Shown one piece after another: positions 1 through 64,000 of a stretch of 64,000 nt of DNA (position 1 is its first letter; each line of letters opens with the position of its first letter). The notes beneath the pieces are model-generated. The model was not told the DNA's origin. It did no database searches and saw nothing but the letters and a program-made list of their open reading frames with translations. Location: positions 1 through 64,000 of the forward strand of contig JAQUAF010000020.1 in the NCBI GenBank assembly GCA_028687435.1, in the 5' to 3' direction. This stretch comes from Verrucomicrobiia bacterium. GTDB lineage: Bacteria > Verrucomicrobiota > Verrucomicrobiia > JABWAM01. Both the position numbers and the translations under genes were made by a program.

Positions 1-3000
1 GCACGGTATTGGTTCCCTGCTGAACAGCGGCCAGCCAGCCACGCCGGTTCAGGGTGTAATTCACCGCGGGCGTGGCGTCCGAATAACTCACCCCGGCCAG
101 TTCTCCCGCGTTGTTTTGCGTGTAGGTCGTGACAACTCCCCGCGCCCATGTGCGTTTCGCCAGCTTGCCGCCTGGCGTGTAATCGTAGCTCGGCCCTTTG
201 CCATCCGCATAAATCTTGGATGACACCAAGGCCGTGTTGGGAACATAATTCCACGTTGTCACGCCCGTTCCGGCCATCAGCGTTTTGAGCCTTCCCGCAA
301 CATCCCATGCGCGCTGCTCGGCGTAAATTTTTGCCCCGGATTGTTTCTTAAGCTCGCCGGTGGGCCAGTATTCGTAATTCACCACGCCGCCGTCGGGCTG
401 GGTCATTTGCGTCCGCCTGCCCATGACATCGTACGCGAATGACGTTCGATGCTCGATGCCCGATGCCCGGCGGGTTTCGGCAATCGCAAGATCGGCGTTG
501 TTATAATTGGTTTTGACGGCAATTCCACGCGCGTCGGTCGACGTCGCGGGCCGGTTGTGGGCGTCATACGTGAGAGTGGTCGAACTCAAGGTTCCGAGAG
601 CGCCATTCACAGTTTTGGATGAAATGAGGCGTCCGGCCTGGAAAACCTGGGTGGTGGTCGTGCCGTCGGGGGCAACGGTTGTGACCGTGCGTTTCTGTTG
701 GGCGCGGTGATAAGTCACCTGCGTACGGGTGGTCAAACCGTTTTGGGTTGTCCATTCCCTCAAGCCGTCCACGCTGGTTTCCCGCACCGACACCGTGGCG
801 GGGGTGGCCGATCCATCCGTGCCGTAGACGCTGCCGGTTGCGCGCCGCACCGTCACCCCATGGGCGGTTGCCACCTCGTTTTGCTGGCGCGTGATCCGAT
901 CCGGCCCCGAAAAATCAATCACGCCGTTGCGGTTCATATCCACGGCTTGATATTCCAATTCGCCCTTGCCATTGTACTGGAAGAGCGTGGTCACTCCGTC
1001 CGCATCCACCTGTTTGCAGAGTTGCCCCTTCAAATTATAATAAGAAGTTGCGGTTGCCCCACTTGAACTCACCGTCTTCCATGTCTGCCCGGCCATGTTG
1101 GCGTATCGCTTCACCCATTCGCCGCCCTTGATTTCCTTTTCCCACACTCCGTCCCCGTCCGCTCCGTATTCATAGCTCACCGGATGAACCGCCGTGCCGC
1201 CCAGCGCCAGGATTTTGCCGTCGCGCGCATAAGTCTCCACCTTGGTCGAGCCATCCGCAAACAAAGTGGTGGCCACGCGCCCTCCATTGAGGTTTTCCGA
1301 AAAACGGGTCACATTTCCCAATGCGTCGGTGCTGGAAGTCTGTTGCCCGGCGACATTGAACACGCTTCGCGAGGCAATGATTTCCGAATGGTCCCTCCCC
1401 TTGCGAATGGTTTTCAGCGCCCGCCCCTCGGCGTCGTAGGTGGTGAGCGTGGTGATCCCGTCCCGGATCGCGGCCACAACCCGTTTCAAATCATCGTGGA
1501 TATACTCGGTTTTCACCCCTTCGCGGTCGGTTTCGGATTCCAACCCGCAACATCCGTAGGTTTTGGTCTCATAGGTTCCATCGTGGTATTGGATCCGCAC
1601 GGGCCGCCCGAGTTCGTCGAACTGCGTGGCCACAGCCGAAGAGAGCAGCGCTCCGGTGGCGATGTCATAGACATGCTCCGAGAGCTGATAGCCGGCCTGG
1701 TTCACCACTGTCACGGCGCGCGTGCCGCTGATCACATCCGCGCCGGCGCTGTCCGGCTGCCCGGTCTTCACCGTGGTGGTTTTGCGGTCCCCATTCTTGG
1801 CATAGGAATAGACCGAAAGGGTTCCATCCGGTTGGCGCACGCTTTGCAATTCACCCGCAAACACCGTGCCCAGGAGAGTTTTGCGAATCGTGACAAGGTT
1901 GGAGGGATTATCCCACGCCGCCCCCGCAATCTGGCACTGGATATCGCGCGTTTCACCGGCCCGGTTCACCGTGTAACGCCTCGAAACCTCCCGCCCTTGC
2001 ACGGTTTCCACCACCGTCACCGCCGGATCGGCGGTTCCATAAGTGGTGGCCACCACCCGGCAGGAACTTTCCGCCGCCCCGGGCGCGGCGTTCAACCACG
2101 CCGACACCACCTTGGTCTGCCTCCCATAGGCGTCATATTCATAGCGTTCCCAATTGCCGTCCGGCTGGATCACCTGTTTGAGCCGCCCATAGTTGGCTCC
2201 GTCAGACGCCTGATTGTCATAGAACGACCACTCCGTGGTCAATGCCGCTCCGTCAGGATCCGCCACCTCACGGATTTTTTCCTCCCCCCAGGCAAACACA
2301 TGAAAACGGGTGATCTCCTTGTGCGCCACGCTGCTGTCCGCATTTTTCACCACATAGGTTTCCACCCGGTCCACATCCGCAGGCGTGGTGGAGGCCAAAC
2401 TCACTCCCGCCACCGCGGCAAGCGCCGCCTTGGACTCAGCCGTCTGGCTCAATGCGGGGGAACAGAGATTGAGGATTTCGTTGGTCAGCGACCCCAGGTT
2501 TTTCAAGTCTTGCGAAGTCAACTGGGGCATTGCCGCCGAGACAGCCTTCAGCCTCATCGTCGAGGCAACACGCGCCGAAGTTTGCAACGCCAGCGTCGAG
2601 CTGGAAACCGAGTTGGTGATCCAGCTCACCGACCGAATTTCGCGCCGCAACCCGTTGCCGCCGCCCAGTTCCCATGAATCCGCCGCCGGATCGTAGCTGT
2701 AATCAAACACACGGCTGTTCGATCCATCCGTTTCGGTGATCCGCAATCGATTGACTGAGTTGGTTCCATCCGGGTTTTCAAAGACGATTGTTTTAAAGGC
2801 TGTTCCCGCCGCCTGGTAAAAACCATCCGCTCCCTTGCCTCCCGCTACGCCAGCCGCATAACAGGCCATGCTGTATTGCGTCGGGCTGACCGCCGACACA
2901 TCCACAAAAACTTCCGGCGCCAGTATCTGCCTCAACACCCCGTTGGTGGAATACAACACCTCCACTCCCTCGCAACTGCTCACCCGCAACAGTTGCGGCG

Positions 3001-4162
3001 TGGACAGCGCGGCGCTCGGCTGTTTCTCCTTCAACACGATTCGCCCGGCCGTTCCACCGTAGCGGGCTCCGCCAAGGCTGATTTGCAAATCCACACTGCG
3101 ATTTTTGGGATCCACACACACCCCATGCTGACAACTGCCGCAGACCTCGTCCACCTGGTTGGTGAAATTCGGCGAAGCCAGCACCACAGCCTCTACGATC
3201 TGCCACATCGATCCCCCTATCACCCCGGGGGCCGCAATCGGGCATGTCTGGGTAAATGGCAGGGGTTGCGCCGCTCCCAGCTCCGCGCTGGTCCAGATTT
3301 TCCCAAGCGCAGGCGCTTGCCCCTCCCACTTGCCAAAAACTCCAGCCCCCTGTTTGATCGGCAAACCGGCCGACGTCGCAGGAAAACAGGCGTTGTAATT
3401 GGGATGCGAGTTGATCGCCCCAAGCGTCCCGGCGTCCAACTTCAGATAAACCTCCCCAGATCCATTGGTCCCGCACGAACTCAGATCCGCCCGCAGTTTC
3501 CCCATGGAAATCATCCCCTGCGCAGCCGGGTACATCACCGAATTCCCCCAGGCATGGCTGAATTCGAATCCTCCGATAAAACCGGGCGTAAACGGACAAG
3601 ACGATCCTTTGTCGCAATTCCCCTGCACTTTGTTGCCAAATGCCAACGCCGCCAAGTTCGCGACCACCAAACCCTCCTCTTGTCCGCAATCCCTGCCATA
3701 GCAAAAATCATCATACCATTTGCCTCTCAACTCCACCGCCTGCGCCGACACCTTCAACTGCTTCAGCTTTAACAGTTGCGCCTCGATCTGTTGGATCGCC
3801 CCCTCGTAATTGGCCTCGCTGACCACCACCCGCGGCAGATCCGCCGGTGTATAAACCGCTATCTCGGCCATCCCCTCCACCTTCCCAGCCTTGACAAACT
3901 TCCCAAGAAACGCCGCGCTGTTTACCTTGTCCGCCACTGCCTGCAACAATCCCACAAAATCGGTTTGCCCATGATCCGCATACCATCCGGACCCCGGATA
4001 AGCCGGAGCGCCCCCGGGAAGGCTGTCCGCATGCCCGAAGGCCGCCACATACCGGTCCTGATACATCCGGCAGATCACCTCCAGGGTTTTGCCGCTTTGT
4101 TCCGCCCACGCAAACCCGGCCCAGCTTAAAAAACAGAAAAAAAACCAACGCGCCGTTTTCAT
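1..4162 (-). CDS. Rhs/YD-repeat secreted protein, 3' end beyond the window
   Basis: The minus-strand frame starting at ATG 4162 stays open to the left edge, giving at least 1387 codons with the C-terminus missing. It begins with a signal peptide (MKTARWFFFCFLSWAGFAWA). Residues about 20-650 are a Cys-containing N-terminal region I do not recognise. From about residue 660 onward YD/Rhs repeats follow, for example YEYDAYGRQTK, YDVMGRQTQ and YDYTPGGKLAKR. An AAGGTG Shine-Dalgarno lies 6 nt upstream of the start. Rhs repeats form a shell that often carries a variable C-terminal toxin or adhesin, but that part is out of view, so toxin function cannot be judged. It lies 18 nt behind the RCC1-repeat gene and probably shares its transcript. 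The plus-strand reading frames over this stretch are shadows. Confidence 0.9.
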   Translation of the reverse strand, partial: MKTARWFFFCFLSWAGFAWAEQSGKTLEVICRMYQDRYVAAFGHADSLPGGAPAYPGSGWYADHGQTDFVGLLQAVADKVNSAAFLGKFVKAGKVEGMAEIAVYTPADLPRVVVSEANYEGAIQQIEAQLLKLKQLKVSAQAVELRGKWYDDFCYGRDCGQEEGLVVANLAALAFGNKVQGNCDKGSSCPFTPGFIGGFEFSHAWGNSVMYPAAQGMISMGKLRADLSSCGTNGSGEVYLKLDAGTLGAINSHPNYNACFPATSAGLPIKQGAGVFGKWEGQAPALGKIWTSAELGAAQPLPFTQTCPIAAPGVIGGSMWQIVEAVVLASPNFTNQVDEVCGSCQHGVCVDPKNRSVDLQISLGGARYGGTAGRIVLKEKQPSAALSTPQLLRVSSCEGVEVLYSTNGVLRQILAPEVFVDVSAVSPTQYSMACYAAGVAGGKGADGFYQAAGTAFKTIVFENPDGTNSVNRLRITETDGSNSRVFDYSYDPAADSWELGGGNGLRREIRSVSWITNSVSSSTLALQTSARVASTMRLKAVSAAMPQLTSQDLKNLGSLTNEILNLCSPALSQTAESKAALAAVAGVSLASTTPADVDRVETYVVKNADSSVAHKEITRFHVFAWGEEKIREVADPDGAALTTEWSFYDNQASDGANYGRLKQVIQPDGNWERYEYDAYGRQTKVVSAWLNAAPGAAESSCRVVATTYGTADPAVTVVETVQGREVSRRYTVNRAGETRDIQCQIAGAAWDNPSNLVTIRKTLLGTVFAGELQSVRQPDGTLSVYSYAKNGDRKTTTVKTGQPDSAGADVISGTRAVTVVNQAGYQLSEHVYDIATGALLSSAVATQFDELGRPVRIQYHDGTYETKTYGCCGLESETDREGVKTEYIHDDLKRVVAAIRDGITTLTTYDAEGRALKTIRKGRDHSEIIASRSVFNVAGQQTSSTDALGNVTRFSENLNGGRVATTLFADGSTKVETYARDGKILALGGTAVHPVSYEYGADGDGVWEKEIKGGEWVKRYANMAGQTWKTVSSSGATATSYYNLKGQLCKQVDADGVTTLFQYNGKGELEYQAVDMNRNGVIDFSGPDRITRQQNEVATAHGVTVRRATGSVYGTDGSATPATVSVRETSVDGLREWTTQNGLTTRTQVTYHRAQQKRTVTTVAPDGTTTTQVFQAGRLISSKTVNGALGTLSSTTLTYDAHNRPATSTDARGIAVKTNYNNADLAIAETRRASGIEHRTSFAYDVMGRRTQMTQPDGGVVNYEYWPTGELKKQSGAKIYAEQRAWDVAGRLKTLMAGTGVTTWNYVPNTALVSSKIYADGKGPSYDYTPGGKLAKRTWARGVVTTYTQNNAGELAGVSYSDATPAVNYTLNRRGWLAAVQQGTNTV

Positions 4163-4180
4163 GTTTTCACCTTGAATTTT

Positions 4181-4954
4181 TCATTCCATCGGCGTATAGA
4201 CCTCCAGCGAGGTCGCGCCGGGATTGCCGCAGCCGTTTCCATTTTTGCCCAGCATCGAAGCCAAAGTCTCGCTCAAGCCTCCCAGCCATCCCAGACACCC
4301 CAGCCAGCCGTCCTCACCGCAGGCCGCCTGCCCCCCATAAAGCGCCCCGCCTGGATTGCCATCGTCCGGCGCCCAAAAATCCGACCATCCGCCCAGCGAA
4401 CAACCCGTCACATCAACCAACTCGGGCGTCAAATGCGCCACGCCGGCGGCGTCCAATCCCCATCCCCACAACGTCCCATCCGAACGCAACGCCAGATTCC
4501 AATTGCCATCGGTCTGGACCTCCACCACGCCCGACAACTCCGAAACCTTCACCGGCGCATTCCGGCAGATCGCCGTGCCATCCCCGAGTTGCCCCCATTG
4601 ATTTGCCCCAAAGGCAGCAACCTCGCCCGTCTTCAACAACGCCAGCGTGTAATCCTCGCCAACCGCCACGGACGCCACGGCGGACAACCCCGAAATCCAC
4701 ACCGGCGACTCGCTCGAAGTCCACAACCCATTGCCCAACTGCCCAAGACCTCCGCTCCCGCAAGACCACACCGTGCCGTCGGCCCGCAGCCAGACCGCGT
4801 GATTCAGCCCTTGAAAAACCCTATCGCCGTTGTCCTGGCTTTGCAAACGCTGGAAACCAAACAAAGCCAGCAAGACCAGCCCCGCGCCCAAAAGTTTGCC
4901 GCCCCATCGAGACACCCTGGAACAGATTGAGAAAAAAACCTCATGAATTTTCAT
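4181..4954 (-). CDS. RCC1-repeat secreted or membrane-anchored protein
   Basis: The protein has 257 residues. The N-terminus holds a hydrophobic signal or anchor (about residues 18-37, LLGAGLVLLALFGF). RCC1/ATS1-type propeller repeats follow, recognisable from HAVWLRADGTVWSCG, GQLGNG, YTLALLKTGEVAAFG and NLALRSDGTLWGWG. A Gly/Cys-rich tail ends the protein. Only about three repeats are present, fewer than the seven of a full propeller. The ATG at 4954 is chosen because AAGGAG lies 5 nt upstream; a GTG six bases earlier overlaps that site. RCC1 repeats are usually protein-interaction domains. The gene is first in a two-gene unit with the Rhs protein, so it could be a partner of it; that is inference. 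Confidence 0.8.
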   Translation of the reverse strand: MKIHEVFFSICSRVSRWGGKLLGAGLVLLALFGFQRLQSQDNGDRVFQGLNHAVWLRADGTVWSCGSGGLGQLGNGLWTSSESPVWISGLSAVASVAVGEDYTLALLKTGEVAAFGANQWGQLGDGTAICRNAPVKVSELSGVVEVQTDGNWNLALRSDGTLWGWGLDAAGVAHLTPELVDVTGCSLGGWSDFWAPDDGNPGGALYGGQAACGEDGWLGCLGWLGGLSETLASMLGKNGNGCGNPGATSLEVYTPME

Positions 4955-4983
4955 CGGCACTCCTTGAAAAAATAGGAGTATGA

Positions 4984-5012
4984 ATTTTAGGCCTCCTTCA
5001 AAAGCACGTCAA
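4984..5012 (-). promoter_or_regulatory. sigma70-type promoter for the RCC1-Rhs unit
   Basis: On the minus strand a TTGACG -35 box (5012-5007) is separated by 17 bp from a TAAAAT -10 box (4989-4984). The RCC1 start lies about 30 nt downstream of the -10 box, with a good Shine-Dalgarno. This suggests the RCC1-Rhs pair is transcribed independently of the T2SS operon upstream. Confidence 0.6.
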
Positions 5013-5097
5013 CATATTTCGGACAAAAAACCCCGCGCCCGGCTGATAATTTATAAATAAACATTAATCAACCCGAAATAACACAGAAAGACACTGA

Positions 5098-6339
5098 TCA
5101 CTGGTTTGCGTTCCATTGTTTCTGCAAATTGCCCCGGACATTTTCGAGTTGCTGCCGCAATTTTTGGGAATCCAGGGACGGCGAGATTTCGTCGAGAAAA
5201 CGCAATGCCCCCTCGATCCTGGCGCGATTGGACGAATTGCCTGAAGATGATTCGCCGGTTCGCATCAGACCGCCTCCCATCATAACGCCGCGATTCCTCT
5301 GATTGCCCAACATGGACAAAACCTGCTCCCTTTGCTGCTCATTCATATCCCTGGAGAAAAGGGTCTGCACCGTCTGACGCACCCCCGCATCCCGCAAGTC
5401 GAATCGCGCCAGCAGCCACGGCTGGCCGGCCAGTTGTTTGGCGGCTTTTCCATCCTGGACAATCCGCTGCAAGGACGCCGCCTGATCGGCCGCCGGATAC
5501 TGGGCCAGCGCCATCGCCGCGGATGCCATCATTCGAGGCTGGCCGGAGATCATCTCCTCCAACCGCGGCAAAGCCTCCTTCGACTGATAATAGCCGGCCA
5601 GTTCCACCACATTGCGAGACATCCAATCGGACGCAGAACCGGACTTTGGATCCTTGAATTGCGGGGAGTTGATGATTTCCTGCATGGCCTTGAGAATTTC
5701 CTCCCGATGACTTCCCGGCTCGCGCCGTTCAAGATTGCGAGCCGCCAGCATCAACTCGAACCCCGAGGCGGTGCCGCGCACCACCTCCAGGCTGGCGGCC
5801 TGGGCAACCGGATCGTTCATTTCGCCAAGCAAATCAATCAAGCCGGCGCGCAGGGATGGAATGGGCGGAAGTCCGCGCCCGCGGGGCATCATTCCCATGT
5901 TGAATGAAATATCCTGCTGGGTTCGCAGAAATTCAGCCGCAGCCTGCGAACCTTCCTCGCCGAAATCCTTCAATTGTTGCAGCCTTCCGGCCACCACCAT
6001 CACATCCACCCGCGCGGGATCCATGGCCTCCAACTCCGCCAGCATTTTTTCCAGCACCTCCCTGGCGCTGCGGGGCACTCCCTTGTGGGAAACGGGTTCC
6101 GCTTCGGCTGTCACTTCAGCGGCAGCCGCCTTTGGTGAAAGAGGCTGGTCCGCCTCATTTCCGCCCGGTTGCGCCAAAACGGGATCGGCGCGTTTATCCC
6201 GTCCAACAGTCCCTGAAACCGGCTCGTTGCGCGACAAACCACGAGCAAACCATCCCCAGGCAAAGCCCAAGACCAACAGCCCCACCCCCAAAATCAAAGT
6301 CCGCCACGGAACGGCGGAAAGCCATGGCCGTCCATTCAT
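5098..6339 (-). CDS. membrane-anchored HEAT-like helical repeat protein, last gene of the T2SS operon
   Basis: The protein has 413 residues: a short cytoplasmic N-terminus, one transmembrane helix (about 14-32, LILGVGLLVLGFAWGWFA), an Ala/Pro/Glu-rich linker, then helical repeats resembling HEAT/armadillo units from about residue 90 to 330. The C-terminus is Ser/Asn/Arg-rich. Its ATG overlaps the gspM stop by 4 bp, so it is translationally coupled to the secretion genes. The single-anchor topology would suit a periplasmic partner in the inner-membrane platform, a position often filled by GspC, but I see no GspC homology-region or PDZ motif. The role is therefore unassigned. Confidence 0.7.
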   Translation of the reverse strand: MNGRPWLSAVPWRTLILGVGLLVLGFAWGWFARGLSRNEPVSGTVGRDKRADPVLAQPGGNEADQPLSPKAAAAEVTAEAEPVSHKGVPRSAREVLEKMLAELEAMDPARVDVMVVAGRLQQLKDFGEEGSQAAAEFLRTQQDISFNMGMMPRGRGLPPIPSLRAGLIDLLGEMNDPVAQAASLEVVRGTASGFELMLAARNLERREPGSHREEILKAMQEIINSPQFKDPKSGSASDWMSRNVVELAGYYQSKEALPRLEEMISGQPRMMASAAMALAQYPAADQAASLQRIVQDGKAAKQLAGQPWLLARFDLRDAGVRQTVQTLFSRDMNEQQREQVLSMLGNQRNRGVMMGGGLMRTGESSSGNSSNRARIEGALRFLDEISPSLDSQKLRQQLENVRGNLQKQWNANQ

Positions 6340-6938
6340 CGGGAACCTGCCGGCGGATTTTTCTTTTCCACGCCTTTCGAAACCGGCATGTCAACATTCT
6401 CCGCGCCGCCGGGCTTCAACACGGCCAGGATGGAAAACTGGCCGCGCAACAAAGGCTCTCCGGCTTTCACCGGAGAAATCTGGCAGGAAACCACCTGAGG
6501 ATGAGAGGAATCCTGCTGCAATTTGAAAAGGAAGCGGGCCACGCCCTCGAAATTCCCCTGCAAACCGCACTCCACCCGCAACTGATTTGGACGCCCCTTG
6601 CCTTCGCCGAGCTTTTGATTGCGCTGCTTGAGTTCCACGCCGCTCTGGCGCGCCATTTCCTCGAAGTGTTTCATCCAAGCCTCCTGGCTTGCGGCATGCG
6701 GCGGAACAGCCTCCTGCGGCTGGGCCAGCGCAGCCAGTTCGCGCCGCCAATCGGGAATATGCCGGATGAATTCCTCCCGGAACCGGGCTTCGCGTCCCTG
6801 CTTGACCAGTTGATCACGGTGTTCCCGGCAATGATCGATCCACGGCATGACCACCATGTAGTTGAAAGCGGCAAAGATCACCAATGCGGTAATCGCGCTC
6901 AACGCTTTTTCGCGAACGCCTAGTTTGGGCCATTTCAT
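6336..6938 (-). CDS. gspM: GspM/PilO-like type II secretion protein
   Basis: The protein has 200 residues. One transmembrane helix near the N-terminus (about residues 14-31) is followed by a coiled-coil stretch rich in charged residues and a small alpha/beta domain. This is the layout of GspM/PilO, which pairs with GspL in the inner-membrane platform. Sequence conservation in this family is low, so the call rests on topology and position: it sits directly after the GspL-like gene with a 4-bp overlap (ATGA at 6938-6935), and its own stop overlaps the next gene by 4 bp. Confidence 0.7.
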   Translation of the reverse strand: MKWPKLGVREKALSAITALVIFAAFNYMVVMPWIDHCREHRDQLVKQGREARFREEFIRHIPDWRRELAALAQPQEAVPPHAASQEAWMKHFEEMARQSGVELKQRNQKLGEGKGRPNQLRVECGLQGNFEGVARFLFKLQQDSSHPQVVSCQISPVKAGEPLLRGQFSILAVLKPGGAENVDMPVSKGVEKKNPPAGSR

Positions 6939-8296
6939 GATGATGGAACAGGTTGCAAGGGAATATTGATCTGCCAGGTCACCTTTCCGGCCTGATCGCT
7001 GTTGATGGAATCGTTCTTGGCCTGCCGAAACGCCGGGATTTTCTTCAGCCGGGCCAGATAATCGTAAACCTGTTCGCTCTGCAAGGCGGTTCCCCTCACC
7101 TTGACCCCTTCATTCAAACGATATTGAAAACTCTCGAAAATCATCCCTTTGGGGCGGTTTTCGGTCAACTGCCTCAAAATCTCCAACGCGCTCCCGGAGA
7201 GGTCCGAAGACTGTCGCGCGTTCTTGATCTGGCGCTTCAGCGAATCCGCCTCGCGCCATGCCGTTTCCTGTTTTTGCAAGGTTTCCCGCAAACGCCCGTC
7301 CTCGCGCCATTGCCAGAACGACCAACCGGCCAGGGCCAGCAAACCACCGAGATAAAGAGCCGCGGCCAAACCAAATCCCCGGAAACCGTTTTGCCGCCGG
7401 CGCAAACGGCGCTGTTGCTCCTTCCAAAAAGCCGGTTCCATCTCAAAACCGATCAATCCACCCTGCGCCGCAAGACGGCAAACCTCGGCCAACGGCACGA
7501 GCGGTTCGTCCTTTTCAAGCACACTCCATTGCACAGCTCCCCGGACTTGCGCATCGCCGGGAATCAACGCCGCCGCCGCTTCCTCCAAAAAGGCCTCGTC
7601 CACAAGCAGACGCTGAAAAAATCCCTGCCGCATTCCCCGGATCACTCCATCCGCCACATGCAGAATGCAAACCGCCAACTGCGCCTTCCGGCCTTCATCG
7701 ACACGGACCTGGCCCCACCATCCGTCGCGCACTTGCGCGCCTCCCGCCTGCCACGCGGCCGCGGCATCCAGCGCAAACCGGGCATTGGACAAGCCCAACG
7801 CCTGCAACAACCCGAAAAGCCGCTCCAGTCTTTTGCGCTCAAAAATCGCAAGCGCCGCCACGGTGCGAGCCGCGCCGCGATGCAGGATTTGGAAAGCGGG
7901 AACATGCTCCTGGGGATCCAACTCCACCATGGCATGAAATTGCCCTTCGGCCATGGACTTCACCTCTTCCGCGTTTGCGCTGGGATATTCCTCCACCGTC
8001 ACCAAGGCGTCCGCCGCCGGCGCCACCAGCCAGGCGGAATCCAGCCGGCTCGCCTTCCATCCCAATTCCCTCAACCCCGCCTTCAATTGTTTGTGGGAAA
8101 GCGCGCCGTCCAGGAGAAATTTCGCCTGCGCCACATTTTCCGCTTTGCCATCCAGCACAGCCACCTGCGCCGCCGAACCTCCATCGACGGGAAGAATCAC
8201 CATGACCGCGCGGGATGAACGAGCGGATGCCCGCGCCGCCGGAGCGGCCGGCGATTGGGGCGTTTCTGCGGAAGATGGGATTGGCGTTGGAATCAT
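6935..8296 (-). CDS. gspL: GspL-like (PilM/PilN-type) type II secretion platform protein
   Basis: The protein has 453 residues. Residues about 30-300 look like the cytoplasmic actin-like domain of GspL/PilM, without strict signature motifs. A basic patch (QQRRLRRRQNGFRG) precedes one transmembrane helix at about 310-330. A heptad-rich segment and a PilN/GspL-like periplasmic ferredoxin-fold domain close the protein (FESFQYRLNEGVKVRG). In T2SS, GspL recruits the GspE ATPase to the membrane and binds GspM. It overlaps gspK upstream and gspM downstream by 4 bp each. Confidence 0.75.
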   Translation of the reverse strand: MIPTPIPSSAETPQSPAAPAARASARSSRAVMVILPVDGGSAAQVAVLDGKAENVAQAKFLLDGALSHKQLKAGLRELGWKASRLDSAWLVAPAADALVTVEEYPSANAEEVKSMAEGQFHAMVELDPQEHVPAFQILHRGAARTVAALAIFERKRLERLFGLLQALGLSNARFALDAAAAWQAGGAQVRDGWWGQVRVDEGRKAQLAVCILHVADGVIRGMRQGFFQRLLVDEAFLEEAAAALIPGDAQVRGAVQWSVLEKDEPLVPLAEVCRLAAQGGLIGFEMEPAFWKEQQRRLRRRQNGFRGFGLAAALYLGGLLALAGWSFWQWREDGRLRETLQKQETAWREADSLKRQIKNARQSSDLSGSALEILRQLTENRPKGMIFESFQYRLNEGVKVRGTALQSEQVYDYLARLKKIPAFRQAKNDSINSDQAGKVTWQINIPLQPVPSS

Positions 8297-9369
8297 TGCG
8301 GCTGTTCCTCCTCCTTGCGAAGGGTTCTGGCCTCAACAGTATAGGGAGCCTCGACCAAGCGCAAACCTGTTTCCGCCTTCAAAACCGCCATGGCTTCCCT
8401 CACCACTTGCTGCCGCTGATAAATTCCAATCCCCCGGATCCGGAACAGTTCCGCCTTGCTGGTCAAAGCCGATGTCGATGTCCCTCCTCTTCCCTGCGGA
8501 TTCAGCCATGCGGGAATGGCCTGGTAAAGGTCGTCCACCGTGTCCGGAATGCCATCCGGCCCCTGACGGTCCTTGACCAGCCTTTGGGCATCCTCCAGAG
8601 AAATGCCTGCGGCGGCGGCAATCAGCGGGGCAGGCGCCGTGTTGATGTTGATTTTTCCATCGCCATGGATGGTGGTCATGGGCCACAAGGCCCTCCATGT
8701 TCCCGGCAGTTCACCCGGCACTTTCACGGCCAGTATTTTTTCCTCCCCAAATATCCAGCGCAATTCCCCCATTTCCGTCACCGCCGCATTTTTTGCCTTT
8801 CGCCTTCGATCCGGCAGGGATTGGTAATCCATGGTTTCCGCTCCGTTCAACCTCCGCCCATCATCCGTGTCCTGCCAGTCTTCCAACGCATCGAGCCATG
8901 CGTCCACCTGCTGCGCGGGCATATCGGCCAGTTGCAGAAGGCTGCGCCAGGCAAACGTCGGGGTTTTCAACCAGTTGATTCGCGCCTGTTCGTCGGTGAT
9001 TTCGATGCGGTAAAAACCGTCGCCCAACGCCACCGGTTCGGAACACCATGTCCCGACAAAACGCTCCAGATTCAACCGCCTTTTCGAAGATTCCTTTTCA
9101 TTGCCCGGATTGACCGCGGACTGTTTTTCCTCTTTGAGAATGGTTGTCAGGGACACCAGCGCTGTATCCGCCAGCATCTCGGCCTGCAACCGGCGGGACC
9201 GGATTCCGGCATCGCTCAAGATCAACGCCACCCTCTCCGCCGCCATGGCCACCGCAAAAGACAACACCACCGTGGCCCACAACACCACCAGCAAAGCGGA
9301 TCCCTCCCGCTGCCCGCCCCTCGCAGCCTGCCCCTTCAACATTGAGCCTTGAACCCTGCCCCTTGTCAT
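8293..9369 (-). CDS. gspK: GspK-like minor pseudopilin
   Basis: The protein has 358 residues. A type IV pilin-like leader and hydrophobic helix (about 22-45, GSALLVVLWATVVLSFAVA) is followed by a large globular part containing the SAM-like helical T2SSK domain (INTAPAPLIAAAAGISLEDA, about residue 230). In known systems GspK caps the pseudopilus tip with GspI and GspJ. The ATG is supported by GGAGGG 4 nt upstream and a 4-bp overlap with gspJ. The long acceptor domain distinguishes it from the other pseudopilins of the operon. Confidence 0.85.
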   Translation of the reverse strand: MTRGRVQGSMLKGQAARGGQREGSALLVVLWATVVLSFAVAMAAERVALILSDAGIRSRRLQAEMLADTALVSLTTILKEEKQSAVNPGNEKESSKRRLNLERFVGTWCSEPVALGDGFYRIEITDEQARINWLKTPTFAWRSLLQLADMPAQQVDAWLDALEDWQDTDDGRRLNGAETMDYQSLPDRRRKAKNAAVTEMGELRWIFGEEKILAVKVPGELPGTWRALWPMTTIHGDGKININTAPAPLIAAAAGISLEDAQRLVKDRQGPDGIPDTVDDLYQAIPAWLNPQGRGGTSTSALTSKAELFRIRGIGIYQRQQVVREAMAVLKAETGLRLVEAPYTVEARTLRKEEEQPQ

Positions 9370-10028
9370 TTTCCTCCCTCCACGGTTGTTTCGCCGCTTT
9401 TACCCAGCGAACCATACCCCAGCCTCGGCAACGCCAGGCGCTCATGCGCCCACCCCGTGCGCCTGGACGCAACCGGTTCCCCCTTCATTGCCAGGCCAAA
9501 CCATACCGCCGCAGGCGCCTTGTCCTCATCCTCCCACCGGTCAACCCAATCCTGGCGTGCCTTATTCCAGTAACGAACCCGGAATGCCGCCACGTTTTCC
9601 AGCAAAACCACTTCACGATCCCACTCCTCCAGGGTGAAAGGGCCGGCAGACATCACCAATTCCCCCATTCCACTTTTCACGGCCCTCCATTTCACCTCCA
9701 ACCGCTCCGGCGCCCCATCCCATGCCGAGGCTGCGGCCGCATCGGGCGCCAGGGTGGTGACAAAAGATATCTCGTCGGCTTCATTGCGTCCGTTTTTTCC
9801 CTGCCATGCATACAGGGACTTGGGTTGCCGATGAAAAACCGCCGCCTCAACCGCTTCTTCCAAGCGGTCCAAAACCACCTGCGGATTACCGCCCGTGGCA
9901 TCGCGCCGGGCAATCCGCTCCGTCGCCCGCCAGGAAACGGTCCAAACTGAAGCCACCGCCAGCATGAGCAGACAAAACACGCTCACCGAAACCACCACTT
10001 CCAGCAAGGTAAACCCCGTTTTTTTCAC
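9366..10028 (-). CDS. gspJ: GspJ-like minor pseudopilin
   Basis: A GTG start at 10028 gives 220 residues beginning MKKTGFTLLEVVVSVSVFCL, a classic prepilin leader cut after Gly with Phe+1 and Glu+5. The start is chosen because GGGAGG lies 5 nt upstream and GTGA overlaps the gspI stop by 4 bp. The longer frame to 10118 would add about 30 unlikely residues ahead of the leader. The size (about 25 kDa) and its place between gspI and gspK fit GspJ. Confidence 0.85.
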   Translation of the reverse strand: MKKTGFTLLEVVVSVSVFCLLMLAVASVWTVSWRATERIARRDATGGNPQVVLDRLEEAVEAAVFHRQPKSLYAWQGKNGRNEADEISFVTTLAPDAAAASAWDGAPERLEVKWRAVKSGMGELVMSAGPFTLEEWDREVVLLENVAAFRVRYWNKARQDWVDRWEDEDKAPAAVWFGLAMKGEPVASRRTGWAHERLALPRLGYGSLGKSGETTVEGGK

Positions 10029-10426
10029 CAAAACCTCCCCGCCTGCCTTGGAATCAGGCAGACAAACCGCCGCTCGTCCTCCCGTCCCCCATCCTTCCAA
10101 CGAACCACCAGCCGCCACTCCATCCGATCCGGATCGTCCGTGGCCGCCACCTCATTCTGCCATGAATAAAGCCGCCCCCCGAACATTCTTTCGCCATTCT
10201 CCGATCCAATCCGCGCTTCATCCGTGCTGGCGCGGCGTTGCAAACGCCATTGTTGCCAGCGCCAATGGGCCACTTCGCTGGCGCCATCCACCCGGTCCGC
10301 CAGAGTCAATCCCTTCACCCCGCGAGCCACCGCCACTCCCAATGCCACCAGGGCAATCCCCAAAATGGCTGTCGCCAGCATCAACTCCAAAAGCGTCATT
10401 CCCCGTTGAAAAGCTCCTGTGCGCAT
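10025..10426 (-). CDS. gspI: GspI-like minor pseudopilin
   Basis: The protein has 133 residues from ATG 10426: MRTGAFQRG followed by MTLLELMLATAILGIALVAL, a prepilin leader with Glu+5 and a hydrophobic helix. Residue +1 is Met instead of the usual Phe, which some GspI proteins also show. The start lies 10 nt after the gspH stop, the only junction from gspD through the HEAT-like gene that is a gap and not a 4-bp overlap. The small size and position match GspI, which starts assembly of the pseudopilus tip. Confidence 0.8.
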   Translation of the reverse strand: MRTGAFQRGMTLLELMLATAILGIALVALGVAVARGVKGLTLADRVDGASEVAHWRWQQWRLQRRASTDEARIGSENGERMFGGRLYSWQNEVAATDDPDRMEWRLVVRWKDGGREDERRFVCLIPRQAGRFW

Positions 10427-10436
10427 GTCTTGCCGC

Positions 10437-11009
10437 CTATCGTATTCGCATCCGCCGGGCAGCCGCATCCTCGGATCTCACCGGTTCCATCGATGGCATG
10501 CCGTCCCATCCCGTCCAGAATCGCCACCACTGGCCATCCTGCCCGCGAAACAAAAAAGCGGCGGGATCGGCGCGCCCGTTGGCGTAAAAACGAACGTTCA
10601 TCCATTCACCCTCGGACGGCTCCGCCTCCATGTTGAAAACCACCCGCCGATCCACTTCCAATTCAAAACGCCGGGCAACGGCAGCCGGTTCAGCCTTGTC
10701 CCCGGCCCCTTCCTCAGCGGATGCCTCCAGTTCATCCCATTGCCGAACCGGGCGGGACTCCCAAACCCGGCGATTGCCATCCCAGCGCAACAACCAATCC
10801 TCCCCATCCCTCCAGGCGGCTGAACGGGTCTTCAACCACAGAATGGACATCTGGCGCGCCACCCGTTGCGATTGTTCCGCCTGCCACTTGGCGCGAAACG
10901 AAATCAACGACACGCTCATCATCAACCCCAAAATCCCCACCGCCAGCATGATTTCCAAAAGGGTAAACCCCCGTTTGGACATCTGGATTTTCAATCCCAC
11001 ATCTGTCAC
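10437..11009 (-). CDS. gspH: GspH-like minor pseudopilin
   Basis: The protein has 190 residues if translation starts at GTG 11009, whose GTGA overlaps the gspG stop by 4 bp as at nearly every other junction here. An alternative ATG at 10982 gives a shorter leader (MSKRG before FTLLEIMLAVGILGLMMSV). Both contain the prepilin cleavage motif with Phe+1 and Glu+5. The C-terminal part (FYANGRADPAAF) resembles the beta-rich GspH domain. Confidence 0.8.
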   Translation of the reverse strand: MTDVGLKIQMSKRGFTLLEIMLAVGILGLMMSVSLISFRAKWQAEQSQRVARQMSILWLKTRSAAWRDGEDWLLRWDGNRRVWESRPVRQWDELEASAEEGAGDKAEPAAVARRFELEVDRRVVFNMEAEPSEGEWMNVRFYANGRADPAAFLFRGQDGQWWRFWTGWDGMPSMEPVRSEDAAARRMRIR

Positions 11010-11446
11010 CAGTTGGTAATATCGTCGGCGCTTTCAATCCCGTCCTTGCCCAGGGAACTCAGATCGAAACCCTCCGGATTATGCGTTCCCGGGCAGACAT
11101 AAAGATAATCACGGCCCCAGGGATCCTTCGGCACGGTCTTTTTTTCCAGATAAGGACGCCATTTTTGCGGCGCCGGATCGCCCGCCGGTTTTTCCACCAG
11201 CGCCTTCAACCCCTGTTCCGTGGTGGGATAACAGGCATTATCCAGTTCGTACAATCCCAGGGCAGTGCGCAGGGCGCCGTCGATTTCGGACTTGGCGGCG
11301 GTCACGCGGGCCTTCTCCGCATTGCCCTGGATCTTCACCGTCGCCATGGTCACCAGAATGCCCAATATCACCACCACCAGCATGATTTCCAAAAGGGTGA
11401 ACCCGCCGCGTCGATGGCGGCCCAAGAGATTTCGATGGGTTTTCAT
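11006..11446 (-). CDS. gspG: GspG major pseudopilin
   Basis: The protein has 146 residues. The prepilin leader ends RRGG before FTLLEIMLVVVILGILVTMA. The globular domain has family landmarks: the CYPTTEQGLKALVEKP motif and the C-terminal Asp-rich loop around DPWGRDYLYVCPG, which binds calcium in known GspG proteins. GspG polymerises into the periplasmic pseudopilus that pushes substrates through the secretin. It overlaps gspD by 4 bp. Confidence 0.95.
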   Translation of the reverse strand: MKTHRNLLGRHRRGGFTLLEIMLVVVILGILVTMATVKIQGNAEKARVTAAKSEIDGALRTALGLYELDNACYPTTEQGLKALVEKPAGDPAPQKWRPYLEKKTVPKDPWGRDYLYVCPGTHNPEGFDLSSLGKDGIESADDITNW

Positions 11447-13740
11447 TGTTTTTTCTGATCCCGAAGAGCCGGCGCCCGAACCGGCATGATGGAGGCCGGT
11501 TCAGCGGGCACACTGGCCGGTTTTTCGATTTTTTCGATCTCCTCGTTCAAGCTGTTCTTTTCCAGCAGGGTTTTCCTGTTGTACAATTCCAGTTCCTTCC
11601 GCCTTCGCGAGGCCTCTTCCGAAGCCAGCTCCGGCGTGGCCAGCACCTTCGGCTTGAGCAACACCATCAACTCGGTGCGGATTTTCTCCTTGGTGGTGGA
11701 ACTGAACAGATATCCCAGCAATGGAATGTCGCTGAGGAACGGCACCCCGGTCTTGCTGGTGTTTTCCCGATTGCTCACCAGTCCGCCAAGAATGATCATC
11801 TCCCCGTCCTGCACGGAAACCACGGCATTGGCTTCGCGGCGCGAAATGACCGGCACCTGGTTGTTGTCGATGACGGTAAAACTCGCCACGTCATCCACTT
11901 TTTGCAAAATATCGAACACCACCAATCCTCCCGGATTGATCAGGGGCTTGATGGACAATTCCAGCGCAATATCCCTCATTTCGTAAGTGGACCGCAGCGT
12001 ACCGGCGGACGTCGAGGTCCCGCTCGTGGTGGTGGTCGTGGTGCTTCCAGCCACCGTTTCGGTGCCGGTCACAATCGGACGCTGCTCGCCTACAAGAATC
12101 CTCGCCTCCTCATTATGGCTGGTTTGAATGATCGGCTGTGACAAAATCCGGATGTTCCGGTTTTGAGCGAGAGCCTGGATCAAAATATCCATGTTGGCGT
12201 TGCGCAACGAAGCCCAATAATTCAAGCCGAAAGGCGCCCCCGTCGGTATCGTGGATGCGACAATCCCGGTTGCATCCGAGGGATTGAGAGCCACGGTGTT
12301 GACCAAAACCGACTGATCCAAATTGCCGGTGCGCACGCGTCCCAGGATCTCCACCCCAAGGTTGTCGGTCCGGTCAAGCGTCACCTCGACAATCACCCCC
12401 TGCAACAACACCTGGGGAAGGGGCACATCCACATCCTTTACAAAACCCATCACCCATTCGATCTTCTCACGGGTTCCCAGCAGAATCAACGAATTGGTGC
12501 GCGAATCCGGATAAATGGAAATCTCCTCCGCTTCGCCCTTGGCGGCGTTTTTCGCCGCCCCGGCAGCCGGCGTGGCGGGAGTCGCGCTCTTCTTGGCATT
12601 GGAGGCCGTCTTGCGGTCGGTCACCCTCTGTCGTTTGTTCCCGCTCATATCGCCGCCTCCCTGCCCAAGAATGTTGTTCAACAAACCGGCAAGCTGTTCG
12701 GCCTCGGCGTACTTGAGCGGAATGGTCTTCGGGATCAACGGATCGGCGGTGTTGGCATCGAGCTTCTCGATCATCTGGTCAAAAAACGGAAAATTAACCT
12801 GCCGGGTCAGCAAAATCACCTGATTGGTGCGTTCATCGGCAGCCAGGGTCACTTTGCCCACCACGATGGCTTCCTCATTAAAGGTCAGTTCCATTCCTGC
12901 GGTTGACGCAGCGGCGGGTGTTTGAGATCCGGGCCGGCCGCCTGCGGCTGCGGCGGGCGGCGGCATTGGAACAGCCGTCGGCGCGCTGGCCGGTTGGGCG
13001 GGCTTTGCCGGCTGGGCGCCCGCGGCGCCCGTCCCAAGCAACTCAAGAATCCGCGCCACCACTTCCTTGGCCTTGGCATTGCGCAACGGATAAAATTTGG
13101 TTGTCACCTTGGCTTCGAGCGGACGATCCAGATGCTCAATCACCTTGGCAATCTCCAGCAGGTTCGCCGCGGTGTCGGTGATCAACAGGGTGTTGGTTCG
13201 CGGAAAAATGGCCAGCGAACCGTAACCATGCATCATGGGCGCCAACACCGATTGCAAATCCTTCGCCTCAATGCACTTCACCTGAAAAATCCGGCTGACC
13301 ACCTGGTCGGCTGGCGGCAATTTGTCGCTTCCCATCCCCACCCTCACCCCCTCGCCTTTCACCGCGGCGGAAGGCACCACTTTGAAAAACTTGTCTCCCT
13401 GCAAGACCACCGCAAACCCATTGGCGTTCAAAACGCTCTCCAAGGCCAGAACCGCATCCTCACGGGTCAACTGTCCATTGCCCTGCAACGTGATCCGCCC
13501 CTGCAGATTGCTGGCCCGAATCGCCGTTCGATGCGTCAATTCCGCATATAATGAAATCGCCTGATCAAGGGAAACCGCCGGCAGATTGACGGTCACCAGA
13601 TCGTTGGTCCCGGCCGCCTGTAAATCAACCAATCCCACCGAAAAAACCAACACTCCCACCCACCGCAACCAATCCTTCGACAATCGGTTGCATCCGTCAA
13701 GAAAACACCCTATCCCCTTCATAAACAGGCGGTTGCACAT
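11443..13740 (-). CDS. gspD: GspD outer-membrane secretin
   Basis: About 765 residues with an N-terminal signal segment (roughly 25-42). The N0 domain follows (VNLPAVSLDQAISLYAELT), then N1-N3 ring domains (RTNTLLITDTAANLLEIAKVIEHLD; RTNSLILLGTREKIEWVM) separated by Ala/Pro-rich and Lys-rich linkers. The C-terminal secretin domain carries the conserved VPFLSDIPLLGYLFSS signature at about residue 660. Secretins form the outer-membrane channel of T2SS. A cleaner ATG at 13740 is preferred to a TTG six bases upstream, and a later ATG at 13722 is possible. The C-terminal 50 residues are charged and might bind a pilotin. Confidence 0.95.
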   Translation of the reverse strand: MCNRLFMKGIGCFLDGCNRLSKDWLRWVGVLVFSVGLVDLQAAGTNDLVTVNLPAVSLDQAISLYAELTHRTAIRASNLQGRITLQGNGQLTREDAVLALESVLNANGFAVVLQGDKFFKVVPSAAVKGEGVRVGMGSDKLPPADQVVSRIFQVKCIEAKDLQSVLAPMMHGYGSLAIFPRTNTLLITDTAANLLEIAKVIEHLDRPLEAKVTTKFYPLRNAKAKEVVARILELLGTGAAGAQPAKPAQPASAPTAVPMPPPAAAAGGRPGSQTPAAASTAGMELTFNEEAIVVGKVTLAADERTNQVILLTRQVNFPFFDQMIEKLDANTADPLIPKTIPLKYAEAEQLAGLLNNILGQGGGDMSGNKRQRVTDRKTASNAKKSATPATPAAGAAKNAAKGEAEEISIYPDSRTNSLILLGTREKIEWVMGFVKDVDVPLPQVLLQGVIVEVTLDRTDNLGVEILGRVRTGNLDQSVLVNTVALNPSDATGIVASTIPTGAPFGLNYWASLRNANMDILIQALAQNRNIRILSQPIIQTSHNEEARILVGEQRPIVTGTETVAGSTTTTTTSGTSTSAGTLRSTYEMRDIALELSIKPLINPGGLVVFDILQKVDDVASFTVIDNNQVPVISRREANAVVSVQDGEMIILGGLVSNRENTSKTGVPFLSDIPLLGYLFSSTTKEKIRTELMVLLKPKVLATPELASEEASRRRKELELYNRKTLLEKNSLNEEIEKIEKPASVPAEPASIMPVRAPALRDQKKQ

Positions 13741-13862
13741 ATTCAATCATCCCATCCTACCGGAAAAATTTTCCAAAGAAAAGTCAAATGCACAAAAGTT
13801 CAGGCAACGGCTTTTGCGACAATCCACCACCCCGGAATGGATTCCCGGAAAAACCATGGACC

Positions 13863-15515
13863 CTATCCACCCCACCGGACCACCGCTTTTCGGGAACTGG
13901 CCTTGATGTTTTTGCCGGCGACTCCCGAAACACGGGCTGTGACTGAAACCTGCATCGTTTTTTCGTGGGGAGAAAGAAATATCCCGATCGGGACAAGCTG
14001 GCAAACCGTCCGCGAGGGATCGATATTCTGAAAATAAAACCGTTGCGAGTTCGGCCCCAGCAAAACTTCCAACTCAACAACCGGCAATGTTTCGGTCCCC
14101 CGATTTTGAACGCCCACCGCCAACTGGGGCTCGGAATTCCCGGTCGTTGGATTCAAAATCTGGATCCCCGACACCGCCACCTGATAAATCCCAGGCTGAT
14201 TCCGCGACATCACCCATCCGACATCAAGAATGCCGCTTCCATACTGGGCATCCAACCCCGCCGGCCCGCTGTCATCGCTGTATCGTTGCAAAAGCTCCAC
14301 CGCCTCGTTCGCGCTCATCCCTGGATTCTCCGAAAGCAAACCGGCCAGGGCGCCGCTCACCAGAGGCGCCGCGCCGGACGTGCCGCTCATGCTGACCATC
14401 CGGTTTTCCGGCCAGGCCGCATGAACCCCATATCCCGGCGCTGTCAGATTCACTTTGCCTTGATTGGAAAAATCCACGTGGTTTCCCGCGGCATCCACCG
14501 CACCCACTGCCACCACATCCTCGTATTTGGCAGGATAAGCCACATCATTCAATCCATCGTTGCCCGCCGCCGCCACAATAATGGCGCCTTTTTGGCGGGC
14601 ATATTCGACCGCCTCGCGCAAAACCGCCCCATCACCATAGGACCCCAGACTCAAGTTGATCACCCGCGCGCCCTGATCCGCCGCCATGATCAATCCCTGC
14701 GCCAGCGTGAATTCATCGCTCACCCCCTCATTGGAAAGAACCCGGATGCTCAACAGGTCTGCCGCCGGCGCAACCCCGTGCGCGCCGACAATCAACGACG
14801 CCACCGCCGTCCCATGGCCATTCACCACTTTGGCATCCTCTCCGCTTCCCTGGATCAAGTCAACGCATGTCAGTCCTTTGCCGGCGAAATCCGGATGCTC
14901 GCCAACCCCGCTGTCGATCACTGCCACCAAAATGCCTTTGCCCCAATTGGCGTTGTTCTCCACGCCCAACCAGTTCAGATAATTCCCGGCAAAAGGAACA
15001 TAGGACGATGCGGCCTCCACTTCGGCGGTTTTTCCGGGCTTGCCCACCGGATTGACCGGCATCCTTACCGCATAATTGGCCGACACCTCGCAATCAGCGC
15101 CCAGTTTTTCCGACAGATTCCTCCATTGATCCCCGCTTTTGCTTCTGAATCTCACCAACCGCAGCGCATCCAACCGCCCCGCCACCTCCAGTCCAACCTC
15201 CCGGGCCAGACTGACCAGGCGGTTTAAATCAGCCTCATCGCGAAACCTCACCACGTGTTCATCGGTCAACAGATCCCGCTTCGCCAGCAAGGCAATCCTA
15301 TCCGTTTTTTTCCCTTCGCATGGCGCCGGTGGAGGTTTCTCCGACAAGTACGGCTTCCGCCCCTCCTCCTCTTTTATCCCCGCCGAAAATGACAACCTCC
15401 GCCCTCTTTCCTCTTTGCGCCCATAAGACAGCCAAAATCCAATCCCAAGACAAAGGATAAGCGACACACACACCATCCATGAAATCATTCCACGATCAAC
15501 AAGCTTGGCGCCCAT
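13863..15515 (-). CDS. subtilisin-like S8 serine protease, secreted or membrane-anchored
   Basis: The protein has 550 residues. A hydrophobic segment (about 11-30) can act as signal or anchor, followed by an inhibitor-like propeptide region (about 70-150). The catalytic triad is complete: Asp201 in AVIDSG, His234 in NGHGT and Ser380 in GTSGAAP, with oxyanion Asn319 in AAAGND. Residues about 440-550 form a beta-rich C-terminal domain. GAGG lies 5 nt before the ATG. It lies 122 bp upstream of gspD on the same strand, so it could be co-transcribed and may be a substrate or processing enzyme of the T2SS; that link is inference from position. Confidence 0.9.
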   Translation of the reverse strand: MGAKLVDRGMISWMVCVSLILCLGIGFWLSYGRKEERGRRLSFSAGIKEEEGRKPYLSEKPPPAPCEGKKTDRIALLAKRDLLTDEHVVRFRDEADLNRLVSLAREVGLEVAGRLDALRLVRFRSKSGDQWRNLSEKLGADCEVSANYAVRMPVNPVGKPGKTAEVEAASSYVPFAGNYLNWLGVENNANWGKGILVAVIDSGVGEHPDFAGKGLTCVDLIQGSGEDAKVVNGHGTAVASLIVGAHGVAPAADLLSIRVLSNEGVSDEFTLAQGLIMAADQGARVINLSLGSYGDGAVLREAVEYARQKGAIIVAAAGNDGLNDVAYPAKYEDVVAVGAVDAAGNHVDFSNQGKVNLTAPGYGVHAAWPENRMVSMSGTSGAAPLVSGALAGLLSENPGMSANEAVELLQRYSDDSGPAGLDAQYGSGILDVGWVMSRNQPGIYQVAVSGIQILNPTTGNSEPQLAVGVQNRGTETLPVVELEVLLGPNSQRFYFQNIDPSRTVCQLVPIGIFLSPHEKTMQVSVTARVSGVAGKNIKASSRKAVVRWGG

Positions 15516-15635
15516 ATTCGCCTCACAACATGCGCCTCTGACGCCTAAAAATCAATCTTTCCAAAAAATCAAAACGGCATGCGTTTTTCCGGAACATCGC
15601 TCAACAAGGCAAAATAGCTCCCTTTCACGCATGAA

Positions 15636-15989
15636 CTATGAATATCCCGTCAAATAGGATCCAGCCTCCGCTTTTTCCGCTGTGAAACCAAAGCGGATGA
15701 CCATTATCGCAAGAAGAACAAAACACACCGCTCCGAATGCCCATCCAGCCATTTGGGCGGTTTCCTTCCTTGTTTGCCGCGGCATTGACAACGGCGGCGG
15801 CACAGCCACAACAGGAGGGGGTTTGACCAGACCGGAAAATTCGGAAACATCCTCCGCCTTTTGCCATCCGTTCTGTCCGGGCCGCCAGACCAAAGTCGAA
15901 AGCGGCAAGGCGCGGCCGGCCAGCAGTTGGCAAAGCTCTTCTTCTGAAACCGGCACTTCCTGACGTCCATTCCTGGCATAGTACCACAT
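15636..15989 (-). CDS. GYF_2-domain single-pass membrane protein
   Basis: The protein has 117 residues. The N-terminal half is a GYF_2-type domain (MWYYARNGRQEVPVSEEEL, then a Trp in LVWRPGQNGWQ), common in PVC genomes and thought to bind peptides. A Pro-rich linker (about 58-70) leads to one transmembrane helix (about 80-101). AAGGAA lies about 8 nt upstream. It follows the trypsin-like protease gene by 19 bp on the same strand, suggesting co-transcription. Its partner is unknown. Confidence 0.7.
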   Translation of the reverse strand: MWYYARNGRQEVPVSEEELCQLLAGRALPLSTLVWRPGQNGWQKAEDVSEFSGLVKPPPVVAVPPPLSMPRQTRKETAQMAGWAFGAVCFVLLAIMVIRFGFTAEKAEAGSYLTGYS

Positions 15990-16008
15990 AAAATTGTTCC
16001 TTGGGATT

Positions 16009-18339
16009 TCAGTGATTCATTTTTGACGCCATCTTGTTTTCCTCGATGGGCAGATACTTGTAAATCTCGCTGACCTTGATCGCAAAAAAAACACTTTGAA
16101 CCCCGATGGCCGGATGAAGTCCAAACGTGTTGACGCCAACAACATTCCCGTTGGCGTCAAACAACGGGCCGCCGCTATTGCCATGGTTGATGCTTGTGGT
16201 GGTTTGAAGACAGGAATTTCCGTTCACCTCGCGCTGATTGTTGCTGACCACACCCTCCGTAAAAGTGCTGTGCAGAGTGGCGTCATCCTCATTGGCAATC
16301 TTGACGTCTGGATAGCCCAGCGCAAAAACCTTGGCCCCAGGTTTGGGCTCGATTTTTCCAACGCTCGCCGGCTCAATGTTCAACCCGTTTACCGGGATCT
16401 GCAGCAGCGCCAGATCCGGCACTGACAGGGTTCTGATGATCGCGGCCTTGCGAAACTCCTTCTCCCCGGGAAATTTGACCAACACCAGATTGGCGCCTTT
16501 CACCACATGGTTATTGGTCACAATATAACCGTTTTTGGAGATCAAAAAACCCGATCCAAACCCAAACCCGTACATGGAACGGGCCGCCACAAAACACACC
16601 TTTTTCTCATTCCTTTCATAGATTTCCTGCCCGCTCAATTCCCGGTATGAGGCTGCCACATCGCCAATCACATGATGTTTCTTCCTCAAACGCGAGGCGT
16701 CTTCGGTTCTGCCCGCCTCATCATAAAAGGCAACGGCCTGCTCCGGTTTGTGTTGTTCCTCAAAAAATTTCCCCAGTTCGCCGGCAACACGCTTCGCGTC
16801 ATCATAAAAAGCCCGTTTTTTGAAAAGCTCCCACGCCTCCCCGAGCTTGAACGACTCCTCCATCTGCCGCGCCTTCGCATAATCGGCTTTGCGCTCGGCA
16901 TCCAGTTTCTCCAGCCGGACAATCATTTCTCCAAGACTGTGTTCCGACGGAAACCTGGAAACCAAATCCCTGAGGGTTTTCAACGCCGATTCATAATCCT
17001 GCCCCTTTTCATGCTCTTCAATCTTGGCCGCCAAAGCCAGATCCTTGTCCAGCGCATCGGACGCTCTTTTTCGGATCTGGAGGGCGTCGATGTTTGTCGC
17101 CCACCGGCTTAACGCCTTGAGGGCAAGGAAATAGGCGTCCCATGGATGGCCGTTGCCCAACGCTTTTGAGGCCTCCTCCGTATCCAAGCGCGACGCTTCA
17201 AGCGTCTTTTTGGTTTCCTTGACCAGCCCTTCAAGACCTTCAAAATCCGTCGTGAGACTTGAAACCTCGGCAACCAGATTTTCCAATTCCGCAAGATTAT
17301 TTTCCGCAATGGCTTCATCGATCCTTTTTTTGGCCTTTTCCAGCCTGTCCGTAATATCCTTGACCTGCCGCTGTATCATGACCGCCTTTTTGTTTTCCTT
17401 CCATATCTCCAGCGCCTTGGAAATATGTCTGGAGGCCGTTAGATACTTCCGTTTTTTGATCTCCTCCTGTCCGGCTGCAAAACTGGCGTTGGAATCGGCG
17501 ATCACCTTGCGCAAATCATCCATGTTGCGCCGCCAATCGCTTCCAAACCCCCTGCTCACATACGAGTAATTGCTATCTTTCAAAATCAAGCCTATCAGGT
17601 CATAAAAAGCCACCGCGGCGGCGTATTGGCCGCTGGAAACCCAGCCTTCTATCTTTTTCACCAGATTCCGTCGGATCTCCTCGGCGATGCTGTTGGATTC
17701 ATTGAAAAGACTCTCCGCCTGATTCTGTCGGCGGTTCGCATCAACAAGCTTCTGGTTCATGCTTCTGCGACGGCTGTCCGCCAATGTGCTGTCATTGGAA
17801 AACCCGCCGCTTCCCAAAAAAGCGGCCGTGTCGCTCTTGTCCTCCGCCTCTTTCATTGTCTGCAGGGACTTCTGATACAGCGCCCTGCCCCTATCCAGTT
17901 GATTAAACGTGAAGGTCGCGAATTCATAGATCTCCGAATAGCTGTTGTCATTCGGCTCCATCGCCATGGCGCAAAAGAGCTTGGCCCGGCCATTGAAAAA
18001 ATTCCCCTGCGACAACTCCGTCAGCCCCTTTCGACAAACATCCTCGGCATCCCCGGGATTGCGTCCCAACCTGAAACATTTCTGCAGCGCAATCCATCCC
18101 ATCATCCCATTATAGGCGACATTCACGTATCCCTGCTGTTCAGCCTCGACAACCAAGACCGTCCGCGCCGGCACCTGGCAGAGGCTTTGGTTGCCCGCGC
18201 TCAGGCAGCAGTCCTCAGAGGCGACCACCACCCGCTCCTTTTCAAGGGTTGTCGGAATGCCAAAGTTCTGCGCCTGCCCCGTCCAACCTGCCGCAAAAAA
18301 GCAGCCGGCCAGAATGATTCTGTTCAATGATTGCTTCAT
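16009..18339 (-). CDS. trypsin/HtrA-type serine protease with SH3-like and long helical-repeat N-terminal regions
   Basis: The protein has 776 residues. A signal peptide (about 1-23) is followed by an SH3-like module (about 35-90) with four cysteines and the phrase GYVNVAYNGMMGWIAL. A charged, TPR-like and coiled-coil region spans about 95-570. The C-terminal chymotrypsin-fold domain (about 590-760) has a complete HtrA-like triad: His611 in TNNHVV, Asp642 in VPDLALL and Ser722 in HGNSGGP. No PDZ domain follows. AGGAG lies 7 nt before the ATG. The helical arm could sense or hold partners in the periplasm; no close family is recognised for the full architecture. Confidence 0.85.
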   Translation of the reverse strand: MKQSLNRIILAGCFFAAGWTGQAQNFGIPTTLEKERVVVASEDCCLSAGNQSLCQVPARTVLVVEAEQQGYVNVAYNGMMGWIALQKCFRLGRNPGDAEDVCRKGLTELSQGNFFNGRAKLFCAMAMEPNDNSYSEIYEFATFTFNQLDRGRALYQKSLQTMKEAEDKSDTAAFLGSGGFSNDSTLADSRRRSMNQKLVDANRRQNQAESLFNESNSIAEEIRRNLVKKIEGWVSSGQYAAAVAFYDLIGLILKDSNYSYVSRGFGSDWRRNMDDLRKVIADSNASFAAGQEEIKKRKYLTASRHISKALEIWKENKKAVMIQRQVKDITDRLEKAKKRIDEAIAENNLAELENLVAEVSSLTTDFEGLEGLVKETKKTLEASRLDTEEASKALGNGHPWDAYFLALKALSRWATNIDALQIRKRASDALDKDLALAAKIEEHEKGQDYESALKTLRDLVSRFPSEHSLGEMIVRLEKLDAERKADYAKARQMEESFKLGEAWELFKKRAFYDDAKRVAGELGKFFEEQHKPEQAVAFYDEAGRTEDASRLRKKHHVIGDVAASYRELSGQEIYERNEKKVCFVAARSMYGFGFGSGFLISKNGYIVTNNHVVKGANLVLVKFPGEKEFRKAAIIRTLSVPDLALLQIPVNGLNIEPASVGKIEPKPGAKVFALGYPDVKIANEDDATLHSTFTEGVVSNNQREVNGNSCLQTTTSINHGNSGGPLFDANGNVVGVNTFGLHPAIGVQSVFFAIKVSEIYKYLPIEENKMASKMNH

Positions 18340-18780
18340 GATGTGCTCCTCGTTTTGCTCGGATCATCCCATCCATCATCAATGGCGGTTTTCTGTCTGC
18401 GGAGAGGTCTGGTATGATCCAAGCGGTCGCAGCGACGGCTGCATGGACAAAAGAGGGGCGCGTCCCAACGCGCCTCCGACCCGAGGCACTGGAACGCGCC
18501 TGTGCACGAAGGCAACGCCAAGCCGCGCCCCAGATTGGGACGTGCTTTAAGCGCGTACTTCATGCACTCGATGCGAAATGTTCCAGTTTTCGGGTCGAGT
18601 CCGCAGCTTACTGCGCAAATCTATTTTCAGATAACATGCCACTTGGAAGCTTCTTCAGCAAGCGCGTTTTTGCCTGGTTTGCGGCGAATTGAGCACATTG
18701 CCCCCACCACCACACCGCAAGCCGCCAGCGTCCTCCGGAAAAGTCTTTCAAAAAAAATCTCGCCAGAGTAAAAAAAGACG
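18340..18780. other. intergenic stretch with a GC-rich palindrome
   Basis: No convincing gene is seen in these 441 bases. They hold a short perfect hairpin at 18457-18474 (GGCGCGT, 4-nt loop, ACGCGCC) in a GC-rich context, then an AT-richer part leading to the XRE gene. The hairpin could be a dispersed intergenic repeat or a bidirectional transcription barrier. The region marks the left edge of the gene-poor island. Confidence 0.5.
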
Positions 18781-19005
18781 GTGCAACACTTTTCCAATGA
18801 AATGGTCAAGCTGGGCCGGAATGTGCGCAGGATGAGAACGGCCCTCGGCTTCACTCAAACCCAGTTGGCGAATTCGGCCAATATCCATCCCCGCTACGCT
18901 CAAAAAATTGAAAGAGGCAAGGGAAATGCCACGCTCTGCCTTCTTCTGGGATTGAAACGGGCTTTGAAGTGCCAGTGGAAGGATTTCTTTATCGACATCC
19001 AATAA
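18781..19005 (+). CDS. XRE-family helix-turn-helix regulator, small
   Basis: The protein has 74 residues and is almost entirely a Cro/C1-type HTH (LGRNVRRMRTALGFTQTQLA, then IHPRYAQKIERGKGNAT). The start is uncertain: GTG 18781 gives the full frame, while ATG 18802 would give MVKLGRNVRR. Neither has a clear Shine-Dalgarno. It is followed 33 bp later by an IHF-like gene on the same strand. Such stand-alone XRE proteins commonly regulate mobile elements or toxin-antitoxin loci; no toxin gene is visible nearby. Confidence 0.75.
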   Translation: MQHFSNEMVKLGRNVRRMRTALGFTQTQLANSANIHPRYAQKIERGKGNATLCLLLGLKRALKCQWKDFFIDIQ

Positions 19006-19038
19006 CCCCAATCCTTCCTTTCCACCAAAATTCTCTTC

Positions 19039-19446
19039 ATGGACGAACAACCCAAACCCGCCTCAGCATCCCACCAGCAGGGTCACCTCACCAAACGGGA
19101 GATGATCTGCCGCATCAGTGATGAAACCGGGATGATCCAGACCGATGTGAAGGACGTGGTTTTGCGCTTCTTTGACGTCCTGGCTGAAGCCATCAGCCGG
19201 GGAGAGACGATTGAAATTCGCAATTTCGGCATTTTCAAAACCCGCCATACCAAGGGAAAGATCGGAAGAAATCCCAAAAACCCCACGCAGGTCATTCCCA
19301 TCCCACCCCGCATCGTCGTGAGATTCGTTGCCGGAAAGGAATTGAAAGAAAAGATCAGGCTGCTGCATACCGAATTGCCGCAGGACCAACCCAAGGAATC
19401 TCTCCATGCCAGCACGGAGACGATTCAAATGGGAAACACTCCATAG
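19039..19446 (+). CDS. IHF/HU-family DNA-bending protein
   Basis: The protein has 135 residues. The core (about 17-110) matches the HU/IHF fold: TKREMICRISDETGM at the start, GETIEIRNFGIFKTR before the DNA-binding arm, GRNPKNP at the arm tip where the proline intercalates, and FVAGKELKEKI at the end. The extra N-terminal 16 residues and about 25 C-terminal residues are non-conserved tails. IHF-like proteins bend DNA during recombination, replication and transcription. Its place after an XRE gene at the edge of an island suggests it may have arrived with a mobile element. Confidence 0.9.
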   Translation: MDEQPKPASASHQQGHLTKREMICRISDETGMIQTDVKDVVLRFFDVLAEAISRGETIEIRNFGIFKTRHTKGKIGRNPKNPTQVIPIPPRIVVRFVAGKELKEKIRLLHTELPQDQPKESLHASTETIQMGNTP

Positions 19447-19734
19447 CGCAATTTTTCGCAAATCGTTCAATGGGGTTGTTTGACCCGCAAATCCCTCTCA
19501 TGTCCTGATGGGGATTTCCGGCCCCATGGTTACCCCCTGTATGCGTGTATAAAATGTGTGATAAAAATCGTTCTGGATGTTGTCACATCCCAGCATCCCA
19601 CGGATCTGGCATCCGTACAGCAAAAACAATCTTCAACCAAGAATATCTGCCCTATTTTACACCCAATTCACAATAACAACGCAAATAAAAATCATATGTT
19701 GACATATTTTTGAAAATACTCACTCCGTTGTCGG

Positions 19735-20416
19735 TGTTAGATGGTCTGTTACCAGTTTTTTCACAGTTTTCACTCGTAAATTGACCAAAATCCCACGCGA
19801 CATTTTCATGGTGAAATGGTTTTTGAGCTTTTGACTACTACAATATGCAATAGCTAAAGTAAAGTGACCATTACCTTGGGCACCGGAAGCAGGATGCAAA
19901 GACCTACTTCCGGTGAAACTCAAGGTGTTATGGCGGAGGAACTACTATCGTGTCTTCGTCGTTGTGCTTTCATTTTGGTTTAGGGTTCTACACCCAAAAC
20001 CGTCTTTTTTTTATATGTGGAAGTGGAACGCGGCTATTACCAGGTGCCGTGTAAGCACAGCAAATCGATCAGGCCTGTCAACACGCCCTGACGCAAGGCC
20101 AGTGGCAATATCGCGCCATCAAAGAGGCGCTGAGGCAAAAACCCCATCTGTAAACCACAATGCCCTTTTGGAAACTCATCCTTTGATCCGGGACATGGAC
20201 GCTTACGCCGTGACACCGGATTTGTTCGACAACCCCAACCCATCACCACGGAATTTTTCCGCGGCATAACCCAAACCTCCAATGAATGATCAACTCATCC
20301 AAGCCTCATGCCAAGAACTTCGCCTTGACCGTCGCACACACTCATACTACAAAAACATAGCCCTCAAAGTGGCGGCATTTGATCCGACCGGTGACACCGT
20401 CATTCCAGCAATATGA
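19735..20416 (+). mobile_element. IS21-like element remnant (istA tail and istB head)
   Basis: Decayed pieces lie in order. At about 20018 a frame reads VEVERGYYQVP, like the beta-strand stretch late in IstA transposases. After a frameshift, HPLIRDMDAYA appears near 20187, like the IstA C-terminus. At 20282-20416 a 44-codon frame begins MNDQLIQASCQELRL, resembling an IstB N-terminus before it stops. The left part (19735-19830) holds repeated AT-rich tracts with TTGACC, as IS21 ends often do. No full transposase survives. Family assignment rests on short motifs and is tentative; outer boundaries are approximate. Confidence 0.4.
19977..20012 (+). terminator. intrinsic terminator-like hairpin
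   Basis: A stem with GGTTTAGGGT on the left arm and ACCCAAAACC on the right (19977-20001, one mismatch) is followed by eight T residues at 20005-20012. It would stop plus-strand transcription, for example read-through from the XRE-IHF pair into the IS remnant. Confidence 0.5.
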
Positions 20417-20476
20417 TCACAAATCAGCCTGTACCGGTACGCTTCATCCCTGGCGTTCCTAATTTCATTATTCACT

Positions 20477-20701
20477 TTAACATGTTTGCGGTGAAACCCT
20501 GAAAGTGGTCGGGTACTGATCTCGCTTGATGATTTCCATCAGGGGCGCCAACTGTTTCTGGTATTCTTTTTTGAACAATTCGTAGAGTCGATAATTCTGC
20601 ATCCACTCGTCGAATGGCAGCCCATGCGCCCAATTGTTGGCACAAATACAGGTGCCAAAAAAAGTCTCGTGCCCACGATCAGAAAAGCCGGCGAAAATAA
20701 A
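20477..20701 (-). pseudogene. unidentified gene fragment (C-terminal frame without start)
   Basis: A minus-strand frame of about 74 codons ends at TAA 20479-20477 and reads GHETFFGTCICANNWAHGLP, then an amphipathic Lys/Tyr-rich stretch (MQNYRLYELFKKEYQKQLAP). It has no usable start codon: a TGA lies immediately upstream. Composition looks coding-like. It lies downstream of the unknown gene at 20766 and may be the broken end of another gene of the same locus. I do not recognise the family. Confidence 0.3.
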
Positions 20702-20765
20702 TCATGGAGCAAATTCTCCCGCGGAATCGAAAAGGAAGGAAAATAAAAAAGGTTATCCAAATCTG

Positions 20766-21338
20766 TCAGTTGCAAAGATATTCCCTTGGTTGACGATTGT
20801 TCGCTTCAGATTCAAATAGAGGAATTCCAAGCCGAGCCCGCCGTTTAACCTGACTCTGCAGTTCCCGCCGAACTCGCACCCAGTCATCTTCGGAAATGCC
20901 GGTCCAAGTCATCTGCTCCAATAGCATCCTGGAAAAACCGCGAAATTCCCGCCGCCAAGATTCTTCAAGGGATTTCTTCCGGACAAACCGAACACTGTTT
21001 CCGTCAAGATAACGGCCAGATGGGATTAAAGCAGTTTTTTGCAATTCAGAAATTTTGGAAGGACGGCTGGATGAACCTCTTTCTCTGAGTTTTCCAGAAT
21101 CACAAAACTCTGCGCCAAATCTTTTGATTTTTTCCGCTCTGATCAAGCGCAAGAACTGATCGCTCGCATGGGGATCGCTGCCCAAGGAAATCTTGCGGTC
21201 ACCAAGCCGGGCAAAGGCATAACACCTCGAAGTCCCCTTGCGAATTTCATGCCAAGCATGAACCGGCTTGGCCAGATCCTGGAAATCCAGATTTTCAACC
21301 ATTTTTTTTATTTCTTCGAGGGTTTTCATGAATCTCAA
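20766..21338 (-). CDS. hypothetical protein in the island, overlapping its upstream neighbour
   Basis: The protein has 190 residues and is basic, with a short acidic N-terminus (MRFMKTLEEIKKMVENLDFQ) and an Arg-rich C-terminal half (RVRRELQSQVKRRARLG). GGAG lies 5 nt before ATG 21338. The gene overlaps the preceding 232-aa frame by 44 bp in another frame, so the two are probably translated from one message. No family motif is recognised. The basic, helical composition could suit a nucleic-acid-binding accessory protein of a mobile element, but that is only a guess. Confidence 0.55.
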   Translation of the reverse strand: MRFMKTLEEIKKMVENLDFQDLAKPVHAWHEIRKGTSRCYAFARLGDRKISLGSDPHASDQFLRLIRAEKIKRFGAEFCDSGKLRERGSSSRPSKISELQKTALIPSGRYLDGNSVRFVRKKSLEESWRREFRGFSRMLLEQMTWTGISEDDWVRVRRELQSQVKRRARLGIPLFESEANNRQPREYLCN

Positions 21339-21993
21339 CTCCGGATTTTATCGGCGCACCTTGGTTGACCTGAATGCCAATTTTTTCAGCAGACCCAACC
21401 TTGATGGAAAAAGGCGGCTGTTTAATCTGCATGAGAGCACGGTGGTAGCTCAAAAATTGAGCATGATATTTGACTGCCAAATCGACGATTTTTGCGTTCA
21501 TCTTTAAATCGCTTTCGTCAAGGGAATATCCGGTTGTGCCTTCTTTATTCCCCAAATTTGCCGCCATAAAATCATAAAATTGGGCGCGGCTGTAGGCCCT
21601 CATCATCCCGTCCAAAATCATAAATTCAGCGGTTGTTTGGATATTGAACTCCCGAATCAATGCGTTGCGGAACGGGATGATGGACGCGGCATCAAGCTTT
21701 TTCTTGGACGGGCAACTCAGCGATTCGGCATGGAGGAGGGCGCCCCCAAATTTCGCGAAGCCGGTGTTCATTCTTAAAAAAATATCCGAATCCGCATTGG
21801 ACATCTGCAACAGTTCCACCTGCAGTGCCATCAAATTTCCAGAAAAGTTTTGGGCTTTAACCAAAAGGGCTTCAATTTTCTTGATTGTTTCATTGGATTT
21901 GCCCTCATTTTTTTGGGCACATTCATCCAGGGGTGATGTGCTGATTTCGGTTTTGGGCAAAAAACCCGGTAAAATGGGAATCTGTTCATTCAT
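21295..21993 (-). CDS. hypothetical protein, first gene of an overlapping island pair
   Basis: The protein has 232 residues. A disordered N-terminus (about 1-30) leads to a mostly helical domain (about 35-195) containing NADSDIFLRMNTGFAKFGGA and EFMILDGMMRAYSRAQFYDF. A Lys/Arg/Asn-rich tail follows. No signal peptide, membrane helix or catalytic motif is evident. It shares 44 bp with the next gene. Base composition is lower in GC than in the flanking core genes, in keeping with horizontal origin. Function is unknown. Confidence 0.55.
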   Translation of the reverse strand: MNEQIPILPGFLPKTEISTSPLDECAQKNEGKSNETIKKIEALLVKAQNFSGNLMALQVELLQMSNADSDIFLRMNTGFAKFGGALLHAESLSCPSKKKLDAASIIPFRNALIREFNIQTTAEFMILDGMMRAYSRAQFYDFMAANLGNKEGTTGYSLDESDLKMNAKIVDLAVKYHAQFLSYHRALMQIKQPPFSIKVGSAEKIGIQVNQGAPIKSGVEIHENPRRNKKNG

Positions 21994-22316
21994 GATGCTG
22001 TCATTTTATGAAATACATGAGATCATGTCTCGCAAAAAGTAAAAGAATCTTCATTAATCATTATTTTATGTCAATTTTTGATTTTATTTTAAAGAATTAA
22101 ATCACTGCCATACCATAATTTGAAAAAAAGGGTTCAATTCGAATTTTTCCCGAGGAAGAATCCATTTTCTAAAAATCTGAAATTATGAATTTTGTGGTTA
22201 CATTGGGTCATCTTAGAATAAGCGCTGTCCCATAATTCAGAATCACATTTCCGCATTACAGCATCAACGACATCAATGCAACTTGTGCCTGGATATTAGT
22301 TAGTAATTCCCAGTAA
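21994..22316. other. AT-rich intergenic stretch
   Basis: About 320 AT-rich bases with no supported gene. A CCCATAATT word at 22228 recurs near the IS4-type transposase end (23538 and 23653), which may reflect shared IS ends or chance. Confidence 0.4.
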
Positions 22317-22585
22317 TTAGTAATTTCCGGCCTGTCGCAAAACGTCCTCACGATCGTTTACCAGAATGGCCCGCAATCGCGCGACGTTGGCGCAGGACGC
22401 GTCCAAAACGTTCTTGAGGGTCTTCAACCCTCCACCATCGCCAGAAGCTCCATACGCTCAATGTTCGTTTTGTAAGCTCCGCCGTACGTGACATGACGCT
22501 CCCCGGACGGCAGAACGATCAGCGCAGCGTAGCCACCGGCATCGGTTAAGCGACTCCACGAACCGTCTGTAAAAATTTTGATCAT
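22317..22585 (-). pseudogene. frameshifted RNase H-like gene
   Basis: From ATG 22585 the minus strand reads MIKIFTDGSWSRLTDAGGYA, then TNIERMELLAMVEG and a TGA at 22426-22424. This matches the RNase HI start: the DGS aspartate of the first strand and the RMELLA glutamate of the first helix. One base later the frame resumes as LKTLKNVLDASCANVARLRA and NDREDVLRQ, where NDRED could be the third acidic strand. It stops at 22319-22317. The total is about 89 codons against about 150 for RNase HI, so the gene is both frameshifted and truncated. The first frame has only 53 codons. Confidence 0.55.
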
Positions 22586-22597
22586 AAACTTAGTCTA

Positions 22598-22691
22598 TTG
22601 ACATCTGCAAAAACGCCGCAGATTTTCTGCCAACTTTTTTATTGAACTTTCCATTGACATTGGTTCTATTTCTTGACATGTGCAAAAACCC
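22598..22691. repeat. duplicated TTGACAT(C/G)TGCAAAAAC motif
   Basis: Two near-identical 17-mers lie at 22598-22614 and 22673-22689, 75 bp apart, differing at one base. A shorter TTGACAT copy lies between them at 22654. Each contains a consensus -35-like TTGACA. They may be promoter or operator duplicates, or the remains of element ends. Confidence 0.4.
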
Positions 22692-22862
22692 AAAAACCAC
22701 GTTCTGCTGCTGCTGCGCCCTCATTCCAACAGAAATCCTTACGGATTTCTGGTTTTATTTTTATATTTTCACATGTCGGATGGGCGAGAAAACCTGAAGC
22801 GGGACTGGTGGCGGATCCCAGCGTGTGGACCTAAAAATCGTAGCGGAGAATATTAGCGTTTA

Positions 22863-22883
22863 GAAACCCCCGTAGGGGGTTTC
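22863..22883. repeat. perfect 9-bp hairpin
   Basis: GAAACCCCC, a 3-nt loop and GGGGGTTTC form a perfect stem. There is no T-run on either side, so it is not a classic intrinsic terminator, but it could pause transcription. The surrounding stretch (22586-23074) otherwise holds no supported gene. Confidence 0.45.
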
Positions 22884-23074
22884 CCTGAACGCGAATGTTC
22901 CGATGGATTTTTATGGTCTCTCACGCGGCGACACCACGTCCCGCGATGGTTCTCGCAGCCCATCCCAGACGTGTGTGTCCAGAAAACAGCTTGACAAACA
23001 CACACAGTATGTCCACCGGTTTATTAAAAGTTGGCGTTGACATTCGGAACAATGCAAAAATTGCACACCTAATG

Positions 23075-23317
23075 TCAAGAATTATTGTCCAGATTCAGCG
23101 GAATTTTTTGCAGCTTTTTGGACACTTCCGGAACCGTTTTTAAGCCAAAATTCTTGATCACGGAATCCATCAAACGTTCCGCCCGGAAACGCATTTGGTT
23201 CAACAAACCGTAAATTTGCGCAAACACTTCCGCGGCACAGAAATTTTCACTGAAACCAAACTCCATGCTGTCCTGTCCAACCACTTCTTCGGCAACGCGT
23301 TGCGTCGGTTTTTTCAA
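23075..23317 (-). CDS. possible small hypothetical protein
   Basis: An 80-residue frame, mostly helical in composition (AEVFAQIYGLLNQMRFRAER, then VPEVSKKLQKIP). No family is recognised and there is no clear Shine-Dalgarno. It lies among IS debris, and the DNA upstream (23318-23534) contains only short overlapping frames, so it may be the tail of a broken gene. Confidence 0.3.
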   Translation of the reverse strand: MKKPTQRVAEEVVGQDSMEFGFSENFCAAEVFAQIYGLLNQMRFRAERLMDSVIKNFGLKTVPEVSKKLQKIPLNLDNNS

Positions 23318-23534
23318 AGAACGTAAGCATCAAACGGTTCTTACAATTACCCACAATTTTCATGTGCAAGTACAAAACCAAGTTCGATATTGATGTGTCG
23401 ATTACCGCCATTTTGAGGTGAAAGGTTGCCGGCCTCTGAAAGCGTCCAACCATGGCACCTACTTCTGATAAAGCAAATTCGTCTTTCTTCCGGAATACAA
23501 TTTGGAACCCATTGAACTTGAATCACTTTCACAG

Positions 23535-24272
23535 TCATCCCATAATTTTAAAAAATTGAGTTTTTCGCCCTCTTTTCAGAGGGAGCGATTCCATAAAAGC
23601 TAAAGCTGGGTTTATGAATTTTCTGTCAGAAAATGCCTCCATAAAATTTGTTGCTGTCCCATAATTATCGAGCAAAGAAATAAGATCCAGTTTCAACCAA
23701 AGAGCCGAACGCAACAGCGTTACAAGCCGATTGAAACTCTGCCCCCACTTGCTCAAAAATGCATGAAGACGAATCAACAAATAGACCAGCAAAGCCATCC
23801 ATATTTGCCATCGAACCGCATTGGCATTTTGACCGATAAAGTCGGTCAACCGCAAGGTCTGCTTGATCTGCTTGAAAAACACCTCGATGTCCCAGCGACA
23901 CCGGTAGAGTTCAGCCACCGTCCACGGCGCCCATTCCAGATGGTTCGTCAAAAAAGTCATTTCTCGCTGTTTGCCATCCACTTCCACCAGAGCCACAATC
24001 CGGCGCATCAATTCCGGAGCGCCAGCCGAGGGCTTTTGCAAGGCAATGATTTCATCTTTGAGAATCTTGGGTTCATGACGGGTCGGAAATTTTTTGACCA
24101 CCCTGTAAACCATGTTTTCCTTGGCCCGCGTGACCCAAAATATTCTACGCCGTTCCAAGTCTCCCAGATGGTCGAAACCGGAGCCCGCATCAACGACACC
24201 GCCAGTGAAATTCTCATTGGCATTGATCTGGAGCATCGACGGCAGGGGCATGGCCGGTGGGCGCTCCGGCAA
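23535..24272 (-). pseudogene. 5'-truncated IS4-family transposase
   Basis: The frame encodes 245 residues of the C-terminal part of a DDE transposase. It contains the IS4 YREK-type signature YRCRWDIEVFFKQIKQTLRL at about residue 122, preceded by IFWVTRAKENMVYR and followed by a hydrophobic helix (WMALLVYLLIRLHAFL). Full IS4-family proteins are about 350-400 residues. Here only a TTG could serve as start, a stop codon lies just upstream, and the N-terminal region with the first catalytic Asp is missing or degenerate (VVDAGSGFD where VDRGY is expected). It is very likely inactive. Confidence 0.8.
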
Positions 24273-24722
24273 TTTTTAGACCCGATATTCCAGTTTTGGT
24301 TGCATGCAAGTTGTTGAAACCTTTGGGCACCCCCCTCCCTAATTCAATCAAATACTTTGCAGCAGTTCAAATTCTCGGACTTGCCCAAAACTGGGACTGG
24401 CTGGACAAGGCCACGCGGGCTACCTGCTGGCATTGGAAGGATAAAAACGCCAGTCAAAAAGCCCAGCTAGAACTTCCTGCCTCTCTTGTCCGAAAGGGCT
24501 GAAGGCAAAATCTCCACGCACCGTCATGCGCCCAACGGCGAAAAAAGAGTCCCGAAATTCGTTCCACTCAAAATAAAAAGAGCAAAAAGCTTTATCCACC
24601 GTTTTTATCCACCGATAGCACTAAAATCAGACCTCTTGAGCAAACTTGCGCATACTTGGCATCAATGAACAAAGAAGCGTTTTTCAGAGTGAAAAAGCTC
24701 TATGGATTCATTCAGATTACAA

Positions 24723-24794
24723 GGGACCATTTTGGATCAAAAAATCCCTCATCTCATTGCGAACGAGACGCTCTACCAACTGAGCTATGCCCCC
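24723..24794 (-). tRNA. tRNA-Ala(CGC), probably a decayed pseudogene
   Basis: The 5' part is a textbook tRNA: acceptor GGGGGCA, D arm GCTC-AGTTGGTA-GAGC, anticodon stem TCTCG/TGAGA with loop TTCGCAA (anticodon CGC, Ala). The expected 72-nt length is kept and the 3' acceptor strand TGGTCCC pairs with only one mismatch and one G-U. The T arm is broken: the loop reads TTTGATCC instead of TTCGANTCC and its stem hardly pairs. The gene looks intact to position 48 and mutated beyond. Its 3' end faces the island. Confidence 0.6.
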
Positions 24795-24994
24795 TCCCAC
24801 AACCGGGGGCATTATGCATGGGCAGGAGTGAAAGGCAAGCATATCCGCCGCCGGCACAGGGCTGCCGGACGCATCCCCATTTTCGAGATTGATCCAAGCG
24901 GAAGAAACTGCAGAATTCTTTCCCGTCATCAATCTGATCCAGGGGAAACCATGGCTCAAACACCTTAAAAACCGGGACCGTTCCGGCAAAAATC

Positions 24995-27403
24995 TCATTT
25001 GAATTTGCAACCCCCCTCCAAAACGAAGGAGGCCTGTATTCCTTTGCCGACCCCATGGCCGCCGCGCTGCCCGCCAGCCCCAATCATTTCATCCAAGTCT
25101 TCCCGGGAAGTTCCCCGGAGGAACTTTTCGCCCGCCATGCGGAGGCGGGACGGCGCCTGGAAAATCATGGCCAGCCCGGCCAGGAGACTGAGCGCCCCGA
25201 TGATCAGACCCCGGGTGAGGTTTTCGGGCCAAAACCAGCAACGGATCTCATGCCGTCCGGCCGGCACATGAACAGCCCGAAAAAGACAGTCGGCCTTGAA
25301 AATCACGGCGGGCTTTCCATTGACAGTGGCATTCCATCCGGGAATGTCATGGTCGTTGATGACCACCCATCCCGGCACAGAACTTGAGCTTTGCAGGATG
25401 ATTTCGTTTTCCTGGTAACGCACAACGCGGACTTTGCCATCGCCCGGAGGATTGGATGGCGGGGCGGGAGGCAGGGAAATGGAATCGGTGGTTTGGACAA
25501 GCAGGACGGTCTGCCGCAAATCGACGCGGGGATCATCAATCATCTCCAGACACTCGGACCAACCGGCCGTCACGGCTCGGGGACAAAACCAGGCTTTGGG
25601 AAAGGCGGTGGAACGTTCGCGGATAAATTGGCGGTAACCGTCCCACACGATTCGGAAACGGACGCCATACAGGTCCAGCCGCCGGTTTTTCTCGATCCGT
25701 CCGGGTTTGAATTCTCCAATGAAACCGGAACCTGAATTGGGAGGCGCCATATTGCTGTTGCCTTGCATGGAGGGAATTTTCCATCGGGCAAAACGCAGGC
25801 TGATCTCGGGTTGATCCAGCCTCTGCAGGTTCCGGTCAAGAGTGGTTTTTATGGCCCTCAAATGGCCCGGTTGAACATAGTAATCTTCGGGATCGCCGGG
25901 GTGTCCAATGATGCGGATGCCAAGCGGGACGATTTCCAATGCAAGGGGAATCAACAGGCCTGCGGAAAGACATGCAAATGAAACCCGCTTGAGGACAGCC
26001 ATGCGAATCCAGAGATAAAGCAAGGCCAGGACAATTCCCTGCCAGGCGATGGTCAGGATGGAAAGATGAAGGGCGAGTGACGGGTTGTTGAGCGGCGGAA
26101 CAGTCACGAACCGCCAGACAGCGACGGCGAGGGAAATGGCATGGACGGTCACCAGGGAAAAAAAGGCCCTCCAGGCCCTGTGTCCGGGATTTTCCGCTTG
26201 CAGCAGCGCTTTGAAGCCATAAAGCGCAATGATCACCAGGCCGAGCTGGACGAGAAACCAGCAGCGAATGGGAATGCGGGCGGTGGCCAGGGGCTGGATG
26301 ATCCAGCGCACGAGAATTCTCAATGGATTGAACCCGCCAAACGACCACAACAGTCCAAAGATAAAAAGGGCCATCCAAGGCCAGACCGTCCGCCGCCGCC
26401 AGCAGCCCAGGGACAACGCAAGAAAGAACCCAAGCCAAAGCGTCAGGCCCGGATAAATGGTTTCCTCAAAAAAAGGCGCGTAAGGCCATGGACGGGCATC
26501 GCCCCAGCTTTCCCACAAACCGCCGGGAAAATAATATCCCGTCAGGCCCGGATAAAAGGCGCGCGCCAACACCCACCAAGGAGAGGCGCCATCGTCAATC
26601 AAACGGAAGGATTGAATCAAGCGGCCGTTGAAACATGCGAATTCATAGTGGTAAAGCATGGGTGCGAGAGCCAATCCAAGGCCAACCAGCCAGCCAACCG
26701 CCAATTTCTTGAGGAAATCACCAACAGGCGTTCCGGGGTGTTTGATCCGTTCAAACAGAACGAACAAACACAGCCCGGCGGTGATAAAAAAAACGTGTTG
26801 GGGCGCGGTTCCCAAAAAAGTTGTTCCCAACAAAAGTCCGAAAACACCACTGCGCCGCCATGAGGGTTGTTCGCAAAAGCGGATCAACGCCCAGATCAGC
26901 CATGGAAACCATGCCAGGGCAATCAGGTAGTTGATGACGGAAAAACGGCCAAGCGTGTGAATCGCAAGCGCATAGGCCAGCGCACCCATGCAACGCCATG
27001 AAGGGGCAAACGCCTGCCGGCCAAGCAAAAACCAGACGCCATGGGCTGCCAGAAAATAGTGAAAAATCAGGTAGCAGGCGTAGGCGCTAGCGCTAAGGGT
27101 GGCTGCCCCCGACAGAAAAAGCCAGATGACCGGCAGAATGAAACCCGGATAAAAGATGCCGCGAACCGGCGAACCCGGCCATGCATCGCCCCCATAAGAA
27201 TAGGGATCCCAAAGGGGGATGCTCCCGCAGGCGTAATGTTCGGCAAAAATGGATTGGATGGGCCAGTCGCTAAAAACCGCGTCACCCCAAAAATAAGTCC
27301 ACCCCGCCCACCAAGGCATGAAAAACAGGCCCATCAAAAAAATCATGGCCAACAGCCAGAAAAACGGGGATTCCCACGCCAAAAGGCGCCTTGCCGGTGT
27401 CAT
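24995..27403 (-). CDS. YfhO-like polytopic membrane protein
   Basis: About 802 residues with roughly a dozen transmembrane helices in the first 560 residues, then a soluble region (about 570-760) and one more hydrophobic helix (LIIGALSLLAGLAMIF). The N-terminal loop with YFWGDAVFSDWPIQ and GSIPLWDPYSYGGD, and the late phrase VPGWVVINDHDIPGWNATVNG, are typical of the YfhO family, whose members are thought to transfer sugars to surface polymers from lipid-linked donors. ATG 27403 is preferred; the frame could start at 27484, but that would nearly abut the divergent gene's start at 27488. Confidence 0.8.
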   Translation of the reverse strand: MTPARRLLAWESPFFWLLAMIFLMGLFFMPWWAGWTYFWGDAVFSDWPIQSIFAEHYACGSIPLWDPYSYGGDAWPGSPVRGIFYPGFILPVIWLFLSGAATLSASAYACYLIFHYFLAAHGVWFLLGRQAFAPSWRCMGALAYALAIHTLGRFSVINYLIALAWFPWLIWALIRFCEQPSWRRSGVFGLLLGTTFLGTAPQHVFFITAGLCLFVLFERIKHPGTPVGDFLKKLAVGWLVGLGLALAPMLYHYEFACFNGRLIQSFRLIDDGASPWWVLARAFYPGLTGYYFPGGLWESWGDARPWPYAPFFEETIYPGLTLWLGFFLALSLGCWRRRTVWPWMALFIFGLLWSFGGFNPLRILVRWIIQPLATARIPIRCWFLVQLGLVIIALYGFKALLQAENPGHRAWRAFFSLVTVHAISLAVAVWRFVTVPPLNNPSLALHLSILTIAWQGIVLALLYLWIRMAVLKRVSFACLSAGLLIPLALEIVPLGIRIIGHPGDPEDYYVQPGHLRAIKTTLDRNLQRLDQPEISLRFARWKIPSMQGNSNMAPPNSGSGFIGEFKPGRIEKNRRLDLYGVRFRIVWDGYRQFIRERSTAFPKAWFCPRAVTAGWSECLEMIDDPRVDLRQTVLLVQTTDSISLPPAPPSNPPGDGKVRVVRYQENEIILQSSSSVPGWVVINDHDIPGWNATVNGKPAVIFKADCLFRAVHVPAGRHEIRCWFWPENLTRGLIIGALSLLAGLAMIFQAPSRLRMAGEKFLRGTSREDLDEMIGAGGQRGGHGVGKGIQASFVLEGGCKFK

Positions 27404-27487
27404 GGAATCAAAGATTGTCAAAATGTTCTGCGGGATGCAATCGGAGAAGGAGTTGATTGATGACCCAAACCGGGCAAGAATCATCGC

Positions 27488-28096
27488 ATGGAAACGCTGG
27501 TGTGGAAACCTCTTGTCCTGGGATTGTCCTCCGGGCTTTATTGTCTGGGGGCATGTGTGCCGTTTCTGGCGCCGTGCCTGGTGGCGGAGGAACGGGAGAT
27601 GAGGGGACGGCTGTTCCTGTTCGGACAGTTTCTGTCCGGAAGACTCGCGGGCTATGTGATGTTGGGAATGTTTTGCGGATGGCTGGGCGGGATGGCGGGA
27701 GCAGGAATGCTGAAGTGGGCGGCGCCCGTCTCGCAGGTGGCATTATCCCTTTTGATGCTGGCGGAAATGGGCAAGGGAATGCGAAAGACGGAAAAGTGTC
27801 CGGAAAAAAGCCGGTTCCGCAGCGGTCCGTTCTGGATGGGATTGGCGATGGGGATCAACGTTTGTCCTCCGCTATGGATGGCGCTGGTCCATGTCATGAC
27901 CTTGCAGAGCATGGCAAAGGGAGGACTGGCGCTTCTGGTTTTCTTTGGGGCCAGCTCCATTTTTCTTCCGCCTGTTTTGTGGCTGGGAAATCTGGCCCGG
28001 CACCGGGAGTTCCGTCTGGCGGCCCGCGTGGCGGGAATCGCGGTGGCGCTGGTTTTTCTGGTTTATGGGTTGAAAGGCATGCCCTGGCGGTGCTAG
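27488..28096 (+). CDS. TauE/SafE- or DsbD/CcdA-like membrane transporter
   Basis: The protein has 202 residues with about six transmembrane helices. A Cys-rich first helix (SGLYCLGACVPFLAPCL) and a second Cys in GINVCPPLW recall membrane electron carriers of the DsbD/CcdA type and small sulfite-exporter-like proteins. The substrate cannot be told. It lies 9 bp before hisB on the same strand and starts divergently from the YfhO-like gene, so a shared divergent promoter is likely near 27410-27490. Confidence 0.6.
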   Translation: METLVWKPLVLGLSSGLYCLGACVPFLAPCLVAEEREMRGRLFLFGQFLSGRLAGYVMLGMFCGWLGGMAGAGMLKWAAPVSQVALSLLMLAEMGKGMRKTEKCPEKSRFRSGPFWMGLAMGINVCPPLWMALVHVMTLQSMAKGGLALLVFFGASSIFLPPVLWLGNLARHREFRLAARVAGIAVALVFLVYGLKGMPWRC

Positions 28097-28105
28097 TAAG
28101 AAGGA

Positions 28106-28696
28106 ATGGCACAACGACGCGCTCATGTGGTTCGCCACACCAAGGAAACCCGGATTGATCTCCGGTTGAATCTGGATGGACAAGGCAGAGCTTCCGTGAA
28201 AACCGGAATGCCGTTCCTTGACCATATGCTGGATCTTTTTGCGCGTCATTCGGTTTGCGACCTGGATTTGCGCGCCAAGGGGGATCTGGAGGTTGACTAT
28301 CATCATCTGGTTGAAGACCTGGGCATTGCCCTGGGTGAGGCGATTCGCAAGGCGCTGGGCAACAAAAAGGGGATCTGCCGTTATGGATTTGCCATTCTGC
28401 CCATGGATGAATGCCTGGCTCAGGCGGCCATTGATTTCAGCGGACGGTCCTTCCTAGTCTATCGCGTAAAATCGGTAAAAAAGCGCATCCGCGATTTTGA
28501 TGTTTCGATGGTGCGCGAGTTCATGCAGGGCCTGGCCAACGCCGCCCAATGCAACCTGCATCTTGAATTGCGCTATGGCGATGAGCCGCATCATATTCTG
28601 GAGGCGATTTTCAAGGCCTTGGCCAGGGCTTTTGACATGGCCAAAACCCGCGATCCGCGCGTCAGGGGCGTGCCCAGCACCAAAGGAAAATTATGA
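28106..28696 (+). CDS. hisB: imidazoleglycerol-phosphate dehydratase
   Basis: The protein has 196 residues, the normal length of a monofunctional HisB dehydratase. Metal-binding His/Glu motifs are present: FLDHMLDLFARHS, YHHLVEDLGIALGEA and the repeat-half copies DVSMVREFMQGLANAA and DEPHHILEAIFKALARA. It converts imidazole-glycerol phosphate to imidazole-acetol phosphate in histidine synthesis, in the cytoplasm. AGAAGGA lies directly upstream of the ATG. Its stop overlaps trpA by 4 bp. Confidence 0.97.
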   Translation: MAQRRAHVVRHTKETRIDLRLNLDGQGRASVKTGMPFLDHMLDLFARHSVCDLDLRAKGDLEVDYHHLVEDLGIALGEAIRKALGNKKGICRYGFAILPMDECLAQAAIDFSGRSFLVYRVKSVKKRIRDFDVSMVREFMQGLANAAQCNLHLELRYGDEPHHILEAIFKALARAFDMAKTRDPRVRGVPSTKGKL

Positions 28697-29499
28697 ATCG
28701 CATTGACCGGCATTTTACGGCATTGCGAAAGACCGGAAAAAAGGCGTTTGTCGCCTATATCACCGCCGGCGATCATTCCCTTGATGTGACCGCCTCCCTG
28801 GTGCGGGAATTTGAAAAGTCGGGCGTGGATGCGGTCGAGTTGGGCGTTCCCTTTTCGGATCCGCTGGCGGATGGCGCGGTCAATCAGTCGGCGGCAGACC
28901 GGGCTCTGCGTTCGGGAACGAGTCTGGCGGGCATCCTGCGCACGGTGGAAAAGTTGCGCCGCGAAGGAGCGCAGATTCCACTGATCCTTTTCACCTATTT
29001 CAATCCCATCCACCGGTATGGATTGAAACGGTTTGTGACGGATGCGGCGAAGGCCGGGGTGGATGGGGTTCTTTATCTTGATCTGCCTCCCGAGGAATCC
29101 GGCGAATGCCTTGATCTGATGGAATCCGCGGGTTTGCATGCCATTCACCTGGTTTCTCCCACCACCCCCGATGCCCGCCTGGCCCGGATTGTCCGGCGCG
29201 CGCGCGGTTTCATTTATTATGTGTCAAGGGAAGGGGTCACAGGCATGCAAAGCAAGCTGCAGGGCGGCATTGCCGCAAACGTGGCCCGGATCCGTCGTTG
29301 CACGAAACTGCCCCTGGTGATTGGTTTTGGCATTTCAACCCCCGCCCAGGTCAAAAGCGCCGCCTCGTTCGCGGATGGCTGCGTGGTGGGCAGCGTCATC
29401 GTCAAACGCATCGGCGAACTCCAGGGAAAACCCGGGCTGGCCAGACAAGTCGCCGCCCTGGTCAGACGCTTGGCCGCGCCCTTGAAAACAATCTCTTAG
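28693..29499 (+). CDS. trpA: tryptophan synthase alpha subunit
   Basis: The protein has 268 residues, the usual TrpA length. It has the catalytic Glu in VELGVPFSDPLADG, the catalytic Asp in the same motif, and the phosphate-binding loop GFGISTPAQV near residue 216. TrpA splits indole-glycerol phosphate and channels indole to TrpB. No trpB lies in the window; coupling to hisB by a 4-bp overlap instead of to trpB is unusual. Confidence 0.97.
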   Translation: MNRIDRHFTALRKTGKKAFVAYITAGDHSLDVTASLVREFEKSGVDAVELGVPFSDPLADGAVNQSAADRALRSGTSLAGILRTVEKLRREGAQIPLILFTYFNPIHRYGLKRFVTDAAKAGVDGVLYLDLPPEESGECLDLMESAGLHAIHLVSPTTPDARLARIVRRARGFIYYVSREGVTGMQSKLQGGIAANVARIRRCTKLPLVIGFGISTPAQVKSAASFADGCVVGSVIVKRIGELQGKPGLARQVAALVRRLAAPLKTIS

Positions 29500-29612
29500 C
29501 CCGGATATCGAATCCATGCGCAGCGTAAATCAAGCCGCGCTCCCGCACGCCTTGTCGCTGGAAAAAATACGCGGCAACGCCACCTGTCGTGGTTCTGCAA
29601 GAGCCGCCCAGG

Positions 29613-30749
29613 TCAACCAGCCAATGCCAACCGGACCATGGTTTCGTAATTAGCCATGGTTTTGGCCGTGATGGTCCGTCCATAGGGCGATGCGGAAGGC
29701 ATCAACACAAACCCCCTGCCCTGGCCGCCGGTTCCGTCGCGAATGGATTTTTCCACAACCTTGACAAATGCGGCGGGATCCATGTTTTCGATATCCGAAA
29801 TCTCCAGATTGCCAAAGAGCGTGAAATCCTTGCCGTACTCGCGCCGGACATCCCCCAGATCCACATTTCCTTGCGTGGGAGGTTCAATGGGATCGATCGC
29901 GTCCACTCCCATCTGGCGGAAATAGGGCAGAAGACTTCGAATGCGCCCGTGACAATGCAACCGCGCAAATCCGCCATGGCGCTGAATCATCTTCACGATC
30001 GGTCCGGTGTAACGCACCACGTATTCCTCAAACAAGCGCGATGGCAGATAAGGTTCGGCCGCGTATTCCGGACCGCAGATACGCCACAGATGTCCCGGAA
30101 ATTCCCGCGCCACCCGCTCCGTCATGTCATGAAGCCGCCGCGACGCCTGCTCCAGCAGCCGGTGAAACAACTCCGTCTCCATAAAGGCCACAACAGTGAA
30201 ATCCTCCATGGAAAAAAGAGGGGCCACCGCGCAAATCGGATCGCCAATGTTCATCATCACAATTCCCCTCTCTCCCAACGACCGGTCCTCCTCAATCATG
30301 CCGGACACATCGATGTCCTGCGCAAACGCCTCATGGGGCAGTTGCAGATAAGCCTCCGCATCATCCTTGTCCTTAAGCAGATGTTCCAGGGTCCAGACCG
30401 TGTCCACATCGGGATTGCGCCGCGCCAACGAGGTCAGCGTGCGTCCGGCTATCTTCACCGTTGTTCGGACCAGACGGGAGCCATCCTCCATGAATTCCTC
30501 CGTCTTGAAAAAACGGTCCGCCACATTGTTTGCGGATGGCTTGCACACCGCGCTCATCATGCGAATCAGTTCCGTTTTCTCCTCGGCCAGTTGCAACAAC
30601 GGCTGCCAGGATGGATCATTGTAGATATTGAACGGGTCGCGGCTTGCCGGGTCCACCTTCACCCCGCCGACCTCATAGAAATTGACCGGCGTACGATCCA
30701 CGGGTTTTCCCGTCAAGGCAGCCATCAAACGTTCGCGTCGTGTCATCAT
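29613..30749 (-). CDS. uroporphyrinogen decarboxylase-like (MtaA/CmuA-type) protein
   Basis: The protein has 378 residues with a UroD TIM-barrel pattern: TRRERLMAALTGKPVDRTPV at the start, ARLHCHGRIRSLLPYFRQMG in the middle and FTLFGNLEISDIENMDP late. HCHG resembles the zinc-ligand HxC of corrinoid methyltransferases such as MtaA, but the C-terminal Cys ligand is not obvious. True HemE (about 340-350 aa) is less likely. An AraC gene lies divergently upstream (31048), and a second UroD-like/AraC pair at 44518-46546 has the same layout, suggesting a substrate-responsive catabolic unit. Confidence 0.75.
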   Translation of the reverse strand: MMTRRERLMAALTGKPVDRTPVNFYEVGGVKVDPASRDPFNIYNDPSWQPLLQLAEEKTELIRMMSAVCKPSANNVADRFFKTEEFMEDGSRLVRTTVKIAGRTLTSLARRNPDVDTVWTLEHLLKDKDDAEAYLQLPHEAFAQDIDVSGMIEEDRSLGERGIVMMNIGDPICAVAPLFSMEDFTVVAFMETELFHRLLEQASRRLHDMTERVAREFPGHLWRICGPEYAAEPYLPSRLFEEYVVRYTGPIVKMIQRHGGFARLHCHGRIRSLLPYFRQMGVDAIDPIEPPTQGNVDLGDVRREYGKDFTLFGNLEISDIENMDPAAFVKVVEKSIRDGTGGQGRGFVLMPSASPYGRTITAKTMANYETMVRLALAG

Positions 30750-30761
30750 ATTGATCGATAG

Positions 30762-30861
30762 TTAAATTCACATCGATGGTCAGGATAAACAGGATCAATT
30801 CCGGGCAAAACAATGAATGGGTTTAAACCATCCCATGAATCCTGTTCATCGATGTTTAAAT
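30762..30861. repeat. imperfect palindromic intergenic element
   Basis: TTAAATTCACATCGATG at the left and CATCGATGTTTAAAT at the right frame about 100 bp. Inside, ACAGGAT words recur and GGTTTAAACC forms a palindrome. It lies in the UroD-AraC intergenic region (30750-31047), which could also hold an AraC operator; no clear promoter is seen. Confidence 0.45.
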
Positions 30862-31047
30862 CCAATGGGCTCCAATCTTAATTGAGAGGCTTCCATGGTT
30901 AAATTCCGGTTTGACGCCCATGCGCGGATGCGGAAATCCAGTCATTTTCGCGGGTGGGCTTAATTTTATTGATCCGCCCGACTTTACCCCATAAAAAGGC
31001 GCCTGGCGTTAGCAGTTTTTCACAAACATTTAGCAATTCTCATCATC

Positions 31048-31833
31048 ATGTCCAAACCGTCCGCCGCGGGGGCCTCCCCCATCCAGAACATCCTTCTGGT
31101 CGAACGTTTTCACCAAACCTCAAAGGGCCGCCGCTTTGAAGCCACCTCCCTTCCGGGACATTTGATCCATCTGGTTCTCGAGGGACATGTCCGGCAGGAA
31201 TGCAATGGACGGTTCTACGAATTGCGGCCTGGTTCGGTCATCTGGTATCACGAGGACGAACTGGTCCGGGGCGTCATCCTGTCGGCGCCATGGACGTTTT
31301 ATTCGGTCAATTTCATCGCCCCCCAACTGCCGCCGCCCGGATTCGAGGCGCGTTTTTTCCCCTGCAAGAAAAACCTCATCCGCTGGTTTGCCATGCTTCA
31401 CCGGGCGTGGCATTTCCACCCCGGACCGCCCGCTGTCCGTGAATGGCAGGTTCATTCGGCTCTCCTGCAAATCCTGGCGGACCTCATGACTCCCGCCTGC
31501 CAGCCGCCTCCCATGGATCCGAGGGCCAGACTCTGGTGGAAATTGGAAACCCTTCTTCGCAAGGATCTGTCGCGCCACGCCACCCTGTCCGCAATGGCGG
31601 ACCTCGTCAAACGCAGTTCCGCCACCATTGCGCGATCATGCGCTTATGCCGTCGGAATGCCGCCCCTGAAACGATTGAAACAGGTGCGGATGAGCCTCGC
31701 CCGCGGACTGGTGAGCCGCTCGGACATGTCCATCGGAGAGATTGCCCGCCAGGTGGGATACGCCCGCATCCACGAATTCTCCCGCGATTATCGCAAGCAT
31801 TTCGGCAAGCCCCCCAGTTCCCACCGGGAATGA
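31048..31833 (+). CDS. AraC-family transcriptional regulator
   Basis: The protein has 261 residues. The N-terminal cupin-like sensing domain (about 15-130, including LRPGSVIWYHEDE) is followed by a double HTH (about 165-258) ending MSIGEIARQVGYARIHEFSR, the conserved second-HTH signature. It is divergent from the UroD-like gene and probably its regulator. No Shine-Dalgarno is evident before the ATG. Confidence 0.9.
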   Translation: MSKPSAAGASPIQNILLVERFHQTSKGRRFEATSLPGHLIHLVLEGHVRQECNGRFYELRPGSVIWYHEDELVRGVILSAPWTFYSVNFIAPQLPPPGFEARFFPCKKNLIRWFAMLHRAWHFHPGPPAVREWQVHSALLQILADLMTPACQPPPMDPRARLWWKLETLLRKDLSRHATLSAMADLVKRSSATIARSCAYAVGMPPLKRLKQVRMSLARGLVSRSDMSIGEIARQVGYARIHEFSRDYRKHFGKPPSSHRE

Positions 31834-31876
31834 CCAGGGAATCTTAACACCTTCAACCTTCGCCCCAAACCCCTGT

Positions 31877-34078
31877 TCAATACGGCAGCGGAAACCGGCT
31901 GGTCAGATCGCGCACGCGGTTGCGAATTTCCGCCAGTTTGGCCTCGTCCTCCACGCTTACCAAAGCCGTGGAAATCAGGTTGGCAATCTCGCGCATTTCA
32001 TTTTCCTTCATGCCGCGCGTCGTCACCGCCGGTGTGCCCAGACGGATGCCGCTGGTCACCGTGGGTTTCTGGGGATCGTAGGGAATCAGGTTCTTGTTGG
32101 TGGTGATGCCCGCCTTGTCCAGGGCCACTTGGGCTTCCTTGCCCATCACCTTCAATGACCTCAAATCCACCAACATCAGATGGTTGTCCGTACCGCCGCT
32201 GACAATCCGGCAGCCGTTCTTCGCCATGGCCTCCGCCAGAGCTTTCGCGTTGTTCAGAATCTGCTGCTGATAGACGCAGAACGCCGGTTGCAGGGCTTCA
32301 TGGAAACAAACCGCCTTGGCGGCGATGACATGCATCAACGGCCCCCCTTGGATTCCCGGCAACACCATCGAATCAATGGCCTTGGCGTATTGCTCCCGGC
32401 AAAGAATCAAACCGCCCCTTGGCCCGCGCAGGGTCTTGTGGGTGGTGGTCGTCACAAAATCCGCGTGAGGCACCGGGCTCGGATGCAATCCCGCCGCCAC
32501 CAGGCCGGCAATGTGCGCCATGTCCACAAAAAGAAGGGCGCCCACCGAATCGGCGATCTCCCGCATGCGTTTGAAATCGATGATCCGCGGATAGGCGCTG
32601 GCGCCCACGGTGATCAGCTTGGGCTTTTGTTCCATCGCCAGACGGGCCGCCTGCTCGTAATCGATCATCTCATTGTCCTGGCGCACCCCGTAATGAACCA
32701 CCTGGTAAAGCTGTCCGGAAAAATTCTTGCTGAACCCATGGGTCAGGTGTCCGCCATGGGCCAGTTCCATGGTGAGGATTTTGTCGCCTGGCTTGAGCGC
32801 GCTGAAATAGACCGCCATGTTGGCCTGGCTGCCGGAATGGGCCTGAACATTGGCATGGGCGGCGCCAAAAAGCTTCTTCGCCCGTTCGATGGCCAGATTC
32901 TCGGCAATGTCCACAAACTGGCATCCGCCATAGTAACGCTTGCCGGGATAGCCCTCCGCGTACTTGTTGGTCATGACAGACCCCTGGGCCTCCAACACTG
33001 CGGGACTGGTGAAATTCTCGCTGGCAATCAATTCCAGATGATCCTGCTGCCGGTTCTTCTCGCATTCGATGGCATCGAAAATTTCCGGATCCGTCTGCTT
33101 CAGCGGACTGGCGCCTTCGCGATCCGCCATTCCGTCAAACCCCGGCTCCCCGCAACGGGCCTCCATCTTTTTCACCCGCCTCTCATGGCGTCCGCCGGCA
33201 AAACGGGTCTTCAACCAGACATCCACGATGCGCAAAGCGTCGGCGGCAGACACCACCTTCGCCCCCAGACAAAGCACGTTCGCATCGTTGTGTTCCCGGC
33301 TCAGCCGGGCCAGTTCCTCGTTATGCACCAGGGCCGCGCGCACCCTTGGCAGCCGGTTGGCGGTCATCGTCATGCCAATCCCCGTCGTACAAACCAAAAT
33401 CCCAAAATCCACGCGTCCGCCAGCCACCTGATGGGCCACCGCCTGCCCAAAATCCGGATAATCCACCGAATCCGCGTCATGGGTTCCCACATCGGCAACC
33501 GCATATCCCTGGGATTCCAGATGTTTCTTGATGGCATTCTTGAGCTCAAATCCCCCGTGATCTGCGCCCAGGGCGATGGATGTTTTGTTTTTTGACATGG
33601 TACTGGCTGGTGTGGAAGTCATTTGAGTTTTCAGGTAATGGACCAGACTGGGAAGGGCGGAACGGATGGCATCCCGGCATTCCAGATAGGTCGAGTAGGA
33701 TTGTCCGATGGGATCGGGCACTTCCCGTTCCGCGCGGGAAAGCCCCTGCTCGAATTCGCGCACAAGAAATGTTTTGACCTTTGCAGCGGGATGGAGCGAC
33801 AGCAAATGGAGACGATGCCCCTCGGTCATCACAAAGATGGCATCCGCCTCCTGCGCCATCTCCAGGGTCACCGAGCGGGACCGATGTTTTTTGAGATCAA
33901 TCCCCAAATCGTTCAGAGCCCTCACCGCATGAGCGCTGGCCGGCTCCCCGTCAACAGCCCCCAGGCCGGCGGACATGACACGATACTCCGGGTCATTTTT
34001 CAAAAAATCCCTCAACAGGCCTTCGGCCATGGGGCTTCGGCAAATGTTGCCCGTACAAAGGAAAAGAATGTTCTTCAC
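31877..34078 (-). CDS. glyA: three-domain fusion: low-MW tyrosine phosphatase - ribose-5-phosphate isomerase B - serine hydroxymethyltransferase
   Basis: From GTG 34078 the single open frame encodes 733 residues. Residues 1-150 are a low-molecular-weight protein tyrosine phosphatase, with C8TGNICRS as P-loop and Asp122 in VPDPIG. Residues about 162-305 are RpiB ([14 protein letters not shown]; catalytic Cys in VCTTGIG). Residues about 322-733 are a full-length serine hydroxymethyltransferase ([12 protein letters not shown] lysine 548 in TTTHKTL). GlyA makes glycine and one-carbon units; RpiB interconverts pentose phosphates. No stop or frameshift separates the parts. A longer frame to 34138 is less likely. 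Whether the product is processed is unknown. Confidence 0.9.
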
Positions 34079-34215
34079 AAGCAGTTCCGCTTTTAAGACA
34101 TCCACTATCCACAACCGCCCCCTTTGCGGCAAGGCCAATTATTGATCCCGCCGGGAATTTCTCCCGCATTTTCCCTTCAGTCTCCCTCCTTGAGTCTGAT
34201 AACCTGAGAGGTTCC

Positions 34216-35049
34216 ATGACCTCATCATCGCTTCAACACCCCTTTTTGGGCAAATACCTGCGGGTCATGAGCATCGGATTCCAGAATACCCTTGTTTACC
34301 GGTGGAATTTTCTGATCCGCGCATTTTTCGGTTTTCTGCCCCTCACCTGTTCTTTTTTCCTGTGGAATGCTTTTTTTGGCGGGGATCCGGATGCCCGCAT
34401 TCAAGGCTATGCCTTCAGCGGGATGATCTCCTATTTTCTGGCCATGATGCTGCTTGACTCCCTTGCCTCGCCCACGGAAGACGACTGGCAGGTGGCGGGC
34501 GAGATACGCGACGGCCTGATCAGCCAGTTCCTGCTCAAACCCATCGACTACCTGGCCTATCGTTTCAGCCTCTTCCTGGCCTGCCGGCTGGTTTACACGA
34601 GCACCACTATTCTTCCCGCGCTGGGCATGCTCTTTTTTTTGCGTCAATACCTGGCCTTTCCGGAAGAACCCGCAGTCTGGCTGGTAACGCTACCGGCCGT
34701 TCTCCTTTCGGCCATCCTCCAATTTCTGGCCGCCTATTGCATCGCCCTGCTGGCCTTCTGGATCCTGGAGATCGGCGCCCCCATCTTCATCATCTATTCC
34801 ATCGAATTGCTTGCCGGCGGCCATGTTTTTCCGCTGGACCTGCTTCCCGGATCCCTTTACCGGCTGCTCATGTGGACACCTTTCGCTTACGAATACTGGT
34901 TTCCGCTGGGTGTTTTTCTTGGCAAATTTTCACAACCGGAAATCTGGCGCGGATTCATCCTTCAAATCACCTGGATCGCAATCTTTTATCTTCTGGCCCG
35001 CTGGCTCTGGAGCCGCGGCATCAAACATTATTCCGCCGTTGGCGGCTGA
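34216..35049 (+). CDS. ABC-2-type permease subunit 1
   Basis: The protein has 277 residues with six predicted transmembrane helices and a cytoplasmic loop carrying GEIRDGLISQFLLKPIDYLA, the signature of the ABC-2 permease group that works in pairs (often annotated ABC2_membrane_6 and DUF990). AGAGG lies just before the ATG. The partner permease starts 4 bp after this stop. No ATP-binding subunit lies in the window, so the ATPase must be encoded elsewhere. Confidence 0.85.
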   Translation: MTSSSLQHPFLGKYLRVMSIGFQNTLVYRWNFLIRAFFGFLPLTCSFFLWNAFFGGDPDARIQGYAFSGMISYFLAMMLLDSLASPTEDDWQVAGEIRDGLISQFLLKPIDYLAYRFSLFLACRLVYTSTTILPALGMLFFLRQYLAFPEEPAVWLVTLPAVLLSAILQFLAAYCIALLAFWILEIGAPIFIIYSIELLAGGHVFPLDLLPGSLYRLLMWTPFAYEYWFPLGVFLGKFSQPEIWRGFILQITWIAIFYLLARWLWSRGIKHYSAVGG

Positions 35050-35053
35050 TCCC

Positions 35054-35902
35054 ATGACTCATCCCCATCCCGAGCCCCAGGCCGATTGCCGCCAGCCCCG
35101 CCTCATCCGGCGCCCCTGCCGATATCTGCGCCTGGCCTGGGCGCTGTTTCGTTACAGCCTGGCGCGCGAGATGATGTTCAAGGTCAATTTCCTCTTGTGG
35201 ATCGTGGTGGAAATCGCGTGGTTCGCACTCCAATGGGCCCTGATCGAGGTCCTTTTCCACCACGTGCGCGAAATCGCCGGATGGAACAAGTACGAAATGA
35301 TCATCCTCATCGGCGCCAGCCAGTTCATCCAGCAAACCTTCCAACTCCTGTTCATGATCAACTGCATCGAACTGCCCGAAAATGTCCGCACTGGAAAACT
35401 TGATTTCTGCCTGCTGCAACCCGCCAATTCCCAGTTCCTGGCCACAGTTCGAAAATTCGACATCGGCTCCATCGCCAACGCCGGACTCGGACTGGCCTTT
35501 GTTTTTTATGGCGTATGGAAGCTGGGCCTCCAACCATCCCTCGCGCAGATTCTCCTGTTCTTCTTCCTCTCAGGCAATGGCGTCCTCATCCACTATGCCG
35601 TCATGCTGTCCATCGTAACCCTTTCCTTTTGGATTGTCCGCGCCCACGGATTGGTGGTCGGCTATTACCAATTGTTTCAACTCACCCGCATCCCCCGTGA
35701 GGCATTCAAGGGAATTATCCGAATCATCTTCACCTTCGCCCTGCCCATGCTCCTGGTTGCCTGCTGTCCTGCCGAAACATTGACCCGCAACTTGTGGAAC
35801 TGGAACCTCCTTTGGATCACCGGCCTGACCCTCATCCTTCTTTCTCTCTCCGCCGCATGGTTTCGCTTTGCCCTTCGTTTCTATACCAGCGCCAGTTCCT
35901 AG
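35054..35902 (+). CDS. ABC-2-type permease subunit 2
   Basis: The protein has 282 residues from ATG 35054, placed 4 bp after the first permease stop; the longer upstream frame overlaps that gene and is a shadow. Six transmembrane helices are predicted, and the pair signature reads ELPENVRTGKLDFCLLQP, matching the role of GLISQFLLKP in the partner. The two probably form a heterodimeric export or lipid-flipping channel. Substrate unknown. Confidence 0.85.
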   Translation: MTHPHPEPQADCRQPRLIRRPCRYLRLAWALFRYSLAREMMFKVNFLLWIVVEIAWFALQWALIEVLFHHVREIAGWNKYEMIILIGASQFIQQTFQLLFMINCIELPENVRTGKLDFCLLQPANSQFLATVRKFDIGSIANAGLGLAFVFYGVWKLGLQPSLAQILLFFFLSGNGVLIHYAVMLSIVTLSFWIVRAHGLVVGYYQLFQLTRIPREAFKGIIRIIFTFALPMLLVACCPAETLTRNLWNWNLLWITGLTLILLSLSAAWFRFALRFYTSASS

Positions 35903-36203
35903 CGAGGCTTTGCCTCAGACCAACCCGCCTTCATCCGACTGCGGCGAGGCGGCGCTTTCGTGCCAACTTTGGATCTCCCAACCATAAATCCAAGGTCGGA
36001 AAACGCTGTCGCAACATCGAAATGTCAATAAAAAGTTTTATGCGTTTTATGTGGCATCTCCGAATCAAACCCGCTATAGTTTTTGTGTCAAAATGAAGGG
36101 CGCGTTGGTTGCCCGGCACAACAAACCTTGCCATCTGTTTTTTCAGCTTAGACCTAGACAAATCACTTTTCAGGCGGTAAAAGGAAGAAGTTCTTTCCAA
36201 ACC
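35903..36203. other. intergenic stretch before the coiled-coil gene
   Basis: Three hundred bases with no clear gene. A TATAGT word at 36075-36080 could be a -10 box for the gene at 36204, but no matching -35 box is seen. A frame extends upstream of the chosen start through this region without support. Confidence 0.4.
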
Positions 36204-36875
36204 ATGACAGACGGCTCACATAACGGGCATTCCTCCAAGACAGATTCACGGATATCGGCATCTCCAGGCATCCAGAACCTTGAATTTAACTTTGGGGGCT
36301 CCTCAAACAAAGGCGAGGCTCCATCCACCGGCCCCTCAACCGGCGGAAACGACGCTCCCCCCATTTCGTCAACGCAAGCCGCATCCCCAAGATCCTCATC
36401 CATCCTGCCTCCCCGCTCTCAAACCTCAAAACCCAGACGCACCATGAGCTCATCATTCACGCAGTTTCAACAAAATGTTCAACGCCAGTCCCGTGAACAA
36501 AAAGCGGTTGGCTCCCTCTTGAGCGGCGTCGCCGCCATACTGATCGGCGGCATCGTGCTGGTGGGCACACTGGCTCTGGTCGGGGGCTGGGTGCTCTGGG
36601 GCCAAATCAACGACCAAAGCCGGACGGTGGCCCAACTGGATGCCAAGGTGAGCGGCGACATCACAAACCTCCAAAACAGCCTGCGGGAAACCGTGGCCAT
36701 TGTCGAGAAACTTGCCGCCCAAAACCAAGCGCAATTTCAGGCTCAGAAGCAACAGGTCACCACCCTGCAACATCAGGTTGATGACATCAAAAGCCAATTC
36801 CGCAAGGAGAAGGCTGCCAACCAAACCGCTCTCCAAAATCTGCAGCGGCGGGTCTTCGAGTTGGAACGCCGGTGA
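36204..36875 (+). CDS. single-pass membrane protein with C-terminal coiled coil
   Basis: The protein has 223 residues from ATG 36204. The first about 80 residues are Ser/Pro/Gly-rich and disordered. One transmembrane helix (about 115-138, VAAILIGGIVLVGTLALVGGW) is followed by a long coiled coil to the end (about 145-223, with many Gln/Lys heptads). The layout recalls cell-envelope spacer or division-associated proteins. The next gene starts within its stop codon (GTGA), so the two are coupled. Confidence 0.65.
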   Translation: MTDGSHNGHSSKTDSRISASPGIQNLEFNFGGSSNKGEAPSTGPSTGGNDAPPISSTQAASPRSSSILPPRSQTSKPRRTMSSSFTQFQQNVQRQSREQKAVGSLLSGVAAILIGGIVLVGTLALVGGWVLWGQINDQSRTVAQLDAKVSGDITNLQNSLRETVAIVEKLAAQNQAQFQAQKQQVTTLQHQVDDIKSQFRKEKAANQTALQNLQRRVFELERR

Positions 36876-37414
36876 TTTCGACGCTTGAATTGCGGCGGGT
36901 GCTCACGGAATGGCAGACCCGGCTGCGCCGTGTCTATGCCATCCTGGCCCCGGAACGCTGGGGCGAAACCGATTGGGCCAAGTTTGGAATGGCGCTGGTC
37001 GGGTTGCTGCAACGGCATGGCACCACATGGAATGCCGATGGAAAAACCTATTGGGACCTGCGCTGGCACCTCCAGGATGGCGGCGAACTGATCTGCCAAG
37101 GCGAAGCTCTCGAAGGATCAAAACTCTCCGTCATCGTCGCGCAAACCGGCGGTTTCGTCAAAGAAACCGACAGCTACACCTGGTTCTGGGTCGAGTTCAA
37201 CCAGCAAGGCGATCTCATCCGCGATCCCTACTGGGTGGAAGGCACATGGAAGGAGGCCCTGATGACCCTGCTCCTGCCTTATCAATACCAAGCCGGTTAT
37301 TATCTGGCGGGGACCGCCCCCACCCCGCCATCCCTGTGGCTCGGCAACAGCGGCAACGAAGACCAAAAGCCGGAACAAACCAGCGCCGAAGAATCCCCCG
37401 CCGGAATCTCCTGA
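36872..37414 (+). CDS. hypothetical protein coupled to the coiled-coil membrane protein
   Basis: The protein has 180 residues, rich in Trp and aromatic residues (WNADGKTYWDLRWHLQDGGE; YTWFWVEFNQQGDLI), with a disordered C-terminus. No signal peptide or membrane helix. A GTG start at 36872 overlaps the preceding stop by 4 bp. The mixed alpha/beta composition suggests a small cytoplasmic domain that may bind the coiled-coil protein. Family not recognised. Confidence 0.65.
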   Translation: MISTLELRRVLTEWQTRLRRVYAILAPERWGETDWAKFGMALVGLLQRHGTTWNADGKTYWDLRWHLQDGGELICQGEALEGSKLSVIVAQTGGFVKETDSYTWFWVEFNQQGDLIRDPYWVEGTWKEALMTLLLPYQYQAGYYLAGTAPTPPSLWLGNSGNEDQKPEQTSAEESPAGIS

Positions 37415-37460
37415 TTCCCCAATCGCAATACCCTTTCATCCTTCAAACTTCAGTCTTGGA

Positions 37461-38339
37461 ATGCCTCTCGCTCTTCCATCCCTCGCCAAAATCAATCTTT
37501 TCCTGCATGTCCCCGCCAAACGTCCGGACGGTTTTCATGAAGTCCGCACCCTCATGCTGCCCATTGGATTGGCGGACGAACTCACATTCGATCTTCTCGA
37601 CGAACCCAGGATTGATCTGACCTGCTCCGAACCCTCCCTTCCCACGGACAAGCGCAACCTGGTCTTTCGCGCCGCCACCCTGCTTCAATCCCGGCATGCA
37701 ACCACCCGCGGCGCCCGGATCCATCTCAAAAAAAACGCGCCGATCGGCGCCGGGCTTGGCGCCGGATCATCCAATGGATCCGTCACCCTGACCGGACTCA
37801 ACCGGCTCTGGAATCTCAACCTGGCGGATTCCGTCCTTGAAACCCTGGCCGGTGAATTCGGTTCCGACACGGCCTTTTTTGTCCGTTGCCAGCCCGCCCT
37901 CAGCGAAGGACGGGGGGAAATCCTCACGCCGGTTGATTTTCCACACCGGCTCCCCATCTTCCTGATGAATTTCGGCTTTGGCAGCGCCACGGCCTGGGCT
38001 TACAAAAATTACCGCGTCCAACCCGATCCTCATCCGCTCTCATCCCAGGAATATGTCCGCCAAGCCATCGCGGTTTGGGAACGGTCCGATCCCTCCGCGG
38101 TCGCAGGCGTCCTACGCAACGATCTTGAGCGCCCGGTCTTCGAAAAATTTCCTGTTCTCCATCTCGGCAGGGAATTCCTCCTCGCCCAGCCCCAGGTGCT
38201 CGGCGCCATGATGTGCGGCAGCGGCTCCACCCTCATGGCCATTCTGCGTTCCGCCGGTCAAGGCCCCGCGCTCGAAACAGCTGTCCGCCGCGAATTCGGT
38301 CCCAAAATCTGGACATGGCTCGGATCCACCCAAAACTGA
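37461..38339 (+). CDS. ispE: 4-diphosphocytidyl-2-C-methyl-D-erythritol kinase
   Basis: The protein has 292 residues, typical of IspE. GHMP-kinase motifs are in order: AKINLFLHVPAKRPDGFHEV with the catalytic Lys, the ATP loop PIGAGLGAGSSNGS, FGSDTAFFV with the catalytic Asp, and MMCGSGSTLMAI near the C-terminus. It phosphorylates the CDP-methylerythritol intermediate of the MEP isoprenoid pathway. The ATP loop differs from the common GGLGGGSSDAA at several positions (Ala for Gly, Asn for Asp) but keeps the glycine-rich turn. Confidence 0.9.
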   Translation: MPLALPSLAKINLFLHVPAKRPDGFHEVRTLMLPIGLADELTFDLLDEPRIDLTCSEPSLPTDKRNLVFRAATLLQSRHATTRGARIHLKKNAPIGAGLGAGSSNGSVTLTGLNRLWNLNLADSVLETLAGEFGSDTAFFVRCQPALSEGRGEILTPVDFPHRLPIFLMNFGFGSATAWAYKNYRVQPDPHPLSSQEYVRQAIAVWERSDPSAVAGVLRNDLERPVFEKFPVLHLGREFLLAQPQVLGAMMCGSGSTLMAILRSAGQGPALETAVRREFGPKIWTWLGSTQN

Positions 38340-38362
38340 TCGCAACAACTTGCTCTTCCTGT

Positions 38363-38618
38363 GACTGGACTCCCGCGAAAGCGCATTCGCGTCAACCTAA
38401 GGAATCAATGAATCATATCTCTATCATAGGCGGTGCGGGAGCCCCGCCCTCCATTTTTTACCGTGCAGACAATGGAGGGCGGGGCTCCCGCACCGCTTCC
38501 ATCAGAACGGAATGGTCCCAGATTGGGCAAATGTTAGCGGCGTTGGGCAGGACGCCCTCGTTCCCAGGAAAGGATCTCAATTAGGTTGACGCGAATGCGC
38601 GAAAGCGGGAATTCAGTC
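38363..38618. repeat. 256-bp nested inverted-repeat (MITE/REP-like) element
   Basis: Outer inverted repeats of about 38 bp lie at 38363-38400 and 38581-38618, with few mismatches and each containing a CGCGAAAGCG mini-hairpin. Inside, a perfect 25-bp inverted repeat (38430-38454 and 38472-38496; arms begin GCGGTGCGGGAGCCCC) forms a long hairpin with a 17-nt loop. A related half-site (TTGACGC then ATGCGCG) occurs near 30913. No target duplication is clear. It fills the gap between ispE and the GYF_2 gene. Confidence 0.75.
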
Positions 38619-38750
38619 GACTTTGCGCTGTCTGCCAAAGTCCCGGCTTGGTGAAAACACGGTCCGAATGCGTTGCCCGGAAAAATTGGCTATTGTCCTC
38701 AGCTTGAAATTCCGTTATATTGCCGCAAGTGAGGCAGGGTGCTTCCGCGT

Positions 38751-39077
38751 ATGCAAATCCTCATCAATCGAAATGGGCAGCAATTTGGTCCTTATACACC
38801 TGAGGAATGCGCCGTTTATTTGTCCGATGGAACGCTTTTGCCCGATGATCTCGCCTGGCATGAGGGACTGTCGGAATGGTTTCCCCTGATCAAACTCGTG
38901 GAACCCAAACCCCGGCGGCTGGCGACTCCGGACCCGGATGCGCTCTCCGACCTGAAAAAGACCATGAAAGTGGAAATCCCCGACGAATGGAACGCCATCG
39001 ACAAGGAATTGCCGGTTGACTGGGCGGACGAACTCAACAAGGGCGGCCCGCGCGGAAAATCCTCCGGCGCAGCGTAA
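38751..39077 (+). CDS. GYF_2-domain protein
   Basis: The protein has 108 residues from ATG 38751. It starts directly with the GYF_2 domain (MQILINRNGQQFGPYTPEE; DLAWHEGLSEWFPL), then a charged, disordered C-terminus. A GTG at 38739 with GAGG upstream is an alternative start adding four residues. No membrane helix, unlike the GYF_2 protein at 15636. Likely cytoplasmic; partner unknown. Confidence 0.75.
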   Translation: MQILINRNGQQFGPYTPEECAVYLSDGTLLPDDLAWHEGLSEWFPLIKLVEPKPRRLATPDPDALSDLKKTMKVEIPDEWNAIDKELPVDWADELNKGGPRGKSSGAA

Positions 39078-39238
39078 TTTTCCGTCTGTCTGAAAATGCA
39101 ATTCGCTTGGTTGGCGCCTTCTCATTCAAGGACGATTCATCCTTCTGTCCTTCTTGACGAAGCCACCCTTCTGCCTTCAGTATTCCTGTCTCGCCGGCTT
39201 GTCGGACGGCGGGCAGCCTGACAACCTTTCTTCCCCCC

Positions 39239-40048
39239 ATGAACCCCGAAATTCCTTCCGAACGCTCCATTTTCCTTTGGCCGAACCAACCTCCCCACTC
39301 CGCCCCAAGCGACACCTTTCGCCCCTGGCTCGACCCTTATCTGGTCAAAGGGAACCGTCTCCGCGGCGCAGTCTTGATATGTCCCGGAGGCGGCTACACA
39401 GGCCGCGCCGCGCATGAAGGCATCGCCATCGCCCAACGATTCAATCAGGACGGACTGCACGCGTTTGTGGTTCATTACCGCGTCTCGCCCAATCGCCATC
39501 CCGCTCCTTTGCTGGATGTCTCCCGGGCCATGCGAATGATCCGCCAACGGGCTGTCGAATGGCTGGTTTCGACGGACCACATCGCGGTCTGCGGCTTTTC
39601 CGCCGGCGGGCATCTCACCGCCAGCCTGGGGGTTCATTTCGACACGGAATTCACCCGCGCCGGCGATCCCATCGAAAAAATCAGTTCCCGGCCCGATGCC
39701 CTGATCCTCTGCTACCCGGTCATCACCTCGGGTCCCCACAGTCACCGGGGATCGTTCAATCAATTGCTGGGCGAAAATCCATCGCCGGAATTGATGGAAA
39801 AAATGTCGTTGGAACGGCAGGTCACCTCCAAAACCCCGCCATCCTTCCTCTGGCACACGGCGGAGGACAAAGGCGTTCGCGTCGAAAACAGCCTGCTCTT
39901 TGCCCAAGCCCTCAGCCAAAACAAGGTGCCGTTTGAACTCCATGTCTATCCTGCGGGACGACACGGACTCGGTCTCGCATTGGAAGATCCGCATGTGGCC
40001 ACATGGATGCCGCTGTGTTGCGAATGGCTCCGCGGCATGGACTGGTAA
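39239..40048 (+). CDS. alpha/beta-hydrolase, acetyl-esterase-like
   Basis: The protein has 269 residues. The oxyanion region reads VLICPGGGYTGRA, the nucleophile elbow GFSAGGH (Ser about 118), the acid is Asp in HTAEDKGV and the His is in GRHGLGLA. This is the small carbohydrate or acetyl-xylan esterase-like group (BD-FAE/xylanase-esterase type). No signal peptide, so the enzyme is probably cytoplasmic. It could deacetylate imported oligosaccharides. Confidence 0.85.
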   Translation: MNPEIPSERSIFLWPNQPPHSAPSDTFRPWLDPYLVKGNRLRGAVLICPGGGYTGRAAHEGIAIAQRFNQDGLHAFVVHYRVSPNRHPAPLLDVSRAMRMIRQRAVEWLVSTDHIAVCGFSAGGHLTASLGVHFDTEFTRAGDPIEKISSRPDALILCYPVITSGPHSHRGSFNQLLGENPSPELMEKMSLERQVTSKTPPSFLWHTAEDKGVRVENSLLFAQALSQNKVPFELHVYPAGRHGLGLALEDPHVATWMPLCCEWLRGMDW

Positions 40049-40133
40049 GAGCGACATTTCGGTTCGCACCGAAACATCGCCATTCAAAATTCCGGAAAAG
40101 AATAAAACCCCTGCGCTTCTTTGCCGTTATAAA

Positions 40134-41321
40134 ATGCATTCCTATCCTCCCGCTTTTGAAAATTGGTGGATTCAAAAGGCCTGCAAGACTTTGGCCTGCC
40201 GCGAAATCAAGGATTGCGCCAAACATCTCGAAAACGACATCCAGCATCTCAGCGACCTGCTGACCACCGAACGCAGCCTTTCCTTTGGCGGCTACGCCGG
40301 GGATGAACGATCCCTGCTGGCTTACGGTCTGTTCTTCTTCCCACAAACCTTCGCCAGGATTCAATTCCCCCTCCTGGAAACCATCCTTTTCCACGGATGG
40401 AATCCGCCGGACAGCCGCCCCTTGCGAATTCTCGACCTCGGCGCGGGAACCGGCGCCGCATCCTTCGGCATCCTGCATCTCCTGCAACAGGAAAATCCAG
40501 CATCTCCAATCCATGTGACCGCCGTGGAACAATCCACCCCATCCCTCGGCATCCTTAAAAAATTGGCGGCGGATCAGGCGTCCGAATATCCCAACGCATC
40601 TTTCGAATTCCGCCAGGGCGATCTTGTGGATTTTTCCTCCTGGCTGCAACCTGACGATCCGCCTTGGGATATCGTCGTCCTGAGTTTTTCACTTAACGAA
40701 GCCTTCTTCGGATCAGCCCGCTCCGTCATCCGGGGTTGGCTGACCGAATTGGCCGGACGGCTGTCGTTTCACGGCATCATCCTGATCACCGAACCGGTTC
40801 TCAAGGAAGACAATGACCGGCTGGAACATTTGCGCGATGCCCTGGTAAAAGATCCCGCCCCGCCTCATGTCTGGTCGCCCTGTCCCCATCAACAACCATG
40901 CCCCTTGTTCTCCAGCAACCGGTTCACTTGCCACGAAGTGCGGAATTGGAATCCCCCCGAAAGCCTTTCCCTGCTGAATCGTCATCTTTTCCGGGAAATC
41001 CATCTCCTCAAATTCAGCTTCCTGATTCTGGGAAAAACACCCGCCCCCAAACCATCCGACCCGGCCCAGGTGCGGTTGCTCGCGCCCGTAACCCAGGTCA
41101 AGGGACGCCTCATCACCGCCGGCTGCGCCGCCGATGGCTGCCGCCATGAATACGAACTCCAAACCCGGGGCATGGACCGGCCAGCCATCAAGCAACTCTG
41201 CCTCCTCTCGCGCGGCGACATTCTTCACATCGCCAATCCAAAACCCGTGGGCAGCCACTCCATCATGCGCATCCCCGATGCCGCCGCCATCCGGACAATG
41301 TTCACACTCAATCCAAAATAA
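40134..41321 (+). CDS. Rsm22-family (METTL17-like) ribosome-associated methyltransferase-like protein
   Basis: The protein has 395 residues from ATG 40134. A helical N-terminus (YAGDERSLLAYGLFFFPQTF) precedes a Rossmann methyltransferase core with ILDLGAGTGAASF. The family mark SPCPHQQPCPL gives Cys250 and Cys256; Cys266 and the pair Cys331/Cys336 follow. In mitochondrial METTL17 four cysteines in this region bind an Fe-S cluster needed for small-subunit assembly, so a cluster is likely here. Methyl transfer by this family is not proven. The upstream extension to 39900 overlaps the esterase and is a shadow. Confidence 0.85.
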   Translation: MHSYPPAFENWWIQKACKTLACREIKDCAKHLENDIQHLSDLLTTERSLSFGGYAGDERSLLAYGLFFFPQTFARIQFPLLETILFHGWNPPDSRPLRILDLGAGTGAASFGILHLLQQENPASPIHVTAVEQSTPSLGILKKLAADQASEYPNASFEFRQGDLVDFSSWLQPDDPPWDIVVLSFSLNEAFFGSARSVIRGWLTELAGRLSFHGIILITEPVLKEDNDRLEHLRDALVKDPAPPHVWSPCPHQQPCPLFSSNRFTCHEVRNWNPPESLSLLNRHLFREIHLLKFSFLILGKTPAPKPSDPAQVRLLAPVTQVKGRLITAGCAADGCRHEYELQTRGMDRPAIKQLCLLSRGDILHIANPKPVGSHSIMRIPDAAAIRTMFTLNPK

Positions 41322-41377
41322 CCGCCCGCGCCCGTCCATTCCGGGTGATGACCATTGGTTTGCAATCACGAAAAATA

Positions 41378-41803
41378 TTAAAGCGGTTTTCTTGAAACCA
41401 TGATCAAAGTCACGCCCGTTCCCGCAAGCGCTGCCAGCCAGCCGATCCCGAAAAGATAGCTGTTGAAAAGATCCCATCCGCCCCCGGGAAAAACCCTCCC
41501 GGCTTCCGGCGACAGCAAAAGGCACATCAACGATAAAATGACAAACACAACCATGCCTGCGCCGGAAACCAAAACGATCCCAATGTCGCGCCTCCAATTT
41601 TGAAAGCGATTGACGGCCAGTCCCAACAACAACGCCGCCACTGCGGGAATGAAAAAAAAACTTACCATGGCAAATTTCAACCAGACAGGAGGTCTGTTTG
41701 TGAAAAGCGGTGAATCCAGGTTGACAAAAGCCAGCAGTCCCATCGCATAAACAAAAAATCCCGCGACAACAAACAATACGATACTAATGATTTTCCGCGC
41801 CAT
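41378..41803 (-). CDS. small four-helix membrane protein
   Basis: The protein has 141 residues with about four transmembrane helices (VLFVVAGFFVYAMGLLAF and later helices) and no motif I recognise. It starts inside the 3' end of the preceding gene (20-bp overlap, other frame), so both are co-translated. Function unknown. Confidence 0.6.
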   Translation of the reverse strand: MARKIISIVLFVVAGFFVYAMGLLAFVNLDSPLFTNRPPVWLKFAMVSFFFIPAVAALLLGLAVNRFQNWRRDIGIVLVSGAGMVVFVILSLMCLLLSPEAGRVFPGGGWDLFNSYLFGIGWLAALAGTGVTLIMVSRKPL

Positions 41804-42209
41804 TCACATTCTCCTTTAACGAAAAATAGCGGTTGGCTTTCGGACAAAAAAGAAAAAAAACGATGACCAGATAAATAATCGTCCCGGGAATCAGCGCTGT
41901 CTTGATCGGCGATGTCATCACGCCGATCAAAAACCCAAAAGCGCTCCAGATGACATACAAAAGACGCCCCCAATTCCTTCCCTTAAGCATCGCGATGCCG
42001 CTGACCAGTATCAACGTCATTCCAAAATACAGCATCCCATACTGGACAGAAAGGGGAATGGGACTGCGCGACATCAAATCCCTGGCAACGGGATTGTTCA
42101 GCGTCAGCGGACTCGCAATCAACGATATCGCATTCGACGCAATCAAAACCCAAGCAATCACGGTTACGGAAACAGGCTGTTTTTTCATTGTCATCCGATC
42201 TTGGTCCAT
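41784..42209 (-). CDS. small membrane protein
   Basis: The protein has 141 residues from ATG 42209, starting MDQDRMTMKKQPVSVTVIAW, with about four transmembrane helices. An ATG at 42194 is also possible. The frame extends to 42284 but that would overlap the solute-binding gene. It lies 17 bp after that gene and overlaps the next, so the run 44228 to 41378 may be one operon. Function unknown. Confidence 0.6.
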   Translation of the reverse strand: MDQDRMTMKKQPVSVTVIAWVLIASNAISLIASPLTLNNPVARDLMSRSPIPLSVQYGMLYFGMTLILVSGIAMLKGRNWGRLLYVIWSAFGFLIGVMTSPIKTALIPGTIIYLVIVFFLFCPKANRYFSLKENVNGAENH

Positions 42210-42226
42210 TCCTTTAACAATCCCCC

Positions 42227-43537
42227 TCACCGCCCCTGTTGCCAGGCCAGCACCAGACGGGTGCGGCGGACGGGATCCTTCCAATCTTTTTTGGCGATCG
42301 CGCTCAGTTCATCCTCCGTGACCGGGATTTTCACCCCGGCCCTTTCGGCGGGAGGACGGTCGATGACCACCGCCCCCAGCAAGGCATTCAACGGACTCCA
42401 TCGCTGGCTGCCCAAGGACGCCCGGTAGGACATGGGTTTCAAATCCTTGAAAGGATTCACCTTCACGGGGGTCACATCCACAAAGGTTTCATACAATTTA
42501 GGGCGCATCGCCATGCGCGGGATCGCGAATTTTTTCGCTCCGGACGGATGCCCCACCGGCGCCAGCCACAGGCTTTGCCCGGCGTCCGACATCACAAATT
42601 CCATGAAAAGCTCCGCTGTTTTCCCATGCGGGGCGCCCTTGAGCATGGCGATGCAATCCGGATTAAAAACCGATTCCGCGGAGGGAATGACCAGGCTCAT
42701 GTTTTCCGAGCCGCCCTCGGCCACCTGCATCAAGCCGTAAAAATCGATCACCACCGAGCAAGCCACGTTGCCCAAAGTGCAGGATTTTGCCGCCGTGCTG
42801 CCTGCGCGGTCATACTGCCCGATATTGGCGCCCATGCCCTGGATCACGCGCCAGCCCTCATCCCACCCATACGACTGGAGGATGCACTCGTAAATCATGT
42901 GATTGGCGCCGCTGTTGCGCGGGTCGCCCGAACCAACCCATCCCTTCAATCGCGGATCAGCAAGATCCCGCCAGGTTTTCACGGGAGGCAATCCCATTTG
43001 CCGGATGACCCGGTCATTGCAAAGAATGCCAAAACTCGAAATGGCCGCTCCAAACCAGTGGCCTTTGGAGTGGTAAAGCGGCAATCCCGCAAGATCGGAC
43101 GGGATACCCTTCCACACCTCATCGGGCAACGGACATGCCTGCAAAAGTCCCTTCTGATCCAGCTCCAGATAAGGGTCCAGTCCGCCGCCAAAGAAAAGAT
43201 CAATGCCAATCGATTCCTTGGACGTTCGGAACTCGGAAAGGATGTAACGCATGGCGTCACTGGCCCCACCCACATCGCGCCAGTCCATCATCACATCTCG
43301 TCCGGTCCGCTCGCGATGCCAATCCTTGAACGCCCGGGTGAATTCGGTGCGAATCCCTTCCCAATGCGCGGTCAGCAGCACGAGCCGGTCCTCAGCCGCC
43401 GAAGCCGCCGGCGCCGCAAAGCTCAACGTTCCCAAAAGGCACCCGGCAACAACCAGATTGAGACAAACCATCCGGCGCCACGAATAAAAGCAAACTCTCG
43501 GGCGCATCGTTCTTGGCCATTTTGAATTGGAAACCAT
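42227..43537 (-). CDS. periplasmic solute-binding protein (iron/AfuA-like type)
   Basis: About 436 residues. The basic N-terminus and hydrophobic stretch end at AASA before AEDRL, a signal peptidase I site. The mature part has the two-lobe SBP pattern: LVLLTAHWEGIRTEFTRAF, GIDLFFGGGLDPYLEL, VKTWRDLADPRLKGWVG and MKGAPHGKTAELFMEFVMS-like elements, as in ferric-ion or phosphonate-type binders. ATG 43537 follows the YugP stop by one base; the longer frame overlaps that gene. No permease or ATPase lies nearby, so it is an orphan binder or serves a remote ABC system. Confidence 0.75.
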   Translation of the reverse strand: MVSNSKWPRTMRPRVCFYSWRRMVCLNLVVAGCLLGTLSFAAPAASAAEDRLVLLTAHWEGIRTEFTRAFKDWHRERTGRDVMMDWRDVGGASDAMRYILSEFRTSKESIGIDLFFGGGLDPYLELDQKGLLQACPLPDEVWKGIPSDLAGLPLYHSKGHWFGAAISSFGILCNDRVIRQMGLPPVKTWRDLADPRLKGWVGSGDPRNSGANHMIYECILQSYGWDEGWRVIQGMGANIGQYDRAGSTAAKSCTLGNVACSVVIDFYGLMQVAEGGSENMSLVIPSAESVFNPDCIAMLKGAPHGKTAELFMEFVMSDAGQSLWLAPVGHPSGAKKFAIPRMAMRPKLYETFVDVTPVKVNPFKDLKPMSYRASLGSQRWSPLNALLGAVVIDRPPAERAGVKIPVTEDELSAIAKKDWKDPVRRTRLVLAWQQGR

Positions 43538-43538
43538 C

Positions 43539-44228
43539 TCAATCCCGGTCGCGCTGCAGATTGGCATAGAGAATCATTTTCAACAACTCAAGGGCGGCCG
43601 TCACCAACCCCGCCACGTAAGTAAGCGCGGCGGCATTGAGAAGCTTCTTCACGATTTCCTCCTCATCGCGGCTGACAATCCCCATCTCCAGCAAAACCCG
43701 CTTGGCCCGGGCCGAGGCATTGAATTCCACCGGCAGGGTGATCGCCTGGAAAACCACTATGGCCGAAAACAACCAGATGCCGATCTGCAGCAAAATCCCG
43801 CTGTGCATGAACATGCCGATCATGAAAAGAATGGGCGCGCTGATGCTGGCAAAGTTCGTGACACCCACCACCGCCATGCGCGTTTCCAACGGCGCATACT
43901 TGACATGATGCTGGATGGCGTGCCCCGCCTCATGCGCGGCCACGCCGATGGCGGCCAGGGAGGATGTCCGGAAATTCGCCTCGGAAAGGCGCAGCACTTT
44001 CCCCCTCGGATCGTAGTGATCGGTCAGCTCCCCTTCGCACCCCTCGATGCGCACCTCGCGAACCCCCGCCTTGTCGAGAATCGCCTGCGCCACCTCCGCA
44101 CCGGTCATGCCCTTGGATTGCGGCACATTCTGATATTTCGAATACAAACTGCGCAGCTTGAACATGGCATAAAACCCCAAAAGCACGCCCGGGATGGGAA
44201 CCAATTCATACCAATGAAACATGTACAT
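43539..44228 (-). CDS. YugP-type zinc metallopeptidase, membrane
   Basis: The protein has 229 residues with an N-terminal helix, the zinc motif HEAGHAIQHH (about residue 99) and two or three further hydrophobic helices (ISAPILFMIGMFMHSGILLQ). The region LVEFNASARAKRVLLEMG matches the DUF1751/YugP layout. These peptidases sit in the inner membrane; substrates are unknown. The stop is one base before the start of the solute-binding gene. Confidence 0.85.
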   Translation of the reverse strand: MYMFHWYELVPIPGVLLGFYAMFKLRSLYSKYQNVPQSKGMTGAEVAQAILDKAGVREVRIEGCEGELTDHYDPRGKVLRLSEANFRTSSLAAIGVAAHEAGHAIQHHVKYAPLETRMAVVGVTNFASISAPILFMIGMFMHSGILLQIGIWLFSAIVVFQAITLPVEFNASARAKRVLLEMGIVSRDEEEIVKKLLNAAALTYVAGLVTAALELLKMILYANLQRDRD

Positions 44229-44517
44229 GGTTTGCTCCTTTTAAATTTTCGCTCTTTTTCAGATCAGGCTGTTCAAGCCCGGATCAAGAGTCGGAGGAAT
44301 ATAAACGGACTCCCCATTCAGGTCAATAGACCGCCTGCACGCATCCAGATGTCAGGTTGAGGATGTCGCAAGCCCATTCTGTTGCCTTTTTAAAGTGCCA
44401 GAGCCGTCCAATCTCCGGCCCGGAAAACTGCGGCGGGACGCCCGCTGCCACCATCAAACAGGCAAGCAGAAAAAGGCAAGACGTCTGTTCACAGCACAGC
44501 CAGCCCCACCCCGGATG
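44229..44517. other. intergenic region without recognisable features
   Basis: About 290 bases between the YugP-like start and the second UroD-like stop. No gene, hairpin or promoter stands out. Confidence 0.4.
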
Positions 44518-45510
44518 TCACACCCCCGCTTTTGCGCAATACTCCTTCAGCAGCGACACATAGAGCCGATACTGGTCGAGTGACACATCGGGCGGGGTTT
44601 GATGATCCACAGAAGGAATAAAGCCTCCCGTCTTCATGACCGGCAAAAGCCGCTCGAACTCCCGGCGCATGGCGTCCTCGCCAAGATGCATGATAGTCTT
44701 GTCAAACGCGCCGATCATTTTGAAGCGGGGATGGTCGCGGCGAATCCGGGCCACATCCACCCCGGCCATGCGCTCAAGAGGCAGCAGCCCTTCGATCCCC
44801 ACCGATTCCAGCCACGGAATCAGCATGGTCACATCGCCATCGGAATCCACCAGCGGAATGATTCCCCGTTCCTTGATCGCGGGGACAATCCGGCAGTAGT
44901 AGGGCGCCAGGAATTCATCGAAATACTGTTTCGAAAGCATGGGACCATGATTGTAGGACATGTCCTCCGCAAACGTCATAAAGCTTGGCTGGCAGATGCG
45001 GCATAACTCGTCCAATACCCGCAAATTGAAAGCCAGCAAATCCTCGTTGATCCGATGCATCAGTTCAGGCTGGTCGCTGAACGCGTAAAGATGCCCCTCG
45101 ATTCCAAAAAGGGTGCGCGGAAACCAGAAAAACCCCTCCAAGGTAAACCAGATCACCATCTGTCCATCCTTTTGGCAAGGCGCCCAATCGGCAGGAAGCG
45201 CATGGTCAAAACCCGGCGCGGGATACAGATGCGCCTTGACCCGCCGGTAATCCTCCTCGTTCTCAATCAACGCCGCGCCATGGCTCGCGGGGGAGGGAGC
45301 GGTGGCGGCACGGGGGGCAATCCAAATCTGGCGGCAACAATCGAGCCCAAGATGTTCGCGGATCGCGCCCGCGTCCGCAAGATGGCCGGGCAGTCCTTCC
45401 TTGCGCCAGCGTTCAATGGTCAGGTTCCACCATCCGGCCCATTCGATCGCAGGCAGCCGGTCAACGGGTTTGAATGACATGGTGTTGGCAAATCTCTCAA
45501 TCGCATTCAT
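44518..45510 (-). CDS. uroporphyrinogen decarboxylase-like protein 2
   Basis: The protein has 330 residues from ATG 45510 (MNAIERFANTMSFKPVDRLP). The UroD barrel is seen in FMTFAEDMSYNHGPMLSKQY, YYCRIVPAIKERGIIPLVDS and FKMIGAFDKTIMHLGED. It differs clearly from the copy at 29613, lacking HCHG, so the two probably act on different substrates or are diverged. An AraC gene starts divergently 124 bp upstream. A longer frame to 45579 lacks support. Confidence 0.75.
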   Translation of the reverse strand: MNAIERFANTMSFKPVDRLPAIEWAGWWNLTIERWRKEGLPGHLADAGAIREHLGLDCCRQIWIAPRAATAPSPASHGAALIENEEDYRRVKAHLYPAPGFDHALPADWAPCQKDGQMVIWFTLEGFFWFPRTLFGIEGHLYAFSDQPELMHRINEDLLAFNLRVLDELCRICQPSFMTFAEDMSYNHGPMLSKQYFDEFLAPYYCRIVPAIKERGIIPLVDSDGDVTMLIPWLESVGIEGLLPLERMAGVDVARIRRDHPRFKMIGAFDKTIMHLGEDAMRREFERLLPVMKTGGFIPSVDHQTPPDVSLDQYRLYVSLLKEYCAKAGV

Positions 45511-45634
45511 GGAATTTAAGATCATTTGAATCAGGCATTGTGTGCAACCGAAAGGCCGCTTTTGAGAAAAATACCCCAAAACCCCGGAAAACGGTAGGAC
45601 AAAACAATCCGAACTCTAGCACAATATTGACAAA

Positions 45635-46546
45635 ATGCTCCGGCTGTCCGACGTTCAGGGTATGATCAAACTTCCATGCCTGCGGCAACAGTTTCTTTTT
45701 GCTCGCTCTCATGCGCCTATTTCCGCCCGGCGGCACCTGGTGACAAGAGAATGCGTGGCGCACAAGCACGATTTCGTGGAAATCGCCTCGGTTTGCTCGG
45801 GGGAGGGGCGTCACGAAACAATCCATGGCGAAACCCGGACCCGTCCGGGAGACGTTTATATTTTGAGGCCCGGGGCCTGGCATGCCTTCAGGAACTGCCG
45901 CCACTTGACGGTCTTCAACTGCCTTTTTGGCGCGGGGTTGTTGCGCAGGGAACTGGCCTGGACCCTCGAGGACCCGGCCATCAACTGGCTGCTATGGAGC
46001 GGCCCCTTGTCGCCGGAATGCCGGGGTGTCATGAGCCTTCATCTTTCGCCGGAAAAACTGACCCCCTGTCTGAAGCGGCTGGAATCTCTCGCCTGTTTGA
46101 ACAGGGACACGAATCCCGAAAGCCGGGTGGAACAGATCGGACAACTGGCGCTTTTTCTCGCCGCCCTGTCACGCGGCGCGGGAAAAAAACACCCCCGCCT
46201 GGCCAGGACGGAACACCGCCCCCACTCGGCGGTCACCCGGGCGGTGCAGCTCATGGAGGAAGACTTGAATCGCGACTGGAACCTTGGCGATCTGGCGGCA
46301 ACCCTGCGCATCCATCCCTCCTATCTTGCCCGGCTCTGCAAGGCGCAGTTGGGGCTTCCCCCCATGGCCTATTTCCTCAACCGGCGGATGGAAGGCGCCT
46401 CTGCGCTGCTGTTGCGCTCAAAAAAATCCGTATCGGAAGTCGCCTATCAATCCGGATGGAAAGACCCCAACTACTTTGCCCGTTGTTTTCGCCAACACTT
46501 CGGCCTCGCCGCCACCGAGTACCGGCGGCGTTTCGCGGAAAAGTAG
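45635..46546 (+). CDS. AraC-family transcriptional regulator 2
   Basis: The protein has 303 residues. A cupin sensing domain (about 20-120: AHKHDFVEIASVCSGEGRHE; RPGDVYILRPGAWHAF) is followed by a double HTH ending KKSVSEVAYQSGWKDPNYFA and FRQHFGLAATEYR. ATG 45662 is an alternative start. Divergent from the second UroD-like gene, like the pair at 29613-31833; the shared 124-bp gap should hold both promoters. Confidence 0.9.
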   Translation: MLRLSDVQGMIKLPCLRQQFLFARSHAPISARRHLVTRECVAHKHDFVEIASVCSGEGRHETIHGETRTRPGDVYILRPGAWHAFRNCRHLTVFNCLFGAGLLRRELAWTLEDPAINWLLWSGPLSPECRGVMSLHLSPEKLTPCLKRLESLACLNRDTNPESRVEQIGQLALFLAALSRGAGKKHPRLARTEHRPHSAVTRAVQLMEEDLNRDWNLGDLAATLRIHPSYLARLCKAQLGLPPMAYFLNRRMEGASALLLRSKKSVSEVAYQSGWKDPNYFARCFRQHFGLAATEYRRRFAEK

Positions 46547-46567
46547 AGGCGGGACAACGCCGCCATT

Positions 46568-47620
46568 TTACGCCGCCCCGGAAACCGCCTTCGTCCCGCC
46601 GGAAATAATCTGCAAATTTTTTTCCACAGCGGCAAGGATCCGTTTTTCAACCTCCGCGGGAGCGCCGCGGACATTGGCGCCGGCGGCCGCGGGATGCCCC
46701 CCGCCGCCAAACTGGCCGGCCAGGACATTGACATCCATGGCCGGAAGTTTTGAGCGCAGGCTGACGCGCACCAATTCCTGTTCCTTCATTTCCTCGAAAA
46801 TGACGGCCACCGTCACCGAGTCGATCCGCCGGATGTGGTCGATCATGCCCTCGCTGTCGCTGGATTGGGCGCCCGTGCGGGCGTACATTTCCTTGGTCAG
46901 CCATGCGTAACCGATCCGGTCGCCGGACGCGAACTTCACGGACTGCAAAACCTCCCTCAACAATCTGAACCGCGAAAGGGGAAAATTTTCGTAAGTCAGG
47001 CGCGACAGGCGTCCGACATCGATCCCCATTTCCATGAGCCTGGCAATCCGTTGAAAAGTGGCGGAAGTGACCGAGGAATACTGGAATGATCCGGTGTCGG
47101 TGCTGATGGCCACAAAAAGGCACTCGGCGGCTTCCCGGGATATGGGCATGTGAACCGCGCGCATCAGGTCGAAAAGAATTTCCCCGCAGGCCGCATAGGA
47201 CCGCCCCACAAAAACCAAGTCGCCGAACCCCGGATTACTGACATGATGATCGATGTTGATAATGGGCGACTTGGAATCCGAGGAAAGCGGAATGCGCCCG
47301 ACACGCTCAAGACTGGCGGTATCCACCACAATGCGCGCGTCAAAACGGTCCGAAGGAGGCAGACCGCTTTCGATCCATTCCGTTCCAGGCAAAAACCGGT
47401 AGCGATTGGCAACCGGATGGGGATTCCACAGGACAACCTCCTTGTTCAAAGCTTTCAAGGAGTGCGCCAGGGCCAGCATGGAACCATAGGCGTCCCCGTC
47501 CGGCCGAATATGGGACAGCACCAGAAACCGCCGCCCCATATCGATCGTCCAACGGAACTTGTCCGCGAACTCGTCCATGTTGGGCAGTTCGACCGGCTTG
47601 CTGGGGATGTTGGGTTCCAT
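46568..47620 (-). CDS. nrnA: DHH-family NrnA-type phosphoesterase (nanoRNase/pAp phosphatase)
   Basis: The protein has 350 residues, a normal NrnA length. Metal-binding motifs are in order: SHIRPDGDAYGS (about 36), VVDTASLERVGR (about 98), NIDHHVSN (about 122) and a C-terminal DHHA1 domain with GGGGHPAAAGA (about 308). NrnA degrades 2-5-mer RNAs and dephosphorylates 3'-phosphoadenosine 5'-phosphate. It follows the small helical gene by 27 bp on the same strand. Confidence 0.92.
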   Translation of the reverse strand: MEPNIPSKPVELPNMDEFADKFRWTIDMGRRFLVLSHIRPDGDAYGSMLALAHSLKALNKEVVLWNPHPVANRYRFLPGTEWIESGLPPSDRFDARIVVDTASLERVGRIPLSSDSKSPIINIDHHVSNPGFGDLVFVGRSYAACGEILFDLMRAVHMPISREAAECLFVAISTDTGSFQYSSVTSATFQRIARLMEMGIDVGRLSRLTYENFPLSRFRLLREVLQSVKFASGDRIGYAWLTKEMYARTGAQSSDSEGMIDHIRRIDSVTVAVIFEEMKEQELVRVSLRSKLPAMDVNVLAGQFGGGGHPAAAGANVRGAPAEVEKRILAAVEKNLQIISGGTKAVSGAA

Positions 47621-47647
47621 GCGTCTGGAAATCCGGCGGTGGAAGGA

Positions 47648-47908
47648 TCAGATTTTTTTCAATCCGCTGCGGATGCGAGTGGCGCCATCCTGAACGGCTT
47701 TCTCCAAATGATCCGCCGCCTTGCCGATCAAAATCGCGGCCCTGCGCTTGAAAATCTGCCGGACCTCGGCGGTTTCATCCGCCCCCTTCACCACCCCTCG
47801 TTTGAGCAAATCCGCCGCCTGATCGATAAAATCAAGGGCGCAATTGACCAGTTCATCATCCTTCTTGGAAGGATTCTTGCTCTTTTTCGTCCTGTTGCTT
47901 GAAGCCAT
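47648..47908 (-). CDS. small basic helical protein of unknown function
   Basis: The protein has 86 residues from ATG 47908, with GGAG five bases upstream. Lys-rich N-terminus, then two amphipathic helices (VNCALDFIDQAADLLKRGVV; AAILIGKAADHLEKAVQDGA). The frame extends to 48133 but lacks support. It is first in an operon with nrnA. No family recognised. Confidence 0.65.
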   Translation of the reverse strand: MASSNRTKKSKNPSKKDDELVNCALDFIDQAADLLKRGVVKGADETAEVRQIFKRRAAILIGKAADHLEKAVQDGATRIRSGLKKI

Positions 47909-48026
47909 ATGATCTCCTTTTCCCAGCACCCTACCGGAGCCGCCCCGTGTCGTCAAACGCCTTTGTGCCTCCCCCAAAAAGCCTTCCACTTCGGATCGTT
48001 CCATCGGCACCAGTCCGTTCGAGGCG

Positions 48027-48283
48027 ATGGACGGAGTGAAGAAATACCTTCGAGAAAAGGGGTAGCGATCGAGCGGCTGGAGTATCAGGGATGGCGGATC
48101 AACTCCGAAGGAGCCGGGGCCAAGGTGCTGCATCCGGACTTCACCTTACTGAAACAGGCACTGGCGAATCCGCAGGGCGGCGAGATGTGCCTTCCGGAAC
48201 GTGCGGATACCTGCATTCTCGACGGCATCGTGGTGCTGATCCTGCGTCCGAGCCGCGAGCAGGACAGTTTGCCAGGTTTTTGA
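48027..48283 (+). pseudogene. unidentified gene fragment with a G-tract frameshift
   Basis: From ATG 48027 the plus strand reads MDGVKKYLREKG and stops at TAG 48063-48065. One base shifted, it continues as VAIERLEYQGWRINSEGAGA, HPDFTLLKQALANPQGGEMC, LPERADTCILDGIVVLIL and ends at 48283. Loss of one G from the AAGGGG tract explains the break. The reading frame may begin further upstream (about 47988). The protein, about 86 codons when joined, is not recognised. It is oriented against both neighbours. Confidence 0.5.
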
Positions 48284-48294
48284 CGGACAACATT

Positions 48295-50592
48295 TCATCC
48301 GCGCGCAGTTGGATCCAAAGGATTCAGTTTCACACCAATGCCGGAAAACGCCGCCTTGATGGCGCCGGCCAGTTCTTGATCCTTTGTAAAAAACACCATC
48401 TGCCAATGGGTTTCGCTCCGGCACCGGGCAAGCATGGTCAAGACACCCCGGCGGCGGTCGTCGTCGAGGGAATGAAATGGTTCGTCAAAGACCAGAACCC
48501 CGTTTTCCCAGCCTGCCTTTTTTGCCAGGGCAATCCGCGCAGCCAGCACAAAACAGTCGCGGGTCCCGCCGGAGAGAAGATCAAGTTTCCGTTCTTTTCC
48601 GGAGGCATCTTCGACGCGAACATCCTTTTCCGCCAAACGTCCTATTTCAACCTTCCTGCCATGCCCCAGCGCAATTTCCAGTTCAACCGCCATCGTCCTG
48701 CCAAGGTCCTTGAGCGCCTTGCCGGCATTTTCTTCAACACCCCCAAACAGGGTCGCGGCCAAAGCCGCAGCCCTCTTGTCCAGTCTTCGACGCTCAAGCT
48801 CCCTGTTGATCCCGGCCATCCGTCTTTCGTCATCAAGAATCCGCCCGGGAATCCCCCCAAGGGATCCAATCATGAGTTTTCTATCTCCCTCATGTTTCAA
48901 TTGAAGTTGATTGATGGCCGACTGGATCGTTTTCACATGATCTTCCGCCGCGCCGGCATCATGGCGCAGTTTCCGCACATCCGGTTCCGGCATGGGCGCA
49001 CGAGCAACATCACGCTGATCAAAATCGGCCAGCCTTCTCCTCACCTCGAACTGGAGTTGCCGGATGCCGGAAACCTGCATTTCAACACACAAACGGCCTG
49101 TTTTTTCCGCATTTGATTTCCGTTGCTCAATCAACTGCCTGCGAACGGCAGCCTGGCGGACAAAATCATCCCGGCTTTTTACCTTGTGCCGGACCAGCCA
49201 TGACTCCTTTTTTTCCTTTGCCTTGATGCATGATTCCCTTGCCCTGCGAATTTCGGTTTCAAGATCCTTGATTCTGGCCCGGTCCTCCCTTTCCCGTTCT
49301 TCAATTGCAGCAGGAAGCCCGGCGGCCTTCTGGGCTTCAATTTTACGGCCAAGAATAAATTCCTGCAATCCCCCCATCGTTTCAACAACCGGCGCCGCGC
49401 CCGGCACGGAATTGATCCAATCGTCGCGAAATCTCGCGACATCATCCGCCTCCCCATTGCTGCGGAACGTCCGTTTGTCCTTCCGTGAAAAAACAAAACA
49501 TGCAACCCCGAGCGCCGCGCATGCCACGGCGGCAACCCCTTTGGACATCATTCCGGGAAGCGCCACTGCAAGGGTTGCTCCAAGAATGATCATTGTCGCG
49601 CCGGCAATCAGAAGCCCCATGTCCCGCCGGATTCCCTCCGGCCTTGAAGACCGTTCCATGAACAACGCCATGTCCCCCAAAATCCTGCCTGCGGTCCCGA
49701 CAACCTGCCGGGCCTCAGCCGCCTGCCGGCATGCGTCACGTTTTTCAGCATCAATTTTCTCCGCCTTTTCAAGCAACTCTTCACGTTGCCCCTCCATCCG
49801 GGCAACCTGCCCGGCCAGCCGGTCCTCATCTTCCTTGCAACAATCAAATTCCACAAGGGATTGTTCGTCCGCAAAATCCACGCTTTCCTCAATTTCCTTT
49901 TCCATCTTTTCCGCCTCGGCAATGAGAAGGCTGGCCTCCTCAAGCCTCCGGCGTTGCCGGGCTTCATCCTGCGCGGCACAACGCATCTTGAGTTCTTCGG
50001 ATTTTATCTGCGCTTTTGACAGTTCCTCCCTCCTCAGATCGATTTCCTTCTTGAGATCGTGAAGCGCCTGTTCCCTTCCCAGAATGTCACGTCGTTCATT
50101 TTTGTCCTTGTTCAACCGCTCCGTCAACACCCGCAACTCTTCCTCAAGTTCCTTGATCTCCCGGTTGTGCCTTAGCGTGAGATTGTCGCCGGCCAGGTCG
50201 TTCAATATCTTGATCAACCGGGCATGGTCGATGCCGCCTGAAAACAGGCGGCTCTTGACCTTTTGCATCCATCCGGCGTCATCGGAAATATCATAACGGA
50301 CATCCCCTCCGCGGATGGCAAAAAAACCGTCAAATTCGTCGATGGAAATGAGCCCGGGCCGTTCCCCATCGGTTTCGATCTCCGCTGAACGGTCCTCCCC
50401 GTATCGCTCATGAAGCATGGATGACTTTTTGCGGTCGCGCCGTCCGTCAATACTGCACAGCGCCTGCCTCAAGGCGTCGAAAATCGTGGTCTTGCCCGCC
50501 TCGTTGGGTCCGCAAAAAACCGTGATTTGATCAAATTCAAATCTCCGGTCGGGAAACTTCCCGTAGTTTTTGAGCGAAAGGGAGCGAATCAT
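48295..50592 (-). CDS. YhaN/SbcC-like ATPase with membrane-spanning coiled coil
   Basis: The protein has 765 residues from ATG 50592, which overlaps the upstream stop by 4 bp. Walker A is GPNEAGKTT (about 28-36), signature LSGGTRDCFVLAA (about 687) and Walker B VLVFDEPFHSLDDD (about 712). Two long coiled-coil arms (about 150-320 and 410-620) are interrupted by two adjacent hydrophobic helices (about 325-370, IILGATLAVALPGM and later). This matches YhaN, the membrane-linked relative of Rad50/SbcC. With the adjoining phosphoesterase it should form an SbcCD-like nuclease complex. Confidence 0.85.
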   Translation of the reverse strand: MIRSLSLKNYGKFPDRRFEFDQITVFCGPNEAGKTTIFDALRQALCSIDGRRDRKKSSMLHERYGEDRSAEIETDGERPGLISIDEFDGFFAIRGGDVRYDISDDAGWMQKVKSRLFSGGIDHARLIKILNDLAGDNLTLRHNREIKELEEELRVLTERLNKDKNERRDILGREQALHDLKKEIDLRREELSKAQIKSEELKMRCAAQDEARQRRRLEEASLLIAEAEKMEKEIEESVDFADEQSLVEFDCCKEDEDRLAGQVARMEGQREELLEKAEKIDAEKRDACRQAAEARQVVGTAGRILGDMALFMERSSRPEGIRRDMGLLIAGATMIILGATLAVALPGMMSKGVAAVACAALGVACFVFSRKDKRTFRSNGEADDVARFRDDWINSVPGAAPVVETMGGLQEFILGRKIEAQKAAGLPAAIEEREREDRARIKDLETEIRRARESCIKAKEKKESWLVRHKVKSRDDFVRQAAVRRQLIEQRKSNAEKTGRLCVEMQVSGIRQLQFEVRRRLADFDQRDVARAPMPEPDVRKLRHDAGAAEDHVKTIQSAINQLQLKHEGDRKLMIGSLGGIPGRILDDERRMAGINRELERRRLDKRAAALAATLFGGVEENAGKALKDLGRTMAVELEIALGHGRKVEIGRLAEKDVRVEDASGKERKLDLLSGGTRDCFVLAARIALAKKAGWENGVLVFDEPFHSLDDDRRRGVLTMLARCRSETHWQMVFFTKDQELAGAIKAAFSGIGVKLNPLDPTARG

Positions 50593-51716
50593 CCGCAACC
50601 TCCTGATTGCTGGATCAATCCAACCAGCTCTTTCAGACCAATTTGACGCGCCCTCATCCAGAGTTCCTCATCCGCCCCGTGTTCCATATCATGCCGCCTT
50701 TTCCACTCAGCAAGGAATTCTTTTGCCAACGGGTGGCTCGAGATGCCCGCAAGCGGCTGCACCTCGCTGCGATCAACATCAAGCCTGCGCACAAGGGAGC
50801 CGCATTCGTATTTCTCCCTGATCCGGCGTTCCAGCTCACCCACCCGGTTTTCATCATCAACCACACCGCTCAAACGCAGGCATATCCAATCCTCGGGACG
50901 CCATTTGCCGGAAATGCCCTCCAAATCGTCACAACCGCCGTCGAGTTGCAGGGCAAGATCATGGATGCGGAATTCTCCGGCTGATTTCAGCGGACGAAAT
51001 TCATGTTTCACTCCATTGTCAATGCGAAGCACACACACCCCATGTTGTCCCGTTTCGCCTTTTCGGAACACACGGGCCGATCCCGGGTAACAAAGGCAGG
51101 TTCCGCCCGTTTTTTGTTCCTTGCGCCCATGGATGTGTCCCAATGCGGCATAGGCAATTTCGAAGCGGTTGAAAAGATCAGGATCAAGCACGCCCGCTTT
51201 TTCGCCTTCATCTTCGGCGGGGCCGGTGTAGATGTCCATGCCGGCCACCAATCCATGCGCCAAGGCGATGCGAACCGGGGTTTGCCGGGAAGGCACAGCC
51301 CAATCACCATACCCGTCGCATGAAACCTGGTGGGGAATGCAAAGAACCTCGACACCCTCAATGACCACCAATTGAAAAGGATGTTCCCTGGATTGTTCAA
51401 CAACCCTGACATCACGTCCGAGATCATAATCCTTGATGGAACGGCCATTGCCTCCATGCGCCTCGTGATTGCCCGCAATGAAAATCACGTTGCAGTTTTC
51501 CGGAAGAGTCGCGATGCGGTCGCGAAATTCCTTGCGCAGTCCCGCATTTTCAATATCGCCAAAAGAGTCGAATAAATCGCCGCAGAACAGCACGGCTGAT
51601 GCGTTTTCATCACGCGCAAGGCTCATCACTTCATCGAGAACCGCGAGACCGTAAATCCGCCCCGGAGTATTTGCCGCGGAAAGATGCAGATCGGCGCAAT
51701 GAATGAAGACAGGCAT
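50589..51716 (-). CDS. YhaO/SbcD-like metallophosphoesterase
   Basis: The protein has 375 residues from ATG 51716. Calcineurin-type motifs: IHCADLHLS (1), FCGDLFDSF (2), IAGNHEAHGG (3), ALAHG and LGHIHGRKE (4-5), all in the first 210 residues. A C-terminal capping domain follows. It partners the YhaN-like ATPase whose gene it overlaps by 4 bp. The longer frame to 51740 lacks support. Confidence 0.88.
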   Translation of the reverse strand: MPVFIHCADLHLSAANTPGRIYGLAVLDEVMSLARDENASAVLFCGDLFDSFGDIENAGLRKEFRDRIATLPENCNVIFIAGNHEAHGGNGRSIKDYDLGRDVRVVEQSREHPFQLVVIEGVEVLCIPHQVSCDGYGDWAVPSRQTPVRIALAHGLVAGMDIYTGPAEDEGEKAGVLDPDLFNRFEIAYAALGHIHGRKEQKTGGTCLCYPGSARVFRKGETGQHGVCVLRIDNGVKHEFRPLKSAGEFRIHDLALQLDGGCDDLEGISGKWRPEDWICLRLSGVVDDENRVGELERRIREKYECGSLVRRLDVDRSEVQPLAGISSHPLAKEFLAEWKRRHDMEHGADEELWMRARQIGLKELVGLIQQSGGCG

Positions 51717-52164
51717 GCGCACCAATCTAAAATAATCCAATCTTCCTTTTCAAGGAATCTAGCCAGCCTTCTTTTGAATACCAAAGATTTCTCTCCAAAT
51801 ACCTTGCATGTAAAAACGGGCATGAACAGGTTTCATGAAAAGAGCCGCGCAGTGCAACATGGCTCTGCCAAACCTAAAATGCGCTAGGTTGGAGCAAATC
51901 ATAGGTGGTGGGAATACACCCAACATATCCGTTATACTCTTTTTTATTTTTAACGCAAGTCTTTCTTGTGCAACGAGTTGCAAATATCTTTCACCATCCA
52001 TCCGCCGCATTGGAAGGGCCCCTGCATCCGTCTCTTTTCCGGCCCAAAACAGCCACCCCCCCCTGACTTTTGCCGGCCAGTCCTTCCCAATCTGAAAAAC
52101 CCATTCAAGATTCCATGGGTTTTGAGGTTGACCGGGCCGGACTTTCAACGCAAAAAGGGGGTCT
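51717..52164. other. intergenic region between yhaO-like and fabG
   Basis: About 450 bases. A minus-strand frame (51759-52319) crosses it and runs into fabG antisense; I see no family motif and treat it as a shadow. An AT-rich tract (51920-51960, containing TTATACT) could hold a promoter for fabG. Confidence 0.4.
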
Positions 52165-52911
52165 ATGAAGCTTGATCTGACCGGAAAAATCACATTGGTG
52201 ACAGGCGCCGGACGCGGCATCGGGCAGGCCATTGCGTTGGCTTTTGCCCGGGCGGGGTCCGATGTGGCTTGTGTGGAACTCAACGAGTCCTTCTGCGAGG
52301 AAACGGTGAAAAAGATCACCGAACTGGGCCGAAAAGCCCTCCCCTATGCCGCCAATGTCGGCAAATCCGAGGAGGTGAACAAGGCCGTGGATAAGGCCCT
52401 CGCGGAATTCGGACGGATCGACAATCTGGTCAACAACGCCGGCATCACCCGCGACGGACTGCTCATGCGCATGTCGGACGAGGACTGGAACGCCGTGCTC
52501 GACACCAACCTCAGCGGAACGTTTTATTTCATCCGCGCTCTGAGCCGCTCCATGGCCAAGCAGCGCAGCGGTTGCATCGTGAACATCGCCTCCATCATCG
52601 GACGGATCGGCAATGCCGGCCAGGCCAACTATTCGGCTTCCAAGGCCGGTGTCATCGCCCTGACCAAGACGGTGGCCAAGGAATTTGCCTCGCGCAATAT
52701 CACTTGCAACGCCATCGCCCCCGGTTTCATCAAAACCAAAATGACCGACGCCCTCAAGGAGGATGTCCGGGCGAAAATGCTGGAACACGTGCCCCTGTCG
52801 CGTCTCGGAACAGCCGAGGACGTGGCCAACGCAGCCCTCTTCCTATCCAGTCCCGCCGCCTCCTACATCACCGGACAGGTGCTGACCGTGGACGGCGGAA
52901 TGGTGATGTAG
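52165..52911 (+). CDS. fabG: 3-oxoacyl-ACP reductase
   Basis: The protein has 248 residues. SDR motifs: cofactor loop TGAGRGIGQAIA, NNAG at about 90, catalytic Ser in NIASIIGR, and Tyr/Lys in YSASKAG (about 155). The C-terminal TVDGGMVM is typical of FabG. NADPH-dependent reduction of 3-oxoacyl-ACP in fatty-acid synthesis, cytoplasm. A strong GGGGG lies before the ATG. Other fab genes are absent here. Confidence 0.92.
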   Translation: MKLDLTGKITLVTGAGRGIGQAIALAFARAGSDVACVELNESFCEETVKKITELGRKALPYAANVGKSEEVNKAVDKALAEFGRIDNLVNNAGITRDGLLMRMSDEDWNAVLDTNLSGTFYFIRALSRSMAKQRSGCIVNIASIIGRIGNAGQANYSASKAGVIALTKTVAKEFASRNITCNAIAPGFIKTKMTDALKEDVRAKMLEHVPLSRLGTAEDVANAALFLSSPAASYITGQVLTVDGGMVM

Positions 52912-52987
52912 ATTGGCAGATTGATCTCAACGCAGGCACAGAAAGACTGAAGGGTGGATTTCACTTCAGCCTTCAGTCCGGCGGCGC

Positions 52988-55675
52988 CTATCCCAGCAAC
53001 TGGCGGAGGACATAGGGCAGGATTCCGCCGTGCCGGTAGTATTCCACCTCGATCGGCGTGTCGATGCGCAGCTTCAACGCCACCTTTTGGGAGGCGCCGT
53101 TGGCGCGGTGAATGACAAGGGTGGCGTCCTGCAAGGGGCGCGGATTTTCCAAATCCGGCAGATCGAAGGTTTCCGATCCATCCAGCTTGAGCGTCTCCGC
53201 CGTGACTCCCTCGGGCAACTGCAACGGCAGAATTCCCATGCCCACGAGGTTCGACCGGTGAATACGCTCGAAACTCCGGGCAATCACCGCGCACACGCCC
53301 AATAATTTGGTTCCCTTGGCCGCCCAATCGCGTGAACTGCCCATGCCATAATCGATGCCCGCCATGATGATCAGCGGCGTTCCCTCCTGACGATACCGCA
53401 CTGCGGCATCGTAAATCGACAAATTCTCTCCCGAAGGATGATGCCTGGTCACCCCACCCTCGGTGCCCGGCGCCATCAAATTCTTGATCCGCACATTGGC
53501 AAACGTGCCCCTGGTCATCACCCGGTCGTTGCCCCGCCGGGCGCCATAACTGTTGAAATCCTGCGAAGACACCCCCTGCGCCGCCAGGTATCGCCCCGCC
53601 GGAGATGCGCCCTTGATGTTCCCCGCCGGCGAAATGTGATCGGTCGTCACCGAATCGCCAAACAATCCCAACAGCCGGGCATTTCTGATTTCCTCCATCC
53701 TGCCGGGTTGCAACGAGAAATTCTCAAAAAACGGCGGCTCCTGAATATAAGTCGATGCCTCATCCCAGACGTAAACATCCCCCTTGGGTGAAGGCACCTC
53801 ATTCCACATGGGGTTGCGGCGGGCAAAATCCCGGTAAGCCCGCTCAAAAGCCCCCGGGTCCATCGCCGCTCTCAAACATTCGCGGATTTCCTCCAGAGTC
53901 GGCCAGATGTCATGCAGATAAACCGAGCGTCCCTGGGAATCATGCCCCAAAGGTTCGGTGGGCAAATCAATGTCCACCCGCCCCGCCAGGGCAAACGCCA
54001 CCACCAACGGGGGAGACATCAGGAAGTTCGCCTTGATCAGCGGATGCACCCGCGCCTCGAAATTGCGGTTGCCGGAAAGCACGGACGCCGTCACCAAATC
54101 CTTCTGGGTCACGGTCTGCTCCACTCCGGTCTCCAAAGGCCCCGAATTGCCAATGCAAGTCGCACAACCGTAAGCCACAGTCTGAAAACCCAGCTTGTCG
54201 AGACAGTCCTGCAACCCGGTCTTTTGCAAATACTCTGTCGCCACCCGCGAACCCGGCGCAAGCGAAGTCTTCACATGCGACGGAACCTTCACCCCCTTCT
54301 CCACGGCTTTTTTGGCCAGCAACCCGGCCGCCAGCATCAGCGACGGACTGCTGGTGTTGGTGCAGCTTGTGATGGAAGCGATCAACACGCTGCCATGCCG
54401 CAGCATGGCCTTTTGCCCCTGGACAGTAACCGGACACGTCCGATCCAATTCATCCGGCGTCTTGCCATAACCGCCTTCGGATACGGGTTTTTGGAAAATC
54501 TCCACCCACTTTTCCTTCACCGAGGAAATCTCGATCCGGTCCTGCGGCCGTTTGGGTCCCGCCACGCTCGGGCGGACGCTCCCCAGATCCAGATCCAAAT
54601 CCGCGCTGTATTCCACCTGTCCCTTTGCCGGCATTCCAAACATCCCCTGGGCGCGATAATACGCCTCGTACAACTCGCAAAGTTCCGCGCTGCGCCCCGT
54701 CTCCCGCAGATATTTCACGTTCTCGCCGTCCATCGGAAAAAATCCCATCGTGGCCCCATACTCCGGCGCCATGTTGGCCACCACCGCCCGGTCCACCAAC
54801 GGCAAAGCCTCGGCGCCAGAACCGTAAAATTCCACGAATTTCCCCACCACCTTCGCCTTGCGCAGCAGTTGGGTGACCGTCAAAGCCAGATCCGTGGCCG
54901 TCACGCCCTCGCCCAGCTTTCCGGTCATGCGCACGCCAACCACATCAGGCGTCAGAAAATAAAGCGGCTGCCCCAGCATGCTGGCCTCGGCCTCAATGCC
55001 GCCCACGCCCCACCCCACAATGCCAAAACCATTGATCATCGTGGTGTGCGAATCCGTGCCCACCAGCGTGTCGGGATGACAGATCCCGTCCTTTTCCAAC
55101 ACACCCCGCGCGAGAAATTCCAGATTCACCTGGTGAATGATCCCGATTGCGGGCGGAATCACCCGGAAGGTCTTGAACGCCTGCGTTCCCCATTTCAGGA
55201 ACTGATACCGCTCCCGGTTGCGCTGAAATTCCATGCGAAGGTTTTTATCAAAAGCGTCCTCGCTTCCGGCAAAATCGATCTGGACCGAATGATCGATCGT
55301 CAGATCCACCGGCGCAATCGGTTCGATCACCCGGGGATCGCGCCCCAGCCGCGCCACCGCCGAACGCATGGCCGCCAAATCCACCAACAACGGCACTCCG
55401 GTGAAATCCTGCAAAATGATCCGCGCCACCACAAAAGGAATCTCGTCTTTCCGCTCCGCCCTGGCGCCCCAATTGGCCAGGCGGCGGACATCCGCCTCGG
55501 CAATCCTCTTGCCGTCGCAATTGCGCAACACCGATTCCAAAACAATCCGGATGCTTGCCGGCAGCCTGCCGATCGGACCGACGCCCTTCTTCTCCAACTC
55601 CGGCAACGAAAAATACCGCCGTTCACCGGCAACATTCAGTTTGCGCAACACGCCAAAAGGATCGGGATGATTCAT
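52988..55675 (-). CDS. acnA: aconitate hydratase, AcnA type
   Basis: The protein has 895 residues, a normal AcnA length. The three Fe-S cysteines lie in ITSCTNTS and [11 protein letters not shown] (about 435-510). Other landmarks are [25 protein letters not shown] and, in the swivel domain, RGTFANVR and [12 protein letters not shown]. It interconverts citrate and isocitrate in the TCA cycle and binds a 4Fe-4S cluster. Convergent with fabG across 76 bp. Confidence 0.97.
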
Positions 55676-55885
55676 GTAAAAATGGAGTTTAAAAAAATCA
55701 TGCCTGCATGGCTTTCAGCCTTGCCGGGCAGGATGGAAAATCAAAGTCTAATCGCTGTTTTCCGGATGTCGAGGGAGATTTGACTGACATTTCCATGGAA
55801 AAGGGAGGATAAAGAGGACCGTGCGTTTTGCAATCTTCAGACTTTAGTCTTTAGCCTTCGCCCCCCCCCTGCTATCAGTTGGCGC

Positions 55886-56584
55886 ATGGAAAGACCTTTT
55901 GCCGCGTTTGGCCCCGATCATCTCGCTGTTTTGGGAGTCATGTCGATTCTCGCGGCGGGCCTTGCCCTGATGGGCAGGCGGGCGGACGAAAAAACACGAG
56001 CCTCCACATGCGCCTTTCTCGGCTGGGCCCTGGTCGGCTATGCCATGGCCTCGCACGGGTATCGTTTTTTTCACCAGACCTGGCGATGCCTCGACTGTTT
56101 GCCCCTGCAACTCTGCGACTGGGTGTTGATCGCCTGCATCATCGCCTTGTTCACCCGCAATTCCTTGGCCAGCGAAACCGCCTATTTTTTTGGCCTGACC
56201 GGCACCATGCAAGCCATCATCACGCCGGATCTCCAAAAAGGCTTCCCCTCGTGGCCATTCTTCCGGTTCTTTTGGGGACACGCCGGAATTGTGCTGGCCA
56301 TCGTCTGCATCCTGGCCGTCCAGCGTTTCCGCCCCCGTCCCGGCGCCGTCTGGCGCATGTTCAGCCTGATTAATTTTTACGCCGTTTTCGTGGGCGGACT
56401 CAACGCGGTCTTCGGCTGGAACTACGGCTACCTGTGCCACAAACCATCCAAAGCCTCCCTTCTCGACCACCTCGGTCCCTGGCCATGGTACATCCTTTCC
56501 ATCGAATTCATCTGCCTGGCCAGTTTCCTGCTGCTCTGCCTGCCCTGGCGGCTGCGTTCCCAACAATCACCCCGCAAATTTTGA
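55886..56584 (+). CDS. TIGR02206/YwaF-like integral membrane protein
   Basis: The protein has 232 residues with about six transmembrane helices. Family-type phrases: FAAFGPDHLAVLG at the start, LPLQLCDWVLIACI, and GLNAVFGWNYGYLCHKPSKA. Function of the family is unknown. The stop codon lies 2 bp before the left TTTA target site of the MITE. Confidence 0.8.
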   Translation: MERPFAAFGPDHLAVLGVMSILAAGLALMGRRADEKTRASTCAFLGWALVGYAMASHGYRFFHQTWRCLDCLPLQLCDWVLIACIIALFTRNSLASETAYFFGLTGTMQAIITPDLQKGFPSWPFFRFFWGHAGIVLAIVCILAVQRFRPRPGAVWRMFSLINFYAVFVGGLNAVFGWNYGYLCHKPSKASLLDHLGPWPWYILSIEFICLASFLLLCLPWRLRSQQSPRKF

Positions 56585-56589
56585 ATTTA

Positions 56590-56808
56590 GAGGCTCTTGC
56601 AAAACTACGATATGCGGCGCGATAAATCACTTTGGCCAAAGTGATTGTCGCCCAAGGGGTTGCGCGTCCATTTTCCAGCGACGGTCCCGCTTTGCGGGAT
56701 CGACTGTGCCGCACAGCGGCACCGCTGGGGGGATTGACCAGACTCCACGCCTTGCCAGCCAATCCATACCCGCTGCAACGCCGCGCATCGTAGTTTTGCA
56801 AGAGCCTC
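56590..56808. mobile_element. 219-bp MITE with perfect terminal inverted repeats and TTTA target duplication
   Basis: The ends carry 22-bp perfect inverted repeats beginning GAGGCTCTTGCAAAACTACG (56590-56611 and 56787-56808). TTTA directly flanks both sides (56586-56589 and 56809-56812). Inside are three more perfect hairpins: a 22-bp palindrome at 56625-56646, GTCCCGC/GCGGGAT at 56684-56700 and GTGCCGC/GCGGCAC at 56706-56722. There is no coding frame. It lies exactly between two convergent genes, and the right-hand TTTA contains the TAA stop of the minus-strand gene. It may serve as a bidirectional transcription barrier. Confidence 0.9.
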
Positions 56809-56809
56809 T

Positions 56810-58957
56810 TTATTCAATCCCCGCTTTTCGACACATGGGGATTTCCTTCGTCAAAATGGTTCTGACCAGGGCGACCTTCCACCGCAGGTGTTCGGCGTCG
56901 GTCATATACTCCATGCTGGGCTCCCAGCCCAGGCGCGAATCCCGCTCCACCAGGGGAATGGTTTCCTCCGCGTTGCGAATCTCCGCCACGGCCACCTTCT
57001 CCATGGCGTCCAGAATGGCATTCATCCTCCGCCGGTCCGGCGCCAGCATGAGCCGCTGGTTCAGTTGCCACCACTTTTTCACATTCGCCGTCGTGGTCAT
57101 CATGTTAAGCATGAACCGCCCCATGTTGAGCAACCGTTCTCCCTCATCCTTTTTGACCGAAGGCGTTTTTTTCAACGCCTTTTCCAACCATCCAATGCCC
57201 TGGCGCCACAACCGGCTCATCTGATGCAATCGGCGCAGTTCGCCCTTCAACCGGCAACCGGCCAAGGACTGCTGGCTGTTCTCCAGCGGCTTGTAGAAAC
57301 CAAGCGCAATGCCGCTGCCAAAATGCGCATGCCACGCCGAGGGAATCTTCACCTCCTTGGATGCAAAGGTGCGGGAAAAATTCGGATGAAAAACAAGCGG
57401 ATAGGACGGTCCCACACGGAATGGACCATATTGATCCTCGTTCGTCGGGGTATAATGGCGAATGGCTTCGCTCCAAGCCTGCCATGCCTTCAACACCAAA
57501 GGAGCGGCTGTCATCCCATAATCGCGCCGGGCAATGGCTGACGCGATTTCCTCCGTCGAAAAACCGGGCTCCCAATAGGCCCATTTGGCCAGTTCGCTGA
57601 CAAACGACGGCCACCAGCCAAAGTGATGCGACTCCATCAAACCGCAAAGCCCCCACTTCTCCCGCGCCTTGAGCAAGGCCCGGTGCCGCCGCGCCCACTG
57701 GAACGGCATCGGTTCGTAGGGAACCACCCCGAAATCCCACGTCAGCCCCCCCGTGTTGGCCATCGCGTAAAGACGAATCCCCCGGCGGCGCGCCACTTCC
57801 GCCTCCGATTTGAAATACTGCCCAGGTCCCTCGAATGAAAGCGTGTAATCCACACAAACATTCATGGCCTTCCCATTCGGGATGGGATTGAACATTTCAA
57901 AGGTGACCAGCAGGGTGATATCCGTGGGCAGCGTGTTCAACAAGGCCACACGGTCTTTTCGCGGCGCCCATCCCCAGTTGTAAGTCCAAAACACGATGTC
58001 CGCCTTGCTGTTCTGTTTTCGCACCGCTTTTTTGACCCTGTTCAGCCACTGCGGATAATCACGGCAGGGCCACCATCCGGGACTGGGTTTGGCGGGTGGC
58101 AATCCGTTCTCGTGCGGCGCATCATGCGGACGTCCGGTTGTTTTCTCATCATGGCTGGGAAACTCCACCGACTCTCCCACCAACACCACCCCCTTCGCGC
58201 GGGGACAGGCCTTGAAAAGCGCGCCATAAGTGCTGTCATAATAGGCCTCCGCATCCGGATCGGACGGATGTTTCTCGTTCTTCAAATAACTGTAAAAATA
58301 AACATCCAATCCAAACCGGTCCGCCCGGTCGATCAGTTCGTTAAAGTCCAGATATCCGCAAGTGGTGCGATCCGGCCCTTTCGCAAACACCAGGATCGAA
58401 TCAAATCCATGATGCGCCATGGCATTGAGATGCGCGTCGGGGAACTGGTCGATCCCCCAGCCGGAATGAACCATGCGGGGGGAAAAAAGAGGTTTCCGCG
58501 CCACATCCTGCCTCCTGACAAAAGGCGCCTCCCTCAAATTCATCAAATCCTCGAGATAAAAACCGCCCTGCGCCGCGCCCCGGGCGTCGCATCCGCACAC
58601 CACCACAAGACCGGGATCGCAGACCAGACGATAACTGCGAGGAACAGACAATCCCCTGCCCCATTTGGGCAGTTCCTCCTTGGAAGCCAGAATAATGGAG
58701 GGAATTTTTTCCGTAACAGCGGAAGCAACCTTCGCCACGGGAACCAGCAACACCGAAACCCCCATGCTGTCCAGCAGATAATCCTGCAAATCACGCGCGG
58801 CATTCCAAACCACCGGCGGCGCGGATTCCCCGATCACAATCCTCCACCCCTCCCCGACGCAAACCTCATCCTTCCCCGCAACCACCGCGGGATTCCGCCG
58901 CCCAACCCGGTGAACCTGATTCAACCGACGCCGGAACTGGTATCGTTCCTCTTTCAT
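56810..58957 (-). CDS. large glycoside-hydrolase-like protein (alpha-glucuronidase/GH20-N-terminal-like)
   Basis: The protein has 715 residues. Residues about 30-150 resemble the GH20b/GH67-type N-terminal alpha/beta domain (WRIVIGESAPPVVWNAARDL; VVVCGCDARGAAQGGFYLED). A TIM-barrel-like core follows (about 160-480: LVGESVEFPSHDEKTTG; DIVFWTYNWGWAPRKDR; LCGLMESHHFGWWPSFVSE), then a helical C-terminus. No signal peptide is clear. The exact family is unknown; catalytic residues cannot be named with confidence. Its stop codon TAA lies within the MITE target duplication. It is the last gene of a four-gene unit. Confidence 0.65.
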   Translation of the reverse strand: MKEERYQFRRRLNQVHRVGRRNPAVVAGKDEVCVGEGWRIVIGESAPPVVWNAARDLQDYLLDSMGVSVLLVPVAKVASAVTEKIPSIILASKEELPKWGRGLSVPRSYRLVCDPGLVVVCGCDARGAAQGGFYLEDLMNLREAPFVRRQDVARKPLFSPRMVHSGWGIDQFPDAHLNAMAHHGFDSILVFAKGPDRTTCGYLDFNELIDRADRFGLDVYFYSYLKNEKHPSDPDAEAYYDSTYGALFKACPRAKGVVLVGESVEFPSHDEKTTGRPHDAPHENGLPPAKPSPGWWPCRDYPQWLNRVKKAVRKQNSKADIVFWTYNWGWAPRKDRVALLNTLPTDITLLVTFEMFNPIPNGKAMNVCVDYTLSFEGPGQYFKSEAEVARRRGIRLYAMANTGGLTWDFGVVPYEPMPFQWARRHRALLKAREKWGLCGLMESHHFGWWPSFVSELAKWAYWEPGFSTEEIASAIARRDYGMTAAPLVLKAWQAWSEAIRHYTPTNEDQYGPFRVGPSYPLVFHPNFSRTFASKEVKIPSAWHAHFGSGIALGFYKPLENSQQSLAGCRLKGELRRLHQMSRLWRQGIGWLEKALKKTPSVKKDEGERLLNMGRFMLNMMTTTANVKKWWQLNQRLMLAPDRRRMNAILDAMEKVAVAEIRNAEETIPLVERDSRLGWEPSMEYMTDAEHLRWKVALVRTILTKEIPMCRKAGIE

Positions 58958-58981
58958 AAAAATTTCAACTGCATCGATGAG

Positions 58982-61024
58982 TCAGCTTGTTTCAAGGACA
59001 ATCATTTGATACCCGCTCACCTGCGGCACATCAATCCGCCAATACGCCCCGTCAGTGGAAAAATTGAGCGGTCTGTCCTGCGGCGCAAGAAAAGCTTTCT
59101 GGAGATCCCGTCCGTCGCGCCGGACACACAACTGAATGTTCCGCACCTCGATGGGTTCCTCAATCATTTGCGTCCGGGAACCCCGTAATTCAGGCATATA
59201 GGTCAACAAATGAGCGATGGTGCAACGCCTTTTTTTTGTCACAGTTGCCTGGACAAATGAGGGAAGCCCCTGCGTCCTGATCATCGGTTGGGGAAACACC
59301 TTTTCAAGACAATTCCGGACAAGTGTCCGATAAGCCGGCACCGCACGCCCATGGTAAGAGGCAAAAATCGGAAAGCTGAAATGCAAAATATTTCCGCATT
59401 GGATCACCGCAGACCTTCCGGCTCTTTTTTCCGGTGGAATATACAAATTTTCATGATACCCATCCCATGAACCCAGATTGAAATAGGGCTGATGCAGACG
59501 GGCAAGTTCCTTTCCCCCCTGACGCGCAGTCATCTTGATGCCGGTGTCATAGATGGTGGTCAACATTTCCGGCAAATCCCGGTCAACCTCGCGGATCGCC
59601 TCAAAAAAAGCCATATTGCAGGGATCCGCGCCGCCACAGACGATTTTGTATGCGTCGAGCGCAAACCGGCTTTTATCAGGCGTCAACCCGGCCCATGCGG
59701 AACTGACGATGATTCCTCCATTCCTCAAGTGTTTTTCCAGTTTTTTCTTCAACAGGTCATCCACAAGCACATGGTCGGGCAGAATGATTACCCGGTAATC
59801 CGACAAGTCGCCAATCCCATCCACCACGTCAAACTGATATTTAAGCTCCATGAGCAGGCGGGTGGCCCCCATCATGGAACTGCGGTCAAAAGACGCGACA
59901 TTGCTTGGAAAATCCCTGAGCCCTGGCTCAATCACGGCCATTTCCGCCACGGCAGTGGCGCCAACGCTCCAAGTCTCCAATTGTTTGATTTGCGTGTAAG
60001 CTTTTCCAATGAGCTGATAAACCGCCTTCTCCAACTTGCCGCGCGGATGCATGTGATCACCCACCATGCACGCCCCGCCATTGGCAATCGAATTGTAACA
60101 GTCGAACAATAAAGAATGTTCCGGACGCAATCCCCCGAAGTCACCCCAATTTTCGTGAAACCGCCCGGTCATGGTAAGGTAAGGCTTTTTCAAGGTGCGG
60201 GCATAACGAATAGCCCAGGGAAGATATTCATACCCCCAATAACCGGCCGTGGGAAGAACCTCGATTTCAATATGGGTCGGTTGTTTGCGATAGGGAAATC
60301 CATTCGGACAAACCCGGATGGGGCGGCGTTGTTTCCCAACCAATGCCATGACCTCTTTCATAAACCGATCCGTCACGGTGGAATAAAATTCCCTGGCCCT
60401 TTTTTCGTCATCAAGGGGCACACCCTTTTTTTTCATCTCTTCAACGCATTCCACGCCATAACACGGGGCATGGTCAAAACAATCGAGAAAAATCCCGTCG
60501 ACCGGATATTTTGCGAGGACTTCCTCCAGCATATCGAGCAGGTGCTGCCGGTAGGGGGTGTTCAGGCAGGGGTTTCGGAAAAAATGACCTTTTTCCTTAA
60601 GATTATAAACATGCCCCTCCCGGTCCACCTTGCACCAGTCGCGGTGACGCAGGGCATGCACGTGATCGATCCCGGCGTTGAAATAAGCGGCCACCCGGAT
60701 GTTCTGCCGATGACAAGCCTTGACCATTTGCCCAAGCAAATCGGTCTTCAACCCTGGATACACCACGCCAACCTTCGTTGGATAATAGGCAAATCCGATG
60801 TTGCAGCGCGCAAAGACCGTAATGTAATCCACCTGCGCATCGCGAAGCGTGCGGGCAAATTCATCGGCTTTAAATTCCCTGCCCGCATCATAAATGCCAG
60901 GCATCGTGTGAAAATCCAAATGGATCGCCCTTCTCGGCTGAAAAAGCCGGGCGCCTCTCTCAAAACTCCCCTCCCCGGATGAAATCATTTTGCCCGAACC
61001 GGATGACCAGCCTTTTATTTTCAT
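58982..61024 (-). CDS. TIM-barrel glycoside-hydrolase-like protein with glutamine-amidotransferase-like domain
   Basis: The protein has 680 residues from ATG 61024, with AAAGG about 9 nt upstream. The N-terminal barrel (about 30-330) has VDYITVFARCNIGFAYYPTK, DGIFLDCFDHAPC and a Trp-rich LTMTGRFHENWGDFGG, as in GHL6/GH42-like hypothetical glycosidases. A domain at about 390-560 resembles the beta-galactosidase trimerisation fold (VIILPDHVLVDDLLKKKLEK; GGIIVSSAWAGL). A beta-rich C-terminus follows. No signal peptide. It probably acts on a sugar in the same pathway as the deacetylase and the second GH-like protein. Confidence 0.65.
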   Translation of the reverse strand: MKIKGWSSGSGKMISSGEGSFERGARLFQPRRAIHLDFHTMPGIYDAGREFKADEFARTLRDAQVDYITVFARCNIGFAYYPTKVGVVYPGLKTDLLGQMVKACHRQNIRVAAYFNAGIDHVHALRHRDWCKVDREGHVYNLKEKGHFFRNPCLNTPYRQHLLDMLEEVLAKYPVDGIFLDCFDHAPCYGVECVEEMKKKGVPLDDEKRAREFYSTVTDRFMKEVMALVGKQRRPIRVCPNGFPYRKQPTHIEIEVLPTAGYWGYEYLPWAIRYARTLKKPYLTMTGRFHENWGDFGGLRPEHSLLFDCYNSIANGGACMVGDHMHPRGKLEKAVYQLIGKAYTQIKQLETWSVGATAVAEMAVIEPGLRDFPSNVASFDRSSMMGATRLLMELKYQFDVVDGIGDLSDYRVIILPDHVLVDDLLKKKLEKHLRNGGIIVSSAWAGLTPDKSRFALDAYKIVCGGADPCNMAFFEAIREVDRDLPEMLTTIYDTGIKMTARQGGKELARLHQPYFNLGSWDGYHENLYIPPEKRAGRSAVIQCGNILHFSFPIFASYHGRAVPAYRTLVRNCLEKVFPQPMIRTQGLPSFVQATVTKKRRCTIAHLLTYMPELRGSRTQMIEEPIEVRNIQLCVRRDGRDLQKAFLAPQDRPLNFSTDGAYWRIDVPQVSGYQMIVLETS

Positions 61025-61108
61025 TGTTTTACACCTTTCTTTATTCAGCATTCCTTTATCATGAAATTTGCCGCAGACCGGCATGTGATCTGAAAATTCA
61101 GCGATCCC

Positions 61109-61999
61109 TCAGCGCCATCGAGCCGCAATATCTTCGGCGGTCTTGAATTCGCCGCCGCGCTGTTTCAATCCCGCCAGCAGATTGGAAAACTGCTCCACCG
61201 CGTAATCGCCGCAGTTCTTCACAATGAAAGGTTGGGGTTCCACCGCGCCCTCGCCATAGCGGATCAATCCCTGCGGCATGGGATGGAATTCCCAGGGATG
61301 AAAATAAAAACACAACACTCCGCGCGAAATGCCCTTCCCCCCTAGAAATGCCAGAAAACGGTCGATTCTTTGCAAAAGCGCATCGGCGGACTCCGTTCGA
61401 AACAGCGGCCACTGATCCCGGTCGCGTCCATGCTCGTCATGGCTTTCCATGGTCATATCCGCAAAATTCGGTATCTCCACAAGGGACAAATCGCCCTCCC
61501 TGGCCCAATCGTCGCGATGCGGATGATAAGGCGTCAGCCGTTCCCGGTAAAAATACATGGGATAGCTGGCGTCGCTGACATAGCCCAGTTCATTCAATGC
61601 GTTGCAAACCGTCGTGGAACCGAAAAGGCGCGGACACCGGAAACTCCGCGGCCGCACCCCGGCCGCCTCCTCAACCCAGGCGGTGTTCAATTCCAACCGG
61701 GGCTTGACTTCATGAGCCAGCAGCGGTCGCATGCCCGGGATGGGGAACAACGAATCCCCCACCGTTTCATGAAACAGGCTGTGCGCCCCCACTTCGTGCC
61801 CGGCGGCGCGAACGCTCCGCGCAATCTCCGGATGTTCCCGGGCCGCCTCACCGGTGAAATAAAATGTCCCGGCCGCGCCATGTTGCCGGAAAATCTCCAA
61901 CACGCGTGGCGTGCCATGAACCAGCCCCTCGTAGAACGGAGTCCACGATCCCACATCGGTTTCCATGTCGAAACCGAGCAAAACATCGAATTTTTTCAT
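61109..61999 (-). CDS. polysaccharide deacetylase-like (NodB) protein
   Basis: The protein has 296 residues from ATG 61999, which overlaps the peptidase stop by 4 bp. The metal triad is seen as Asp in GFDMETDVG and two His in GAHSLFHE, with GTFYFTGEAAREHPEIARS before and FRCPRLFG, FYFHPWEFHP later. NodB-fold enzymes remove N- or O-acetyl groups from glycans. No signal peptide, so a cytoplasmic substrate such as an imported acetylated sugar is possible. The longer frame to 62080 would start at TTG and is not used. Confidence 0.8.
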   Translation of the reverse strand: MKKFDVLLGFDMETDVGSWTPFYEGLVHGTPRVLEIFRQHGAAGTFYFTGEAAREHPEIARSVRAAGHEVGAHSLFHETVGDSLFPIPGMRPLLAHEVKPRLELNTAWVEEAAGVRPRSFRCPRLFGSTTVCNALNELGYVSDASYPMYFYRERLTPYHPHRDDWAREGDLSLVEIPNFADMTMESHDEHGRDRDQWPLFRTESADALLQRIDRFLAFLGGKGISRGVLCFYFHPWEFHPMPQGLIRYGEGAVEPQPFIVKNCGDYAVEQFSNLLAGLKQRGGEFKTAEDIAARWR

Positions 62000-63198
62000 A
62001 CACCCGCGCGGGCAATTTCCCTCAATTCCGTTCCAAGCAATTCCACTCCGCCCTCCACAATGCGGCAGCCATTCTCCCAACGCAACCCAAATGGACGGCC
62101 GTTCTGGCGGGCCAGTTCGCTGCCGGCCGGAGTGTAAAAGAACGTGTCGATCTGGAAGGTCATGTTGGGTTTCAATTCATAGCTGCTGGTCGCCTCAATC
62201 CAAGGCCTCTCCACTTCGATCATTCCCAATCCGTGACAAGGACCATAAAGCATGTACTCCGCATACCCCTCCTTCTTGACAAAGTCAGCATACCGGATGG
62301 CCACATCCTTCGCGGGCATGCCGGCCTTCAACAGCCCGATGGTAAATCGATGGGCCTTGAGTCCAAACTCCAACAACCGTGTCACCGCCGGGCTGGGATC
62401 GCCCACCACCACGGGAACCCCAAGACTGCCGGAATATCCGTGAACCTTGGCCGACAAATTCAGTTGAACCAAATCCCTTTCCTCGATCTTCCGATACCCG
62501 GGACGGCCAATGGCATGACTGCTCGCCAGTCCCGCCAGCACATACATCGGCAAGCCTTCGTATTCAGCACCGTTGGCGTAAATCACCCCCTGCGCAATGC
62601 CCGCCAGCTCCAGTTCCGTCATGCCGGGCTTCATCCGGCGAATCACTTCCCCGGTGGCCAGTTCGGTGATGCGGAAGGAATCCTTGAGGCATTGAATCTC
62701 ATTGTCGGATTTGATTGCCCGTTGCTGGAAAATCACATCGTCCGACTTGACAACCTCAGCTTCCGGAAACGCCTTCTTGAGACCAAGATACACCGGCAAT
62801 GACATGACCGCCCAACCCACCACTCCAATCCGCTTGGGCGCATGTCCAAGAGTCTCCTTGGCCAGACTCTCAAAAGTGCTGACCTGGATTCCCGGATAGT
62901 CCGGCTCCGCCGGTTCGCGGTATTCGATCAGCTTCCGAACCTCGGGGATTTTGGTCCGGCTCCTTGAAAACGTCTCGCTCTCCGGACCAATAAGCAACCG
63001 GGGTTCCCCTTGGGAAGGAACCCAAACCCCGGCCGACTCGAAAAGCGGCCAGTAATCCGAAAGATAACGCACATTGGCGTAATCCGCTTCGTTGGAATGA
63101 ACCAGAAGGGCGTCCAAACCCGCCTCCCGGGCCAAACGCTGGGTTCGTTCAATGCGACTCTTGAATTCACTGTCGGGAATAAAATGGGGTGTTTTCAT
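61996..63198 (-). CDS. M24-fold (creatinase/Xaa-Pro peptidase-like) hydrolase lacking metal-site aspartates
   Basis: The protein has 400 residues from ATG 63198. The N-terminal creatinase domain (about 10-150: YLSDYWPLFESAGVW) precedes a pita-bread domain (about 165-400). At the metal site the usual Asp positions read LVQLNLSAKVHGYSGSLG (Asn and Ser in place of Asp), while His is kept in CHGLGMIEVER, one Glu is replaced by Asp (FQIDTFF) and one Glu is kept (RWENG). Creatinases are metal-free M24 hydrolases with such changes, so creatinase-like C-N bond hydrolysis is more likely than peptidase action. First gene of the unit, with its own promoter. Confidence 0.75.
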   Translation of the reverse strand: MKTPHFIPDSEFKSRIERTQRLAREAGLDALLVHSNEADYANVRYLSDYWPLFESAGVWVPSQGEPRLLIGPESETFSRSRTKIPEVRKLIEYREPAEPDYPGIQVSTFESLAKETLGHAPKRIGVVGWAVMSLPVYLGLKKAFPEAEVVKSDDVIFQQRAIKSDNEIQCLKDSFRITELATGEVIRRMKPGMTELELAGIAQGVIYANGAEYEGLPMYVLAGLASSHAIGRPGYRKIEERDLVQLNLSAKVHGYSGSLGVPVVVGDPSPAVTRLLEFGLKAHRFTIGLLKAGMPAKDVAIRYADFVKKEGYAEYMLYGPCHGLGMIEVERPWIEATSSYELKPNMTFQIDTFFYTPAGSELARQNGRPFGLRWENGCRIVEGGVELLGTELREIARAGV

Positions 63199-63210
63199 AT
63201 AATGCATTAT

Positions 63211-63238
63211 ATTATAACGCCATTTTTCTTTTCCGCAA
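63211..63238 (-). promoter_or_regulatory. promoter of the glycan unit, giving a near-leaderless transcript
   Basis: TTGCGG at 63238-63233, a 16-bp spacer and TATAAT at 63216-63211. A start about seven bases downstream (near 63204) would leave only about six bases before the ATG at 63198, and no Shine-Dalgarno is seen. The start region ATAATGCATTAT is itself palindromic. Confidence 0.55.
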
Positions 63239-63414
63239 GTTCTTTTTGAAGGTTTTGCCCTTCCTTTGATCGATATTGGAAATGTCAACACCTATGATGT
63301 GAATGACTTTGCTCCCTCGCTTTTTTTGTCACCGGTTGAAGAGAAGCAACCATCCCTCCCCTGCCCCAATGCGGCGCGAAATAAAAACATGGAGATGATG
63401 CTCCACCACAGACA

Positions 63415-64000
63415 TTATTGCAAATTTTTCGAAGGGCTTTTAAATCTTTCGGTTGAGCCTGTTTTGAAGGCAACTTCCGAATGCGGCAAACGTCCTGACA
63501 GTGAAACCAATATGGGTTTGGCCGGCGTTCCATTGGATTTAACCAACACCGAATCGATGGTTTTTTCCGGGTGCGGATTCACCCATTCATACAAGTAGGC
63601 GCATCGCAGTTCACGCTGAGGGGTGATTCCTTCCCATACATATCGGGCGTCAATAAGGTATCGGCTCAAAGGCGGATCTGGCCTCCAACTGTGAATATTT
63701 CGATTGAAAACCATGCGAATTTTTTCAGTTGAGGCATCATCATAAAGCATTTCATAGCTTCCAATGCCACATTTCCACTGCGTATCGGCAAAAAAGGCCT
63801 TTTCTTTGGCTCCCAAGAAAGCGGTATGAAAAAACAAAAGACTTGAAAATTTTCGGTGAATCGGAATTTTCACGCCATCCATAGTTCCCGCAACCCATGC
63901 GCAACCGTTTTTTTCGGATTTCGAAATAGACACCGGTATAAATCCCATGGTCTGCCTGCCCGGCGTCATTCCCGGGAGGGAAAAACCGGCCAGTTCGTCG
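63415..64000 (-). CDS. C-terminal part of a large protein, 5' end beyond the window
   Basis: The minus-strand frame is open to the right edge, so only the last about 195 codons are seen. A beta-rich, jelly-roll-like sequence with AYLYEWVNPHPEKTIDSVLV near the end is typical of the C-terminal beta domain of large glycoside hydrolases and similar surface proteins. It ends 217 bp before the M24 start; the promoter between them suggests separate transcription. Catalytic part not visible. Confidence 0.6.
   Translation of the reverse strand, partial: DELAGFSLPGMTPGRQTMGFIPVSISKSEKNGCAWVAGTMDGVKIPIHRKFSSLLFFHTAFLGAKEKAFFADTQWKCGIGSYEMLYDDASTEKIRMVFNRNIHSWRPDPPLSRYLIDARYVWEGITPQRELRCAYLYEWVNPHPEKTIDSVLVKSNGTPAKPILVSLSGRLPHSEVAFKTGSTERFKSPSKNLQ

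Follow-up and report, generated by a model that had tools for sequence, protein, structure and literature searches.

A probable IS1182-type MITE carrying a folded two-arm hairpin core conserved across Verrucomicrobiota

A 219-bp non-coding element found between two convergent genes of a Verrucomicrobiia bacterium is best understood, with a probability of about 0.8, as a miniature inverted-repeat transposable element (MITE) of IS1182 type that is moved in trans and carries a folded two-arm core as conserved cargo between exchangeable or fast-evolving terminal inverted repeats (TIRs). Definitions of MITEs commonly rest on their ends, with the interior treated as filler; in this family it is the interior that is conserved. 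The unexpected part, as judged from sequence comparisons, is that this covarying hairpin core occurs phylum-wide and is tied to no single set of ends.

The element in the window and its insertion site

The element lies in contig C131 of a 6-Mb draft genome of 154 contigs, within a stretch of 64,000 nucleotides (hereafter, the window). The features of the locus are the following:

55886-56584, plus strand: left gene, TMEM164 family (PF14808), intact, with TGA at 56582-56584
56580-56589, plus strand: left half of the palindromic target, TTTGAA-TTTA-TTCAAT in the empty site; predicted empty site at the locus, TTTGAATTTATTCAAT
56586-56589, plus strand: left target-site duplication, TTTA
56590-56808, no strand: whole MITE copy, 219 bp, non-coding, a truncated member of a 219-421 bp family
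56590-56611, plus strand: left TIR, assigned to the IS1182 type, GAGGCTCTTGCAAAACTACGAT, perfect over 22 bp
56625-56646, no strand: remnant of arm A, AATCACTTTGGCCAAAGTGATT, base stem only, delimited by alignment with copy L002
56647-56666, plus strand: linker GTCGCCCAAGGGGTTGCGCG, a mini-hairpin between the arms
56667-56769, no strand: arm B, in the chimeric form common to copies L002 and L003
56683-56701, no strand: tip hairpin GGTCCCGC-TTT-GCGGGATC in arm B
56706-56722, no strand: tip hairpin GTGCCGC-ACA-GCGGCAC in arm B
56787-56808, minus strand: right TIR, a perfect 22-bp match to the left TIR
56809-56812, plus strand: right target-site duplication, TTTA, its final 3 bases being the TAA stop of the minus-strand gene
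56810-58957, minus strand: right convergent gene, intact, 715 aa, without a match in Pfam, its TAA inside the right TTTA

The initial annotation, made from this stretch by itself, had described a 219-bp non-coding MITE with perfect 22-bp TIRs, TTTA on both sides and three internal perfect hairpins, and all of these features were recovered at 56590-56808, the hairpins at 56625-56646, 56683-56701 and 56706-56722. That description stood, including the 4-bp target duplication and the lack of coding content, which extends to the 219-421 bp copies; the truncation of the window copy and the phylum-wide core were invisible from the sequence alone. Two exact TIR matches were found in the window, where none is expected by chance, and, with the palindromic target counted in, the inverted repeat at the element ends extends over 39 bp at 90%. 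Folding of the element as RNA gave -126.1 kcal/mol (z -11.2 against shuffled sequences) and as DNA a z of -9.9 against the same kind of control. As had also been noted, no transposase with matching ends was found in the window; a PF01609 transposase domain resides in a 246-aa open frame (23775-24197, minus strand) unlinked to the MITE ends.

The position between two convergent genes, both with intact frames, and the location of the TAA of the minus-strand gene within the right TTTA were likewise upheld. However, the right TTTA had been thought to form this stop codon upon insertion, whereas the joined flanks read TGA-AT-TTA; thus, both stops, 2 bp apart, predate the insertion, and nothing was formed by it. 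The gene labels also changed: the left gene, taken for TIGR02206-like, scores as TMEM164 (PF14808, 165 bits), and the glycosidase-like character ascribed to the right gene finds no support in Pfam. The site fits the target motif of the family described below, and the 2-bp spacer between the stop codons would have been struck because of this fit and because an insert there could be tolerated without harm. The insertion site is a tiny neutral target. In the four other genomes searched within the bacterial family, identity of the left gene reaches only 48-50%, and the intergenic region could therefore not be aligned for a comparison with the empty site.

A mobile family with a probable link to IS1182 transposases

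Searching the draft genome for the terminal repeat yielded 57 and 63 matches (120 in total) with at most 3 mismatches, against none for the reversed control. Forty-three candidates with paired ends were recovered, and in 30 of them the ends are bordered by exact 4-bp duplications of many different sequences; 33 full-length copies of 219-421 bp, the window copy included, were found, so that the element is not a single-copy structure. The notion that the repeat is a chance terminator structure that does not move is refuted by the 120 TIR matches, the 33 full copies and the exact duplications, and we assign it a negligible likelihood. The targets of the family in this genome are AT-rich and palindromic around the duplication (WNWC-NNNN-GWNW). 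A 379-bp pair at L060 proved to be an artefact of overlap, caused by a loose TIR match, and was left out.

The window copy equals copy L002 at 219 of 219 positions, barring a 71-bp deletion at the base of arm A, which reduced this arm to a 22-bp palindrome and lies between short direct CAAA repeats (TTGGCCAAA in other copies); the full arm A is present in L007 and other copies. Arm B of the window copy combines a left base from another subfamily with a tip of type H, and this chimeric arm is common to L001, L002 and L003. Given the identity to L002 outside the deletion and the shared arm B, the window copy is a recent, truncated, ordinary member of the family and not its archetype.

Judged by its TIR, 4-bp duplication and palindromic target, the window element is confirmed as a MITE of the IS1182 group, and an IS1182-group DDE transposase would move it in trans through the TIRs. 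The IS1182 element ISPse1 has 16-bp TIRs and generates a 4-bp duplication (PMC3281130), and palindromic targets are mentioned for some IS1182 members in a passage citing Siguier et al. (PMC5678879). At least 71 loci from many phyla contain an exact copy of the 18-bp TIR. Among the matches listed are 34 short elements with paired ends, 21 of them with an exact 4-bp duplication, and these 21 MITEs of other phyla display the same target preference, WNWC-NNNN-GWNW. MITEs bearing the exact TIR GAGGCTCTTGCAAAACTA in the absence of the arm core were encountered in Nitrospirae, Geobacteraceae, Thiomargarita, Rhodothermales and others (GTDB loci L118-L188). In Massilia and Janthinobacterium, the matching loci are 1.4-kb elements with a transposase, whose nearest annotated plasmid relatives are named IS1182; their left end is the exact 18-bp TIR and their right ends carry 3-4 mismatches. 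The same TIR also flanks an annotated ISUnCu17-like element (ATGA/ATGA) and a Comamonas element (TGGT/TGGT), both encoding IS1182-family transposases. All scores against the IS1182 model lay well under its curated cut-off, which points to a divergent subgroup. No match to the TIR was found in viral contigs or in published papers.

The genome of the window itself encodes 7 near-full-length relatives of this transposase, with 49% identity to the one of Massilia (genome G000: L090, L091, L092, L095, L096, L100 and L197). The ends of these seven IS copies are diverged but related to the MITE TIR, and one right end matches it at 15 of 15 positions. A search for a full-length element sharing its ends with the MITE, proposed as a check in the initial annotation, recovered related ends but no exact pair: among the PF01609 matches searched in the 154-contig draft, in which a collapsed repeat could be missing, no autonomous IS has both ends identical to the TIR, and the seven IS1182-like elements are not flanked by clear direct duplications. 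L197 is preceded by TTTT and followed by AAAA, an arrangement reminiscent of the stem-loop replacement that has been proposed for IS1272 (PMC5678879).

IS1182-associated MITEs are already known: the ISMac2-related MITEs of Methanosarcina acetivorans are 160-169 bp long, and the 160-bp element is present in 14 copies, with end values of 26 and 4 that we read as an inverted repeat of 26 and a direct repeat of 4 (PMC3852290). Our family resembles these in being short and non-coding and in having TIRs of an IS1182-type IS, but differs in that its interior is a conserved folded core which also occurs between other transposon ends. With ISUnCu17 (plasmid NZ_AP026405) and ISPse1 it shares the 4-bp duplication and a palindrome-like target, and its TIR sequence is ISUnCu17-like; unlike both, the window element carries no transposase.

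The hairpin core across Verrucomicrobiota

An intact element consists of two inverted homologous hairpin arms of ~85 nt flanking a mini-hairpin; accordingly, copy L007 folds into a TIR stem, arm A, the mini-hairpin linker and arm B. Both arms carry AGGCG..GAG..ATCCCC..AGCGGGCT..CGA..CAACG, and the linker GTCGCCCAAGGGGTTGCGCG is recognisable as CGCCCNNNNGGGTTGCG in other genomes. Within the genome of the window, subfamilies are set apart by compensatory changes in the arm bases, and tips have been swapped between copies, giving ~20 base/tip combinations in 33 elements.

A search with the full element among 384 genomes of the class detected the core in related genomes without the TIR (which is absent, for example, from genome G003). 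A covariance model of arm A matched 61 of these 384 genomes and 41 of 171 genera of the class, often in many copies, with at most 11 matches scored per genome, so that copy numbers are lower bounds. In a phylum-wide sample the model matched 10 of 388 genomes, some of them in other classes. By contrast, the arm model had no match in 46 control loci (338 kb), among them MITEs from other phyla that bear this TIR. Since the core occurs without the TIR in relatives, and the TIR without the core in the control loci, each can occur alone. None of the IS copies examined (L090, L091, L092, L100, L132 and L176) contained the arm hairpin, no copy of the core was detected in plasmid records, and comparison with the Rfam 15 covariance models yielded no score that approached a gathering threshold. 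Single-arm versions of the element, of about 150-165 bp, were observed in other genomes (L301, L302, L351, L357 and L359).

In other genomes the core lies between different ends. Those of the GGAAGCGCTGATTTAATC type have exact 4-bp duplications in 9 of 18 cases, against a mean of 2.8 and a maximum of 8 when the pairing was shuffled; most of these duplications are YTAR, as in the IS5 group. Of 26 cases with ends of the GAGCCTGTCTGAAAATT type, 18 have an exact duplication of 3 bp, TNA (shuffled pairing: mean 7.2, maximum 16), and rarer ends around the core include GGGGTTGCCGCAAAATAA with TCA and GGGTGCCTCCGGAAACT with TAAT, among others. The IS1031 group of the IS5 family is characterised by the TIR GAACCTGTCTAGTATCT and a 3-bp TNA duplication (PMC12016507), which the GAGCCTGTCTGAAAATT ends around the core resemble; TIR and duplication, from which alone the assignment is made, suggest that these ends are IS1031-like. 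No transposase with exact GAGCCTGTCTGAAAATT ends was retrieved, and viral contigs contained no IS partners for the two TIR types other than that of the window element.

Several TIR types share the pattern GAG..T.....AAAA, with 10-12 of 19 positions alike, so that gradual evolution of the ends is as possible as swapping, and all ends might represent one TIR lineage drifting along with its transposases around a core that never changed family. This is quite conceivable, if somewhat disfavoured, since the duplications differ in length and target (4 bp, TNA, YTAR) and, in genome G279, the TIRs are just 57% alike between copies whose arms are 90% identical. Given its presence across Verrucomicrobiota between several transposon ends and its strong compensatory change, we take the core to be the conserved unit and the TIRs to be exchangeable or fast-evolving ends.

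Two inverted homologous hairpins and many intergenic copies are also features of REPINs and BIMEs, but the window family has DDE-type TIRs and target duplications. Repeats of the REPIN/RAYT-mobilised kind should lack target duplications, which are present here.

Covariation, strand bias and possible function of the fold

In an alignment of 10 arm A sequences made without reference to structure, 13 of the 28 pairs had changed on both sides. When 105 arms were aligned by the model, a procedure that fits the alignment to the model and hence leans towards it, 26 of 28 pairs were double-changed, 93.2% of the cells were paired against 62.6% in shuffled data, and the covariation score was 0.659 against 0.147, slid versions reaching at most 0.147. 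Wobble pairs on the motif strand of arm A comprised 42 G·T (G·U) versus 6 A·C events (binomial p 5e-8), counted once per genome after exclusion of one pair found as G·U in the majority of copies, a bias to which the fitting of the model may add. Such an RNA-like bias would be expected from selection acting on a folded RNA or on a single strand of DNA. It is absent from arm B (26 G·T versus 20 A·C), and no strand bias was seen in the stems of the window's own genome alone or from the orientation of the elements to genes.

Complementarity of the arms could also have arisen from template switching or conversion within palindromes, one half being copied onto the other, with no selection involved. 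The arms in the genome of the window are nearly perfect, with few intermediates, and the shuffling of tips and bases among copies implies that exchange does occur, both consistent with such conversion; nevertheless, we find it unlikely, since the same unpaired motifs are kept across families and symmetric conversion does not predict the excess of G·T over A·C in arm A. Conservation of the core is most likely due to a function as a folded single strand, which would be either RNA or one strand of DNA bound by a protein. A bolder proposal, tentative and in its entirety doubtful, is that the two-arm hairpin functions as a folded nucleic acid under selection on one strand and has spread through the phylum by taking on the ends of several unrelated transposon groups in turn. 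If true, the hairpin would be a non-coding hitch-hiker tied to no single transposase. If the interior is indeed the conserved part, occurring between ends with different target duplications, its fold would benefit either the element (through mobility or protection) or the host (through RNA processing or as a binding site), and one lineage would be broken up into many by families defined on their TIRs.

The initial annotation offered a different role, in which the stack of hairpins terminates transcription from both sides; more broadly, it might be a domesticated bidirectional terminator or a stabiliser of mRNA 3' ends that insulates the convergent genes. We consider this improbable. No intrinsic terminator (G+C-rich stem followed by a T tract) was found in 56500-56900, and the copies, assigned to gene contexts with a home-made gene caller, are located in 18 tandem, 9 divergent and 7 convergent spacers, with 6 called inside mostly weak ORFs, so that no preference for convergent genes was seen. 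Nor is their orientation relative to tandem genes biased (8 same, 6 opposite). The fold is indeed stable, both as RNA and as DNA, and 11 of 37 copies have a stop codon no more than 15 bp away, versus 4.9 expected, but this excess may stem from the AT-rich, TGA-like target motif. The terminator idea is without support beyond structure.

Like BOX and other mosaic intergenic repeats, the family is modular, with exchangeable hairpin segments, but its sequences are different and its modules reside at the arm tips of a transposable element. Elements of 45-51 bp made of two TIRs back to back were also observed (L065 460-505, L077 2976-3020, L064 2929-2979 and L072 552-601), one of them with an AAAT/AAAT duplication; these may be minimal MITEs, or what remained once the core had been lost. 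A second dispersed mosaic repeat is present in the same genome (L233-L252, e.g. G000:C134:42726; ~20 copies read) and consists of TAAATTAAGCCGGGCCCAAGGCCCGGCAACTGCTCGATCCGCCTTCGCCCAAGCGCTTCGGCGAGACAAGCGCACGACGCA followed by one of several alternative second halves. One MITE tip module shares with this abundant repeat a 36-nt palindrome, the central palindrome of the latter.
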